A stretch of DNA of 39,582 bases, from positions 1 to 39,582 of the IMG/VR virus record IMGVR_UViG_3300009176_000022, one strand, 5' to 3'. The notes below the pieces were generated by a model, which was given only the letters and a program-made list of their open reading frames with translations, was not told the DNA's origin and did not search any database. The position numbers and the translations under genes are program-made. Source of the stretch: a virus. This document shows positions 1-39,582 of this stretch, piece by piece; the stretch's first letter is position 1, and each line of letters starts with the position of its first letter.

Positions 1-123
1 ATGGATGAGCGGATCGAAGCCGCGTTCGCGGACGAATACGAGCGCCTCAAGCACGAGGGCATCGACCGACTGCTCGAGCGGCGTCTCGACCTGCTGCTCT
101 ACGCGGTCTATCGCCGAGGCTAC
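1..123. repeat. Left copy of 123-bp terminal overlap
   Basis: Bases 1-123 are identical to 39460-39582. This is either an assembly overlap of a circular or circularly permuted molecule or a genuine short direct terminal repeat. It lies inside a coding region and the reading frame continues smoothly across the join, which favours a circular or permuted molecule. Confidence 0.95.
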
Positions 124-276
124 ATCCGCGGGCACTCGGCCAGGTCGAGAGAGGTCCAACAGGACGAGGAGCAGGCGATCCGCGAGGGGCGGCTCCCGAT
201 GCACGTCGCGATGCGCTACGAAGGCAACAGGCTGATCGTCGAGGGGCGGGACGTGACGCCGAGCCGGACACCATGA
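1..276 (+). CDS. Small hypothetical protein (spans the genome join)
   Basis: This frame encodes about 91 residues, rich in Glu, Arg and Leu, with a likely helical N-terminal half (residues 1-40) and no recognised domain. The true start is probably upstream of the window edge: in the right-hand copy the ATG equivalent to base 1 is preceded directly by another in-frame ATG at 39457, two bases after the stop of the previous gene. The stop overlaps the ATG of the next gene by 4 bases, so it belongs to the tightly packed early operon. Function unknown. Confidence 0.7.
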   Translation: MDERIEAAFADEYERLKHEGIDRLLERRLDLLLYAVYRRGYIRGHSARSREVQQDEEQAIREGRLPMHVAMRYEGNRLIVEGRDVTPSRTP

Positions 277-572
277 CGTTTCTCGACACCGAGCCGAAGC
301 TGAGCCGCCACGCCTGGCGCTGGAAGCTCGGCGAGCTGGCCGAGCTGTACGGCTGGCGCGTGCGATTGTTCGGCGCCGACTGGGAGCCCGACCTGTTGCT
401 GACCCGCCGTCCGCGCGTGCTCTGGATCTTCGCGGAGCCGGATCGCGGGCGACTGTCACGAGCACGCTTTGCCGCGCTGGTCGAGCTGAGAGAGTGCGGG
501 CAAGCTGCGATCGTCCTGCACCCGTCGGATCACGCGAAGGTGACGAGACTGCTGGAGGTGGGCCGACCATGA
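273..572 (+). CDS. VRR-NUC-like protein with altered catalytic motif
   Basis: A 99-residue protein whose layout matches small phage VRR-NUC domains of the PD-(D/E)XK nuclease fold. It has a 'PDLLL-RRPRVLW' strand near residues 38-51, a 'GRLS' turn near 59-62, and a 'VLHPSDHAKVTRLL' tail like the family's 'vwrPsd---v-r-L' end. Canonical members carry E-x-K just before the Gly-Arg-Leu turn. Here that stretch reads 'IFAEPDRGR', so the usual catalytic Lys is not in place. It may be an inactive or diverged nuclease. It overlaps both neighbours by 4 bases. Related domains in other phages act in recombination or replication; this one could also be only structural. Confidence 0.6.
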   Translation: MTFLDTEPKLSRHAWRWKLGELAELYGWRVRLFGADWEPDLLLTRRPRVLWIFAEPDRGRLSRARFAALVELRECGQAAIVLHPSDHAKVTRLLEVGRP

Positions 573-775
573 CGGATCGTTTGCTGCTGCGGCTGGTCAT
601 GGTGACGCGCCGACTGATGGACGTGGCCGGCGTCGAGATGCTCGACGACGACGAGCGCCAGGTCCTCCGCGACGTCTCGGCCCACCTGCGGACGACGTAC
701 GGGCCTCGAAACGAGCAGCGCGGGGAGAGCCCTCGAGCTCGGTCGCTCGTGGACGAGCGCGGGTCGGGGCTATGA
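569..775 (+). CDS. Small hypothetical protein
   Basis: The ATG at 569 overlaps the preceding stop by 4 bases and gives a 68-residue protein. The N-terminal half is hydrophobic/helical ('LLLRLVMVTRRLMDVAGVEML') followed by an acidic turn 'DDDE' and an Arg/Ser-rich tail. No domain is recognised and no clear signal peptide or membrane span is present. An upstream start at 494 in the same frame is possible but would overlap the previous gene extensively, so 569 is preferred. Its operon position suggests an early accessory protein. Confidence 0.6.
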   Translation: MTDRLLLRLVMVTRRLMDVAGVEMLDDDERQVLRDVSAHLRTTYGPRNEQRGESPRARSLVDERGSGL

Positions 776-975
776 GCGCGCCCGTGGTGTACGCGCACCC
801 CAACGGCCATGACTACGTCGCGGAGGTCGACGGCTACGGCTGGGTGCGCTGGCCCGCCGAGCGCAACGGCTGGCGCTCTCGCAAGAACTGCGAGCCCGCC
901 GAGGCCGAGTGGGACGAACTGCCGTGGCGGCAATCGCGGCTCGCGCTCAGGCTGACGGATGGCTCCGGATGCTAG
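772..975 (+). CDS. Small hypothetical protein
   Basis: A 67-residue protein starting in an ATGA overlap with the previous stop. It is rich in Trp, Tyr and Arg/Glu ('DGYGWVRWPAERNGWRS') and looks like a small beta-rich domain, but no family is recognised. Its stop TAG sits inside the ATGCTAG that starts the next gene, so translation of the two is probably coupled. Confidence 0.6.
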   Translation: MSAPVVYAHPNGHDYVAEVDGYGWVRWPAERNGWRSRKNCEPAEAEWDELPWRQSRLALRLTDGSGC

Positions 976-1178
976 GCGATGACCGCATCCCGCTCAGCCT
1001 GGAGGACATCGCGTATCTCCGCGCGATGCACGCCCAGCAGACGAACCGGCTCCGCGATATGCCGACCACCGAGGCCGCGCTCGCCGTGGTCGGCGAGATC
1101 ACCGTCGCGCACCAGGGCATCCCGGACCTGCTGGACGTGATCGAGTACCTCCTGACGCATTGGGAGCCGCGACGATGA
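969..1178 (+). CDS. Small hypothetical helical protein
   Basis: The start ATG at 969 lies in the sequence ATGCTAG and overlaps the previous stop, giving 69 residues. A longer in-frame start at 909 exists but would overlap the previous gene by over 60 bases. The protein is predicted helical by eye ('SLEDIAYLRAMHAQQTNRL', 'GIPDLLDVIEYLLTHW'). Function unknown. The stop overlaps the next ATG (ATGA). Confidence 0.6.
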   Translation: MLGDDRIPLSLEDIAYLRAMHAQQTNRLRDMPTTEAALAVVGEITVAHQGIPDLLDVIEYLLTHWEPRR

Positions 1179-1492
1179 AATGGTCCGACGTGCCGATGTC
1201 ACGAGTAGCCGACGTCCCGATCACGAGTGGCGAGCACCGCGTCCGCCGGGGCGCGGCCATCAGCTCGTTCGCCGAGCGCGTCCGTGGCCGACGGCTCGAG
1301 CTCGGGCTGACCAGGACCAGGCTCGCTCAGGCGGCGGGCATTATCGCCGAGACCGTCGCCAACATCGAGGAGGGCCGCCACGAGCCGCGAGCCTACACGT
1401 TCGCGGCGATCGCAGCCGCGCTCGAGACGACGATGGACGCGCTCTGGCACGGCGCGGGTGAAAACTCGGCGCAAACGGTTGAGAGCGGGTGA
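1175..1492 (+). CDS. XRE-family HTH DNA-binding protein
   Basis: A 105-residue protein with a Cro/C1-type helix-turn-helix at about residues 30-85: 'RVRGRRLELGLTRTRLAQAAGI', then 'ETVANIEEGRHEPRAYTFAAIAAAL', the usual Q-A-A-G and 'N-I-E-G' signature positions. There is no protease or dimerisation domain after the HTH. It overlaps the upstream stop (ATGA) and lies directly before the ParB-like gene and the modification operon, so it may control that operon or act as an early-to-late regulator. That role is inferred from position only. Confidence 0.8.
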   Translation: MKWSDVPMSRVADVPITSGEHRVRRGAAISSFAERVRGRRLELGLTRTRLAQAAGIIAETVANIEEGRHEPRAYTFAAIAAALETTMDALWHGAGENSAQTVESG

Positions 1493-1496
1493 TAAC

Positions 1497-2036
1497 ATGG
1501 CAAGCGAGATGAGTAGCCCGGCGCCCTGGCGTAACCGGATCACGCGACACGCGGACGTGCCGCCGTCGGATCTCGTCGCGCACCCGCTCAACGCGCGACG
1601 GCACGGCCGCATGCAAGCCGACGCGCTCTCAGGCGTGCTCTCCGAGGTCGGCGTCGTCCAATCGGTGATCGTCAACGAGCGGACCGGACGGATGCTCGAC
1701 GGACACCTGAGAGCCGAGCTCGCGGTCGCTCGCGCGGAGCCGACGGTCCCGGTCGTCTACGTCGATCTTGACGAGTCGGAAGAACGGCTGATCTTAGCGA
1801 CGTTCGACCCGCTCGGCGCGCTCGCGGATACGGACGGCGCCGCGCTCCGCGAGCTGCTCGGCGTCGTGACGACGCACGATGACGCCGTCCGTCGCGTCGT
1901 GCAGTTTATCGCGGAGCAGCACATGCCGACGCCGGAGCCGGAGCCGCCGACCGAGTTTCCGTCGTTCGACGACGATCTTGAGACCGCGTACCGCTGCCCG
2001 TCGTGCGCGTACGAGTGGAGCGGCGAGCCTAAATGA
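1497..2036 (+). CDS. ParB-like N-terminal domain protein
   Basis: The ATG at 1497 gives 179 residues. Residues about 20-105 match a ParB/Srx-type N-terminal domain: 'DLVAHPLNARRHG' followed by 'VLSEVGVVQSVIVNERTGRMLDGHLRAELA', where 'GRMLDGHLR' is the usual nucleotide-contacting box. In many phages this domain is fused to a DNA methylase; here it stands alone directly before a cytosine methyltransferase. The C-terminus carries a CxxC pair ('CPSCAYEW') that could bind zinc. Its stop overlaps the next ATG by 4 bases. A DNA-binding or nuclease role in modification or regulation is an inference. Confidence 0.75.
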   Translation: MASEMSSPAPWRNRITRHADVPPSDLVAHPLNARRHGRMQADALSGVLSEVGVVQSVIVNERTGRMLDGHLRAELAVARAEPTVPVVYVDLDESEERLILATFDPLGALADTDGAALRELLGVVTTHDDAVRRVVQFIAEQHMPTPEPEPPTEFPSFDDDLETAYRCPSCAYEWSGEPK

Positions 2037-3604
2037 GCGCGTCTCGGCTCCTGGTAGAGCGCCGCTTTCTGGATGTTCACGCGGCCGGGGCGAGAGCACA
2101 TGATCTCGTCGACGTGACAGATCGCCCGATGGGCTCGATCCGCGCCGGCGGCGGCGGGAGCGCGCATGCGTCCTGGACATTCGGACGGGCTGGGATCCGG
2201 AGCGAGACTATGTCTACCGACATAGCTACCGTCGAGAAGCCGCCGTATCGGATTCCGAGCATGGCGGAGATCGCTGCCGTCGAGCCGAGCGGCTACGCGG
2301 TCGTCTCGACGTTCTCCGGCTGCGGCGGCGCCTGTCTCGGGTTTCGCATGGCCGGCTACCGCGTGCTCTGGGCGTCCGAGTTTATCGACGCGGCCGCCGA
2401 GAGCTACGCCGCGAACGCGCCGGCGACGCCGCTCGACCGTCGCGATATCCGAGCCGTTCGCGGCTCCGAGATCCTCGACGCGATCGGCCGCGAGCGCGGC
2501 GACGTCGACGTACTCGAAGGCTCGCCGCCGTGCGCGTCGTTCTCGACGGCCGGGAAGCGGAATGCTCACTGGGGCGCTATCAAGCCGTACTCGGATACGA
2601 AGCAGCGCGTCGACGATCTGTTCTTCGAGTACGCGCGGCTCGTCGACGAGCTTCGTCCGAGAGTGTTCGTCGCGGAGAACGTCTCCGGGCTCGTCAAGGG
2701 CGTCGCGAAAGGGTATTTCAAACGGATTCTCGCCGCGCTCCGAGCGCCGGGCTACGTCGTCGCGGCGCGGCTACTCGACGCGCAATGGCTCGGCGTCCCG
2801 CAGGCGAGACAGCGGATTATCTTCGTCGGCGTCCGCGAGGACCTCGTCGAGCGGTACGGCGTCGGTCCGTCGTTCCCGTCGCCGCTCCAGTACCGCTACT
2901 CCGTCCGCGACGCGCTCCCGGAGATCGCCGGGATTGACGGACGGACGGGTCCGCGCGAAGCGCGGACCCCGAGCGAGATCGACGCTCCGATGAATGCCGT
3001 GCTCGTCTCCGACCCGGCGCAGACGCGGTACGAGGTCATGCCCCGCGCCTATCTCGATAGGCGCGGGGCATTCGGGAACGACGGCGACTGTACCGAGACG
3101 CCGGCGCCGACCGTCCTGGCGGATTCCGTCGGAACGCACTGGATCACTGCGCTTCGTCCGAAGCGCAGTGATCGTTCGCTCGACGCGCCGTGCCCGACGG
3201 TCCTGACGCACGGACGCGCGCATACGACATCGGAGCTCACGCTCGCCGTCGAGCCGGAGGCCGACCTGGCGTCGTACGCGATCGGCCGCGAGTGGGACCG
3301 ACTCGGGCCGGGCGAGCAGAGCGAACGCTATTTTCAGCTCATGCGCGCCGAGCCGTCCGCACCGTCTCCGACCGTGACGCAGCGCGGAGGTGACGCCGGC
3401 GTCGCGAGCGTAACGCACCCTACGGAGCGGCGGAAATTCTCGATCGCCGAGCTTCGACGGATCTGCGGGTTCCCGGACGACTTCGTCCTGACGGGGACGT
3501 ATGCGCAGCAGTGGGAGCGGCTCGGCCGCGCCGTCCCACCGCCGATGTACGCGGCCGTCGCCGCGACGATCCGCGACGAGATCCTCCGGAGGTGCTCGAC
3601 GTGA
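2033..3604 (+). CDS. C5-cytosine DNA methyltransferase with motif X Asn-to-Arg change
   Basis: A 523-residue protein with C5-MTase motifs in order: motif I 'FSGCGGACLGF', motif II 'WASEFIDAAA', motif IV 'GSPPCASFSTAG' with catalytic Cys167, motif VI 'VAENVSG', motif VIII 'QARQRIIFVG', and motifs IX-X at the C-terminus. Motif X normally reads G-N-(S/A)-V; here it is 'RLGRAVPPP', so Asn becomes Arg499 (codon 3527-3529). Between VIII and IX the target-recognition region has repeated 'P-x-P-T-V' modules (near residues 362, 391 and 443) and three perfect DNA palindromes. The start at 2033 overlaps the ParB stop. ATG 2210, preceded by GGAGCGAG, is a good alternative because the first 59 residues are not MTase-like. 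It overlaps the CmoA-like gene by 4 bases, so the two are probably translated together. Confidence 0.93.
   Translation: MSASRLLVERRFLDVHAAGARAHDLVDVTDRPMGSIRAGGGGSAHASWTFGRAGIRSETMSTDIATVEKPPYRIPSMAEIAAVEPSGYAVVSTFSGCGGACLGFRMAGYRVLWASEFIDAAAESYAANAPATPLDRRDIRAVRGSEILDAIGRERGDVDVLEGSPPCASFSTAGKRNAHWGAIKPYSDTKQRVDDLFFEYARLVDELRPRVFVAENVSGLVKGVAKGYFKRILAALRAPGYVVAARLLDAQWLGVPQARQRIIFVGVREDLVERYGVGPSFPSPLQYRYSVRDALPEIAGIDGRTGPREARTPSEIDAPMNAVLVSDPAQTRYEVMPRAYLDRRGAFGNDGDCTETPAPTVLADSVGTHWITALRPKRSDRSLDAPCPTVLTHGRAHTTSELTLAVEPEADLASYAIGREWDRLGPGEQSERYFQLMRAEPSAPSPTVTQRGGDAGVASVTHPTERRKFSIAELRRICGFPDDFVLTGTYAQQWERLGRAVPPPMYAAVAATIRDEILRRCST
2947..2969. repeat. Perfect inverted repeat 1 inside C5-MTase gene
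   Basis: Two perfect 10-bp arms (2947-2956 and 2960-2969) flank the three-base loop GAA. The core GCGAAGC is a sequence known to form an unusually stable DNA mini-hairpin. It is in frame within the target-recognition region and encodes part of 'GRTGPREARTP'. Confidence 0.95.
3038..3071. repeat. Perfect inverted repeat 2 inside C5-MTase gene
   Basis: Two perfect 16-bp arms (3038-3053 and 3056-3071) flank a two-base loop TC. It is in frame and encodes about 'MPRAYLDRRGAFG', just before a 'TPAPTVL' module. Its centre is about 97 bp from the centre of the first palindrome. Confidence 0.95.
3142..3173. repeat. Perfect inverted repeat 3 inside C5-MTase gene
   Basis: Two perfect 15-bp arms (3142-3156 and 3159-3173) flank a two-base loop TC. 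The outer ends are GATC. It is in frame and encodes about 'ITALRPKRSDR', just before the 'APCPTVL' module. Its centre is about 103 bp from the second palindrome. Confidence 0.95.
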
Positions 3605-4323
3605 CGTCCGTACCGCGCGATACCGGCTACGCGCCGGACCGCTGGGCCTTCGACGACGAGGTCGCTCGCGTCTTCGACGACATGCTCCGGCGCTCGATTC
3701 CGCAGCTTGACGTCATGCGCTCGCTCGTAACCGATCTCGCGGCGGCGTTCGCGCGGCCGAATACGACGATCGTCGATCTCGGCTGCTCGCGCGGCGAGTC
3801 GCTCGCGCCGCTCGTCGCGCGGTTCGGCGAGCGGAATAGCTACGTAGGAATCGAGATCTCGCCGCCGATGCTCGACGCCTGCCGCGAGCGACTCGCCGGC
3901 GAGATCGCGGCCGGCTCGGTCTTGATCGAGCCGCACGATCTCCGCGACGGGCTCCCGGACGTCCGCGCGTCGGTCGTGCTCTCGGTCCTGACGCTGATGT
4001 TCGTCCCGATCAACTACCGGCAGAGGATCGCGCGAGACGTCTTCGACGCGCTCATACCGGGCGGCGCGCTGATCCTCGTCGAGAAACTGCTCGGGCACGG
4101 CGCGACCGTCGAGCGCGTCATGGTCGACCGCTACCACAGGTTCAAGGCGGAGAACGGGTATACGGCCGACGAGATCGAGCGGAAGCGGCTTGCGCTCGAA
4201 GGCGTCCAGGTCCCCATGACGGCCGGCTGGAACGAGGACCTGCTCCGCTCGGCCGGCTTCCGCGAGAGCGATTGTTTCTGGCGCTGGCATAACTTCGGCG
4301 CCTGGGTCGCCGTCAAGGGGTAA
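3601..4323 (+). CDS. CmoA-like carboxy-S-adenosylmethionine synthase homologue
   Basis: A 240-residue Rossmann SAM enzyme that lines up with E. coli CmoA along its length. Shared blocks are 'W-x-FDDEVARVFDDMLRRSIP' (15-34), the SAM loop 'VDLGCSRG' (58-65), 'GIEISPPMLDACR' (83-95), 'PGGALILVEK' (153-162), 'FKAENGYTADEI' (181-192), 'RKRLALEGV' (194-202) and the end 'HNFGAWVAVKG'. CmoA makes Cx-SAM from SAM and prephenate; the Arg that holds the carboxylate in E. coli (Arg199) corresponds to Arg196 here. The GTG start at 3601 overlaps the MTase stop (GTGA). No CmoB-like tRNA enzyme is in the window, so the obvious consumer of Cx-SAM is the upstream cytosine MTase. A plain SAM methyltransferase role cannot be excluded. 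Confidence 0.85.
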   Translation: MTSVPRDTGYAPDRWAFDDEVARVFDDMLRRSIPQLDVMRSLVTDLAAAFARPNTTIVDLGCSRGESLAPLVARFGERNSYVGIEISPPMLDACRERLAGEIAAGSVLIEPHDLRDGLPDVRASVVLSVLTLMFVPINYRQRIARDVFDALIPGGALILVEKLLGHGATVERVMVDRYHRFKAENGYTADEIERKRLALEGVQVPMTAGWNEDLLRSAGFRESDCFWRWHNFGAWVAVKG

Positions 4324-4326
4324 CCG

Positions 4327-4734
4327 ATGGCTCGACCCGGCCGCTCCGCGTATCTCCCCGAGACGGTCAAGCGGATCGTCGACGCGCTCGGCGCCGGCAA
4401 CACGCGCCGCGCGGCCGCCGCGTACGGCGGGATCTCGGAGGACACGCTCGCGCGCTGGATCAAGCGATATGCGGACTTTGCGGACGCCGTTAAAAGCGCA
4501 GAGGCGTCCGCCGAGGTCTCGCACGTCGCCCGGATCGCGCAGGCGTCGCAAGCCGGAGCCTGGCAGGCGTCCGCGTGGTGGCTCGAGCGCCGGCGTCACG
4601 CCGACTGGGGGAAGGTCGACCGGCTCGAGATCGAGGTCCGCCGAGTTGCCGAGCGGGTCGCGGCGACAACGGGCGCCGACCCCGACTGGCTGATCCGTCG
4701 CGCGGCCGAGATCGTCGCGGCGAGCGACTCGTGA
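4327..4734 (+). CDS. terS: Terminase small subunit
   Basis: A 135-residue protein directly before the large terminase and overlapping it by 4 bases. The N-terminus (residues 8-48) is a helix-turn-helix of the small-terminase type ('VKRIVDALGAGNTRRAAAAYGGISEDTLARWIKRYADF'), followed by a helical region ('ASQAGAWQASAWWLERRRHADWGK') typical of this family, which often ends the DNA-binding part with 'W-L-ERR-P-x-W-G'. It should recognise the packaging site and hand DNA to the large subunit. Its place just after the modification genes suggests modification and packaging are made at the same time. Confidence 0.85.
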   Translation: MARPGRSAYLPETVKRIVDALGAGNTRRAAAAYGGISEDTLARWIKRYADFADAVKSAEASAEVSHVARIAQASQAGAWQASAWWLERRRHADWGKVDRLEIEVRRVAERVAATTGADPDWLIRRAAEIVAASDS

Positions 4735-6053
4735 GCAAGTACAGCACGGCCGTCCTCGACGCGCTCCCGCTCGCCGGCGCCGAGTGGGAGATTCAACAGA
4801 CCGCGACCCGGGCCGCGCTCGCACTCGGCGATGCTGACGCGCCGTGGACGCCGCTCCCGCACCAGATACCGCCTGACGGACTCTGGGATCTCTGGCTACT
4901 CCTCGCCGGGCGCGGAGCGGGCAAGACCGACGCGGCCGCCGCGCAGACGAACGCGCACGTGACGGGGCCGCCGTGCTTGCCGGGCGTCCCGGGCGGGCAC
5001 CGCGTCGCGATCGTCGCGCCAACGCTCGGCGACGCGACCGAGGCGTGCGTGAACGGGCCGTCGGGGCTCAAGCGGCACAACCCGGGCGTCCGCCTGGTCT
5101 CGCGCATGGGCGGCACGTTCGTGATCTGGCCGTCCGGTGCCGAGGCGAAACTGTTCGGCGCGTATGGGCCTGAGGATATCGAGCGGCTCCGAGCCGGCGG
5201 AAATCGCTGCTGGGCCTGGGCCGAAGAATTGGCCGCGTGGGCGAAGCTCGACGAGTGCTGGGACCACTTGCAATTCGGGCTCCGTCTCGGCCCGCACCCG
5301 CGAGCCGTCGCGTCGACGACGCCGCGCCCGAAGAAGCTCATACGCGAGCTACTCGAAGCGCCGTCGACCGCCGTCACGAGAGCGACGACCGACGACAATC
5401 CGAACCTCCCGGAGCGGTATCGCCAGCGGCTTGATAAGTACCGAGGAACGCGGCTCGGGCGCCAGGAGATCGGTGGCGAGCTGTTGACCGACGTCCCGGG
5501 CGCGCTCTGGTCGTACGACATGATCGCCCGAGCGCCATCCCCGACCGACCTCGTCCGCGCGGTCGTCGCGATCGACCCGTCCGGTGGCTCGGACCCGGAG
5601 AACGACGAGCAGGGCATCATCGTCGCGGCGCTCGGCGCTGACGGTAGAGGCTACGTGCTTGCGGATCGGACCTGCCGGCTCTCGCCGGAAGGGTGGGGAT
5701 CTCGCGCGCTCCGAGCGTATCTCGACTTCAAGGCGGATAGTATCTGCGGCGAAGCGAACTACGGCGGCGATATGGTCGCGGCCGTCGTCCGCAACGCGGC
5801 GCGAGCGCTCGACGTCACGCAGCCGCACTACAAAGCCGTCCATGCGTCTCGGGGCAAGGCTGTGAGAGCGCAGCCGGTCGCGCAATTGTACGAGCAGGGC
5901 CGCGTCTCGCACACCGACGTCTTCGCGGAGCTCGAAGACGAACTGACCTCCTGGACGCCGGAGTCCGGCCGGTCGCCGAACCGGCTCGACGCGCTCGTCT
6001 GGGCGCTCACCGACCTGATGGTGAAGGACGCGCCGCGTCCGTACGTCTACTAG
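4731..6053 (+). CDS. terL: Terminase large subunit (packaging ATPase/nuclease)
   Basis: A 440-residue protein from GTG 4731, which overlaps the small-subunit stop (GTGA). The ATPase half has Walker A 'LLAGRGAGKT' (about residues 58-67) and a Walker B-like 'CWAWAEELAAW' (about 161-171). The nuclease half has 'VAIDPSGG' (about 281-288), 'CGEANYGGDMV' and the final 'RLDALVWALTDLM', the usual three acidic positions. Length fits HK97-type terminases. A start at 4575 would only translate the overlapping terS region. It pumps DNA into the prohead through the portal encoded next. Confidence 0.95.
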   Translation: MSKYSTAVLDALPLAGAEWEIQQTATRAALALGDADAPWTPLPHQIPPDGLWDLWLLLAGRGAGKTDAAAAQTNAHVTGPPCLPGVPGGHRVAIVAPTLGDATEACVNGPSGLKRHNPGVRLVSRMGGTFVIWPSGAEAKLFGAYGPEDIERLRAGGNRCWAWAEELAAWAKLDECWDHLQFGLRLGPHPRAVASTTPRPKKLIRELLEAPSTAVTRATTDDNPNLPERYRQRLDKYRGTRLGRQEIGGELLTDVPGALWSYDMIARAPSPTDLVRAVVAIDPSGGSDPENDEQGIIVAALGADGRGYVLADRTCRLSPEGWGSRALRAYLDFKADSICGEANYGGDMVAAVVRNAARALDVTQPHYKAVHASRGKAVRAQPVAQLYEQGRVSHTDVFAELEDELTSWTPESGRSPNRLDALVWALTDLMVKDAPRPYVY

Positions 6054-6069
6054 CGAGGGGGTCTGCCTG

Positions 6070-8064
6070 ATGGGTCTGTTCGACTTCCTGGGGCCGCTCA
6101 ACGCCGGCAAGTGGCGCGGCTGGGACGCGCTCCCGTCGCCGGCGGCCGAGGCGAAAGCGGCGCCGACCGTACGCCCGCTCGCCATGTTCGGGCCGGGCGC
6201 CGTGTTCTACGACGCGGCGGCGTCAACGCGCTCGCTCGACCCGTCCGGGAGCTCGGCGGTCGAGGCATGTCTCGGCGTGCTCGCGGCGAGCGTCTCGGAG
6301 CCGCCGCTCGCACCGTACCGTCCCGGTCCGAAGGGGGGAGCCGAGCGGGTGCCGGCGCCGCTTCCGAACCTGAGCACGCTCTTAGCGCGGCCGAATCCGG
6401 CGCTCACGCTCGCGTCGATGCTCGCCTACGTGGCCGTCGCGACGCGAACCGACGGCAACGGCTACTGGCGAAAGATCCGCTCCGGCGATCCGGAGCGCGG
6501 CAACGTCGTCGAGCTCTGGCCGGTCTGCCCGTCACGGATCGAGCCGTTCACACGCCCGGGCTCGTCCGACTTTATCTCGGGGTACCGCTACACCGACGAG
6601 CACGGCCGCGCCGAGGAGCTGCCGACGGCGAACGTCGTCCACTTCCGGTACGGGATCGACCCGGCAGACCATCGGCTCGGCTACGCGCCGCTCCGCAAGC
6701 TGACAGCCGAGGTCTCGAGCGATCTTCAGGCGACGCGCTACGCCTCGCGCCTGCTCGCAAACCTCGCGATCAACGGGCTAACGCTGACCTTCGACAAGGA
6801 CGCGCCGCCGATCGACCAGGCGACCGCCGACGAATTGAAAGCGCGGATCGCCGCGGCGTACGGCGGCGAGAACGTGGGAGCGACGGCCGTGCTCTCGCCG
6901 GGCTCGACGCTGTCGGCGCTGGGATTCTCGCCCGAGCAGATGGACATGAAAACGCTGCACCGCGTCCCCGAGGAGCGAATCTCGGCGGTACTCGGCGTCC
7001 CGGCGATCGTCGCCGGGCTGGGAGCTGGGCTCGACCGCTCGACGTTTAGCAACTTCGAGGAAGCTCGCGAGGCGTTTACCGAGCTGACGCTGGTGCCGCT
7101 CTGGCGCGCGCTCGCGGCGACGTTGACGACGTCGCTCGTTCCGGACTTCACGAGCGAGCGCGCCGTGTTCGTCGACTTCGATACCTCGAACGTCCGAGCG
7201 CTCCAGGAGGATCAGGACAAGCTCGCGACGCGGCTCGTCACGCTCGTCGCCGGCGGCATCCTGACGGTCGACGAGGCGCGAGCGGAGCTTGACCGACCGC
7301 CGCTCCCGGCGGCAACCGCGCCGGCGTCGCTCCCGCCGGCCGCCGTACGAGCTCGCCCGTACGTCATGCGCCTGCCGTCGCGGAAAGCGGCCGAGGACCT
7401 GATCGCCGGGTACGACGACCTGCGCCAGGCGTCGCTCGCCGACTGGGAGCGCGAGCTTCGCGCGTTCTTCCGGGCGCAGGCCGCACGGGTCGCCGGCCGA
7501 GCTGCCGACGGCGAGCGGACCGCGTTCGCGTTGGTCCCGGAGTCGGAAGCCGTGCAGCTTCGAGCGACGCTCTCGCCGCTCCAGCTTGCGCTCCTCGACG
7601 ACCTCGTCCCGCTCGTCGTGACCGAGCTGGGGATCGCATTTCAACTCGACGATCCCGGCACACGTGACTACCTCCGCGCGGCGGGAGTGAATATCGGCGG
7701 GATCACCGAGACGACGCGCTCGGCCGTTCAGACGGCGCTCGTCGAGGGCCAGGCGGCCGGCGAGGGGATCGCAGATCTGGCGCGACGGCTCCGCTCGTTG
7801 CCGGCGTTCGACGCGGCGCGAGCCGCGCTGGTGGCGCGTACGGAGCTTGGCGTCGCTCAGAACACGGCCGCGCTCGCGGCGTACGGCGCGTCAGGTGTCG
7901 TCGTCGGGGTCCGCGTGCTCGACGGCGATAGCGACGCAGCATGCGCCGCGATGAACGGCCGTGTCTTCACGCTCGAGCAGCCGCCGGCCGCGCTCGAGCA
8001 CCCCCAGTGTGTCCGGGCATTTGCTCCATTGACCGACGTGGCCGACCTCGCGGCGTCGGCGTAA
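6070..8064 (+). CDS. Portal protein fused to MuF-like head morphogenesis domain
   Basis: A 664-residue protein. Residues about 1-400 are an HK97-type portal: 'AVEACLGVLAASVSEPPLAPYR', 'RTDGNGYWRK', 'VVHFRYGIDP', 'RLGYAPLRKLTAEV' and 'ERISAVLGVPAIVAGL'. After a linker near 410-440, residues about 540-660 match SPP1 gp7/Mu gpF head proteins: 'ARTELGVAQNTAALAAYGASGVV', 'VLDGDSDAACAAMNGRVF' and 'HPQCVRAFAPL'. These are usually two genes; here they are one frame. It starts at ATG 6070 after AGGGGG. The portal ring is the DNA entry and exit channel; MuF proteins sit inside the head and may be ejected. Confidence 0.9.
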   Translation: MGLFDFLGPLNAGKWRGWDALPSPAAEAKAAPTVRPLAMFGPGAVFYDAAASTRSLDPSGSSAVEACLGVLAASVSEPPLAPYRPGPKGGAERVPAPLPNLSTLLARPNPALTLASMLAYVAVATRTDGNGYWRKIRSGDPERGNVVELWPVCPSRIEPFTRPGSSDFISGYRYTDEHGRAEELPTANVVHFRYGIDPADHRLGYAPLRKLTAEVSSDLQATRYASRLLANLAINGLTLTFDKDAPPIDQATADELKARIAAAYGGENVGATAVLSPGSTLSALGFSPEQMDMKTLHRVPEERISAVLGVPAIVAGLGAGLDRSTFSNFEEAREAFTELTLVPLWRALAATLTTSLVPDFTSERAVFVDFDTSNVRALQEDQDKLATRLVTLVAGGILTVDEARAELDRPPLPAATAPASLPPAAVRARPYVMRLPSRKAAEDLIAGYDDLRQASLADWERELRAFFRAQAARVAGRAADGERTAFALVPESEAVQLRATLSPLQLALLDDLVPLVVTELGIAFQLDDPGTRDYLRAAGVNIGGITETTRSAVQTALVEGQAAGEGIADLARRLRSLPAFDAARAALVARTELGVAQNTAALAAYGASGVVVGVRVLDGDSDAACAAMNGRVFTLEQPPAALEHPQCVRAFAPLTDVADLAASA

Positions 8065-8077
8065 AGGAGGGGATGAT

Positions 8078-8305
8078 ATGGCGATCGTCGAGACACACGA
8101 GGCGCACACGCACGCGGTCAGGCGCGACCTGGCGGCGTTGCTCGTCGGCGCGGCGGCGGTGATCGTCGCGCTCGCGTTCCTGGTCTGGGTGCTCTGGCAG
8201 GTCGGCGCATCGGTCAAAGCGACGAGCTTCGACGCCGATGGCGTCCGCTGCTACAAGGGCGCATCCGAGATGGCGTGTCTCAAGACGGCCGAGCCGCCGC
8301 GATGA
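8078..8305 (+). CDS. Small single-span membrane protein
   Basis: A 75-residue protein from ATG 8078 with good upstream GGAGGGG. Residues about 20-43 form one strongly hydrophobic span ('LLVGAAAVIVALAFLVWVLW'), preceded by a His-rich polar N-terminus and followed by a domain with two Cys ('GVRCYKGASEMACLK'). The C-terminal half would lie on one side of the membrane and could form a disulfide. It overlaps the next glycosyltransferase start. Function unknown: possibly a membrane anchor or accessory for the glycosyltransferases, or a lysis-related protein. Confidence 0.7.
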   Translation: MAIVETHEAHTHAVRRDLAALLVGAAAVIVALAFLVWVLWQVGASVKATSFDADGVRCYKGASEMACLKTAEPPR

Positions 8306-8925
8306 GTCGCCCGCTGGTCTCGATTTTGACGCCGACCTGGGAACGGTCGGAGCTGCTCGCGGGCGCGATCGAGAACGTCAGAGCGCAGACCTATCGGCCC
8401 GTAGAACATGTGATCGTCTCGGACGGGCAGGGCGACCGCGCGACGTACGAGCTCGTCATGGCGGCGCTCTCGAGCGTGAGCGACGTGCCGATCCGCTACG
8501 TCGCGCTCGGGCGCAACTGGTCAAGCTTTCTAGTCGACTCGTTCTGCGCGGCGCCGACGACGGCCGCGATGCTGCTGGCGCAGGGGGAGTACCAGGCGTG
8601 GCTCGCGGACGACGAGCGCATGGACCCGGAGCACATCGAGCTTCTCGTCGCCCTGCTCGAGGCTAGAGGCGCCGACTTCGCGTACTCGCGGGTCCGTATG
8701 TGGATGAAGGGCACCGAGGGCTCGTCGTGGGTGATCGGCACCGATCCGCCGCGCTGCGGCCAGATTACGAACGTCGTCTACCGCGCCGAGGTCCTCCGGC
8801 ATGGCCTGTTCGCCTTCGGCGCCGGCGGCATCGGCGACTGGGCGACGATCAACCGCTGGATCAACGCCGGCGCGACCTGGGCATACCTTGACCGCGTGAC
8901 GCTCACGCACCGAGCGGATAGGTAG
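8302..8925 (+). CDS. Family 2 glycosyltransferase
   Basis: A 207-residue GT-A fold enzyme. The N-terminal signature is 'PLVSILTPTWERSELLAGAIENVRAQTYRPVEHVIVSDGQGD' (residues 4-45), and 'AWLADDERMDPEHIE' near 96-110 supplies the metal/nucleotide-binding acidic motif. The C-terminal part ('GGIGDWATINRWINAGATWAYLDRVTLTHR') closes the acceptor region. It is short but complete for a phage GT2. It starts in an ATGA overlap with the membrane gene and is followed by a Zn-finger gene and a second glycosyltransferase. In some actinobacterial phages glycosyltransferases decorate capsid or tail proteins; the target here is unknown. Confidence 0.88.
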   Translation: MSRPLVSILTPTWERSELLAGAIENVRAQTYRPVEHVIVSDGQGDRATYELVMAALSSVSDVPIRYVALGRNWSSFLVDSFCAAPTTAAMLLAQGEYQAWLADDERMDPEHIELLVALLEARGADFAYSRVRMWMKGTEGSSWVIGTDPPRCGQITNVVYRAEVLRHGLFAFGAGGIGDWATINRWINAGATWAYLDRVTLTHRADR

Positions 8926-8934
8926 GAGGTCATC

Positions 8935-9105
8935 ATGACGACCGAACCGAACCGAGAGACCGAGACGGCCGACGCGCCGGCCGACGAGCAGCGGCGCTGC
9001 GGGTGCGGGCGGGAGCTCCGCCAGCCGGGCGCGGGCTCGGAGACGCTCACCTGTATCGGCTGCGACCAGCCAGAAGCGGCGTGCGCGTGCGGCCCGAACG
9101 ACTGA
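8935..9105 (+). CDS. Small Cys-rich (zinc-binding) protein
   Basis: A 56-residue frame from ATG 8935 with an excellent ribosome site (TAGGAGGT, 5 bases before ATCATG). The first 20 residues are acidic and Pro/Thr/Glu-rich; the rest has cysteine pairs 'RRCGCGREL', 'TCIGCDQ' and 'ACACG' that look like a small zinc ribbon. It overlaps the start of the next glycosyltransferase by 25 bases in another frame. No function can be assigned. Confidence 0.65.
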   Translation: MTTEPNRETETADAPADEQRRCGCGRELRQPGAGSETLTCIGCDQPEAACACGPND

Positions 9106-10214
9106 CCGGGCCGAACCTGCTCGCGCTCGTCGGCGATCGGAACGGGCCCGCGCTCTGGAGAGTACTTCAGCCGTTCACGGCGCTCGAGCGTCGCGGCTAC
9201 GCTTGCGGCTGGGACTCGATCGGCAATCCGGCATTGACGGATGCGTTCGCGGCGCGGTTCGACGGGCTGATTATCGCTCGGATGTCCTGGCCGCCGGCGT
9301 TCCGCGACCGCGCTCGAAGATGGTTCGACTTAGCTAGAGCGCGGCGGCAGCTCGTCGTGTTCGAGACCGACGACGACATCCTGACAACCGCCATGACGCG
9401 GCACGCGCTCGGCTCCGGGCTCGGACACGGCAAGACCCTGCACCAGCTCGAGGAGGAGCGGCACGATACGCTCTGGGCTATGCGGCAGTGTGACGGTGTG
9501 ACGGTCTCGACCGAGACGTTAGCGGCGCGCGTCCGCGCGTACACGGATAGGCCCGTGATCGTCGTCCCCAATGCGATCGACGTGCCGTGGTTCCGGAGCG
9601 TCGTACGACGCGCTCAGACGCGCTCAGCGCACTCTCCGCCAGCCGCGCACGTCACGATCGGCTGGGTCGGCGGCCAGCGCGACGAGGCCGACCTTGACGC
9701 GGTCGCCGACGCCTGGCGGCGGATCGCTCAACGCTACCCGAGCGTCCGCTTCGTCGTCGCCGGGCACCGCTCGGCCAGGCTGACCTCTGCCGTCCCGGCC
9801 GAGCGGCTGACGTTCCGTCCGTGGGTGCCGATCGAGCGCTACCCCGAGAGCTTCGCCGGGATCGATATCGGCATAGCGGCGGTCGCGCCGTCGCTGTTCA
9901 ACGCGGCAAAGAGCGAGATCAAGGCGTACGAGTATGCCGTCGGCGGCTCTGCCGTCATAGCGTCGCCGTGCCTGTACGGCGAGATCGTCGAGCATGGAAA
10001 GACGGGCTATCTCGCGGAGACGGCCGACGAGTGGACGGACGCGCTCGTCGACCTGCTGGAGCGGCCGGCGCATCGCGCGATCTTCGCTCGGCGGCTGCTC
10101 CGCGTCGTCGAGCGTGAGCATGCCCTGAGCGACAACCTGTACCGCTGGCCTGAGGCGTGGCGCTCGATCGCCGCGAGCGCGGGGGTGACCTATGGCCGCG
10201 TCGTCATGGCGTGA
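9081..10214 (+). CDS. GT4-type (family 1) glycosyltransferase
   Basis: About 377 residues from GTG 9081 (GTG 9087 is also possible; the longer frame from 9003 lies inside the Zn-finger gene). It has the GT-B C-terminal half: 'VIVVPNAIDVPWF', 'IGWVGGQRDEADL', 'RFVVAGHR', 'VPIERYPESFAGIDIGIAAV', and the nucleotide-sugar site 'KSEIKAYEYAVGGSAVIAS' followed by 'YGEIVEHGKTGYLAE'. It resembles glycosyl_transf_1 proteins. With the GT2 gene just upstream it forms a two-step glycosylation pair placed next to portal/head genes. Substrates are unknown; virion protein, surface glycan or modified DNA are all possible. Confidence 0.88.
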   Translation: MRVRPERLTGPNLLALVGDRNGPALWRVLQPFTALERRGYACGWDSIGNPALTDAFAARFDGLIIARMSWPPAFRDRARRWFDLARARRQLVVFETDDDILTTAMTRHALGSGLGHGKTLHQLEEERHDTLWAMRQCDGVTVSTETLAARVRAYTDRPVIVVPNAIDVPWFRSVVRRAQTRSAHSPPAAHVTIGWVGGQRDEADLDAVADAWRRIAQRYPSVRFVVAGHRSARLTSAVPAERLTFRPWVPIERYPESFAGIDIGIAAVAPSLFNAAKSEIKAYEYAVGGSAVIASPCLYGEIVEHGKTGYLAETADEWTDALVDLLERPAHRAIFARRLLRVVEREHALSDNLYRWPEAWRSIAASAGVTYGRVVMA

Positions 10215-10383
10215 GCCCGAGCCGAGCGCGGCTGATGCGAAGGCGCCGCCGAGAGACGCGCGCTGCGCTGCCTGCGGCGGCTGGATCGTGAGTGTTCCGT
10301 CCGGGACGACCTGGGCGACTGGCCGCTGTGGGAATCGCCGCTGCCGACTCTACAACGCGAAGCAGCGGTTCAGCTTCCGCTAG
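10192..10383 (+). CDS. Small zinc-finger (Com-like) protein
   Basis: A 63-residue protein starting at ATG 10192, inside the end of the glycosyltransferase gene. Two Cys pairs, 'CAACGGWI' and 'GRCGNRRCRLYN', have the spacing of the short zinc fingers seen in Mu Com-like proteins ('C-x2-C ... C-x4-C-x3-N'). Its 3' end overlaps the 3' end of the minus-strand HTH gene by 14 bases, a convergent arrangement. It may bind RNA or DNA. Role unproven. Confidence 0.65.
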   Translation: MAASSWREPEPSAADAKAPPRDARCAACGGWIVSVPSGTTWATGRCGNRRCRLYNAKQRFSFR

Positions 10384-10564
10384 TCGTTCCGTGGTCGCGC
10401 TCGCAGAGCAAGCCGCGCAGCGCCAGGGCGACCACTCTGGGGATGGGCTCCTTGCCGCGCTCCCACTTATTGACCGTCACGGGGTGCACGCCGAGCAGCT
10501 CCGCGAGGGCCGTTTGGGTCACAGCGAGCTGATGCCGCCGTCGAGCGAAGGTTGTCGGTTCCAT
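10370..10564 (-). CDS. Cro/C1-type HTH repressor of the island switch
   Basis: A 64-residue minus-strand protein that is almost only a helix-turn-helix: 'ARRRHQLAVTQTALAELLGVHPVTVNKWERGKEPIPRVVALALRGLL'. The 'V-N-K-W-E-R-G' and 'T-Q-x-x-L-A-E-L-L-G-V' positions are diagnostic of XRE-family proteins. It is transcribed away from a strong plus-strand promoter, with three similar palindromes in between (10574-10631). It most likely represses that promoter and its own. No cleavage domain is present, so induction would need another trigger. Confidence 0.85.
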   Translation of the reverse strand: MEPTTFARRRHQLAVTQTALAELLGVHPVTVNKWERGKEPIPRVVALALRGLLCERDHGTTSGS

Positions 10565-10573
10565 GCTCCGATT

Positions 10574-10631
10574 CTAGCATATCGCTAGCAATGCTAGTGA
10601 ATTACTTGACACGGACTTAGCGTCATGCTAA
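10574..10631. promoter_or_regulatory. Three palindromic operators of the island switch
   Basis: Three related palindromes lie between the divergent genes: CTAGC-N5-GCTAG at 10574-10588, CTAGC-N3-GCTAG at 10585-10597 and TTAGC-N5-GCTAA at 10617-10631. The first two overlap each other and cover the minus-strand promoter region (a TAGAAT -10 candidate ends near 10571). The third sits between the -35 and -10 of the plus-strand promoter. They are the expected binding sites of the adjacent HTH protein. Confidence 0.8.
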
Positions 10632-10634
10632 TAT
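10606..10634 (+). promoter_or_regulatory. Strong sigma-70-type promoter
   Basis: Consensus -35 TTGACA (10606-10611), a 17-base spacer and -10 TAATAT (10629-10634). It points into the gene at 10679 and the following island genes. The third operator palindrome covers the spacer and -10 element, so repression by occlusion is likely. The region is AT-rich compared with its surroundings. Confidence 0.88.
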
Positions 10635-10678
10635 ATGAGTGTGAGGCGAGACGCCCACGGAGCACGGGAGCAGGGATC

Positions 10679-10861
10679 ATGACCGTTCAGGATTGCGGGT
10701 GCATCGTCTTCCACAGCCGAGAGGGCTGGGACCACGTCCAGCAGTGCGATGGGTGCAAGCGAGCATTCCGTCAGAAGCGCGCCGCTCAGATGCCACATGA
10801 GTCGTGGTGCGCGGCGCCATTCAATGTCTGCTCCTGCGACTTCGACGGCATCCGCTACTAA
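10679..10861 (+). CDS. Small Cys-rich protein, first gene of the switched operon
   Basis: A 60-residue protein starting at ATG 10679, about 45 bases after the -10 element. It has Cys/His pairs 'CGCIVFH', 'CDGCKRAF', 'CAAPFNVCSC', consistent with one or two small zinc sites. Frames starting further upstream would begin inside the promoter. Expressed from the repressible promoter, it could be a regulatory or host-takeover protein; no homologous family is recognised. Confidence 0.65.
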   Translation: MTVQDCGCIVFHSREGWDHVQQCDGCKRAFRQKRAAQMPHESWCAAPFNVCSCDFDGIRY

Positions 10862-10911
10862 GCAACGAAACGGCCCGCCCGGCGATGCAAGCGCCGAGCG
10901 GACCTGCACCA

Positions 10912-10927
10912 CTGAAGGAGGATCTTC
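10912..10927 (+). promoter_or_regulatory. Ribosome-binding site in a small hairpin loop
   Basis: TGAAG-GAGGAT-CTTCA: a 5-bp inverted repeat places the GGAGGA ribosome site in the loop, just before ATG 10929. Upstream, 10873-10902 is a GC-rich imperfect hairpin. This 67-base leader may tune translation of the following gene. Confidence 0.5.
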
Positions 10928-10928
10928 A

Positions 10929-11081
10929 ATGGCACCGACCTATCGTACCTCCGCCGCCGAGTACGCGGCGATTCACGCGGCGGTTTGCCGCGCCCGGCGG
11001 AGCGGCCTCGCCTGCGGCACCTGCTCCGAGCTCGACGAGCGCGCGGCGCGCTCGGCCGTGCGGCTCGCGGAGGCGGCGTGA
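10929..11081 (+). CDS. Very small hypothetical protein
   Basis: A 50-residue frame from ATG 10929 with a very strong ribosome site (AAGGAGGA). The protein is Ala/Arg-rich and helical, with one CxxC pair ('LACGTCSEL'). Its stop overlaps the next ATG by one base (TGATG). Small proteins of this type are common in phage early operons; no function can be given. Confidence 0.6.
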   Translation: MAPTYRTSAAEYAAIHAAVCRARRSGLACGTCSELDERAARSAVRLAEAA

Positions 11082-11293
11082 TGGAGTACGCATTGTCGCC
11101 GTCTCGGCGGTTCGCGGTCGTCATCGGCCGCGTCCGCTACTCGGTCGCTCGCCAGGAGGGCGGCGTCTACTCCGGCCCGTGCTGCGACGACTGCGCGGGA
11201 ACGTTCTTCGACGTTGAGCACTGGTCTGCCTGGTGTGTGATCTGCCAGGACTGCGGCCGCCGCTACGCCGCCAGCTACGAGCGGAGGGCGTGA
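11081..11293 (+). CDS. Small Cys-rich hypothetical protein
   Basis: A 70-residue protein starting at the TGATG junction. An N-terminal beta-like stretch ('RRFAVVIGRVRYSVARQEGGVYSG') is followed by 'PCCDDCAGTFF' and 'WCVICQDCGRRY', two probable zinc knuckles of four Cys in total plus extra Cys. It is coupled to both neighbours by one-base overlaps. Possibly nucleic-acid binding; unproven. Confidence 0.62.
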   Translation: MEYALSPSRRFAVVIGRVRYSVARQEGGVYSGPCCDDCAGTFFDVEHWSAWCVICQDCGRRYAASYERRA

Positions 11294-11718
11294 TGGCGAT
11301 GGACTCGCTCTCCTCGACGTTCACGGGGCGCGTGGCCCACGTGAATGCAAAGGGGCTGAAGCTCGAAGGTCACGAGTCGTGGATGAACGTGAGCCGCTTC
11401 GCCGTCGGCGTCGTGATTCCCGAGAAGGGCGCGGCGGTCACCGTCACGCTCGACAAGGGCGGCTTTATCCGCGCGGTCGCTCCGGCCGACGGAGCGGAGC
11501 CGCCGACGCCGGCGCCGCTGCCGGTCGCCGGCGGCTCGTCGGGTCCATCAGACAAGGATCGGACCATTACGCGGCTCGCCGTGCTCAAGGCCGCGGCCGA
11601 GTTCGCGGCGAGCCGAAGCGCGCTGAAATCGGGCGAGGTCTTGAAGATCGCCGAAAGTTGGGAGCGCTGGGTGCTCCGATCAGACGATCCTAGCGATGAC
11701 CTGGAGGAGGCGTTCTGA
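11293..11718 (+). CDS. Phage OB-fold-like protein (possible ssDNA-binding)
   Basis: A 141-residue protein. Residues 10-60 look like a short OB-type beta barrel ('FTGRVAHVNAKGLKLEGHESWMNVSRF', 'KGAAVTVTLDKGGFIRAV'). A Pro/Gly linker follows at about 60-85, then a helical tail ('KDRTITRLAVLKAAAEFAASR', 'SGEVLKIAESWERWVL'). This order is seen in many phage proteins near recombination genes and annotated as unknown or ssDNA-binding. Here it sits with an adenine methylase rather than beside RecT. ATG 11299 is an alternative start. Function is an inference. Confidence 0.6.
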   Translation: MAMDSLSSTFTGRVAHVNAKGLKLEGHESWMNVSRFAVGVVIPEKGAAVTVTLDKGGFIRAVAPADGAEPPTPAPLPVAGGSSGPSDKDRTITRLAVLKAAAEFAASRSALKSGEVLKIAESWERWVLRSDDPSDDLEEAF

Positions 11719-11725
11719 TCGCGGC

Positions 11726-11750
11726 GCGGGCCGGCGCTGTGCCGGCCCGC
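11726..11750 (+). terminator. GC-rich hairpin, possible terminator
   Basis: Perfect 10-bp arms (11726-11735 and 11741-11750) around a 5-base loop, directly after the stop at 11718. It is followed 10 bases later by ATTTT rather than by an immediate T run, so termination may be weak. It could instead be a leader hairpin for the methylase gene. Confidence 0.5.
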
Positions 11751-11788
11751 CATAGCTGGGATTTTGTCGGGCATACACTGGAGGAGCT

Positions 11789-12346
11789 GTGCAGCGGTAC
11801 GGAACGATCGTGGCCGATCCGCCGTGGGAGTACGCGGAGGGCTGGCCCGGCTGGGGCACGCGGCGCCCGCTACCCTACGCAGCGATGACACTGGACGAGA
11901 TCATGGCCTTGCCGGTCGGGGACTGGGCCGCGCGTGAGGGCTATCTGTTCCTCTGGACAACGAATCGCTACCTGGAAGCCGCCTTCCGGGTCGCCCGCGC
12001 CTGGACGTTCACGCCGCGCCAGGTTCTGACGTGGTGCAAGCCGCCGATGGGGAAGGGGCCGGGCGGCATGTTCGCCACGACGACCGAATTCGTCCTCGTG
12101 GCTCAGCGCATCAACCCAGGCACGAACGCGCACGGCCCACGGACGCGCGGGGAGCGCATCCCAACCTCGTGGTTCCAGTGGTCCCGAGGCCGACACTCGC
12201 AGAAGCCGGCCGCGTTCCTGGACATGGTCGAGGCAGTGAGCCCAGGCCCATACCTGGAGCTGTTCGCCCGACCGCCTCATCGCCTCGGATGGGATGTCTG
12301 GGGTGCGGAGTCGGCCAATACCATCGACCTGACGCGACCGGCCTGA
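11789..12346 (+). CDS. MT-A70-family adenine N6 methyltransferase
   Basis: A 185-residue enzyme starting at GTG 11789 after GGAGGAGCT. The catalytic motif 'ADPPWEY' is at residues 9-15. 'AAMTLDEIMALPV', 'GYLFLWTTNRYLEAAFRVARAW', 'QVLTWCKP', 'TTEFVLVAQR', 'HSQKPAAFLDMVEAVSPGPYLELFAR' and 'GWDVWG' are all in the order expected for MT-A70. Length fits stand-alone phage members. It should transfer methyl from SAM to N6 of adenine in DNA and could protect phage DNA. No cognate restriction enzyme is adjacent. Confidence 0.93.
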   Translation: MQRYGTIVADPPWEYAEGWPGWGTRRPLPYAAMTLDEIMALPVGDWAAREGYLFLWTTNRYLEAAFRVARAWTFTPRQVLTWCKPPMGKGPGGMFATTTEFVLVAQRINPGTNAHGPRTRGERIPTSWFQWSRGRHSQKPAAFLDMVEAVSPGPYLELFARPPHRLGWDVWGAESANTIDLTRPA

Positions 12347-12373
12347 AACGGTCGATTCGGGCTGACTCGGAGC

Positions 12374-12601
12374 GTGGCTGTTGATCTTCAGCCTGTCCCT
12401 GGACTGGTCTGTGGTCAGACCTATCACAACGCCGACTCCGAGGCCCGCCTGCCGTCTTTGCGCCAGGGTGAGGAGCCGAGCTACGGCGGCTGCGGTCAGA
12501 TGATGGCCTGGGTCCACACGTACCGCTGTCGTCAGTGCGGGCGCTGGATGCATGGCGAGTGCCTGGATCGCCATTTTGATGGCAACCAGGAGAGTGACTG
12601 A
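12374..12601 (+). CDS. Small zinc-finger protein
   Basis: A 75-residue frame from GTG 12374 preceded by GGAG. The C-terminal half carries 'GGCGQMMAWVHTYRCRQCGRW' and 'MHGECLDRHF', a Cys/His pattern like a small treble-clef or RING-like knuckle. The N-terminal third has no recognised feature. The start is not certain. It is flanked by other small Cys-rich genes of the island. Confidence 0.5.
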   Translation: MAVDLQPVPGLVCGQTYHNADSEARLPSLRQGEEPSYGGCGQMMAWVHTYRCRQCGRWMHGECLDRHFDGNQESD

Positions 12602-12627
12602 CATAGCTTTCCCAGGAAGGATGAGCC

Positions 12628-12807
12628 TTGACACGCTGCACATTCGACCCGAACACGCTCGTTGGCGTGCCGATGGGGATGTTCCACTGCCCGTCATGTG
12701 GCTGCATGGTGTTGGCGGGCATGGAGCATGTCCCCTGCGACCTGAGTTGTGACGAGGCCGACGACAACGACCGCGCGGCCTGGGATATGGCTGCGGGTAC
12801 GGAGTGA
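12628..12807 (+). CDS. Small Cys-rich protein with TTG start
   Basis: A 59-residue frame beginning at TTG 12628, seven bases after AGGAAGGA. The protein has 'FHCPSCGCMVLAGMEHVPCDLSC' near its middle, a CxxC zinc ribbon of the sort common in phage small proteins ('G-M-F-H-C-P-x-C-G-x-M-x-x-A-G'), and an acidic tail. The frame is supported by this recognisable motif rather than by length. It overlaps spurious frames in the same region. Confidence 0.6.
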   Translation: MTRCTFDPNTLVGVPMGMFHCPSCGCMVLAGMEHVPCDLSCDEADDNDRAAWDMAAGTE

Positions 12808-12886
12808 CGACTCGGAGAGAGCCCGACGTAATCAGCGATCTCTCCGCCGCATCGAAACCGCAATCCGCATCAAGGGAGACTGTTCC

Positions 12887-13390
12887 GTGTATCTGATCCG
12901 CACTGCTCTCGCCGCGCTCGTCGCGGCCACGCTCTTTGCCGCGCCGGCCGCAGCCGCGCAGGACCCAGCGCAGCCCGTGCCGCCCAATGACCCGGCCTGC
13001 CAGGTCTCCAATCCGCCGCGCGCCTGCCTCGTCGACGACCGCCGCCAGTACCAGGGGCGCGACGAGTGCTCGGCCTCGCTTCCTGGTAGCGGCGGCTACC
13101 TGTTCCTGGGAATCGGGGCCGGGCAGCGCAACTCGGCGCCGCTCGTGCTCGACGGTGGCGCCTACCTGGCGACCTGGGACGCGACCGACACGACGGCGCT
13201 CTCGTACATCGACCTGGAGCCGGCCGACGATCGCAACGGGCTGCGGTCGTACTCGATCCTGGGGTCAAGCGGTGCCGCCGCCTCGCGCTCCGGCCAGAGC
13301 TACGTCTACAACGTCAAGCCCGGCCCGTACTATGTGTCAGCCAGGGTGACCGGTCCGTGGAGCGTTAGGCTTGCGCCGATCGCCACGTAA
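12887..13390 (+). CDS. Secreted protein of unknown function
   Basis: Start chosen at GTG 12887, 12 bases after GGGAGA, because it begins exactly with a signal peptide ('YLIRTALAALVAATLFAAPAAAAQ', cleavage likely after AAA or AAAAQ). The longer frame from 12749 adds an Arg/Thr-rich segment unlike a signal peptide. The mature part (about 143 residues) has three Cys ('ACQVSNPPRACL', 'RDECSAS') and beta-rich blocks ('GGYLFLGIGAGQ', 'GPYYVSARVTGPWSVRLAP'). It is the last island gene before the capsid genes. It may be a lysogenic-conversion or export factor; no family is recognised. Confidence 0.72.
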   Translation: MYLIRTALAALVAATLFAAPAAAAQDPAQPVPPNDPACQVSNPPRACLVDDRRQYQGRDECSASLPGSGGYLFLGIGAGQRNSAPLVLDGGAYLATWDATDTTALSYIDLEPADDRNGLRSYSILGSSGAAASRSGQSYVYNVKPGPYYVSARVTGPWSVRLAPIAT

Positions 13391-13458
13391 CGGCATGCTT
13401 GCACGCACGCACGCCATGACGTAACCTAGACTCAACTCCATAGCTTCGGGCGCATGAC

Positions 13459-13510
13459 GCCCCCTCACTCGCGCACGGAAAAGCGGCGCGGAGAGGGGGC
13501 ATTTTCATTT
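13459..13510 (+). terminator. Hairpin with T-rich tail ahead of the prohead protease
   Basis: Outer arms 13459-13466 and 13493-13500 (8 bp perfect) and inner arms 13470-13474 and 13486-13490 form a long stem, followed at once by ATTTTCATTT. It has the look of an intrinsic terminator separating the island from the capsid genes. Its 3' arm, GAGGGGGC, is also the only ribosome-binding-like sequence for the protease gene starting at TTG 13509. Confidence 0.7.
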
Positions 13511-14282
13511 GTCCGAGATCGAGTACAAGCGGCTCCCGTTCGCCGTCAAGGAGATCGTCGACGTCGCCGGCGGCGGCTGGGAGATCGCCGGATATGCCTC
13601 AACCTTCGGCGACCCCCCTGATTTTTACGGCGACGTCATCATGCCGGGCGCGTTCGCCGCGTCGATCGCGAGCTACGCGCCGAAGTTCCTGTTCGAGCAC
13701 GCCGAGCCGATCGGCAAGACGCTCGAGATCCGCGAGGACGACCACGGACTCTACGGCCGCTGGTCGGTCGTCGATACGCGGAGCGGGACCGACGCCTACA
13801 AGCTCGCGAAGGCTGGCGTGCTCGACGCGCTCTCCATCGGCTTTTTCGCCGAAGACTACGCCTACCGCGACGACGGCGCTCGCGTGCTCTTGCGGATCGA
13901 CCTGCCGGAAGTCTCGGCGGTCGCGATCCCGGCGAACCGCCGCGCCGTCGTGACCGACGTCAAGAACCAGCAGGCCGGCGTTCGGCCGTTCGCCGCCCAC
14001 AGCGAGTACGTGCGGGTCGCCGTCCGCTCGTGGGTCGACCGCGTCCGCTCCGGGTCGGAGCTTCGCGCGAGCGACGGCAAGTCCGCCCTCCTGACCGACG
14101 AGCGACGAACCGCCGTCGCCGACATGAGCGGGTCGCTCAGATCGGCCGCCGACGAGCTCGACGTGCTTGTCGCCACGCTCACCGCGCCGCCAGCCGCAGA
14201 GCGGCGCTACCACGACCTCGACGCGCTCAGAGCCCGCCTCACGCGGCTCGGAGTGCTCACCGACGGGAGCGACCCGACATGA
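13509..14282 (+). CDS. Prohead maturation protease (S78/U35 family)
   Basis: A 257-residue protein starting at TTG 13509, because the family begins with the 'E-Y-K-R-L-P-F' strand seen right after it. Family blocks are 'GYASTFGDPPDFYGDVIMPGAF' (about residues 28-49), the His motif 'KFLFEHAEPIGK', and the Ser motif 'VLDALSIGFFAEDY', followed by 'ISLPEVS/AIPAN'-type sequence ('LPEVSAVAIPANRRA'). The C-terminal third is Arg/Ala-rich and helical. The protease processes the scaffold or delta domain of the capsid protein. Expression may be limited by the TTG codon and the upstream hairpin. Confidence 0.92.
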   Translation: MSEIEYKRLPFAVKEIVDVAGGGWEIAGYASTFGDPPDFYGDVIMPGAFAASIASYAPKFLFEHAEPIGKTLEIREDDHGLYGRWSVVDTRSGTDAYKLAKAGVLDALSIGFFAEDYAYRDDGARVLLRIDLPEVSAVAIPANRRAVVTDVKNQQAGVRPFAAHSEYVRVAVRSWVDRVRSGSELRASDGKSALLTDERRTAVADMSGSLRSAADELDVLVATLTAPPAAERRYHDLDALRARLTRLGVLTDGSDPT

Positions 14283-14425
14283 CGACACCGACGAGCCCCG
14301 ACCCGAGCGACCCGAGCGTGCCGCCGGCAGAGCCGCCAACGATCGACCCGCCGCCGCCCGAGACCGACGACGACGACACCGACGACCAGCCGAAGCCGCG
14401 CCCGGCGAGGGGGACACTTCGATGA
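14279..14425 (+). CDS. Small Pro/Asp-rich protein
   Basis: A 48-residue frame from ATG 14279 overlapping the protease stop (ATGA), ending in an overlap with the capsid start. The sequence is almost only Pro, Asp, Thr, Ser and Glu ('PPPPETDDDDTDDQPKP') and is surely disordered and acidic. Position between protease and capsid protein suggests a scaffold-like or assembly role. That is inference from location. Confidence 0.6.
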   Translation: MTTPTSPDPSDPSVPPAEPPTIDPPPPETDDDDTDDQPKPRPARGTLR

Positions 14426-15729
14426 GCATGAGCCTGGCCGAGGGCCGCGCCGAGTGTAAGCGCATGTTCGACGAGTGCGCGGAGATCCTCGCCAAGTACG
14501 GCGGGCGGATCACCGACGAGACGCCGAACGACGAGCGCAAGAAGATCGACGACAACCTCGCCGAGATCAACGGTCTCGAGATCAAGATGGGCGGCTGGAA
14601 GCGCGACGCCGAAGTCGCGGAGATGGTCACCAAGGGTGTCGACGCCTACGGACGGCCGACGGAGCCGCCGCCGGGCGCACGGCTCGACACCCGCGCGGTC
14701 TCGATCGGCCGCTACGTCACGACCAGCCCCGAGTACCGCTCGGCGCTCCAGCCGGGCGGCGCGCTCACCGGCCAGCGGCCGTATCTCGCGGTCCCCGTGC
14801 CGCCCGAGGTCTCGATGGTCGACCTCGCGATCCGGACCGCGATGGCGCATAAGACGCTCTTGACGTCCAACGCGGCGTCCACCGGCGTCCTCTCGATCAA
14901 CGATCGTCTGCCGGGCATCACCGAGATCGCTCAGGCCGGGACCGACTTCCTGAACATCCTGCCGACGCTTCAGACGACGAGCGATATCGTCGAGTGGGTG
15001 CAGCAGAGCACGCGGACCAACAACGCGGCTCCCGTCGCGGAGGCGACCGCGTCGACCGGCACATCAGGCACCAAGACGGAGTCCGCGCTCGCGTATCAGG
15101 TCAAGACGGGGCCCGTCGAGACGATCGCGACGCACATCCCAGCAACGACCCGCGCGTTAGCGGACGCGCCGATGCTCCGATCGGCGATCGACGACGAGCT
15201 GCTGTACATGATCCGCCAGGTGCTCCAGACGCAGACGATCACCGGCGACGGCAACTCGCCGAACCTGCTCGGCCTGAACAACCAGCCGGGCATCCAGACG
15301 GGAGCGGCGGGGACCGACGCGATCGCCGCGATCTTCAACGCCGCTATCGCCGTCCAGGTCAACGGTGGCGTGCCGGCAACGGACGTGCTCTTGAACCAGA
15401 CGGCCTGGGCGGGGATTCGCCTGCTCCGCGAGAACACGGCCTCCGGGACGATGGGCGGCTACATCATGGGCTCGCCGAACCAGCCGGGGCCGATGACCAT
15501 TTTTGGGTTGGGATCGGTCTTCGTGCCCCAGCTTCCGGCGAACACCGCGTTCGTGCTCAACGCGACGGCGACGACGCTCGCGCTCATCGAGCGCGAGGGC
15601 GGGACCGTGAGCATGGGCTGGATCAACGACGACTTTACGCGCAACATCGTTCGTATCCTAGCGGAGCTGCGCGCATTGCTCATCGTTCGACGGCCGCAGG
15701 GCATCTTCAAACTGACCGGGATGCCGTAG
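14422..15729 (+). CDS. Major capsid protein (HK97 fold)
   Basis: A 435-residue protein. Residues 1-75 are a charged coiled-coil ('AEGRAECKRMFDECAEILAKYGG', 'DDNLAEINGLEIKMGGWKRDAE'), the delta/scaffold domain removed by the protease. The capsid body follows: 'DFLNILPTLQTTSDIVEWVQQS', 'VETIATHIPATTRALADAPMLRSAIDDELLYMI', 'DGNSPNLLGLNNQPGIQT', 'DVLLNQTAWAGIRLL' and 'GFDFTRNIVRILAELRALLIVRRPQGIFKL'-like end. All are typical of HK97 gp5-type capsids. It overlaps the small acidic gene by 4 bases. Confidence 0.95.
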   Translation: MSMSLAEGRAECKRMFDECAEILAKYGGRITDETPNDERKKIDDNLAEINGLEIKMGGWKRDAEVAEMVTKGVDAYGRPTEPPPGARLDTRAVSIGRYVTTSPEYRSALQPGGALTGQRPYLAVPVPPEVSMVDLAIRTAMAHKTLLTSNAASTGVLSINDRLPGITEIAQAGTDFLNILPTLQTTSDIVEWVQQSTRTNNAAPVAEATASTGTSGTKTESALAYQVKTGPVETIATHIPATTRALADAPMLRSAIDDELLYMIRQVLQTQTITGDGNSPNLLGLNNQPGIQTGAAGTDAIAAIFNAAIAVQVNGGVPATDVLLNQTAWAGIRLLRENTASGTMGGYIMGSPNQPGPMTIFGLGSVFVPQLPANTAFVLNATATTLALIEREGGTVSMGWINDDFTRNIVRILAELRALLIVRRPQGIFKLTGMP

Positions 15730-15731
15730 AG

Positions 15732-15935
15732 ATGGCAACCTGGCGCGTCGGCGAGGCCGGCGCAACGATCTTCGACCCGGACGGCCGCCCGGTCGGGCGG
15801 CTCGCTCCCGGCCAGATCGTCGTGCCGGGGCACGTCGACACGCCAGGCTCGCTCGCGCAGCAGCACGCGCACGCAGCCGCACGGCGCGGCTACGACGACA
15901 AGCTGATCCGTCCGGACCAGGGGCCGAGAGCATGA
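15732..15935 (+). CDS. Small head-associated hypothetical protein
   Basis: A 67-residue protein starting two bases after the capsid stop, overlapping the connector start. It contains a compact beta-type segment ('ATIFDPDGRPVGRLAPGQIVVPGHVDTPGSLA') and a His/Ala tail. No family is recognised. Its position between the capsid protein and the head-tail connector suggests a decoration or structural accessory protein. Confidence 0.65.
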   Translation: MATWRVGEAGATIFDPDGRPVGRLAPGQIVVPGHVDTPGSLAQQHAHAAARRGYDDKLIRPDQGPRA

Positions 15936-16624
15936 CCGCCTACACGACGCCTGACGCGGTCGCGGCGTATCTCGGCGTCACGTTCACGCCCGAGCAGGCG
16001 ACGGCTACTGGAGCCGTGATCGACGCCGTGACGGCGTACATCGATAGATACACCGGCCGCTCATGGCAAGGCACGTCTCCGGTACTCGGCGAGCTTCGAC
16101 GGGTGATCCCGCCGCTACCCGGCGGGAGCTACCCCGCGAGCGTGGCATTCCTGGCCTACGCTCCGGTGCTCGGGGTCGACGCCGTCTCGATCCGCTCCGG
16201 AACGCCGAACGCCACGACGACCGCGCTCGATCCGTCCGAGTACGAGCTTCTCGACGCGGAGCACGGCGTGATCGCGCTCTCGGCGTGGTGCGACGCCTGG
16301 TACGACGATGCGTTCGCGGTCGTCGACTACACCCGCCCGGTCGCGGTGCCGCCGGACATCACGCTCGCGGCGACCATGATCGCCTCAGCCGAGATGTCGC
16401 GACAGTTGGCGATCCAGTCGTCCGCGTCAGCGTCAAGCGGCCGTCCGGCCGGGCTCGAGGGCGTCAAGAGTCTGAGCGTCGGCCAGAACGATATCGCCGT
16501 GACCTTCGCGGAAGGCGCGAGCGCGGCGTCGAGCGGCGGGGGCGCTCGCGGCTCGAGCTACGCGCCGCCGGGATCGGCCGCGAGAACGATCCTCGACGGC
16601 TACAAGCGCGTGGTGATCGCCTGA
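15932..16624 (+). CDS. Head-tail connector protein (gp6-like)
   Basis: A 230-residue protein. The N-terminus 'YTTPDAVAAYLGVTFTPEQATATGAVIDAVTAYIDRYTGRSW' is the usual start of phage gp6/gp15-type adaptors, which form a ring under the portal. 'VDAVSIRSG' and 'VDYTRPVAVPPDITLAATMIASAEMSRQ' continue the pattern. The C-terminal third is Gly/Ser-rich. It overlaps both neighbours. Confidence 0.8.
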   Translation: MTAYTTPDAVAAYLGVTFTPEQATATGAVIDAVTAYIDRYTGRSWQGTSPVLGELRRVIPPLPGGSYPASVAFLAYAPVLGVDAVSIRSGTPNATTTALDPSEYELLDAEHGVIALSAWCDAWYDDAFAVVDYTRPVAVPPDITLAATMIASAEMSRQLAIQSSASASSGRPAGLEGVKSLSVGQNDIAVTFAEGASAASSGGGARGSSYAPPGSAARTILDGYKRVVIA

Positions 16625-16983
16625 TGATTACGCCCGCCGTGCTCGACTGGCTTCGCTCGTTGCAGGAGGACAACCTGCCGGACGCCTGCGACATCTCGCG
16701 GTACACCGAGACGAACACCGCCGACGGCGTCACGCAAGGCTGGGCGACCGTCTCGGCCGGCGTCCCGTGCCGGATCTCGTCGCGGACGCTCGCGGCGTCC
16801 GAAGGCACCGGCGCCGGCGCTCAGACGCGCGCTCTCTCCGACTGGCTAGTCTGGCTCCCGGCGTTGACCGACGTGACCGTCAAGGACCGGCTCGTCGTCG
16901 GCGCTCGGACCTTCGAGGTTGAGCGCGTCGCCGGAGAGAGTCTCGAGACCGCGCGAGCCTGCTCGTGCTCCGAGGTCACCTGA
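16624..16983 (+). CDS. Head closure / stopper protein
   Basis: A 119-residue protein with the short beta-rich layout of head-completion proteins (SPP1 gp16-like): 'LQEDNLPDACDISRYTETNTADGVTQGW', 'GVPCRISSRT', 'WLVWLPALTDVTVKDRLVVGARTFEVERVAG'. It starts with one-base overlap (TGATG) after the connector gene and is followed by a membrane protein gene. Assignment rests on fold-like motifs and position. Confidence 0.72.
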   Translation: MITPAVLDWLRSLQEDNLPDACDISRYTETNTADGVTQGWATVSAGVPCRISSRTLAASEGTGAGAQTRALSDWLVWLPALTDVTVKDRLVVGARTFEVERVAGESLETARACSCSEVT

Positions 16984-16984
16984 C

Positions 16985-17188
16985 ATGGATGCTCTGTTAG
17001 TTGGGCTGATCTGGCTCCTGATCTACGCGCTGGTCGTCGCCGTCGTCTGCTACATCGTGACCCGCCTGGCGGCCCAGTTCGTCCCAGGCTTCGCGCCGTT
17101 CGTCTGGATCGTCTGGTGCATCGGCGGGCTGATCCTCCTGATCCTGGCGCTCCGTCTGTTCTCGCCAGTGCTCGGCCTGAGCGCCTGA
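16985..17188 (+). CDS. Small two-span membrane protein
   Basis: A 67-residue protein with two strong hydrophobic segments: residues about 3-28 ('LLVGLIWLLIYALVVAVVCYIVTRL') and about 38-62 ('FVWIVWCIGGLILLILALRLF'). It sits between head-closure and tail-joining genes, an unusual place for a membrane protein. Two-span phage proteins are often holins, but this is far from the endolysin gene. Function not established. Confidence 0.7.
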   Translation: MDALLVGLIWLLIYALVVAVVCYIVTRLAAQFVPGFAPFVWIVWCIGGLILLILALRLFSPVLGLSA

Positions 17189-17189
17189 T

Positions 17190-17540
17190 ATGCCGGCCGC
17201 GACGATCACGCTCCGCGTCGTCTCGAACCGTCTCCCGGAGGCGCAGGCGCTCATCCGCCAGGCGCTCGTCGAAACGGTCGCCGAGACCGCGTTCGACGTC
17301 GAAGGGCGCGCGAAAGTCCTCTGCCCGGTCGATACCGGGACGCTCCGACGGTCGATTCATACCGTCTTCTCGAACGGCGGGCTCAAGGCGCTCGTCGGGC
17401 CTAGCGTGTCGTACTCGATCTTCGTCGAGTTCGGGACGCGCTTCATGGCCGCACGGCCGTACATGCGGCCGGCGGCAGCGCTCGTGCTCCGCATGCTCCC
17501 TGGCCGCTTCGCCGCGCGGCTCCGAAGGCTCGCGGCATGA
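17190..17540 (+). CDS. HK97 gp10-like neck/tail-joining protein
   Basis: A 116-residue protein. 'EGRAKVLCPVDTGTLRRSIHT' and 'YSIFVEFGTRFMAARPYMRPAAALV' are the two signature blocks of the HK97 gp10-like family, which joins the tail to the head. It overlaps the next gene by 4 bases. Length and location between head closure and tail terminator fit well. Confidence 0.88.
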   Translation: MPAATITLRVVSNRLPEAQALIRQALVETVAETAFDVEGRAKVLCPVDTGTLRRSIHTVFSNGGLKALVGPSVSYSIFVEFGTRFMAARPYMRPAAALVLRMLPGRFAARLRRLAA

Positions 17541-17968
17541 CGCTCGAGGGGTACGACGTCTGTAGCCTGGTCTACACGCTGCTCGTCGCCGACAGCGGCC
17601 CGGGCGGCGTCGCCACCCTGCTCGGCGGACGGATCTACCAGGACGTCGTCCCGCAAGCCGCCGCGCTCCCGGCCGCGACGGTCTCGCTCGTTGCCGCTCC
17701 CGACACGAACACGCTCGGCGGCGTCCACGTCGGCGCGACGATCGATGTCGACGTCCGCGTCGTCGCGGCCGGGACGAGCTACGCGCCGATCCTGCCGGCC
17801 GCGCGCCGTGCTCAGGTCGTGCTCGCCGAGGCTTACGGCACGAACGGCGAGAGCTACGCCTACCGTCTCCGTCGGATCGACTTCCGCCGCATGGCCGAGT
17901 CGGACGCCGGAGCGCCGTACCGCCACTTGATCGGCACGTATCGCACCGAAGCGCACCCGGCGCCGTAA
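17537..17968 (+). CDS. Tail completion/terminator protein (DUF3168-like)
   Basis: A 143-residue protein. 'SLVYTLLVADSGPGGVATLLGGRIYQDVVPQAAALPAATVSLV' has the typical beginning of DUF3168/tail terminator proteins, where 'ri-y-~~~pq~~~~P~i~~~~i' marks the family. The middle strand 'TIDVDVRVVAAGTSYAPI' and the end 'RHLIGTYRT' also fit. It caps the tail tube before head joining. Confidence 0.82.
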   Translation: MTLEGYDVCSLVYTLLVADSGPGGVATLLGGRIYQDVVPQAAALPAATVSLVAAPDTNTLGGVHVGATIDVDVRVVAAGTSYAPILPAARRAQVVLAEAYGTNGESYAYRLRRIDFRRMAESDAGAPYRHLIGTYRTEAHPAP

Positions 17969-17982
17969 GAGAGGATCGAGAG

Positions 17983-18987
17983 ATGCCCGACCGCCCGCTG
18001 GTACAGGAGATCGTCGAGCTTGGCGTTGAGACCGTGCCCGGAACGGCCGTGCCGTCGACCGTCAAGCTCCAGGCGCTTACCGTCGAGCTTGACACCGCGA
18101 TCACGGTCGACCGGATAGCCCCAAGCGGTAACCTGTTCGACACGATCGCCGCACCGCGCCAGGAGTACGCGACGGGCTCGCTCACCGGCTATCCCACGTA
18201 CAACGAGCTGCCGTACGTGTTTAGCAACGTCTTCGGCGCGGCCGTCATCACGACGCCGAGCGGCGCTGTGACCGCGCGCCGCTGGTTCTGGGCGCCGTCG
18301 TCGTCGGTGCCGTGGACACCGAAGACTTGGACGATCAGACGCGGCATGGCAGGCAATACCGCCGAGATGGCCGCCTACGCGCTCTTGACCGGCATCGGGA
18401 TGTCGTTCTCGGCGACGGCGCAGCCGGAGATTAGCGGCGACCTGTTCGCTCGAGCGCTCGACTACGCCGCAAGCGTCGGAGCGACTGGACTTGCCGCGCA
18501 AGCGCTCGTCCCGATCCTGCCCAAGCAGGTCTGCGTGTACCTAGATCCGACTGCCGCCGCGTTAGGAACTACACGTCTTACGCGAGACTTCGCGGCCGGC
18601 TTCGAGGTCGGCGGGCTCAACGGCCCGTTCTGGCCGCTCGACTGTACGCTGACCTCGTTCGGCGGGCACGTCCCGATGAAGCCGGACACGACGACCGCGA
18701 CGCTCCAGCTCGGCAACGACGCGCAGGGCCGCGAGCCGGTCGTCGCGATGCGGCTCGGCGACACGCGGTACTGCCGGATCGAATGCTCCGGGCCGCAGAT
18801 CGACGTCGGGCCGCCGGTCGTCTCGCACCGACTCCGGATTGATATGGCCTTGAAGGTCGTCGACGCGCCGTCTCGCGGCGACTCCGACGCGCTCTCGACG
18901 CTCGAATGGTCGTTCGGGATCTTCGACGATCCGTCGTTCGGGGGCGCTCTCAAGATCACGCTCGACACGAACCTCGCAACGCTCTAA
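17983..18987 (+). CDS. Major tail tube protein
   Basis: A 334-residue protein after GAGAGG. It starts with 'QEIVELGVETVPGTAVPSTVKLQAL', the usual opening of siphophage tail tube proteins, and is beta-rich throughout. It contains internal 'GNTAEMAAYALLTGIGMSFS' and 'SHRLRIDMALKVVDAPSRG' blocks. It is larger than lambda gpV but similar to other long tube proteins with an extra surface domain. It is directly followed by the tail chaperone gene, the standard gene order. Confidence 0.88.
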   Translation: MPDRPLVQEIVELGVETVPGTAVPSTVKLQALTVELDTAITVDRIAPSGNLFDTIAAPRQEYATGSLTGYPTYNELPYVFSNVFGAAVITTPSGAVTARRWFWAPSSSVPWTPKTWTIRRGMAGNTAEMAAYALLTGIGMSFSATAQPEISGDLFARALDYAASVGATGLAAQALVPILPKQVCVYLDPTAAALGTTRLTRDFAAGFEVGGLNGPFWPLDCTLTSFGGHVPMKPDTTTATLQLGNDAQGREPVVAMRLGDTRYCRIECSGPQIDVGPPVVSHRLRIDMALKVVDAPSRGDSDALSTLEWSFGIFDDPSFGGALKITLDTNLATL

Positions 18988-19001
18988 GCCCAGGAGGGTC
19001 T

Positions 19002-19391
19002 ATGCCGTCGCTCGGCCAGCTCGTCGACTCGACCCGGCGCGTCGTCGTCACGTTCGGTGACGTCGAGCTCAACATTGCCTATCGGCCGGGCGCCGTGACG
19101 CCACGGCTTCAGCGCGCGATACGGCAGGCGCAGATCGAGGGTGACGTTGATACCGTCATGCTCGAGATGCTGATCCGTCTCGTCGCAAGCTGGGACCTGA
19201 CCGACGACGACGGCGCGGTCGTCCCGATCACGACGGATGCGCTCGCCGACCTGCCGGTCCGTCTCTTGAGCGGCATTCTCGTCGCGTTGGGGGAGGATCT
19301 GGCGCCGGACCCTTTGAAGGGCGCCGTCTCCAGCAATGGCTCGTTAGCGACGGCAAGCTCGGCGCCGCTCCAGACTGGTACGTCTTCCTGA
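19002..19391 (+). CDS. Tail assembly chaperone (gpG-like)
   Basis: A 129-residue protein after a strong AGGAGGG site. It begins with a beta-hairpin ('RRVVVTFGDVELNIAYRPGAVTPRL') and a helical body ('LQRAIRQAQIEGDVDTVMLEMLIRLVASWDL', 'LADLPVRLLSGILVALGED'), as in siphophage gpG-type chaperones. A slippery heptamer at 19310-19316 allows some ribosomes to move to the -1 frame and make a 183-residue fusion. The residues after the slip in the zero frame ('KGAVSSNGSLATASSAPL') are low-complexity, as expected for a short terminal extension. Confidence 0.85.
   Translation: MPSLGQLVDSTRRVVVTFGDVELNIAYRPGAVTPRLQRAIRQAQIEGDVDTVMLEMLIRLVASWDLTDDDGAVVPITTDALADLPVRLLSGILVALGEDLAPDPLKGAVSSNGSLATASSAPLQTGTSS
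19310..19316 (+). other. Programmed -1 frameshift slippery site (C CCT TTG)
   Basis: In the zero frame the codons are GAC CCT TTG, so the heptamer C CCT TTG fits X XXY YYZ exactly. Slipping back one base gives ...CCC TTT GAA, and that frame stays open to 19552 with a sequence typical of the second tail chaperone. Confidence 0.85.
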
Positions 19392-19552
19392 TGGTCGCCG
19401 ACAGAGCGCGCTGCTCGGTCTGGGAGCTCGAAGACGCGCCGTCGTACTGGGTCGAGCGCGTCTATGTCGCGGCGCTCGCCGAGAACGCGGCCGACGCCGA
19501 GCGGCGCACCCGCGAGGAGCGACGGAAGCTCGCGTCTGGCGCTCGGAGATAA
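19316..19552 (+). CDS. Tail assembly chaperone extension (gpGT-like, -1 frame)
   Basis: This is the downstream -1 frame part, about 78 residues, made as a fusion to the gpG-like protein by frameshifting (total about 183 residues). The sequence right after the slip site, 'GRRLQQWLVSDGKL', then 'APDWYVFLMVADRARCSVWELEDAPSYWVERVY' and 'ALAENAADAERR', is meaningful well before the internal ATG at 19391, so the frame is used upstream of that ATG. The T part in lambda binds the tape measure. Independent initiation at 19391 (TGATG overlap) is possible but would lose conserved residues. Confidence 0.82.
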   Translation, partial: EGRRLQQWLVSDGKLGAAPDWYVFLMVADRARCSVWELEDAPSYWVERVYVAALAENAADAERRTREERRKLASGARR

Positions 19553-19558
19553 CCGACC

Positions 19559-22500
19559 ATGCCGACCGTCGCGGAGCTCGATGTCGTTATCTCGGCTGAT
19601 GTCCGTCAATTTGATGCCGGCATCAAGCACGTCGAGCAGGCGACGAAGGGGCTCGGCGACTCGGTCGCGAAGGGCGCCGGCATCGGGCTCGGATTTGGCG
19701 CCGTCGCGAAGGGGCTCGAGATCGTCGGCGGCGCGTTCGGGACCGTCAAGAGCGCGGCGATCGACCTCAACTCGTCGCTCGAGCAATCGAAGATCGCGTT
19801 TACGACCATGCTCGGCTCGGCCGAGAAAGCCGACGCCTTCTTAGCCGACCTCGCGAAGTTCGCGGCCGAAACGCCGTTCGAGTTTCCGGACCTCGTCCAG
19901 GCGTCCAAACGCATGTTCGCGTTCGGCTTCGAGAGTAAGCAGGTCGTCCCGTTGTTGACGGCCGTCGGCGACGCGGTCGCGGCCGTCGGCGGCGGCGCCG
20001 ACGTGATCGACGGTGTGACGACCGCGTTGGGCCAGATGCAAGCGAAGGGCAAGGTCTCGGCCGAGGAGATGAACCAGCTCGCCGAGCGCGGCATTCCGGC
20101 CTGGGACATGCTCGCCAAGAAGCTCGGCGTCTCGGTCGCGCAGGCGATGGACATGGCGTCGAAGGGGACCGTCAAGGCCGCGACGTTTATCGAGGCGTTC
20201 CAGCAGGGGACGGCGCAGCGGTTCGGCGGCATGATGGCGAAGCAGGCTCGGACCTGGCAGGGCGCGCTCTCGACGATCTCCGATAGCGTCAATATGTCGA
20301 TCGCGGTCGCGTTCCGCCCGCTCTTTGACATCATGTCGACCGGCGCAATCATGCTCGCGGACTTCCTGACCGGCGACACGTTCAAGGAGTGGTCCGGGAT
20401 CGTCGCCGACGCGATCGGCGATGTTATCACGTCGACGATCGCGCTCGCGCGAGCGATCGGGACCGAGCTTCAGCCCGTGTTCGCGTGGGTCATGGATCAC
20501 GGCGCGGAGATCAAAGCCGTGTTTCTCGGTGCGGCGGCCGGGATCGGGACGCTGCTCGCGTCGGCGGCGGTCGTCCCGATCATCTCGGCCGTCGGCGGCG
20601 CGCTCATGGCGCTCTTGTCGCCGATCGCGCTCGTAGCCGCGGCCGGCGCCACGCTCGCGCTCGCCTGGCAAGGGAACTGGTTCAACATCCAGGTCTACGT
20701 CAACAATTTTCTGACCTGGCTGACGACCGTCGCCGTGCCTACCCTGACCGCGACGCTCGGAGCGGCGATCACCTATCTCACGACGACGGTCGTTCCGCTC
20801 TTTCAGGCGGCGCTCGCCGCGCTCACGCTCTGGATGCAGACGATCTTCGTACCGACATTGACGGTTGTCTGGGACTGGTTCTCAACGAAGATCGGCGGCG
20901 CGGTGACCTGGCTGACCGAAACCGGCTGGCCGTTGCTCGGCGCGGCCATGAATGCCGTGCAGAACTGGCTCTCCGAGACGCTCGCGCCGACGCTCGAGTC
21001 CGTCTGGGAGTGGCTCTCGGAAAAGCTCGGCGACGCGCTGACCTGGCTTCGCGACAAGGGCTGGCCGGCATTCGGCGACGCGATGAACGCCGTGCAGAAC
21101 TGGATCAAGGAGTCGTTGCTCCCGATCCTCGAGAAGGTCTGGGACTGGCTCGCACGGCAGTTCTCGGCCGCGCTCAACTGGCTGACCGATACCGGCTGGC
21201 CGCTGTTCAAGGGCGCGATGGAGGCGGTCTGGTCGTGGATCAACGAGGCGTTGGTCCCGACGCTCTCGATCGTCTGGGAGTGGCTGAAGCTCCGCTTCGG
21301 CGAGGCGCTGACCTGGCTGACGGATACCGGCTGGCCGAACCTTCAGACCGCGATGTCGAACACGTCGACGTATATCACCACGACGCTGATCCCGTCGTTT
21401 ACGGACCTCCACGCGAAGCTCGCCGAGAAAGGCGTGTACGACGATATCGCCGCGTCGGCGACGAACATCTGGCAAGCGCTCAAGCAGATCAACCAGTACC
21501 TGCCGACGACGAGCAAGGGGTTTAGCGACGCCGTCCAGCCGGCGTACGACTTCGCGAACGGGGTCAAGGCGATTACGGCCGCGTTCCGCGAATGGTCCGA
21601 GACCGGGCCGTACGACATCGTCGACGCGTTCAACGAGGCCGTCTTCATGATCCGCCATACCATCTGGGAAGGTATGAACGCGATCGCCGACGCCGCCTCC
21701 TGGGTCGCCGACGCAGCCGGCGTCGCGCTCCCGGACATCTTCGGGCACATGCCGTCCGAGCCGGAGCGGCCGTCGCCGGTCCAGCGCCCGAGCGGCGGTG
21801 GTGGTGGCGGCGGTGGGAGCTCGCCGGCCCCGAACCCGCCGGGCCAGGGGAGTATGCCCGGCCCTGGCGGCGGCGGGGGGAGTGCGCCGAGTCCGTCTCC
21901 GAGCCCGAGCCCGAGCCCGGCGCCGGTCGAGCCGCCGCGCGTGCCGACGCCGGAGCCGACTCCTGCGCCGTCGCCGTCGCCGTCGCCGGCATACCCGACG
22001 ACGCCGTCTGGCTGGGCGGCCGCCGCTCGCGCTGCGGCCGAGTCACTGGGTATTCCGTCCGACACGTTCGCGAAGCAGATGAGTCATGAGTCCGTCGGCT
22101 TCGCCGAGAATGTGATCTGGCAGCGGATGCTGAGCCCGGCCGGCGCTCGCGGGATCGCGCAATTCATGACCGGCACCGGCAACTCGATCGCCGACCAGAT
22201 GGGCGTTTCCCGAGATGCGTTCTGGAGCGACCCGTACTTGCAGCTCCGCGGCGGCGCCTTCCTGATGAAACAAAACCTCGCGAGCTATGACCAGGATATG
22301 CTCGCCGCGCTCGTCGCGTATAACGCCGGGAATGTCAATGCTGACTATCTCCGTCCCTATCTGCACAACCCGACGCGCGAGGTGTACGAGCTCGAGAACA
22401 CCTGGCGCGACAAGGAGCCCCGCCAGTACATCCGCTCGATTCTCGGCTACGCGCAGGGCGGCTGGGCTGGCCTGAACGGCCCCGAGGTCGCCATGCTCGG

Positions 22501-22678
22501 CGAGAGAGGCCCCGAGTACATCGTCCCGAATAGCGCGCTCCGCCGCTCCGGCGGCTCGCTCTCGGAGCAGACGGTACGGATCGACGTCGCGATCGGCGGA
22601 CGGCTCGCCGAGGAGATTTACGTCACGGGGAGAGACCTCGCGATCAGGCGCGGACGGGCGCCGGCGGGGGCCGTCTGA
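19559..22678 (+). CDS. Tape measure protein with lytic transglycosylase domain
   Basis: A 1039-residue protein that sets tail length. N-terminal residues 1-220 carry the tape-measure signature ('AAIDLNSSLEQSKIAFTTMLGS', 'EEMNQLAERGIPAWDMLAKKLGVS', 'GTAQRFGGMMAKQARTWQGALSTI'). Residues 250-400 contain hydrophobic segments. Five 45-residue tandem repeats span about 405-629, then a Gly/Pro/Ser linker (about 740-820). Residues 825-960 form an SLT-type lytic transglycosylase: Glu844 in 'MSHESVGF', 'SPAGARGIAQFM', 'AYNAGN' and 'YIRSI'. The end has 'GPEVAMLGERGPEYIVP', common to tape-measure C-termini. The muramidase part would open the cell wall during DNA entry. Confidence 0.95.
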   Translation: MPTVAELDVVISADVRQFDAGIKHVEQATKGLGDSVAKGAGIGLGFGAVAKGLEIVGGAFGTVKSAAIDLNSSLEQSKIAFTTMLGSAEKADAFLADLAKFAAETPFEFPDLVQASKRMFAFGFESKQVVPLLTAVGDAVAAVGGGADVIDGVTTALGQMQAKGKVSAEEMNQLAERGIPAWDMLAKKLGVSVAQAMDMASKGTVKAATFIEAFQQGTAQRFGGMMAKQARTWQGALSTISDSVNMSIAVAFRPLFDIMSTGAIMLADFLTGDTFKEWSGIVADAIGDVITSTIALARAIGTELQPVFAWVMDHGAEIKAVFLGAAAGIGTLLASAAVVPIISAVGGALMALLSPIALVAAAGATLALAWQGNWFNIQVYVNNFLTWLTTVAVPTLTATLGAAITYLTTTVVPLFQAALAALTLWMQTIFVPTLTVVWDWFSTKIGGAVTWLTETGWPLLGAAMNAVQNWLSETLAPTLESVWEWLSEKLGDALTWLRDKGWPAFGDAMNAVQNWIKESLLPILEKVWDWLARQFSAALNWLTDTGWPLFKGAMEAVWSWINEALVPTLSIVWEWLKLRFGEALTWLTDTGWPNLQTAMSNTSTYITTTLIPSFTDLHAKLAEKGVYDDIAASATNIWQALKQINQYLPTTSKGFSDAVQPAYDFANGVKAITAAFREWSETGPYDIVDAFNEAVFMIRHTIWEGMNAIADAASWVADAAGVALPDIFGHMPSEPERPSPVQRPSGGGGGGGGSSPAPNPPGQGSMPGPGGGGGSAPSPSPSPSPSPAPVEPPRVPTPEPTPAPSPSPSPAYPTTPSGWAAAARAAAESLGIPSDTFAKQMSHESVGFAENVIWQRMLSPAGARGIAQFMTGTGNSIADQMGVSRDAFWSDPYLQLRGGAFLMKQNLASYDQDMLAALVAYNAGNVNADYLRPYLHNPTREVYELENTWRDKEPRQYIRSILGYAQGGWAGLNGPEVAMLGERGPEYIVPNSALRRSGGSLSEQTVRIDVAIGGRLAEEIYVTGRDLAIRRGRAPAGAV
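20771..21445 (+). repeat. Five tandem 135-bp repeats in the tape measure gene
   Basis: Units begin at 20771, 20906, 21041, 21176 and 21311, exactly 135 bp (45 codons) apart. Each encodes '(T/N)-(W/Y)-L-T-x-T-G-W-P' then a helix with 'AMNAVQNW', then 'PTL-x-x-VWEWL'. The first and last units are more diverged. Number of units should set tail length. Confidence 0.88.
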
Positions 22679-24339
22679 TGAGCTCGCCGACGTTCCCACG
22701 GACCGGCTGCGCGACCGTCCGCGTCTCCTGGGACGGCGACGGCGCATTCACCGGGCCGTACGACGACGTCACGCGCGACGCGCTCGCCGATCCCGGCATC
22801 ACGATCGACCTGGGCCGCGACGGCGCCCGAGCGCTCTCGCCGCCGAAGGTCTCGGCGGCCGACTTCATCCTCCGCAACGACACCGGGAGGTACTCGCAGG
22901 AGCACGGCGGCTCGCCCGTCTATCAGCGGGTGCTACCAGGCCGCCCGTGCCGCGTCGAGTACACCCACGGCGCGGACATCGCGTATGACGCGCACGTCGC
23001 GTACGACGCGCCGATCTACTACGACGGCGTGGCGACGCGGACCCTCGCCCGCACGGCCATCGACGACATCGCGCAGGACACCACGCTCGGCCAGCAAACC
23101 GTCACGCTCCGGACGCTCGGGATCGAGACGTTGCTCGTCGGCACGACCGTCACGGTCGGCCTGATGACGCTTCCGCTCGTCTCCGAGTGCGTGACGGCGA
23201 TCCTTGACGCGGTCGGCTGGCCGTCGAGCCAGCGCGCAATCTCGATCTCGGATACGCGGCTCTTGTGGTGGTGGTGCGACGACCGCCAGCCGTGGGCGGC
23301 GCTCCTGGAATTGCTCGCGTCGGAGGGGCCGGGCTCGCTCTACGTGACGGCCGAGAACGGCGGGACGCTCCACTTCGAGAACCGCAACTATCGGACGACG
23401 GCGGCGCGCTCGGTGACGCCGCAAGCGTCGTTCTACGACCGTCGCGGCGCCGGCGCGGTCGCCTACGATGATCCGATCATGTACGACTCGTCGTATGCGT
23501 ACGACGGCGAGCGCGAGGTGCTCTATTTCACGGCGCTCTCATATGACCCCGGCTTCCGGAACATCTACAACGCGGCGCGCTACCCGACGAACCGCCGGGT
23601 CCTCGGCACACTCGCGCCGATCTGGCAGTACGGCGCGTCGCTCCAGCCGTCGGCGACCGGGACCACGCTGATCGTGCACCCATCTGACCCGTTCCAGAAT
23701 GCCGTGGTCCCGGTCGCCGGGACCGATTACACCGTCTCTGGCGGCACGGTCAGTATGGCGCTCTCGGCGACCTCTGGCCTGACCGCGTTCCTGACCGTGA
23801 CCGCGACGTCCGGAGCTCCGATCGTCGCGGGCCCGACAGCGTCGCCGGCGACCGGGCTCCAGCTCCGAGCGCAGCCGTTGACGCCGATCGGCCAGACGTC
23901 GGTCGCGCACACGATCGACACGTCGGCGTCGATCCTCCGCTACTCACCGATTCCTGGCGTGCCGATCCCGAGAGTCCTCGACATCGCTGGCTGGCCGGAG
24001 ATCGACGCGCCGGCCGCGCAGGCGGTCTGCGACGCCTGGGTCAGCCGGTATCAGGTCCAGCGCCCGGCCGTGACGATCGAGCTCCGGAACGTCGACGGCT
24101 CGCACCTGGCGCAGATCTTAGCGCGGACCGTCTCCGACCGGCTCTCGCTCTTGGAGCGGAATACCGGGCTCGCGGCGGACGTCTGGGTCAACTCGAAAGC
24201 CGTCACCATCAGCGGTGCCGGTGGCGTCGACGTCCGCTGCACGCTCGGGTGCGAGAAGATCGACGAGGCACACGGTGCGATCTGGGACGGGCCGAACGTC
24301 CCGCAGAACTGGTGGGACACCGCGATCTGGGGGACGTAA
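22678..24339 (+). CDS. Tail tip / minor tail protein
   Basis: A 553-residue protein starting with a one-base overlap after the tape measure. It is beta-rich. Residues 1-80 include 'VSWDGDGAFTGPYDDVTRDALADPGITIDLGRDGARALSPPKVSAADFILRND' typical of actinophage-type minor tail proteins. Two Tyr-Asp repeat clusters (residues about 99-117 and 260-280) look like small beta-hairpin insertions. The central 'LLWWWCDDRQPWAALLELLASEGPGSLYVTAENGGTLHFENR' resembles baseplate hub domains. It likely forms the tail tip together with the following fibre proteins. Confidence 0.78.
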   Translation: MSSPTFPRTGCATVRVSWDGDGAFTGPYDDVTRDALADPGITIDLGRDGARALSPPKVSAADFILRNDTGRYSQEHGGSPVYQRVLPGRPCRVEYTHGADIAYDAHVAYDAPIYYDGVATRTLARTAIDDIAQDTTLGQQTVTLRTLGIETLLVGTTVTVGLMTLPLVSECVTAILDAVGWPSSQRAISISDTRLLWWWCDDRQPWAALLELLASEGPGSLYVTAENGGTLHFENRNYRTTAARSVTPQASFYDRRGAGAVAYDDPIMYDSSYAYDGEREVLYFTALSYDPGFRNIYNAARYPTNRRVLGTLAPIWQYGASLQPSATGTTLIVHPSDPFQNAVVPVAGTDYTVSGGTVSMALSATSGLTAFLTVTATSGAPIVAGPTASPATGLQLRAQPLTPIGQTSVAHTIDTSASILRYSPIPGVPIPRVLDIAGWPEIDAPAAQAVCDAWVSRYQVQRPAVTIELRNVDGSHLAQILARTVSDRLSLLERNTGLAADVWVNSKAVTISGAGGVDVRCTLGCEKIDEAHGAIWDGPNVPQNWWDTAIWGT

Positions 24340-24341
24340 CG

Positions 24342-25208
24342 ATGCCGAACTACCCGGGCGCGCTCGACTCGCTCGCCAACCCGAGCGGCTCGACGCAGCA
24401 GGACGACCCGACGCTGTTGCACTCGGCGCAGCACGGCACGCTCAACGACATCGTCGAGGCGATCGAGACCAAGCTCGGGATCGGCGCGTCGGTCGCCGCC
24501 GCGAATCAGGTGCTCCGTGGCACCGGGGCCGGCGCGAGTGCGTTCGGCCAGGTCGCGAACGGCGACCTCGCCGGCAATATCACGCTTGCCAAGCTCGCGG
24601 CGATCACGGCGAATCACGTCGTCCGAGCCGACGGCGCCGGCGTCATCGCCGGCGGGCTGCTCGCGGCCGCGAACGTCGCCGCCGGGGCACTCCCCGTGCA
24701 GCTTGCGACCGCGACGCTCGGCGCCGCGGCCACGGTGAACCTGACGATCGCCGGCGGCTACCAACATCTCCTGCTCGTGCTCCACGGCCGCTCCGCCGGC
24801 GCGATCGCCGTTGACGGCGTCGCGCTCCGCTTCAACGGCGACAGCGCCGGTAACTATTTCGGCCAGCAGATGGTCGGCGCCGGGAGCACCGCGAACGCGG
24901 CCGAGCTCAGCCCCGGGTCCAGCGAGGCGATCATCGGCTACGTTCCGGGCGCATCGGCGCCGAGCGGGAGCTACTTCAACGGGCTGGTCGCCGTCATCCC
25001 CGGCTACGCCAATACCACCACGTACAAGACGGTCGTGAGCGTCAGTCACGTCATGTACGCCGCGAGCACCGGCAACTTTCAGATCCGGGTCCACGGCATG
25101 ACCTGGGCGGCCGGGACGGCCGCGATTACGTCCATGCTGCTCTTTGCGAAGACGAGCCCGACCACGCTCGCGGCCGGTACCATCGTGACGGTGTACGGCC
25201 TCAACTAA
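24342..25208 (+). CDS. Tail fibre / receptor-binding protein
   Basis: A 288-residue protein. The N-terminus 'YPGALDSLANPSGSTQQDDPTLLHSAQHGTLNDIVEAIETKLGIGAS' is a common tail-fibre opening that attaches to the tail. A repetitive Ala/Gly shaft follows (about 55-130), and a beta-rich C-terminal domain ('GGYQHLLLVLHGRSAGAIAVDGVALRFNGDSAGNYFGQQMVG', 'GNFQIRVHGMTWAAGTAAITSMLLFAK') probably binds the receptor. It starts three bases after the previous stop. Confidence 0.8.
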   Translation: MPNYPGALDSLANPSGSTQQDDPTLLHSAQHGTLNDIVEAIETKLGIGASVAAANQVLRGTGAGASAFGQVANGDLAGNITLAKLAAITANHVVRADGAGVIAGGLLAAANVAAGALPVQLATATLGAAATVNLTIAGGYQHLLLVLHGRSAGAIAVDGVALRFNGDSAGNYFGQQMVGAGSTANAAELSPGSSEAIIGYVPGASAPSGSYFNGLVAVIPGYANTTTYKTVVSVSHVMYAASTGNFQIRVHGMTWAAGTAAITSMLLFAKTSPTTLAAGTIVTVYGLN

Positions 25209-25257
25209 GCGCCGCCGCTCGGCGCGGAGCACCGCGCAGGCTGAAGGGGATACGCCG

Positions 25258-25509
25258 ATGTCAGATCCGCCGCTCGTCCTGGAGATCAACGCCGACGGCT
25301 CCGGCAAGCCGCCCGTCTCGCGGCCGATGACGCCGGACGAGATCGCGCTCGCCGACGCGACGGCCGCCGCCGAGCGCTCGCGGCGGCTCGCGGAACAGCA
25401 AGCAGTCATGGCCGACAACGAGCGGCTCCGCGTCATCAACGAGCGAGCGCGGACCGACCCGGCGTACGCCGCGCTCGCCGATCTCGCGTTAGGGGGGCAG
25501 GGCCGATGA
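25258..25509 (+). CDS. Small helical tail-region protein
   Basis: An 83-residue protein after AAGGGGA. It has an acidic start ('LVLEINADGSGKPPVSRPMTPDEIALADATAAAERSRRL') and a long charged helix ('EQQAVMADNERLRVINERARTDPAYAALADLAL'). It overlaps the next gene. It resembles small proteins lying between fibre genes in other phages; a fibre chaperone role is possible but unproven. Confidence 0.6.
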   Translation: MSDPPLVLEINADGSGKPPVSRPMTPDEIALADATAAAERSRRLAEQQAVMADNERLRVINERARTDPAYAALADLALGGQGR

Positions 25510-25796
25510 CCTTCGAGGAAGCGTACGCGCTCGGGAGCGATCCGATCTGGCGGGCGCGCTGCCAGACGGGCGCGCTCAAGATCGCCACCAACGTCATGTC
25601 GGAAGACGATACGACGGTCGGTCACGCGGAGCGCGCGACGTACGCGAACCGCGTGCTCCTGAATCCGGCGCTCGAATCGCAGGCCATCAGTTTCGGCGTC
25701 GCGGCCCAGCCGGGGATCGCCGACGCGGAAGCGACGGACCAGGATATCGAGTTCACGATTTCGAGCATGTGGGACGCCTGGGCGGGCGTCGCGTGA
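25506..25796 (+). CDS. Hypothetical tail-region protein
   Basis: A 96-residue protein overlapping the previous stop by 4 bases. The pattern 'WRARCQTGALKIATNVMSEDDTTVGHAERATYANRVLLNPALESQAISFGVA' followed by 'ISSMWDAWAGVA' is a layout I recall from small phage proteins near tail fibres (the 'H-x-x-R-x-x-x-A-x-x-V-L' helix). Function not assigned. Confidence 0.62.
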   Translation: MTFEEAYALGSDPIWRARCQTGALKIATNVMSEDDTTVGHAERATYANRVLLNPALESQAISFGVAAQPGIADAEATDQDIEFTISSMWDAWAGVA

Positions 25797-25824
25797 TGCT
25801 GACCGACCTGGCGCGGGGGTAGCG

Positions 25825-27078
25825 ATGGCCTGGACGACTCCAGCCGACCCCGTCGGGGGCACGGTCATCACGACGCCGTGGGCGATCACGAACGTCACGA
25901 ATAACCTGCGCTGGCTGCGCCTGCTCTGCGGCAATGCCGACCCGCCCGGGACCGACTACGTCGCCGTCTCGTCGGGGCCGAGCGCGACGGCCTGGGGCAA
26001 GGTCACGTCGACCGTTATGGCCGTCGGCGCGGCCGTCGCCAACATCGGGTATACGCCCGCCAACAAGGCCGGCGACACGTTCACCGGCGCCGTCGCCGTG
26101 CCGTCGCTCACGGCGACCGCGAGCATCTCGGCCGTGACGCTCGCGGCTGGGGCCGGCGGGATCTCGACGACGCGGAGTGACGGGAACAGCATCCAGACGC
26201 CCGGCGGCATCTCGGCCGGCGGCGGCATCGCCGCGACCGGCCAGGTCTCCGGCGGCTCGTTCGGCGCGATCCACTCCGTCGCCGGCATCGCGGCCGACGG
26301 CGCGATCTCGACGGCGAACACCGGGAGCAACAGCCTGGTGGCGGCCGGCGGCGCAAGCATCGGCGGCGCGCTCGGCGTCGGCGGTGCCATCTCCGTCACG
26401 GGCGGCAACGGCATCTCGGCCGGGCAGTACGTCTCAACCGTCGGCGGCGGGACCGGCATCGCGCCGTTCGTCGTCTCGTCGTCCGCGCTCGTCGATAACC
26501 TGAACGTCCTGCTCCATAACGGCGCGAGAGCATCGGTCAGCCCGTCGGCCGGGACGATCCCGATCGCCGACGCAGCCGGCAAGCTTGACGCCTGGGTGAC
26601 GTCGTCCGGCGGCGGCGGCGGAGCGACCGAGATTGTGCCCGGCATGGTGATCGGCTGGACCGGCGGCTCGGGCGCGATCCCGATCGGCTGGACGCGCTAT
26701 ACGGCCGCTGACGGGCGGCTGCTCGTCGGCGCCGGCAACGTCGGTGAGCACACGTTCGTCGACGGCAACAGCTACGGGACGACCTGGGCGCACAGCCACA
26801 CGTCGCCGTCGCACGGGCACCCAGGCGTGAGCCATAGCCACTCGGGCGCGAGTCTCGGCGTCGCCGGTACCATCGACTCGTCGTCGTCGTCGCTCAACGG
26901 TCGTTTTACGGCCGGTGGAGCCAACGCGCTCCCGGACAACCACACGCACAACTTCACACTCGACGTGAGCGGGAATACCGACGCCACGACCGCCGGGGTG
27001 AGCGCGACGACCTCGACGGTGGACGCCTGGACACTCCTCCTACCGGTCCGCGCGCTGCTCTGGATTCAGAAGGTCTGA
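25825..27078 (+). CDS. Tail fibre with His-rich metal-binding tip
   Basis: A 417-residue protein. Residues about 80-240 are a Gly/Ala/Ile-rich beta-helix-like shaft with short repeats ('GGISAGGGIAATGQVSGGSFGAI'). The C-terminal 150 residues contain 'VPGMVIGWTGGSGAIPIGWTRYTAADGRLLVGAGN', the collar-type sequence of short tail fibres. His-x-His motifs follow ('AHSHTSPSHGHPGVSHSHS', 'NHTHNF') like those that bind metal in intertwined fibre tips. It ends in 'LLPVRALLWIQKV', the usual strand of such proteins. Likely the host-binding fibre. Confidence 0.82.
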   Translation: MAWTTPADPVGGTVITTPWAITNVTNNLRWLRLLCGNADPPGTDYVAVSSGPSATAWGKVTSTVMAVGAAVANIGYTPANKAGDTFTGAVAVPSLTATASISAVTLAAGAGGISTTRSDGNSIQTPGGISAGGGIAATGQVSGGSFGAIHSVAGIAADGAISTANTGSNSLVAAGGASIGGALGVGGAISVTGGNGISAGQYVSTVGGGTGIAPFVVSSSALVDNLNVLLHNGARASVSPSAGTIPIADAAGKLDAWVTSSGGGGGATEIVPGMVIGWTGGSGAIPIGWTRYTAADGRLLVGAGNVGEHTFVDGNSYGTTWAHSHTSPSHGHPGVSHSHSGASLGVAGTIDSSSSSLNGRFTAGGANALPDNHTHNFTLDVSGNTDATTAGVSATTSTVDAWTLLLPVRALLWIQKV

Positions 27079-27080
27079 TC

Positions 27081-27395
27081 GTGAGCCCCGAGAAGCGCAC
27101 CGTCGAACAGTGGGTGCACCACCTGACGGGGCCGCGCGTGACGCTCACGCTCTCGGAGCTCATGGCGCTCATGCTGGTGCATATCCGTGACAACATGATC
27201 GTCTCGCGAGAAGCGGCCGAGCACACCGAGGGCATGCTCGGTGCGCTCGACGTCTTCGCGGCCGGGCTCGCCGAGCGGAGCGGGATGCCGTACGCAAGCT
27301 CAGGCGACATCAGAGCAGCGCTCGACCGCGAGAGAGACCAGCGGCGCCGCATGCGACCGCCGTCCGACGAGCTTCCGTCGGGGGTCGGCCGATGA
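27081..27395 (+). CDS. Small hypothetical protein before the endolysin
   Basis: A 104-residue protein from GTG 27081, two bases after the fibre stop. A helical central part ('LTLSELMALMLVHIRDNMIVSREAAEHTEGMLGALDVFAAGLAERSGM') could be amphipathic, and an Arg-rich tail follows. It has no clear membrane span, so it is not an obvious holin. It overlaps the endolysin start by 4 bases. Confidence 0.62.
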   Translation: MSPEKRTVEQWVHHLTGPRVTLTLSELMALMLVHIRDNMIVSREAAEHTEGMLGALDVFAAGLAERSGMPYASSGDIRAALDRERDQRRRMRPPSDELPSGVGR

Positions 27396-28792
27396 TCCTG
27401 GCTACAGCCCCCTCCATGGCAACGCTCCCTGTCTACAATTATTTGGAACCGGCGCATCCTCAAAACGCAAATTGGGACTGCTCACAAGAGAGTTTGGAGT
27501 GGATGCTCTGGTCGTATTCTCGGACGCCAGACGACTCCTGGATGGAGGCCAGTCTCCAGGCGGGCGGCTACGTCAACCCCCAGGTGGGCTGTACGGACGC
27601 TTCCGGTGCTGGCTTAGCTCGGTGGCTGAATGAGCAGTACTCGGAGTTCGGGTACCTCAGCTCCAACAGCACGAACGTGTCCTTTGACCAGGTCAAAGAC
27701 GAAGCGGGTCAGCACGTGCACCCCGTCGCCATCGGCGGCGCTGCCTGGTATCACTGGAGCGGTGTCGCCTCGTACGACGAGTTGCTAGACAGGCTCGAAC
27801 TACGGAATTCTGCGGCTGGCTACATGGGTATCTACCAGACGCTCAGCCGCCAGCAGTTCGCGGATCTCGGCCCGTTCAACCTCGTACGGCTCACGCACCC
27901 CGAAGCCGAGAACGGCGGCGGGACGGCGCCGGCGCCGAGTACGACCGCGTACGGGCCCGACGTCTCATCACATCAGGGGTACGTCGATTGGGCGGCCGTT
28001 CGTCAGGCCGGCTGCTCGTTCGGCTTTACGAAAGCGTCCGGCGGCGCGTGGTATCGCAATCCGACAGTGAGCAGCAATTGGCAGGGGATGGCAGCGGCTG
28101 GGCTCGTCCGTGGGGCGTATCACTTCGCCTTTGAGTCGAGCGGCCAGGCGTTGCCAGGGCCGGGGCCGATCGCGGAAGCCGACTACTTCCTCTCGACCGT
28201 GCTGCCGCTCGGATTGTCGCGCGGGGATATGCTGGTGCTCGACATCGAGCAGGGGGCGGGCTATCTCGGCGGCTGGGCGCTCGAGTGGTGCCAGCGAGTC
28301 GAGGAGGTCGCCGGCTACCCGCCGCTGATCTACTGCGGCCGCGCGTTCGCCGAGGCGCACGGACTGACCGATACGACGGAGCTTGCACGGTACGGACTCT
28401 GGCTCGCTGACTGGGATGCGACGAGTATGCCCGCGCCGCCGCCGCCGTGGACGCAGACCGCGTTCTGGCAGTTCACCGAGACGGCGACCGTGCCGGGCAT
28501 CTCGACGCCGGCCGATGGGAACAGGTTCAACGGGACGGCCGATCAGCTCTGGGCCTGGGGGAAGCCTGGCAGCGTGCCGCCAGACGACCCGTACGCCGCG
28601 TGGGCGGGGCTCGTCGGCTCGGGGCTGCTGACGGCCATGCAGAGCGACGGCGTGCTACCGGCGCAGTCTCGGAGCACGTGGTTGCCGTTGGGCCAGTCGC
28701 CAGCAGATATCGAGGAGTGCATCGCCGACGACGGCACCGTCTACCGCTGGCTGCTAACGACGAACACGGGCTATCGCTACCGCCCGAGCTAG
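27392..28792 (+). CDS. Two-domain endolysin: C39-like peptidase plus GH25 muramidase
   Basis: A 466-residue lysin. Residues about 10-165 look like a C39-like cysteine peptidase, with catalytic Cys in 'NWDCSQESLEWMLWS' and His in 'HPVAIGGAAWYHWSGV'. Residues about 186-395 are a GH25 lysozyme: 'YGPDVSSHQGYVDWAAVRQAG' (Asp190), 'GFTKASGG', 'LVRGAYHFAF', 'MLVLDIEQ' (Asp284, Glu286) and 'LWLADWD'. A C-terminal segment of about 70 residues may bind the wall. The first 500 bases are visibly less GC-rich (many AAT, CAA, TTT and TTG codons) than the rest, so the N-terminal module may have been acquired separately. It breaks peptidoglycan at lysis. Confidence 0.9.
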   Translation: MILATAPSMATLPVYNYLEPAHPQNANWDCSQESLEWMLWSYSRTPDDSWMEASLQAGGYVNPQVGCTDASGAGLARWLNEQYSEFGYLSSNSTNVSFDQVKDEAGQHVHPVAIGGAAWYHWSGVASYDELLDRLELRNSAAGYMGIYQTLSRQQFADLGPFNLVRLTHPEAENGGGTAPAPSTTAYGPDVSSHQGYVDWAAVRQAGCSFGFTKASGGAWYRNPTVSSNWQGMAAAGLVRGAYHFAFESSGQALPGPGPIAEADYFLSTVLPLGLSRGDMLVLDIEQGAGYLGGWALEWCQRVEEVAGYPPLIYCGRAFAEAHGLTDTTELARYGLWLADWDATSMPAPPPPWTQTAFWQFTETATVPGISTPADGNRFNGTADQLWAWGKPGSVPPDDPYAAWAGLVGSGLLTAMQSDGVLPAQSRSTWLPLGQSPADIEECIADDGTVYRWLLTTNTGYRYRPS

Positions 28793-29019
28793 GAAGGGCG
28801 GGCACCTCGCTCGCCGAGATGCCGAGCGCAGCGCTGGCACGTCACGTCGGAGCCCGGTTGGCGCCAGATCGCGCCGCGCTCACTGAGGCCGCAAAAGCTG
28901 CGGGCCGCGTTTTCCGCGACCTCCTTGAACAGATGCACCCGCTTGTCGGTGAACCGCGCCGATGACGGCGGGCTCTGGCTCAGGCGCATCTCGTCGTGCG
29001 GCGGCTCGACAGCATGCAT
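28789..29019 (-). CDS. Small Cys-containing protein on the minus strand (possible lysogenic gene)
   Basis: A 76-residue minus-strand frame, ATG at 29019 after GGAGGG. The sequence 'ARFTDKRVHLFKEVAENAARSFCGLSERGAIWRQ', then 'DVTCQRCARHLGERG' shows a helical part and a CxxC zinc pair of the kind 'vTC-x-x-Cxxxl'. A good minus-strand promoter with an operator-like motif shared with the repressor region lies 40-75 bases upstream. It converges with the endolysin gene and overlaps its end by 4 bases. It may be expressed in the lysogen. Confidence 0.65.
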   Translation of the reverse strand: MHAVEPPHDEMRLSQSPPSSARFTDKRVHLFKEVAENAARSFCGLSERGAIWRQPGSDVTCQRCARHLGERGARPS

Positions 29020-29059
29020 AGCGCCCTCCAGAAGCGCGGTGTACTCCCTGCTATCCGTC

Positions 29060-29095
29060 AGCGTAGTTCGCCCTTGACGCGAGTGTCAAGTCGTT
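29060..29095 (-). promoter_or_regulatory. Minus-strand promoter with operator-like motif
   Basis: Read on the minus strand: TTGACA (29089-29084), 18-base spacer, TACGCT (29065-29060). The -35 lies inside the motif AACGACTTGACAC (29095-29083), the same 13 bases as at 32066-32054. An inverted partial copy CTTGAC lies at 29073-29078. On the plus strand a TACAAT at 29108-29113 could serve the integrase operon. Confidence 0.65.
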
Positions 29096-29123
29096 AGCCA
29101 GATGCAATACAATAGACAGAGAG

Positions 29124-29153
29124 GCCCGGCCATCGCTGGAGACGACGCCGGGC
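29124..29153 (+). promoter_or_regulatory. Leader hairpin before the integrase operon
   Basis: Perfect 7-bp arms GCCCGGC (29124-29130) and GCCGGGC (29147-29153) with a 16-base loop, about 30 bases before the start of the small gene at 29184. It could affect transcript stability or be part of the integrase recombination site; the sequence alone does not decide. Nothing else is seen in 29020-29183. Confidence 0.4.
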
Positions 29154-29183
29154 ACGATGCCAACCTAAGCAGGAGGTCGACAT

Positions 29184-29345
29184 ATGACTACTGTACCGCC
29201 GAACGACGACCGCGCGCCTGATGGGCAGCGGCCACCCATCAGCGACTACTTGACCCCCGAGGAGCAGGCTCGTCTCGCGCGCGAGCTCGTCGGCGTGCTC
29301 ATCTCCGCCGCCGAGGAACGAGCGAAGCGCGAGGGCGAGCGATGA
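29184..29345 (+). CDS. Small protein upstream of the integrase
   Basis: A 53-residue frame from ATG 29184 after an excellent AGGAGG. The N-terminus is polar and Pro-rich; the rest is a charged helix ('SDYLTPEEQARLARELVGVLISAAEERAKREGER'). The stop overlaps the integrase ATG (ATGA), so the two are translated together. Serine integrases often work with a small partner controlling excision; this is a candidate by position only. Confidence 0.65.
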   Translation: MTTVPPNDDRAPDGQRPPISDYLTPEEQARLARELVGVLISAAEERAKREGER

Positions 29346-31060
29346 GCGCGCTCCTCCCGCTCGACGATACGGTGACCGTCGCCCTGCTCTACAGTCGCGT
29401 CTCGACCGACGAGCAGGGCCGCGATGGGTTCTCGCTCGATGAGCAGGACGGCGCGAATCGCACCTACGCGGCGCGGCCCGACTGGATGATCGGCGGCGAG
29501 TTTCGCGATATCCAGAGCGGCACGAAGCCGACGCGGCACGACTACCAGCGGATGCTCGCGACCGCGCGGACGCTCCGCCTCGAGCGGCGGCCGGTCGCGA
29601 TCGTCGTCAAGTTTCAGGATCGGCTCGGCCGCGACATGCCGGAGTCGGCGCGCGCGTACGACGAGCTCACGAAGCTCGGCGTCGACGTGCACGTCTCGTT
29701 CTCCGGCGGCGTTCCGAGCGAGCTTGAATACTACATGCGGGCGCTGATCGCTCAGGAGGAGTCGCGCAATACGAGCCGTCGCGTCAAGGGGATTTTTGCC
29801 GGCTTCAAGAGCGGCGGCTGGCACAAGCCAGGATCGGCGCCGTGGGGGTACGTCTGTCGGGCCAGCACCGAGTCGGAGGCTGCGGCTGGAGCGCCCAACA
29901 GCGTGCTTGACGTCGATCCCAAGACAAGCCCGTACGTCGAGGAGGCGTGGCGGCGCTTTGCCGGCGGCGCGTCGATCCGTGCGGTCGCGATCTGGGCGCA
30001 GGGGCTCCCCGAGGCAGCGAGAGGCGGCCGCAATCTCGGGTATCAGGCGATGCGGAAGATCCTCCGAGCGCCGGTCTACGTCGGACGGCTCGGCCCGTAC
30101 GACGACGCCGAGCCCGATGCCGTTCTTGACCGTCCGGCCGCGCGGTGGCCGGCGCTCGTCGACGATGCGGCGTGGCGGGCCGCGACGCGCAGCCATCGGC
30201 AGGCGATGCGGATGCCGAAGCAGGCGCGTGGTGCCTACGCGCTGACGGGGCTCCTTCGCTGCTCGCGCTGCGGCGGTCGGATGTCCGGGCGTCTCAAGGG
30301 GACGCAGGGCGGAACGCGGACGGCGAGGCGCGAGTATATCTGTCATGCGGGGCTCACGCTCGGGGCTGATACCGCTGGTCGCCGCTGTTTGCTGACCGTC
30401 CGCGCTGACCTGATCGAGGGGGCGGTGCTTGACGCCGTGACCGAGATGCTTCGCGTGGCCGGGGCGCCGGCTCTCCGCGCGGCGATCCTGCGCGAGATGA
30501 AGCGGCAGGCGCGACTGGAGACGGACGACGACACGGGGCCCGAGCTCGCCAGGCTCGACGCGGCGCGACGGAAAGCGTCCGATCGGCTCCACGCGCTGAC
30601 GACCATGCGCGCCGACGGCGAGCTCGACGCCGCCGAGTACCGCGAGTCGGCTGGTCAGTACCGTGACGAGCTGGAGCGGATCGCGGCGAGACTGACCGAG
30701 CTGCGTGGGCGGGTCTCGCGGCCGGCGCCGACGCCGATTGACGCGCTCCTGGCGGCGTGCCCGGCCTGGGCGCGTGCGCTTGACGGAGCCGAGCCGGCGG
30801 CGATCCGTGAGACGCTCGGGCAGTTGATCGCGTCCGTCGCGCCGGTCCGTGTTGGCGGTGGACGGTACGAGATCGACTGGGATCTGACGCCGACGGGGCT
30901 GTCGATTGTCTCGGCGGCGATAGCGGGGCTTGCGGATGAGCGGACGGCCGAGGCGGCGGCGACGCGCATGCTGTTGGTTCGAGTTGAGCACTCCGCCAAA
31001 GCCAAGGTGCCGACTCTAACCACGGACCGATACGACATCGTGGACGCCGCTGCCTCCTGA
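29342..31060 (+). CDS. int: Large serine integrase
   Basis: A 572-residue serine recombinase. The N-terminal catalytic domain has 'ALLYSRVSTDEQGRDGFSLDEQ' with nucleophile Ser21, 'AIVVKFQDRLGRD' and 'EESRNTSRRVKGIFAGFKSGGWHKPGSAPWGY'. The recombinase domain follows ('EEAWRRFAGGASIRAVAIWAQGL', 'ILRAPVYVGRL'), then a zinc ribbon 'LLRCSRCGGRMSG...YICHAG...RRCLL'. Next is a long coiled-coil region ('RLDAARRKASDRLHALTTMRADGELDAAEYRESAGQYRDELERIAARLTELRGR'). It should recombine phage attP with a host attB. The attachment site was not identified; 29020-29183 is the most likely stretch. Confidence 0.95.
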   Translation: MSALLPLDDTVTVALLYSRVSTDEQGRDGFSLDEQDGANRTYAARPDWMIGGEFRDIQSGTKPTRHDYQRMLATARTLRLERRPVAIVVKFQDRLGRDMPESARAYDELTKLGVDVHVSFSGGVPSELEYYMRALIAQEESRNTSRRVKGIFAGFKSGGWHKPGSAPWGYVCRASTESEAAAGAPNSVLDVDPKTSPYVEEAWRRFAGGASIRAVAIWAQGLPEAARGGRNLGYQAMRKILRAPVYVGRLGPYDDAEPDAVLDRPAARWPALVDDAAWRAATRSHRQAMRMPKQARGAYALTGLLRCSRCGGRMSGRLKGTQGGTRTARREYICHAGLTLGADTAGRRCLLTVRADLIEGAVLDAVTEMLRVAGAPALRAAILREMKRQARLETDDDTGPELARLDAARRKASDRLHALTTMRADGELDAAEYRESAGQYRDELERIAARLTELRGRVSRPAPTPIDALLAACPAWARALDGAEPAAIRETLGQLIASVAPVRVGGGRYEIDWDLTPTGLSIVSAAIAGLADERTAEAAATRMLLVRVEHSAKAKVPTLTTDRYDIVDAAAS

Positions 31061-31069
31061 CCCACGCCC

Positions 31070-31366
31070 CTACTCCGTCGCGAGCCGCGCCATGAACGAC
31101 GGATCCCCATCGTACCCGCACGGCACGCCCACCACGCACGCGAACCCGAGCCCCGTCTCGGCGCTCGCGGCGTGGTGGGCGGCGTGATCCCAGGCGGCAG
31201 CGCCATACGCCTCGTTCACCCGGACCTTGACGAGGTTGCCGTCACGGTACACCAGGCAGCGGAGCGAGCTCTCGGGATGCGATCCAACGTACGCGGGATC
31301 GAACCCAGGGCTCCGGTCCGTCATCGACGGACTACGGGCAGGGTCGGCGACTCGGCGGCAGGTCAT
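31070..31366 (-). CDS. Hypothetical protein, minus strand
   Basis: About 98 residues if started at ATG 31366, which follows GGGGGTGTG; ATG 31324 is a shorter option and 31435 a longer one. The protein has a beta-rich core ('FDPAYVGSHPESSLRCLVYRDGNLVKVRVNEAYGAAAW') and 'HAASAETGLGFACVVGVPCGYDGDPSFMARL'. No family is recognised. It converges with the integrase (9-base gap) and lies downstream of the repressor on the same strand, so it may be transcribed with it in the lysogen. Confidence 0.65.
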   Translation of the reverse strand: MTCRRVADPARSPSMTDRSPGFDPAYVGSHPESSLRCLVYRDGNLVKVRVNEAYGAAAWDHAAHHAASAETGLGFACVVGVPCGYDGDPSFMARLATE

Positions 31367-31408
31367 CACACCCCCAACGGTCGTACATACGCGCACCGAT
31401 GACTGTAC

Positions 31409-31477
31409 GGTACACCAGCATACGGCCGATGTCACGAGACGGATGTCACCAGTCGGACATCATCCGTCGCGGTCGGG
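31409..31477 (-). promoter_or_regulatory. Region of small palindromes between two minus-strand genes
   Basis: The 117-base gap between the repressor and the next minus-strand gene contains TGTAC-G-GTACA (about 31413-31423) and, near 31441-31467, an imperfect hairpin built from ACGGATGTC and GACATC-AT-CCGT, plus a repeated GATGTCAC. No T run follows, so termination is doubtful. It may hold a promoter or operator for the downstream gene. Confidence 0.35.
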
Positions 31478-31483
31478 GCGAGA

Positions 31484-31984
31484 TCAGACCTTCACACCGT
31501 CGAGCGCGGCGCCGTTGGGGCCGAGATGCTCGAGCAGCCAGTCCGTCACGTCGTCGCCGCCGGGGCGCCTGGCGAGCCGCTCGAGTGCACCACGTACGAC
31601 CTGCTGCGCGGTCGGGTCGAGGTCGGGATAGGTCAGGCCCATCTCCTCCCAGAAGCGGGCAGGCTGGTCGGCGAGCCCGTGCGTCCGAAAGGCGGCGCGG
31701 GGGCTGCCTGGCTCGGGCTCCTGGCTAAGATCGGCATAGCCGGCAGCTTCGCTCATCTCCGCGAGCGCTCCAGCCCGCTTCTCTGGATGGACCGACCCGT
31801 CGTACGGATCGGTCGCGACGCCTGTTGCCAGGGCTCGGAGCGTGTCAGGGCCAGGCCGCTTGACGCGCCCGTGCGCGATGAGGCCGACGTGCGCGCGTGA
31901 GAGACCCGATGCCTTCGCGACCTCATGGGGCCGCAGCCGCTCACGCCGCATCCACTGTTGCAGGACCGTTGCAATGTCTGGCAT
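31484..31984 (-). CDS. XRE-family repressor (likely lysogeny repressor)
   Basis: About 166 residues from ATG 31984, preceded by GGGAG; GTG 32011 would add nine residues. Residues about 1-60 form the helix-turn-helix: 'VLQQWMRRERLRPHEVAKASGLSRAHVGLIAHGRVKRPGPDTLRALATGV'. The remaining part ('GYADLSQEPEPGSPRAAFRTHGLADQPARFWEEMGLTYPDLDPTAQQVVRGALERL') is helical and lacks the LexA-type Ser-Lys peptidase residues, so classical RecA-driven self-cleavage is unlikely. It is divergent from a Cro-like gene, with matching inverted operators between them. Confidence 0.85.
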   Translation of the reverse strand: MPDIATVLQQWMRRERLRPHEVAKASGLSRAHVGLIAHGRVKRPGPDTLRALATGVATDPYDGSVHPEKRAGALAEMSEAAGYADLSQEPEPGSPRAAFRTHGLADQPARFWEEMGLTYPDLDPTAQQVVRGALERLARRPGGDDVTDWLLEHLGPNGAALDGVKV

Positions 31985-32051
31985 GCCGCTCCCGCCTCGT
32001 CTGCGCGCCACTCGAAAGGCGCGGCCGTGACCATAGCCTACGCATGACAGG

Positions 32052-32110
32052 GCGTGTCAAGTCGTTTGACATTCTCGCACGGACGCGCACGAAAAGGCGA
32101 CTTGACACGC
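32052..32110. promoter_or_regulatory. Divergent immunity promoters with inverted 13-bp operators
   Basis: A perfect 13-bp inverted repeat: the motif at 32052-32064 and its reverse complement at 32098-32110 (core CGACTTGACAC). Each copy contains the TTGACA of a divergent promoter: plus-strand TTGACA 32102-32107 with TATATC/TATCGT downstream, and minus-strand TTGACA at 32060-32055 with a GCTATG region downstream. The arrangement is a classic repressor/Cro switch. The same motif recurs at 29083-29093. Confidence 0.75.
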
Positions 32111-32177
32111 TGCGTAGCAGGTTATATCGTCGTCAAGTACTTTACGAAACGCAACGGCTTTGCGGGAGGTGGCGGGG

Positions 32178-32408
32178 GTGGCGAGGACGAGACCATCGAC
32201 GCGGCTGGCGTCCGTGATGGACGCGCGGCATATCACGCAGACCGACATGGAAACCATGTCGGGCGTCTCGCGCCCGACGATCAACACGGCCTACCACGGC
32301 GAAGACGTGTCGCTCGAGACGTGGATCAGGCTCGCCGAGGCGCTCGGCGTCGGCGTCGCGGCCATCGCACCGCCGGCCGTCGCAGCTCGGATCGTCGCCG
32401 TCGCCTAA
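32178..32408 (+). CDS. Cro-like HTH protein
   Basis: A 76-residue protein from GTG 32178, preceded by GGGAGGTGGCGGGG; a longer frame from 32160 is less likely. The HTH is 'RLASVMDARHITQTDMETMSGVSRPTINTAYHGEDVSLETWIRLAEALGVGVAAI', typical of small XRE/Cro proteins. It is the first gene right of the divergent immunity promoters and should oppose the repressor and start early transcription. Confidence 0.82.
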   Translation: MARTRPSTRLASVMDARHITQTDMETMSGVSRPTINTAYHGEDVSLETWIRLAEALGVGVAAIAPPAVAARIVAVA

Positions 32409-32433
32409 CCTCGCGCATATCGACGGAGGCCGT

Positions 32434-32733
32434 ATGTCTGCACGCCCAGCGTCGGGATCCCATGAAGGTCTGGCCGAGCGGAGCTCGGACCTTCATGGGG
32501 ACCCGTCGGCGCAGCGCAAGACCACCGCCCAAGCGCGGCGAGACGCGATCCTCGCCGCCATGCCGAAAGAGGACTTCGACGCGCTGGCCGCCGCGCTCGC
32601 GCGCCTGCTGCTTTCGGCGGCCCGCGTGAACGGCCGGGCCGCTGCCGCTCCCGAGCGTACGACCGAGCAGGAGGACATCTCATGCGCGTACTCTGCGCCG
32701 CGATCGTCGTCTACGTCGCTCGGGAAATCCTAG
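32434..32733 (+). CDS. Small early protein carrying an in-frame hairpin
   Basis: A 99-residue frame from ATG 32434 with upstream GGAGG. The middle is a believable helical protein ('KTTAQARRDAILAAMPKEDFDALAAALARLLLSAARVNGR'); residues 8-24 ('GSHEGLAERSSDLHGDPS' region) are encoded by a long hairpin (32453-32503). The last 18 residues overlap the next gene. The protein may act as a small regulator; no family is recognised. The hairpin may have been inserted into the reading frame. Confidence 0.55.
   Translation: MSARPASGSHEGLAERSSDLHGDPSAQRKTTAQARRDAILAAMPKEDFDALAAALARLLLSAARVNGRAAAAPERTTEQEDISCAYSAPRSSSTSLGKS
32453..32503. repeat. Long hairpin inside a small early gene
   Basis: Arms CCCATGAAGGT (32459-32469) and ACCTTCATGGG (32489-32499) are perfect. 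Inside, after a four-base bulge on the left, CCGAGC (32474-32479) pairs with GCTCGG (32483-32488) around the loop GGA. Outside, CGGG/CCCG extend the stem after a two-base mismatch. It lies 19 bases into the reading frame. Confidence 0.9.
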
Positions 32734-32864
32734 CGACGCTCCCGTCATCCGAAGACGAAGCCGGCGTCTGGCTCGCGGGCTTCTGCTGGGCGTTCGCGAT
32801 CTTCATCGTCATCCTCCTTCTCGTGACGGCGCTCTGGGCGACGGCGCACGGAGTGACCCTATGA
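32682..32864 (+). CDS. Small membrane protein
   Basis: A 60-residue protein from ATG 32682 after AGGAGG. It has an N-terminal hydrophobic stretch ('VLCAAIVVYVAREILATL') and a strong membrane span at residues about 28-55 ('VWLAGFCWAFAIFIVILLLVTALWATA'). It is early in the rightward operon and overlaps the next start. It could be a superinfection-exclusion or signalling protein, but no direct evidence is seen. Confidence 0.7.
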   Translation: MRVLCAAIVVYVAREILATLPSSEDEAGVWLAGFCWAFAIFIVILLLVTALWATAHGVTL

Positions 32865-33106
32865 GCACGCTACGCCCGCTCGAGAAGCACTGGCACGAGT
32901 ACCGCGCGTCCGCGCTCGACCGCGACGCATCATGGCGTGACGTGCGCGCCTCGCGCATGGCGTTCTACGCGGCGGCGTCGGCGGTCTTAGCTGAGCTCGC
33001 GGCGTCGAACGGCTCGGCTGCGGTGATCGCTCAGATGTGCGACGAGATCGACGAGCTCCTGTTCGAGCTTGTGACGACCGCGCCGAAGCTACCGGCAACG
33101 CCATGA
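32861..33106 (+). CDS. Small hypothetical helical protein
   Basis: An 81-residue protein starting in an ATGA overlap. It is helical: 'LRPLEKHWHEYRASALDRDASWRDVRASRMAFYAAASAVLAELAASNGSAAVIAQMCDEIDELLFELV'. No family is recognised. It overlaps the nucleotidyltransferase start by 4 bases, so translation is coupled. Confidence 0.65.
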   Translation: MSTLRPLEKHWHEYRASALDRDASWRDVRASRMAFYAAASAVLAELAASNGSAAVIAQMCDEIDELLFELVTTAPKLPATP

Positions 33107-33708
33107 GCAGCACGGCGACGCGCCTCCCGTACGACACAGCCTCAACGGCGGCAGGATCACTCTCGGTGCTGCTCGCGGACGTTTGCGAGTCGATCATGGT
33201 CTGCGGCTCGGTCCGTCGCCGCGCCGAGACGGTCGGCGACGTGGAGCTCGTCGCGGTCCCGCGGATCATGACGTACGAGCAATTCGACCTGTTCCGCGAG
33301 ATCGTCAAGACGACGACCGTCGATCTGCTGTTCGCTCGGCTCGACGCCCTCGCCGACGACGGCCTGATCGTGAAGCGGCAGCGCTCGGACGGGAAACTGG
33401 TGTGGGGGCCCCATGCCAAGGCGCTTTCGTACGATGGTATCCCGTTCGACCTGTACACCCCCGAAAAAGAGCGCGCTGGTTGGATCGTGCTCGTCAGGAC
33501 GGGCCCCGCCGCGTTCGCCCGACAACTCGTCGTCGAGGTCGGCACGCTGACGAAAGATCGACGGCCAGGCTTGATGCCGCCGACGGTCAGGGCGGTCAAC
33601 GGCTGGCTCGTCGACCGCGTCTCGGGGCGGCGTCTCGAGACGCCGACGGAGCGGGACGCCTTCGCCGCGCTGAAGCTGGAGTATCTCGAGCCCTGGGAGC
33701 GCTCATGA
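33103..33708 (+). CDS. Pol-beta-like nucleotidyltransferase
   Basis: A 201-residue protein. 'IMVCGSVRRRAETVGDVELVAVPR' (about residues 27-50) has the Gly-Ser and acidic pair of the polymerase-beta NTase fold, in the order G-S-x-R-R-x-x-x-x-x-x-D-x-E as in the C-terminal fold of family X polymerases. 'YDGIPFDLYTPEKERAGWIVLVRTGPAAFARQL' supplies the third Asp (in PFDLY) and the following helix. It lacks the helical N-terminal lyase part and is a minimal NTase domain. Its substrate is unknown: DNA end filling, nucleotidyl transfer to protein or RNA are all possible. Confidence 0.78.
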   Translation: MSSTATRLPYDTASTAAGSLSVLLADVCESIMVCGSVRRRAETVGDVELVAVPRIMTYEQFDLFREIVKTTTVDLLFARLDALADDGLIVKRQRSDGKLVWGPHAKALSYDGIPFDLYTPEKERAGWIVLVRTGPAAFARQLVVEVGTLTKDRRPGLMPPTVRAVNGWLVDRVSGRRLETPTERDAFAALKLEYLEPWERS

Positions 33709-34397
33709 CCAATCGCGCGATCACGGCGCCGCCGCTCGTCGCCGAGCGGATGTTTCGGGGGTCCGGCTGCGACGAGCGCTGCACGGTCGTCAGGGCGCTT
33801 GTCCCAGGCCAATTCGGACGCTCGGAGATCTTGGTTCACAACACAAGCGCACACGAGGAGTATGGCGCGATCAGGGCTCGCGCCGAGAACGGCTTTACGA
33901 CTGCGGCCGTGGTCGCGACGGGCGGCCTACGGATCGACCTGGACCGTCTGCTCGTCTTCGTCGACGGCCGCGAGATCACCCTGACGGGGACCGAGACGCG
34001 CTTGATGGTGCTGTTAGCCAGGCGGCTCGACGCGATCGTGACCCACGACGAGATCGCGGTGATCGTCTGGGGACCAGGAGCGGTCGACATGCCGCGGCCG
34101 CTCTGGACGCACGCGATCAACGTGAACTTGAGCCGTTTACGCCGGCGGCTCCACCCGTGGGAGGGTCTGGTCGGGACGCAGATCGGACTCGGCTACCGTC
34201 TGCGCGCCGTCGACACACGCAGCGCGCCGCCGCCGTATCGACCGCTCAACTACCGCGCATCGAGCTGCGGCTGGGCGATCGAGTGGGAGCGGTGCCGGAC
34301 CTGCGGGACGACCGAGAGCCCGCACAGCGGCCTCGGCGACTGCCAGCGCTGCGCCGACAAGCGACGGCGCAAGGCCGCGAAGTCGGGACGAGGATGA
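33705..34397 (+). CDS. OmpR/PhoB-type winged-helix protein with zinc-ribbon tail
   Basis: A 230-residue protein from ATG 33705. Residues about 68-165 are a PhoB/OmpR winged helix: 'LRIDLDRLLVFVDGREITLTGTETRLMVLLARRLDAIVTHDEIAVIVWGP', then 'INVNLSRLRRRLHPWEGLVGTQIGLGYRLRAVD'. There is no receiver domain. The C-terminus has 'CRTCGTTESPHSGLGDCQRCADKRRRKA', a zinc ribbon with a basic tail. It overlaps both neighbours by 4 bases. It probably controls phage or host promoters in the early phase. Confidence 0.82.
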   Translation: MTNRAITAPPLVAERMFRGSGCDERCTVVRALVPGQFGRSEILVHNTSAHEEYGAIRARAENGFTTAAVVATGGLRIDLDRLLVFVDGREITLTGTETRLMVLLARRLDAIVTHDEIAVIVWGPGAVDMPRPLWTHAINVNLSRLRRRLHPWEGLVGTQIGLGYRLRAVDTRSAPPPYRPLNYRASSCGWAIEWERCRTCGTTESPHSGLGDCQRCADKRRRKAAKSGRG

Positions 34398-34600
34398 CGC
34401 TCGATCAGCGTGCCGATGCACCGCTCGGGCGTTGCGGCGACCCTGACTGCGGGCTGGAGTGGCTGCTCGATCCGGCCGGCCCCGACGACCCCGACTGGAT
34501 CGCTCGCATCCGCGCCGAGCTCGCGGCGGCCCCGAGCCTGGTCGGCCGCAATGCCTACACGCACCCGCGCTGGCGGCCACAGAAGGAGACAGCAGCATGA
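34394..34600 (+). CDS. Small Zn-motif protein before recT
   Basis: A 68-residue protein starting in an ATGA overlap. It has 'GRCGDPDCGLEWLL' near the N-terminus and a helical middle part ('PDWIARIRAELAAAPSLVGRNAYTHPRW'). No known family is seen. The stop overlaps the recT start, so it is coupled to recombination genes. Confidence 0.62.
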   Translation: MTLDQRADAPLGRCGDPDCGLEWLLDPAGPDDPDWIARIRAELAAAPSLVGRNAYTHPRWRPQKETAA

Positions 34601-35652
34601 CGACCGAGATCGACCTCGCCCGCCGGGACGATGGGACATTCGCGCTGACACCCGCACAGGGGCGCGCGGCCGACGAGGCCGTCCAGTCGCTCGTCCTGCA
34701 TAACGACGTGGCTCGGCTGACGCCCGCTCAGCGGGTCGGCTGGTTCCTGCGCCGGTGCGTCGACGCTGGCCTCTCGCCGTACTCGACGCCGTTCGACTTC
34801 CTGACGCTCGACGGCAAGGTCGTCGCCTACCCGAACGCGCGCTGTGCCGAGCAGCTCCGGCGCCTTCATCAGATCAGTATCAAAGTGATCCGCCGCGAGG
34901 ACGTCGGCGACCTGCACGTCGTCGAGGTCGAGGCACGCACGCCGTCCGGGCGGACCGACATCGCCTCGAAGTGGGTGCCGATCGTCGGGTCCAGCCGCGA
35001 CGGCAAGCAGTACCCGCTCCGAGGCCAGAAGCTCGCCGACGCCTACGCGAAGGCCGAGACGGGCGCGAAGCGGCGCGTCACGTTCAGCCTGGGCGGGCTC
35101 GGCGGCATGCCGGACCTGGAGGACACGGCCGGCGCTCGGCGCGTCTACCTGGACGCCGACGGGAACATCCTCGAGCACCCGAGCGAGGAGCAGCGGTACT
35201 TGATCGAGCACCCGAGAGCCGCCAGGGCGGCCGGCTACCGGACGCTCGCCGACGGCGACATCGGCGCAGCCCCGCTGCCTGGCATCGACCAGACGCCGCG
35301 CCCCGAGGACCTGGCGCCGCCGACGCGGCCCGACGGCCCGCGGCCGACGTTCAAGCGCGATCGGAAGCAGGTGGAGCGATGGCTGGGCGCGTGGCACGGC
35401 ATCGTCAAGGACACGCCGTACGAGGACGACGACGAGCGTCACAAGTGGTTTCGGCAGTGGACGGCCCAGCTCGACTGGCCGCATGCAAAGCAAACGGATA
35501 GCTCGAAGGAATTTTTCGAGCGGTGTAGCGACGAGGAGGCCGCCGATCTCCTGGCGCAGATCCGTTTCGTGAAGGAGCAGGATCGCGCGGCCAAGCTGGC
35601 CGACGCGACGAACGCGGCGGATGACGACGACGACGAGGAACGGCCGTTCTGA
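34597..35652 (+). CDS. recT: RecT-like single-strand annealing recombinase
   Basis: A 351-residue protein. 'GLSPYSTPFDFLTLDGKVVAYPNARCAEQLRRLHQISIKVI', 'VEVEARTPSGRTDIASKWVPI' and 'LADAYAKAETGAKRRVTFSLGGLGGMPDLED' are the blocks typical of phage RecT-type proteins, especially the 'KAETKAKRR-T-S-G-LG' core. The C-terminal 100 residues are charged ('DATNAADDDDDEERPF' acidic tail, as on ssDNA-binding partners). It anneals complementary strands in recombination and replication. No RecE-type exonuclease gene is adjacent. Confidence 0.88.
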   Translation: MTTEIDLARRDDGTFALTPAQGRAADEAVQSLVLHNDVARLTPAQRVGWFLRRCVDAGLSPYSTPFDFLTLDGKVVAYPNARCAEQLRRLHQISIKVIRREDVGDLHVVEVEARTPSGRTDIASKWVPIVGSSRDGKQYPLRGQKLADAYAKAETGAKRRVTFSLGGLGGMPDLEDTAGARRVYLDADGNILEHPSEEQRYLIEHPRAARAAGYRTLADGDIGAAPLPGIDQTPRPEDLAPPTRPDGPRPTFKRDRKQVERWLGAWHGIVKDTPYEDDDERHKWFRQWTAQLDWPHAKQTDSSKEFFERCSDEEAADLLAQIRFVKEQDRAAKLADATNAADDDDDEERPF

Positions 35653-36821
35653 TGTGTCCGTGGGCACGGTTCGACGACGAATTCCCGGATCATCCGAAGG
35701 TCTTGGCGGCGGGGCCGCTGGCGGCGTGGCTGCACGTCTGCGCGATCTGCTACGCCTGCCGGTACCTGACCGACGGGTTCATCCCGCACGGGCAGGTCCG
35801 GCGGCTCGCGGATGTCGAGGACCCGACGCTGCTGGTCGGGCGGCTGGTCTCGAGCGGGCTCTGGGAGGTTGTGCCGGGCGGCTACCGCGTCCACGACTTT
35901 CTGGAGTACCAGCCGGCCAAGGCGGGCGTTGAGCACGAGCGCGAGCTCACGAAGAAGCGGACGGCCGAGTGGCGTGCGCGTCAGGAGTCCAAACGTAACG
36001 GCGTCCGGGACGACGTCCGGGACGCTGTTGGTGACGCCGTCACGCACGGCGTCCGGAACGGCATACGTACGGGTGCCCCGGCCCGGCCCGGCCCGGCCCA
36101 TCCCGGCCCGTATCCCGGACCGGCCCGGACCGGTGTCCTCCACCCTAACCCGCCTCCGGGCGCGGAGGCGGGAATCTTCCCGCTGGACGTGATCGAGCGG
36201 CTGTCACGTTTGCCGACGAACCTCAACGCCGAGGCGTTCCACCAGGCCACGGCGGCGGCGCTCGTTGCCCTGGGCTTCGACTGCGAGGTCGAGGTGACGG
36301 TCGCAGATCGTGGTGACGGTCACGCAGGGCGCCTGGACCTTGTGGCCGAGCGCGATGGGCTCCGCATCGCCCTCGAGCTCGACGACCGCACGCCTAGGGC
36401 GAAGTCCCTTGCGAAGCTGGCCGGGGCGTTGGACTGTCAGCTCCGGGCCGTGGTGCTCCGCTGCCCGGCGGATGGGCCGTTGCCAGACGTGGGCAGGTCG
36501 CTGGTCGTGATTGGCGCTGGACGATGGGATCAACGGGCTCAGCGCAGCTCAGAGGGTGAGACGGAGCCGAGCCTGACGCCGGCGACGGACGACGATGTAG
36601 CGCTCTGGGAGCGGGCCAGGGACGTGCTGACGCTGGGCTGGCTCCCCTCGAACGTCGAGAAGGTCCGGGCGTTCGAGGTGCTCGGCCGCGGCGCTGACGG
36701 CGGGCTGCGGCTTCGCGCTCCGCCGTGGGCACGGGACGCGGTCTCGCCGCATCAGGTCCGAGCGGCGCTCATCAACGCCGGCGACGCGGCTGGGAAGCAC
36801 GCGCAGATCGTGACGGGGTAG
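35652..36821 (+). CDS. DnaD-like replication protein fused to a nuclease-like domain
   Basis: A 389-residue protein. Residues 1-100 match the N-terminus of phage replication initiators: 'WARFDDEFPDHPKVLAAGPLAAWLHVCAICYACRYLTDGFIPHGQVRRLADVEDP', 'GLWEVVPGGYRVHDFLEYQPAK'. A linker follows with Val-Arg-Asp repeats and Pro-Gly repeats (about 115-165). Residues about 177-280 resemble a PD-(D/E)XK-type nuclease fold: 'GFDCEVEVTVADRGDGHAGRLDLVAERDGLRIALELDDRTPRAKSLAKLAG', with Asp in 'RLDLV' and Glu-Asp in 'LELDD'. It overlaps recT (TGATG). It probably loads the host replication machinery at the origin. Confidence 0.78.
   Translation: MCPWARFDDEFPDHPKVLAAGPLAAWLHVCAICYACRYLTDGFIPHGQVRRLADVEDPTLLVGRLVSSGLWEVVPGGYRVHDFLEYQPAKAGVEHERELTKKRTAEWRARQESKRNGVRDDVRDAVGDAVTHGVRNGIRTGAPARPGPAHPGPYPGPARTGVLHPNPPPGAEAGIFPLDVIERLSRLPTNLNAEAFHQATAAALVALGFDCEVEVTVADRGDGHAGRLDLVAERDGLRIALELDDRTPRAKSLAKLAGALDCQLRAVVLRCPADGPLPDVGRSLVVIGAGRWDQRAQRSSEGETEPSLTPATDDDVALWERARDVLTLGWLPSNVEKVRAFEVLGRGADGGLRLRAPPWARDAVSPHQVRAALINAGDAAGKHAQIVTG
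36004..36128. repeat. Two low-complexity repeats in the DnaD-like gene
   Basis: 36004-36060 repeats a GACGTCCGG-like unit and encodes 'VRDDVRDAVGDAV'; 36078-36128 repeats GGCCC/CCGGC units and encodes 'PARPGPAHPGPYPGPAR'. Both lie in the linker between the two domains. Such linkers in phage replication proteins are often repetitive, and replication origins can lie in them. Confidence 0.7.
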
Positions 36822-36827
36822 GTGTGT

Positions 36828-37235
36828 ATGACCGATCGACCACGCGAGCACAGCAGGCATATCAAGGTCCGCGATGTCTCCTGGGAAGAAATCGTCTTTC
36901 CCGACGACCGGAAGTACCTGGAGATCGTATGCAAAGACTATCTCCCGCACTGGGACATCCGACCCCTAGAGCACTGGTGTGAGTGCGGCTCACATCTGGC
37001 GTTCCTCCGCGCTGAAGCCTGGATGAACCAGCCGGAGCGGTGCTGCTGCGGTGGGTGCCGGGTGCCGGTGCTGGTGGTGATCGGCACTTGCGGCGGCTGG
37101 GCGATCAGTGATGATCCGGACTGGGACCCATGTCCATATATCGGCGAGGAGGTCGCCTGCTCCTGGGAGGGCGATGACACGGACGAGGGCGCTCGCGTGC
37201 GGCTGTTTTTCGAGCCGGTGCCGGTGGAGGCGTGA
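36828..37235 (+). CDS. Hypothetical Cys-rich protein
   Basis: A 135-residue protein from ATG 36828 (GTG 36822 is an alternative). The N-terminal part contains 'HIKVRDVSWEEIVFPDDRKYLEIVCKDYLPHWDI'. The middle has Cys motifs 'HWCECGSH', 'RCCCGGCRVPV' and 'GTCGGWAI', probably a zinc site. It lies between the DnaD-like gene and the ParB-methylase, overlapping neither strongly. No family recognised. Confidence 0.65.
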   Translation: MTDRPREHSRHIKVRDVSWEEIVFPDDRKYLEIVCKDYLPHWDIRPLEHWCECGSHLAFLRAEAWMNQPERCCCGGCRVPVLVVIGTCGGWAISDDPDWDPCPYIGEEVACSWEGDDTDEGARVRLFFEPVPVEA

Positions 37236-37237
37236 GG

Positions 37238-38707
37238 ATGAAAGCTCATCCTGCCGCCGATCTGTTCCCGATGCTCGACGACGCTCGATTGACGGAGCTC
37301 GCCGAGGACATCAAGGCGCGCGGGCTACTCGATCCGATCGTGCTGCACGACGGCATGATCCTCGACGGGCGCAACCGCGACGGTGCGTGCGAGAAAGCCG
37401 GCGTCGCACCGCGCTACGTCGAGTGGGATGGCAAGGGCGGCTCGCCGGTCCTGTTCGTCCTCTCGCGCAACCTCCAGCGCCGTGATCTGACGCCGTCGCA
37501 GCGCGCGGTGATCGGCGCCGCTGGGCTGGAGATGGACGAGGCCGAGGGCCGCGCGCGCAAGGCCGAAGCCGGGCGCAGCGCGGCTCCTGGAAAGCCTGCT
37601 GACCAGGAGAAACATGTGGCCCCGGGGCCACATGTTTCTCCTGGTCACGAGTCAGCGTCATCCGCGTCGCAGTCGTCGCCGGGGGAGAAGAAACGAGGTC
37701 CGCTGTCGCGTGACAAGGCAGCGGCGAAAGTGGGCGCGAGCGGTCGTCAGGTGGCTCGCGCGAAGCGTGTCAAGCAGGCCGACGCGACGCTGTTCGAGGC
37801 CGTCCGCCTCGGCGAGCGGACGCTGAAGTCGGCCGAGCACGAGGTCCGTCAGCGCGAGAAGCAGGAGCAGGCGGAGCGGCGGATCGCGGAGACGCCGCGC
37901 GTGGACGTGCGCCTGCTCGCCGGCGACGCGACGGCGCTGCCGCTCGCGGCTGGCTCCGTGGACGTCATCCTCACGTCGCCTCCGTACGGGTTGGACAAGC
38001 CCTACCTCGGCCAGACGGACCTCGCGGTCGGCTGGGAGACGTTCATGACGGATTGGCTCCGCGAGGCGTACCGCGTGGCTCGCGCGCCCGGTCGGCTGAT
38101 CCTGAACGTCCCGATGGATACCGCGAAGGGCTACCGCCCGACCTGGCCGCAGGCATGCGCGGCAGCGCAGTCGGCCGGCTGGACCTATCGCTCGATCATC
38201 CTCTGGGACAAGATGAACTCGACGAAGGGCAATCGCGGGCTCGGGTCTGAGAACTCGGCCGATGCGCCGTATCCGGTCGTCGAGGTCGAGGCCGTCGGCC
38301 TGTTCTCGAAAGGCGACTGGAAGCTCGGCGACGACCGTCCGTCGGATATCAAGCCCGACGAGTGGCAGGCGTGGGGCAATGGGCTCTGGCAGCTTCCGGG
38401 CGAGTCTCGCGGCTGGGAGGGCCACCCGGCACCGTTCCCTGAGGCGCTCGTACGGCGCCTGCTGATCTACCTGACGCGCGTCGGGGATACCGTGCTCGAC
38501 CCGTTCTCTGGTAGCGGCACGACGGCGCTTGTCGCGCGCCGCCTGAAGCGCGAGCCCATCGGCGTCGATCGCAGTCTGGAGTACGTCGCGTCCGCAGTGC
38601 GGCGGATCGCGGCCGACGACGACCGGAGGTCATGTGAGGGCGTTACCCAAGAGCGCGCTGGTGCTGACCTACCTGCAAGTCCATCTCGGCAAGACCGTGG
38701 CGAATGA
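37238..38707 (+). CDS. ParB-domain DNA adenine/cytosine-N4 methyltransferase
   Basis: A 489-residue protein from ATG 37238 (GGAGG seven bases before). Residues about 1-90 are a ParB N-terminal domain ('LAEDIKARGLLDPIVLHDGMILDGRNRDGACEKAG', 'VLSRNLQRRDLTPSQRA'). A linker of about residues 100-165 contains the 48-bp palindrome and an HTH-like region ('KAAAKVGASGRQVARAKRV'). Residues about 225-470 are a beta-type N4/N6 methyltransferase with 'VDVILTSPPYGLDK' (motif IV) and 'DPFSGSGTTALVARRL' (motif I at the C-terminal end). It methylates DNA and may act as a DNA-binding regulator. Confidence 0.92.
   Translation: MKAHPAADLFPMLDDARLTELAEDIKARGLLDPIVLHDGMILDGRNRDGACEKAGVAPRYVEWDGKGGSPVLFVLSRNLQRRDLTPSQRAVIGAAGLEMDEAEGRARKAEAGRSAAPGKPADQEKHVAPGPHVSPGHESASSASQSSPGEKKRGPLSRDKAAAKVGASGRQVARAKRVKQADATLFEAVRLGERTLKSAEHEVRQREKQEQAERRIAETPRVDVRLLAGDATALPLAAGSVDVILTSPPYGLDKPYLGQTDLAVGWETFMTDWLREAYRVARAPGRLILNVPMDTAKGYRPTWPQACAAAQSAGWTYRSIILWDKMNSTKGNRGLGSENSADAPYPVVEVEAVGLFSKGDWKLGDDRPSDIKPDEWQAWGNGLWQLPGESRGWEGHPAPFPEALVRRLLIYLTRVGDTVLDPFSGSGTTALVARRLKREPIGVDRSLEYVASAVRRIAADDDRRSCEGVTQERAGADLPASPSRQDRGE
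37600..37647. repeat. Perfect 48-bp palindrome inside the ParB-methylase gene
   Basis: A perfect inverted repeat with two 24-bp arms (37600-37623 and 37624-37647) and no spacer, centred on GGCCCC|GGGGCC. It is in frame and encodes about 'DQEKHVAPGPHVSPGH' in the linker between ParB and methylase domains. In single-stranded form it would make a strong hairpin. Confidence 0.97.
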
Positions 38708-39089
38708 TGACCTCCGCCGTGTGTCGGGGCTTGACGACGTGCCGCGCACGATTCGGCAGCTCCGCGCCGAGGGCTGGCCGATCGACGTGGACGGCAAGGG
38801 TGGCGTTCGTCTGCGGCGCGAGGAGCGCGGCGACCCGCGCGGCGATGGCCGCGCCGTGCCGGCCAGGATGCGCGTCGCCGTCCTAGAGCGCGACGGAGGG
38901 CATTGCCGTCTTTGCGGGATCGGCGCAGGCGAGATCAACCTCGACGGACGGCCGACGCGACTGGAGGCCGATCACATCATTCCGAGGCATGAGGGCGGCC
39001 CGACGGAGATGGACAATCTCCGCGCGCTCTGCCACGTCTGCAATCACGACAAACAGGCCGCGTGCCTGACACCAGAGAAGGAGTCTTGA
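38634..39089 (+). CDS. HNH endonuclease
   Basis: A 151-residue protein from GTG 38634 preceded by GGAGG, overlapping the end of the methylase by 74 bases. Residues 1-60 form a winged-helix-like DNA-binding part ('SALVLTYLQVHLGKTVANDDLRRVSGLDDVPRTIRQLRAEGWPIDV'). Residues about 80-145 are an HNH domain: 'RMRVAVLERDGGHCRLCGIG', 'RLEADHIIPRHEGGPTEMDNLRALCHVCNHDK', with paired Cys for zinc. HNH nucleases near phage packaging or modification genes can act in packaging or in a restriction-like role; next to a methylase it could be a modification-sensitive nuclease. Confidence 0.9.
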   Translation: MRALPKSALVLTYLQVHLGKTVANDDLRRVSGLDDVPRTIRQLRAEGWPIDVDGKGGVRLRREERGDPRGDGRAVPARMRVAVLERDGGHCRLCGIGAGEINLDGRPTRLEADHIIPRHEGGPTEMDNLRALCHVCNHDKQAACLTPEKES

Positions 39090-39454
39090 TGCGACCACTG
39101 ATGCTCGGCGTCTTGCTTGCGTTCTTGCCGGCCGAGCGCACCGCCGACGCCGCGCCCTGGTGCGGGATGGCGACCACGACTGGGTACGTGAGGACCGACT
39201 ATGGCCCCCACGCTCGGACATTCGATGGCACGTCGATTCTGACGCCAGAGCCAATCGCGGCGGCGAGCTGGGACGTGGCGCTGGGCGCCATCGCGGAGAT
39301 CGACGGGATCGGGTCGTTCCGAATCGCGGACCGTGGCGGCGGCCTGGGCAACGGTAGCCCGCGCCCGTGGGTCGACGTGGCTGTCTGGGATAGAGCGACC
39401 GCGTATGCCCTGACGGGTGTCAGACGGGTCTGTTTTCGGAGGCCGATCCCGTGA
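39089..39454 (+). CDS. Secreted 3D/double-psi-barrel-like protein
   Basis: A 121-residue protein from ATG 39089 (TGATG overlap). It starts with a signal peptide ('MRPLMLGVLLAFLPAERTADA', cleavage likely before APWCG). The mature part ends with 'IGSFRIADRGGGLGNGSPRPWVDVAVWDRATAYALTGVRRVCF', like the 3D domain or RlpA-type double-psi barrel, where 'DTGG...IDI...A...G-R-x-V' is typical. Such proteins act on or bind peptidoglycan. It is an unusual cargo beside an HNH nuclease; a wall-remodelling or lysogen surface function is possible. Confidence 0.75.
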   Translation: MRPLMLGVLLAFLPAERTADAAPWCGMATTTGYVRTDYGPHARTFDGTSILTPEPIAAASWDVALGAIAEIDGIGSFRIADRGGGLGNGSPRPWVDVAVWDRATAYALTGVRRVCFRRPIP

Positions 39455-39456
39455 CC

Positions 39457-39582
39457 ATGATGGATGAGCGGATCGAAGCCGCGTTCGCGGACGAATACGA
39501 GCGCCTCAAGCACGAGGGCATCGACCGACTGCTCGAGCGGCGTCTCGACCTGCTGCTCTACGCGGTCTATCGCCGAGGCTAC
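39457..39582 (+). CDS. 5' end of the gene that continues at base 1 (partial)
   Basis: ATG 39457 starts two bases after the previous stop and runs off the window end in frame. The sequence from 39460 repeats bases 1-123, so in the circular molecule the gene is 39457 through base 276. GTG 39451 overlapping the previous stop is an alternative start. Confidence 0.75.
   Translation, partial: MMDERIEAAFADEYERLKHEGIDRLLERRLDLLLYAVYRRGY
39460..39582. repeat. Right copy of 123-bp terminal overlap
   Basis: Identical to bases 1-123. See the left copy for interpretation. Confidence 0.95.

Follow-up and report, generated by a model that had tools for sequence, protein, structure and literature searches.

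A predicted CmoX-CmoA DNA carboxymethylation cassette in a temperate, probably actinobacterial phage

The ParB-cmoX-cmoA locus and its phage

The window, by which we mean the whole 39.6 kb stretch of DNA analyzed, is a tailed-phage record of 69% GC that encodes a terminase, portal, protease, capsid, tape measure and GH25 lysin, together with MT-A70 and N6/N4 methyltransferases (MTases), and in which genes for a ParB-like protein, a cytosine C5-MTase and a CmoA homologue follow one another on the plus strand. It also encodes a large serine recombinase, from which we concluded that the phage is temperate. A DNA-level search found no related phage isolate, and no tRNA genes were found in the window. 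Because the closest isolate terminase is that of Streptomyces phage mu1/6 (49%), and the closest CmoX among isolates is that of Streptomyces phage TurkishDelight, the host is probably actinobacterial.

The first of the three genes (1458..2036, plus strand) encodes a ParB-like (ParBc) protein, matching PHROGs 498/620 with E about 1e-14. The second is open from ATG 2033 to 3604 (plus strand, 523 aa), and the preliminary description of this DNA was right to call it a C5-MTase: the product matches Pfam PF00145 (E=3e-52) and NCBIfam dcm, carries the SPPC motif and retains an intact catalytic Cys167. ATG 2210, yielding 464 aa, is more likely than 2033 to be the true start: the first 59 residues of the longer frame are covered by no homologue that we saw, and in the closest relative, L014, the reading frame opens only 11 codons ahead of the aligned region. 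We refer to the product of this gene (likely 2210..3604) as CmoX, a predicted DNA cytosine C5-carboxymethyltransferase, on the basis of its match to 8YF3; the residue numbers Arg499, Cys167 and Ala168 follow the 523-aa ORF.

Yang et al. (Nat Commun, 7 Dec 2025; PMC12783734) described CmoX, CmoA and CmoY of Synechococcus phage S-B43, in which CmoX writes 5-carboxymethylcytosine (5cxmC) using carboxy-SAM (Cx-SAM) made by CmoA, and CmoY attaches glycine; the evidence for the S-B43 pair came from LC-MS, crystallography and a cmoA knockout. Structure 8YF3 from that work shows CmoX with Cx-SAM at 1.9 Å, with Arg350 (the counterpart of M.HhaI Asn304) contacting the carboxymethyl group. When the window MTase was searched against PDB sequences, 8YF3 was the best match (E=4e-64), followed by DNMT1 (7e-26), and a fold search with an AlphaFold2 model likewise placed 8YF3 first (E=5e-29, TM 0.83 normalised to 8YF3). 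The SpCmoX residues F25, E47, F48 and D69 of the Cx-SAM pocket are identical in the window (F94, E116, F117 and D138), as are S95-C98 (S164-C167) and R350 (R499), such that every Cx-SAM contact named in PMC12783734 is conserved in the alignment. When aligned, window CmoX and SpCmoX are only 39% identical, and the target-recognition region of the window enzyme is long and poorly modelled, with pLDDT <50 across the greater part of residues 241-343 (464-aa numbering).

The Arg that had been reported in motif X lies, in both the sequence and the alignment, exactly at codon 3527-3529. This residue, Arg499 of ERLGRAVPP, corresponds to SpCmoX Arg350 and M.HhaI Asn304 in an alignment with 8YF3 and five isolate phage homologues, and by comparison with 8YF3 it would contact the carboxylate of Cx-SAM. 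In motif IV (GSPPCA), the catalytic Cys167 (2531-2533) and Ala168 together occupy 2531..2536, where ordinary enzymes read PPCQ.

The third gene, cmoA (3601..4323, plus strand), encodes a predicted carboxy-SAM synthase and overlaps cmoX as previously described: its GTG start lies at 3601, and the sequence GTGA spans the MTase stop at 3602-3604. Read directly from the sequence, a GGAGG ribosome-binding site (3588..3592, plus strand) sits within the 3' end of cmoX, 8 nt before the GTG. The end-to-end likeness to CmoA was also borne out, as the match covers E. coli CmoA residues 14-239/240 (4GEK, E=3e-36), and phrog_4752 matches the product with E=2e-73. Against TIGR00740, the window CmoA scored 162 bits and the proven S-B43 CmoA 116 bits, both under the 193-bit equivalog cut-off. 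That value serves to assign names in the database and marks no biochemical feature; since a proven CmoA falls below it, this cut-off leaves out genuine phage CmoAs. Window Arg196 (4186-4188) falls at the position of E. coli Arg199 in the alignment, a residue reported to form a salt bridge with the carboxylate (PMC3663124), but the diagnostic weight that the preliminary description gave this residue did not hold. The active S-B43 CmoA has Glu at this position, as do 83 of the 152 phage CmoAs examined, and we therefore rejected Arg199 as proof of CmoA function.

Both frames are open and overlapping, with their catalytic and ligand residues intact and a good ribosome-binding site, which makes decay or inactivity of the cassette very improbable in the window phage. 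The observation that speaks for decay comes from a sister phage, L007, which keeps the neighboring (packaging) genes and has neither cmoX nor approximately the first two thirds of cmoA, so that this lineage may be able to do without the cassette. In L007, ParB reads directly into the cmoA remnant, and the loss reflects either a deletion that occurred in nature or a fault in the assembly.

Co-variation of motif X, motif IV and CmoA

The preliminary description had proposed asking whether motif X Arg accompanies a neighboring cmoA-like gene, and had named Arg being common at this position without such a neighbor as the finding that would count against its reading. We gathered CmoX-family loci using MTase queries only, ignoring CmoA, removed duplicates, and used about 50 ordinary phage C5-MTases as controls. 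CmoA was present in the fetched DNA of 123 of 127 Arg forms and of 0 of 21 Asn forms, leaving only 4 Arg forms without it. The whole viral records of these four exceptions and of 11 Asn-form loci contained no CmoA; one of the Arg forms, L191, lies on a 62 kb record in which no CmoA was detected on the contig. Host CmoA can suffice for CmoX (PMC12783734). None of the approximately 50 control MTases had CmoA beside it, and where motif X could be read in the controls it contained Asn, Asp in one case, and never Arg; by eye, most of the unparsed ones were GNA or GNS. Fisher's test returned p = 8e-22 for the link between Arg and CmoA, a value that we do not take at face value because the loci are not independent. 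The full tree requires only three changes at motif X, and a reduced, outgroup-rooted tree, in which the outgroup branch is long, requires two; the association thus rests on about two to three independent evolutionary switches. The finding that would have counted against the preliminary reading did not appear, and we concluded that, in the sample studied, Arg at motif X is specific to C5-MTases accompanied by CmoA.

The ParB gene follows a different pattern, with an ORF for it located ≤300 nt upstream of the MTase in 98 of 114 Arg forms and 14 of 16 Asn forms. Its presence near both indicates that ParB is a partner of the MTase and not of Cx-SAM chemistry. ParBc neighbors of CmoX were also recorded in PMC12783734.

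A column-by-column comparison of the Arg and Asn forms in the alignment identified the residue after the catalytic Cys as a second position that divides the two as cleanly as motif X does. PPC[A/S] was found in 147 of 149 Arg forms (the exceptions being Lys in PaBG and Val in L005), and PPCQ in 20 of 21 Asn forms as well as in 48 of 51 MTases outside the family. The two positions correspond to M.HhaI Q82 and N304, which were both mutated in the mTAG work to give the cofactor more room in its pocket (PMC10666283), and the motif IV position is not mentioned in the main text of PMC12783734. Rooting with an outgroup, albeit a distant one, placed the main Asn group (19 rows, 97% SH-aLRT) within the Arg forms, a position suggestive of a natural reversion of these Asn/Gln relatives to methylation, accompanied by loss of CmoA.

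These patterns bear on whether the window MTase could be an ordinary SAM-using enzyme that makes 5-methylcytosine, with CmoA serving tRNA or some other purpose. Generic profile models do name it dcm, and phages Afa-NA1, HJ05 and MT835562 carry CmoA without any C5-MTase. However, Arg and PPC[A/S] track CmoA almost perfectly while close Asn/Gln relatives do without it, SpCmoX takes Cx-SAM only and its R350N mutant uses neither cofactor (PMC12783734), and the CmoB family (PF08003) was not found in the window, as had been noted previously. We consider this explanation highly doubtful. With family membership, key residues, gene overlap and co-occurrence all read from sequence, we instead consider it very likely that the window pair is a CmoX-CmoA cassette for DNA carboxymethylation, carried by a temperate phage whose host is probably actinobacterial.

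Proposed chemistry and the final base

Activity, product and protection in the window phage can be predicted from its homologues. CmoA would convert SAM and prephenate to carboxy-SAM, and CmoX would flip cytosine out so that Cys167 could attack C6 and the carboxymethyl group could move to C5. Arg499 would form a salt bridge with the cofactor carboxylate, and Ala168, a Gln in ordinary enzymes, probably leaves room for it. The predicted product is 5cxmC, and this mark would probably shield phage DNA from restriction.

We propose that in the window phage modification probably stops at the free acid, since no Asn-synthetase-like amide ligase (PF00733, CmoY type) was found in the 39.6 kb record, which may be incomplete; free 5cxmC may plausibly be its final base. 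The window has company in this respect, as no ligase lies nearby in 86 of 145 Arg/CmoA loci. Loci with a ligase usually have it between CmoX and CmoA, or have these two genes separated by it in some other way, whereas in ligase-less cassettes the two genes are mostly directly adjacent, as in the window.

Alternatively, 5cxmC could be only an intermediate whose carboxylate is ligated to an amine or some other group, much as CmoY does with glycine in S-B43, by an unrecognized enzyme encoded either within the window or elsewhere. CmoY-type ligases were reported in many CmoX contigs (PMC12783734), TurkishDelight, PaBG and S-B43 have a ligase beside CmoX/CmoA, and the window encodes two glycosyltransferases, a GT2 enzyme (8275-8925) and a GT group 1 protein (9003-10214). 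Against this, PF00733 is absent not only from the window but also from the complete genomes deposited for Mcat8 and S-CRM01, with S-B43, TurkishDelight and PaBG serving as positive controls, and it was not found in 18 of the 24 whole viral records with a cassette that were searched. Furthermore, ParB, terminase and portal were the sole gene families found to be kept beside ligase-less cassettes. The window glycosyltransferases recur in just one other fetched locus, that of L007, which has no cmoX, and for now we have rejected them as decorators of 5cxmC. On balance, we judge further ligation by such an enzyme to be rather unlikely. As for free 5cxmC, the broader proposal of a ligase-less branch that carries this negatively charged base and of a coupled two-site cofactor switch (Gln to Ala/Ser in motif IV, Asn to Arg in motif X), also reversed in nature to Gln/Asn enzymes that dropped CmoA and presumably methylate once more, is one that we advance tentatively, as possible though somewhat short of probable.

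Comparison with known systems

The preliminary description had read the locus as a Cx-SAM-dependent carboxymethylcytosine system. The chemistry in this reading has been demonstrated for the homologous S-B43 pair; the novelty that it implied has not survived, as an earlier publication (PMC12783734) covers the system itself, what the Arg does and the similarity to M.MpeI N374K. That study listed 5,615 CmoX, 4,257 CmoA, 2,251 ligase and 1,660 ParBc candidates, and the window pair is a clear further example. Beyond the main text of the 2025 paper, our analysis makes modest additions: the coupling of motifs IV and X, the likely reversion, and the lack of a detected CmoY in the window and in most of the relatives sampled. 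To a DNA modification first demonstrated in 2025, the window thereby adds a cassette in which the gene order is unusual and no ligase was detected, and whose phage probably infects actinobacteria. The paired motif IV/X change, together with the nested Asn/Gln relatives, offers a testable account of how an MTase changes its cofactor, and phages of the ligase-less kind, the isolates Mcat8 and S-CRM01 among them, are natural candidates in which to seek unmasked 5cxmC as an end product.

The cassette is also carried by phages of Streptomyces, Pseudomonas, Moraxella and Synechococcus. Chromosomal copies in Verrucomicrobiota were considered as a possible cellular system and rejected, as those examined belong to prophages, where genes for terminase, portal and DNA polymerase are also present.

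Compared with S-B43, the window has the same enzyme pair, motif X Arg, Cx-SAM contacts and same-strand operon. The gene orders differ, being ParB-CmoX-CmoA in the window and CmoA-CmoY-CmoX in S-B43, and the window has no CmoY that we could find, a long target-recognition insertion in CmoX, and a CmoA with the E. coli-type Arg199 that S-B43 CmoA lacks. Streptomyces phage TurkishDelight (genes 122-125) shares the ParB-CmoX order and has the closest CmoX among sequenced isolates (51% identical by tblastn), but carries a glutamine-dependent Asn-synthetase-like ligase between CmoX and CmoA, which are adjacent in the window. The layout of Moraxella phage Mcat8 is that of the window, with ParB-CmoX-CmoA followed by terminase and no PF00733 in the deposited genome, in a different phage and host and with a more divergent CmoA. 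Finally, the engineered enzymes M.MpeI N374K and M.HhaI Q82A/N304A are altered at the same positions of the cofactor pocket so that cofactors that are larger or charged can be used; these are laboratory mutants, made for Cx-SAM in the case of M.MpeI and for synthetic cofactors in that of M.HhaI, whereas the window enzyme is natural and has both positions changed together.

Incomplete cassette in the sister phage, and glycosyltransferase and methyltransferase genes of the window

The sister phage L007 (locus at 5416-6001) shares packaging and glycosyltransferase genes with the window and lacks the gene for CmoX, the predicted DNA cytosine C5-carboxymethyltransferase, together with the 5′ two thirds of cmoA, and its ParB gene runs directly into the cmoA remnant. 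In the window, the glycosyltransferase genes, encoding a GT2 enzyme (8275-8925) and a GT group 1 enzyme (9003-10214), are inserted between the portal and prohead protease genes, and among the fetched loci this pair was common only to L007. The window also encodes two further predicted DNA methyltransferases (MTases), at 11789-12346 and 37232-38707, one belonging to the MT-A70 class and one to the N6/N4 class, and the phage may therefore carry several base modifications.

Prophage copies and Asn-form relatives of CmoX

Many prophage copies of ParB-CmoX-CmoA were found in Verrucomicrobiota metagenome-assembled genomes (L365-L382, L386, L389, L390), with at least seven in FR_27 alone, two of them decayed. 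One such prophage (L369) has repeats of the 17-mer TTGAAGCGTAACGTTCC, exact or nearly so, around 6902, 11950, 14849 and 16694, which possibly serve as regulatory or operator sites.

CmoX-family MTases at other loci (L044, L060, L206, L214, L219, L220, L236 and others) carry Asn at motif X and, with one exception, Gln after the catalytic Cys. These loci retain ParB and lack CmoA, and their enzymes are probably natural revertants to methyltransferase.

CmoA outside the CmoX cassette

CmoA homologues, predicted carboxy-SAM (Cx-SAM) synthases, were also detected in Alcaligenes phage Afa-NA1 (L010, 5986-6738), Aeromonas phage HJ05 (L392, 2645-3382) and MT835562 (L393, 6001-6678). No C5-MTase was found in these whole phage genomes, nor was CmoB, and Afa-NA1 encodes a D12-class adenine MTase approximately 2.5 kb downstream of its CmoA homologue. 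Possible destinations for Cx-SAM in these phages are N6-carboxymethyladenine or tRNA.

In an SPbeta-like Staphylococcus phage (L391, 6007-7706), CmoA is followed directly by a C5-MTase from outside the CmoX family, a pairing that possibly represents a separate origin of Cx-SAM use. In this MTase the PCQ is canonical and motif X is degenerate, reading VGGVIN rather than GNAVPP.
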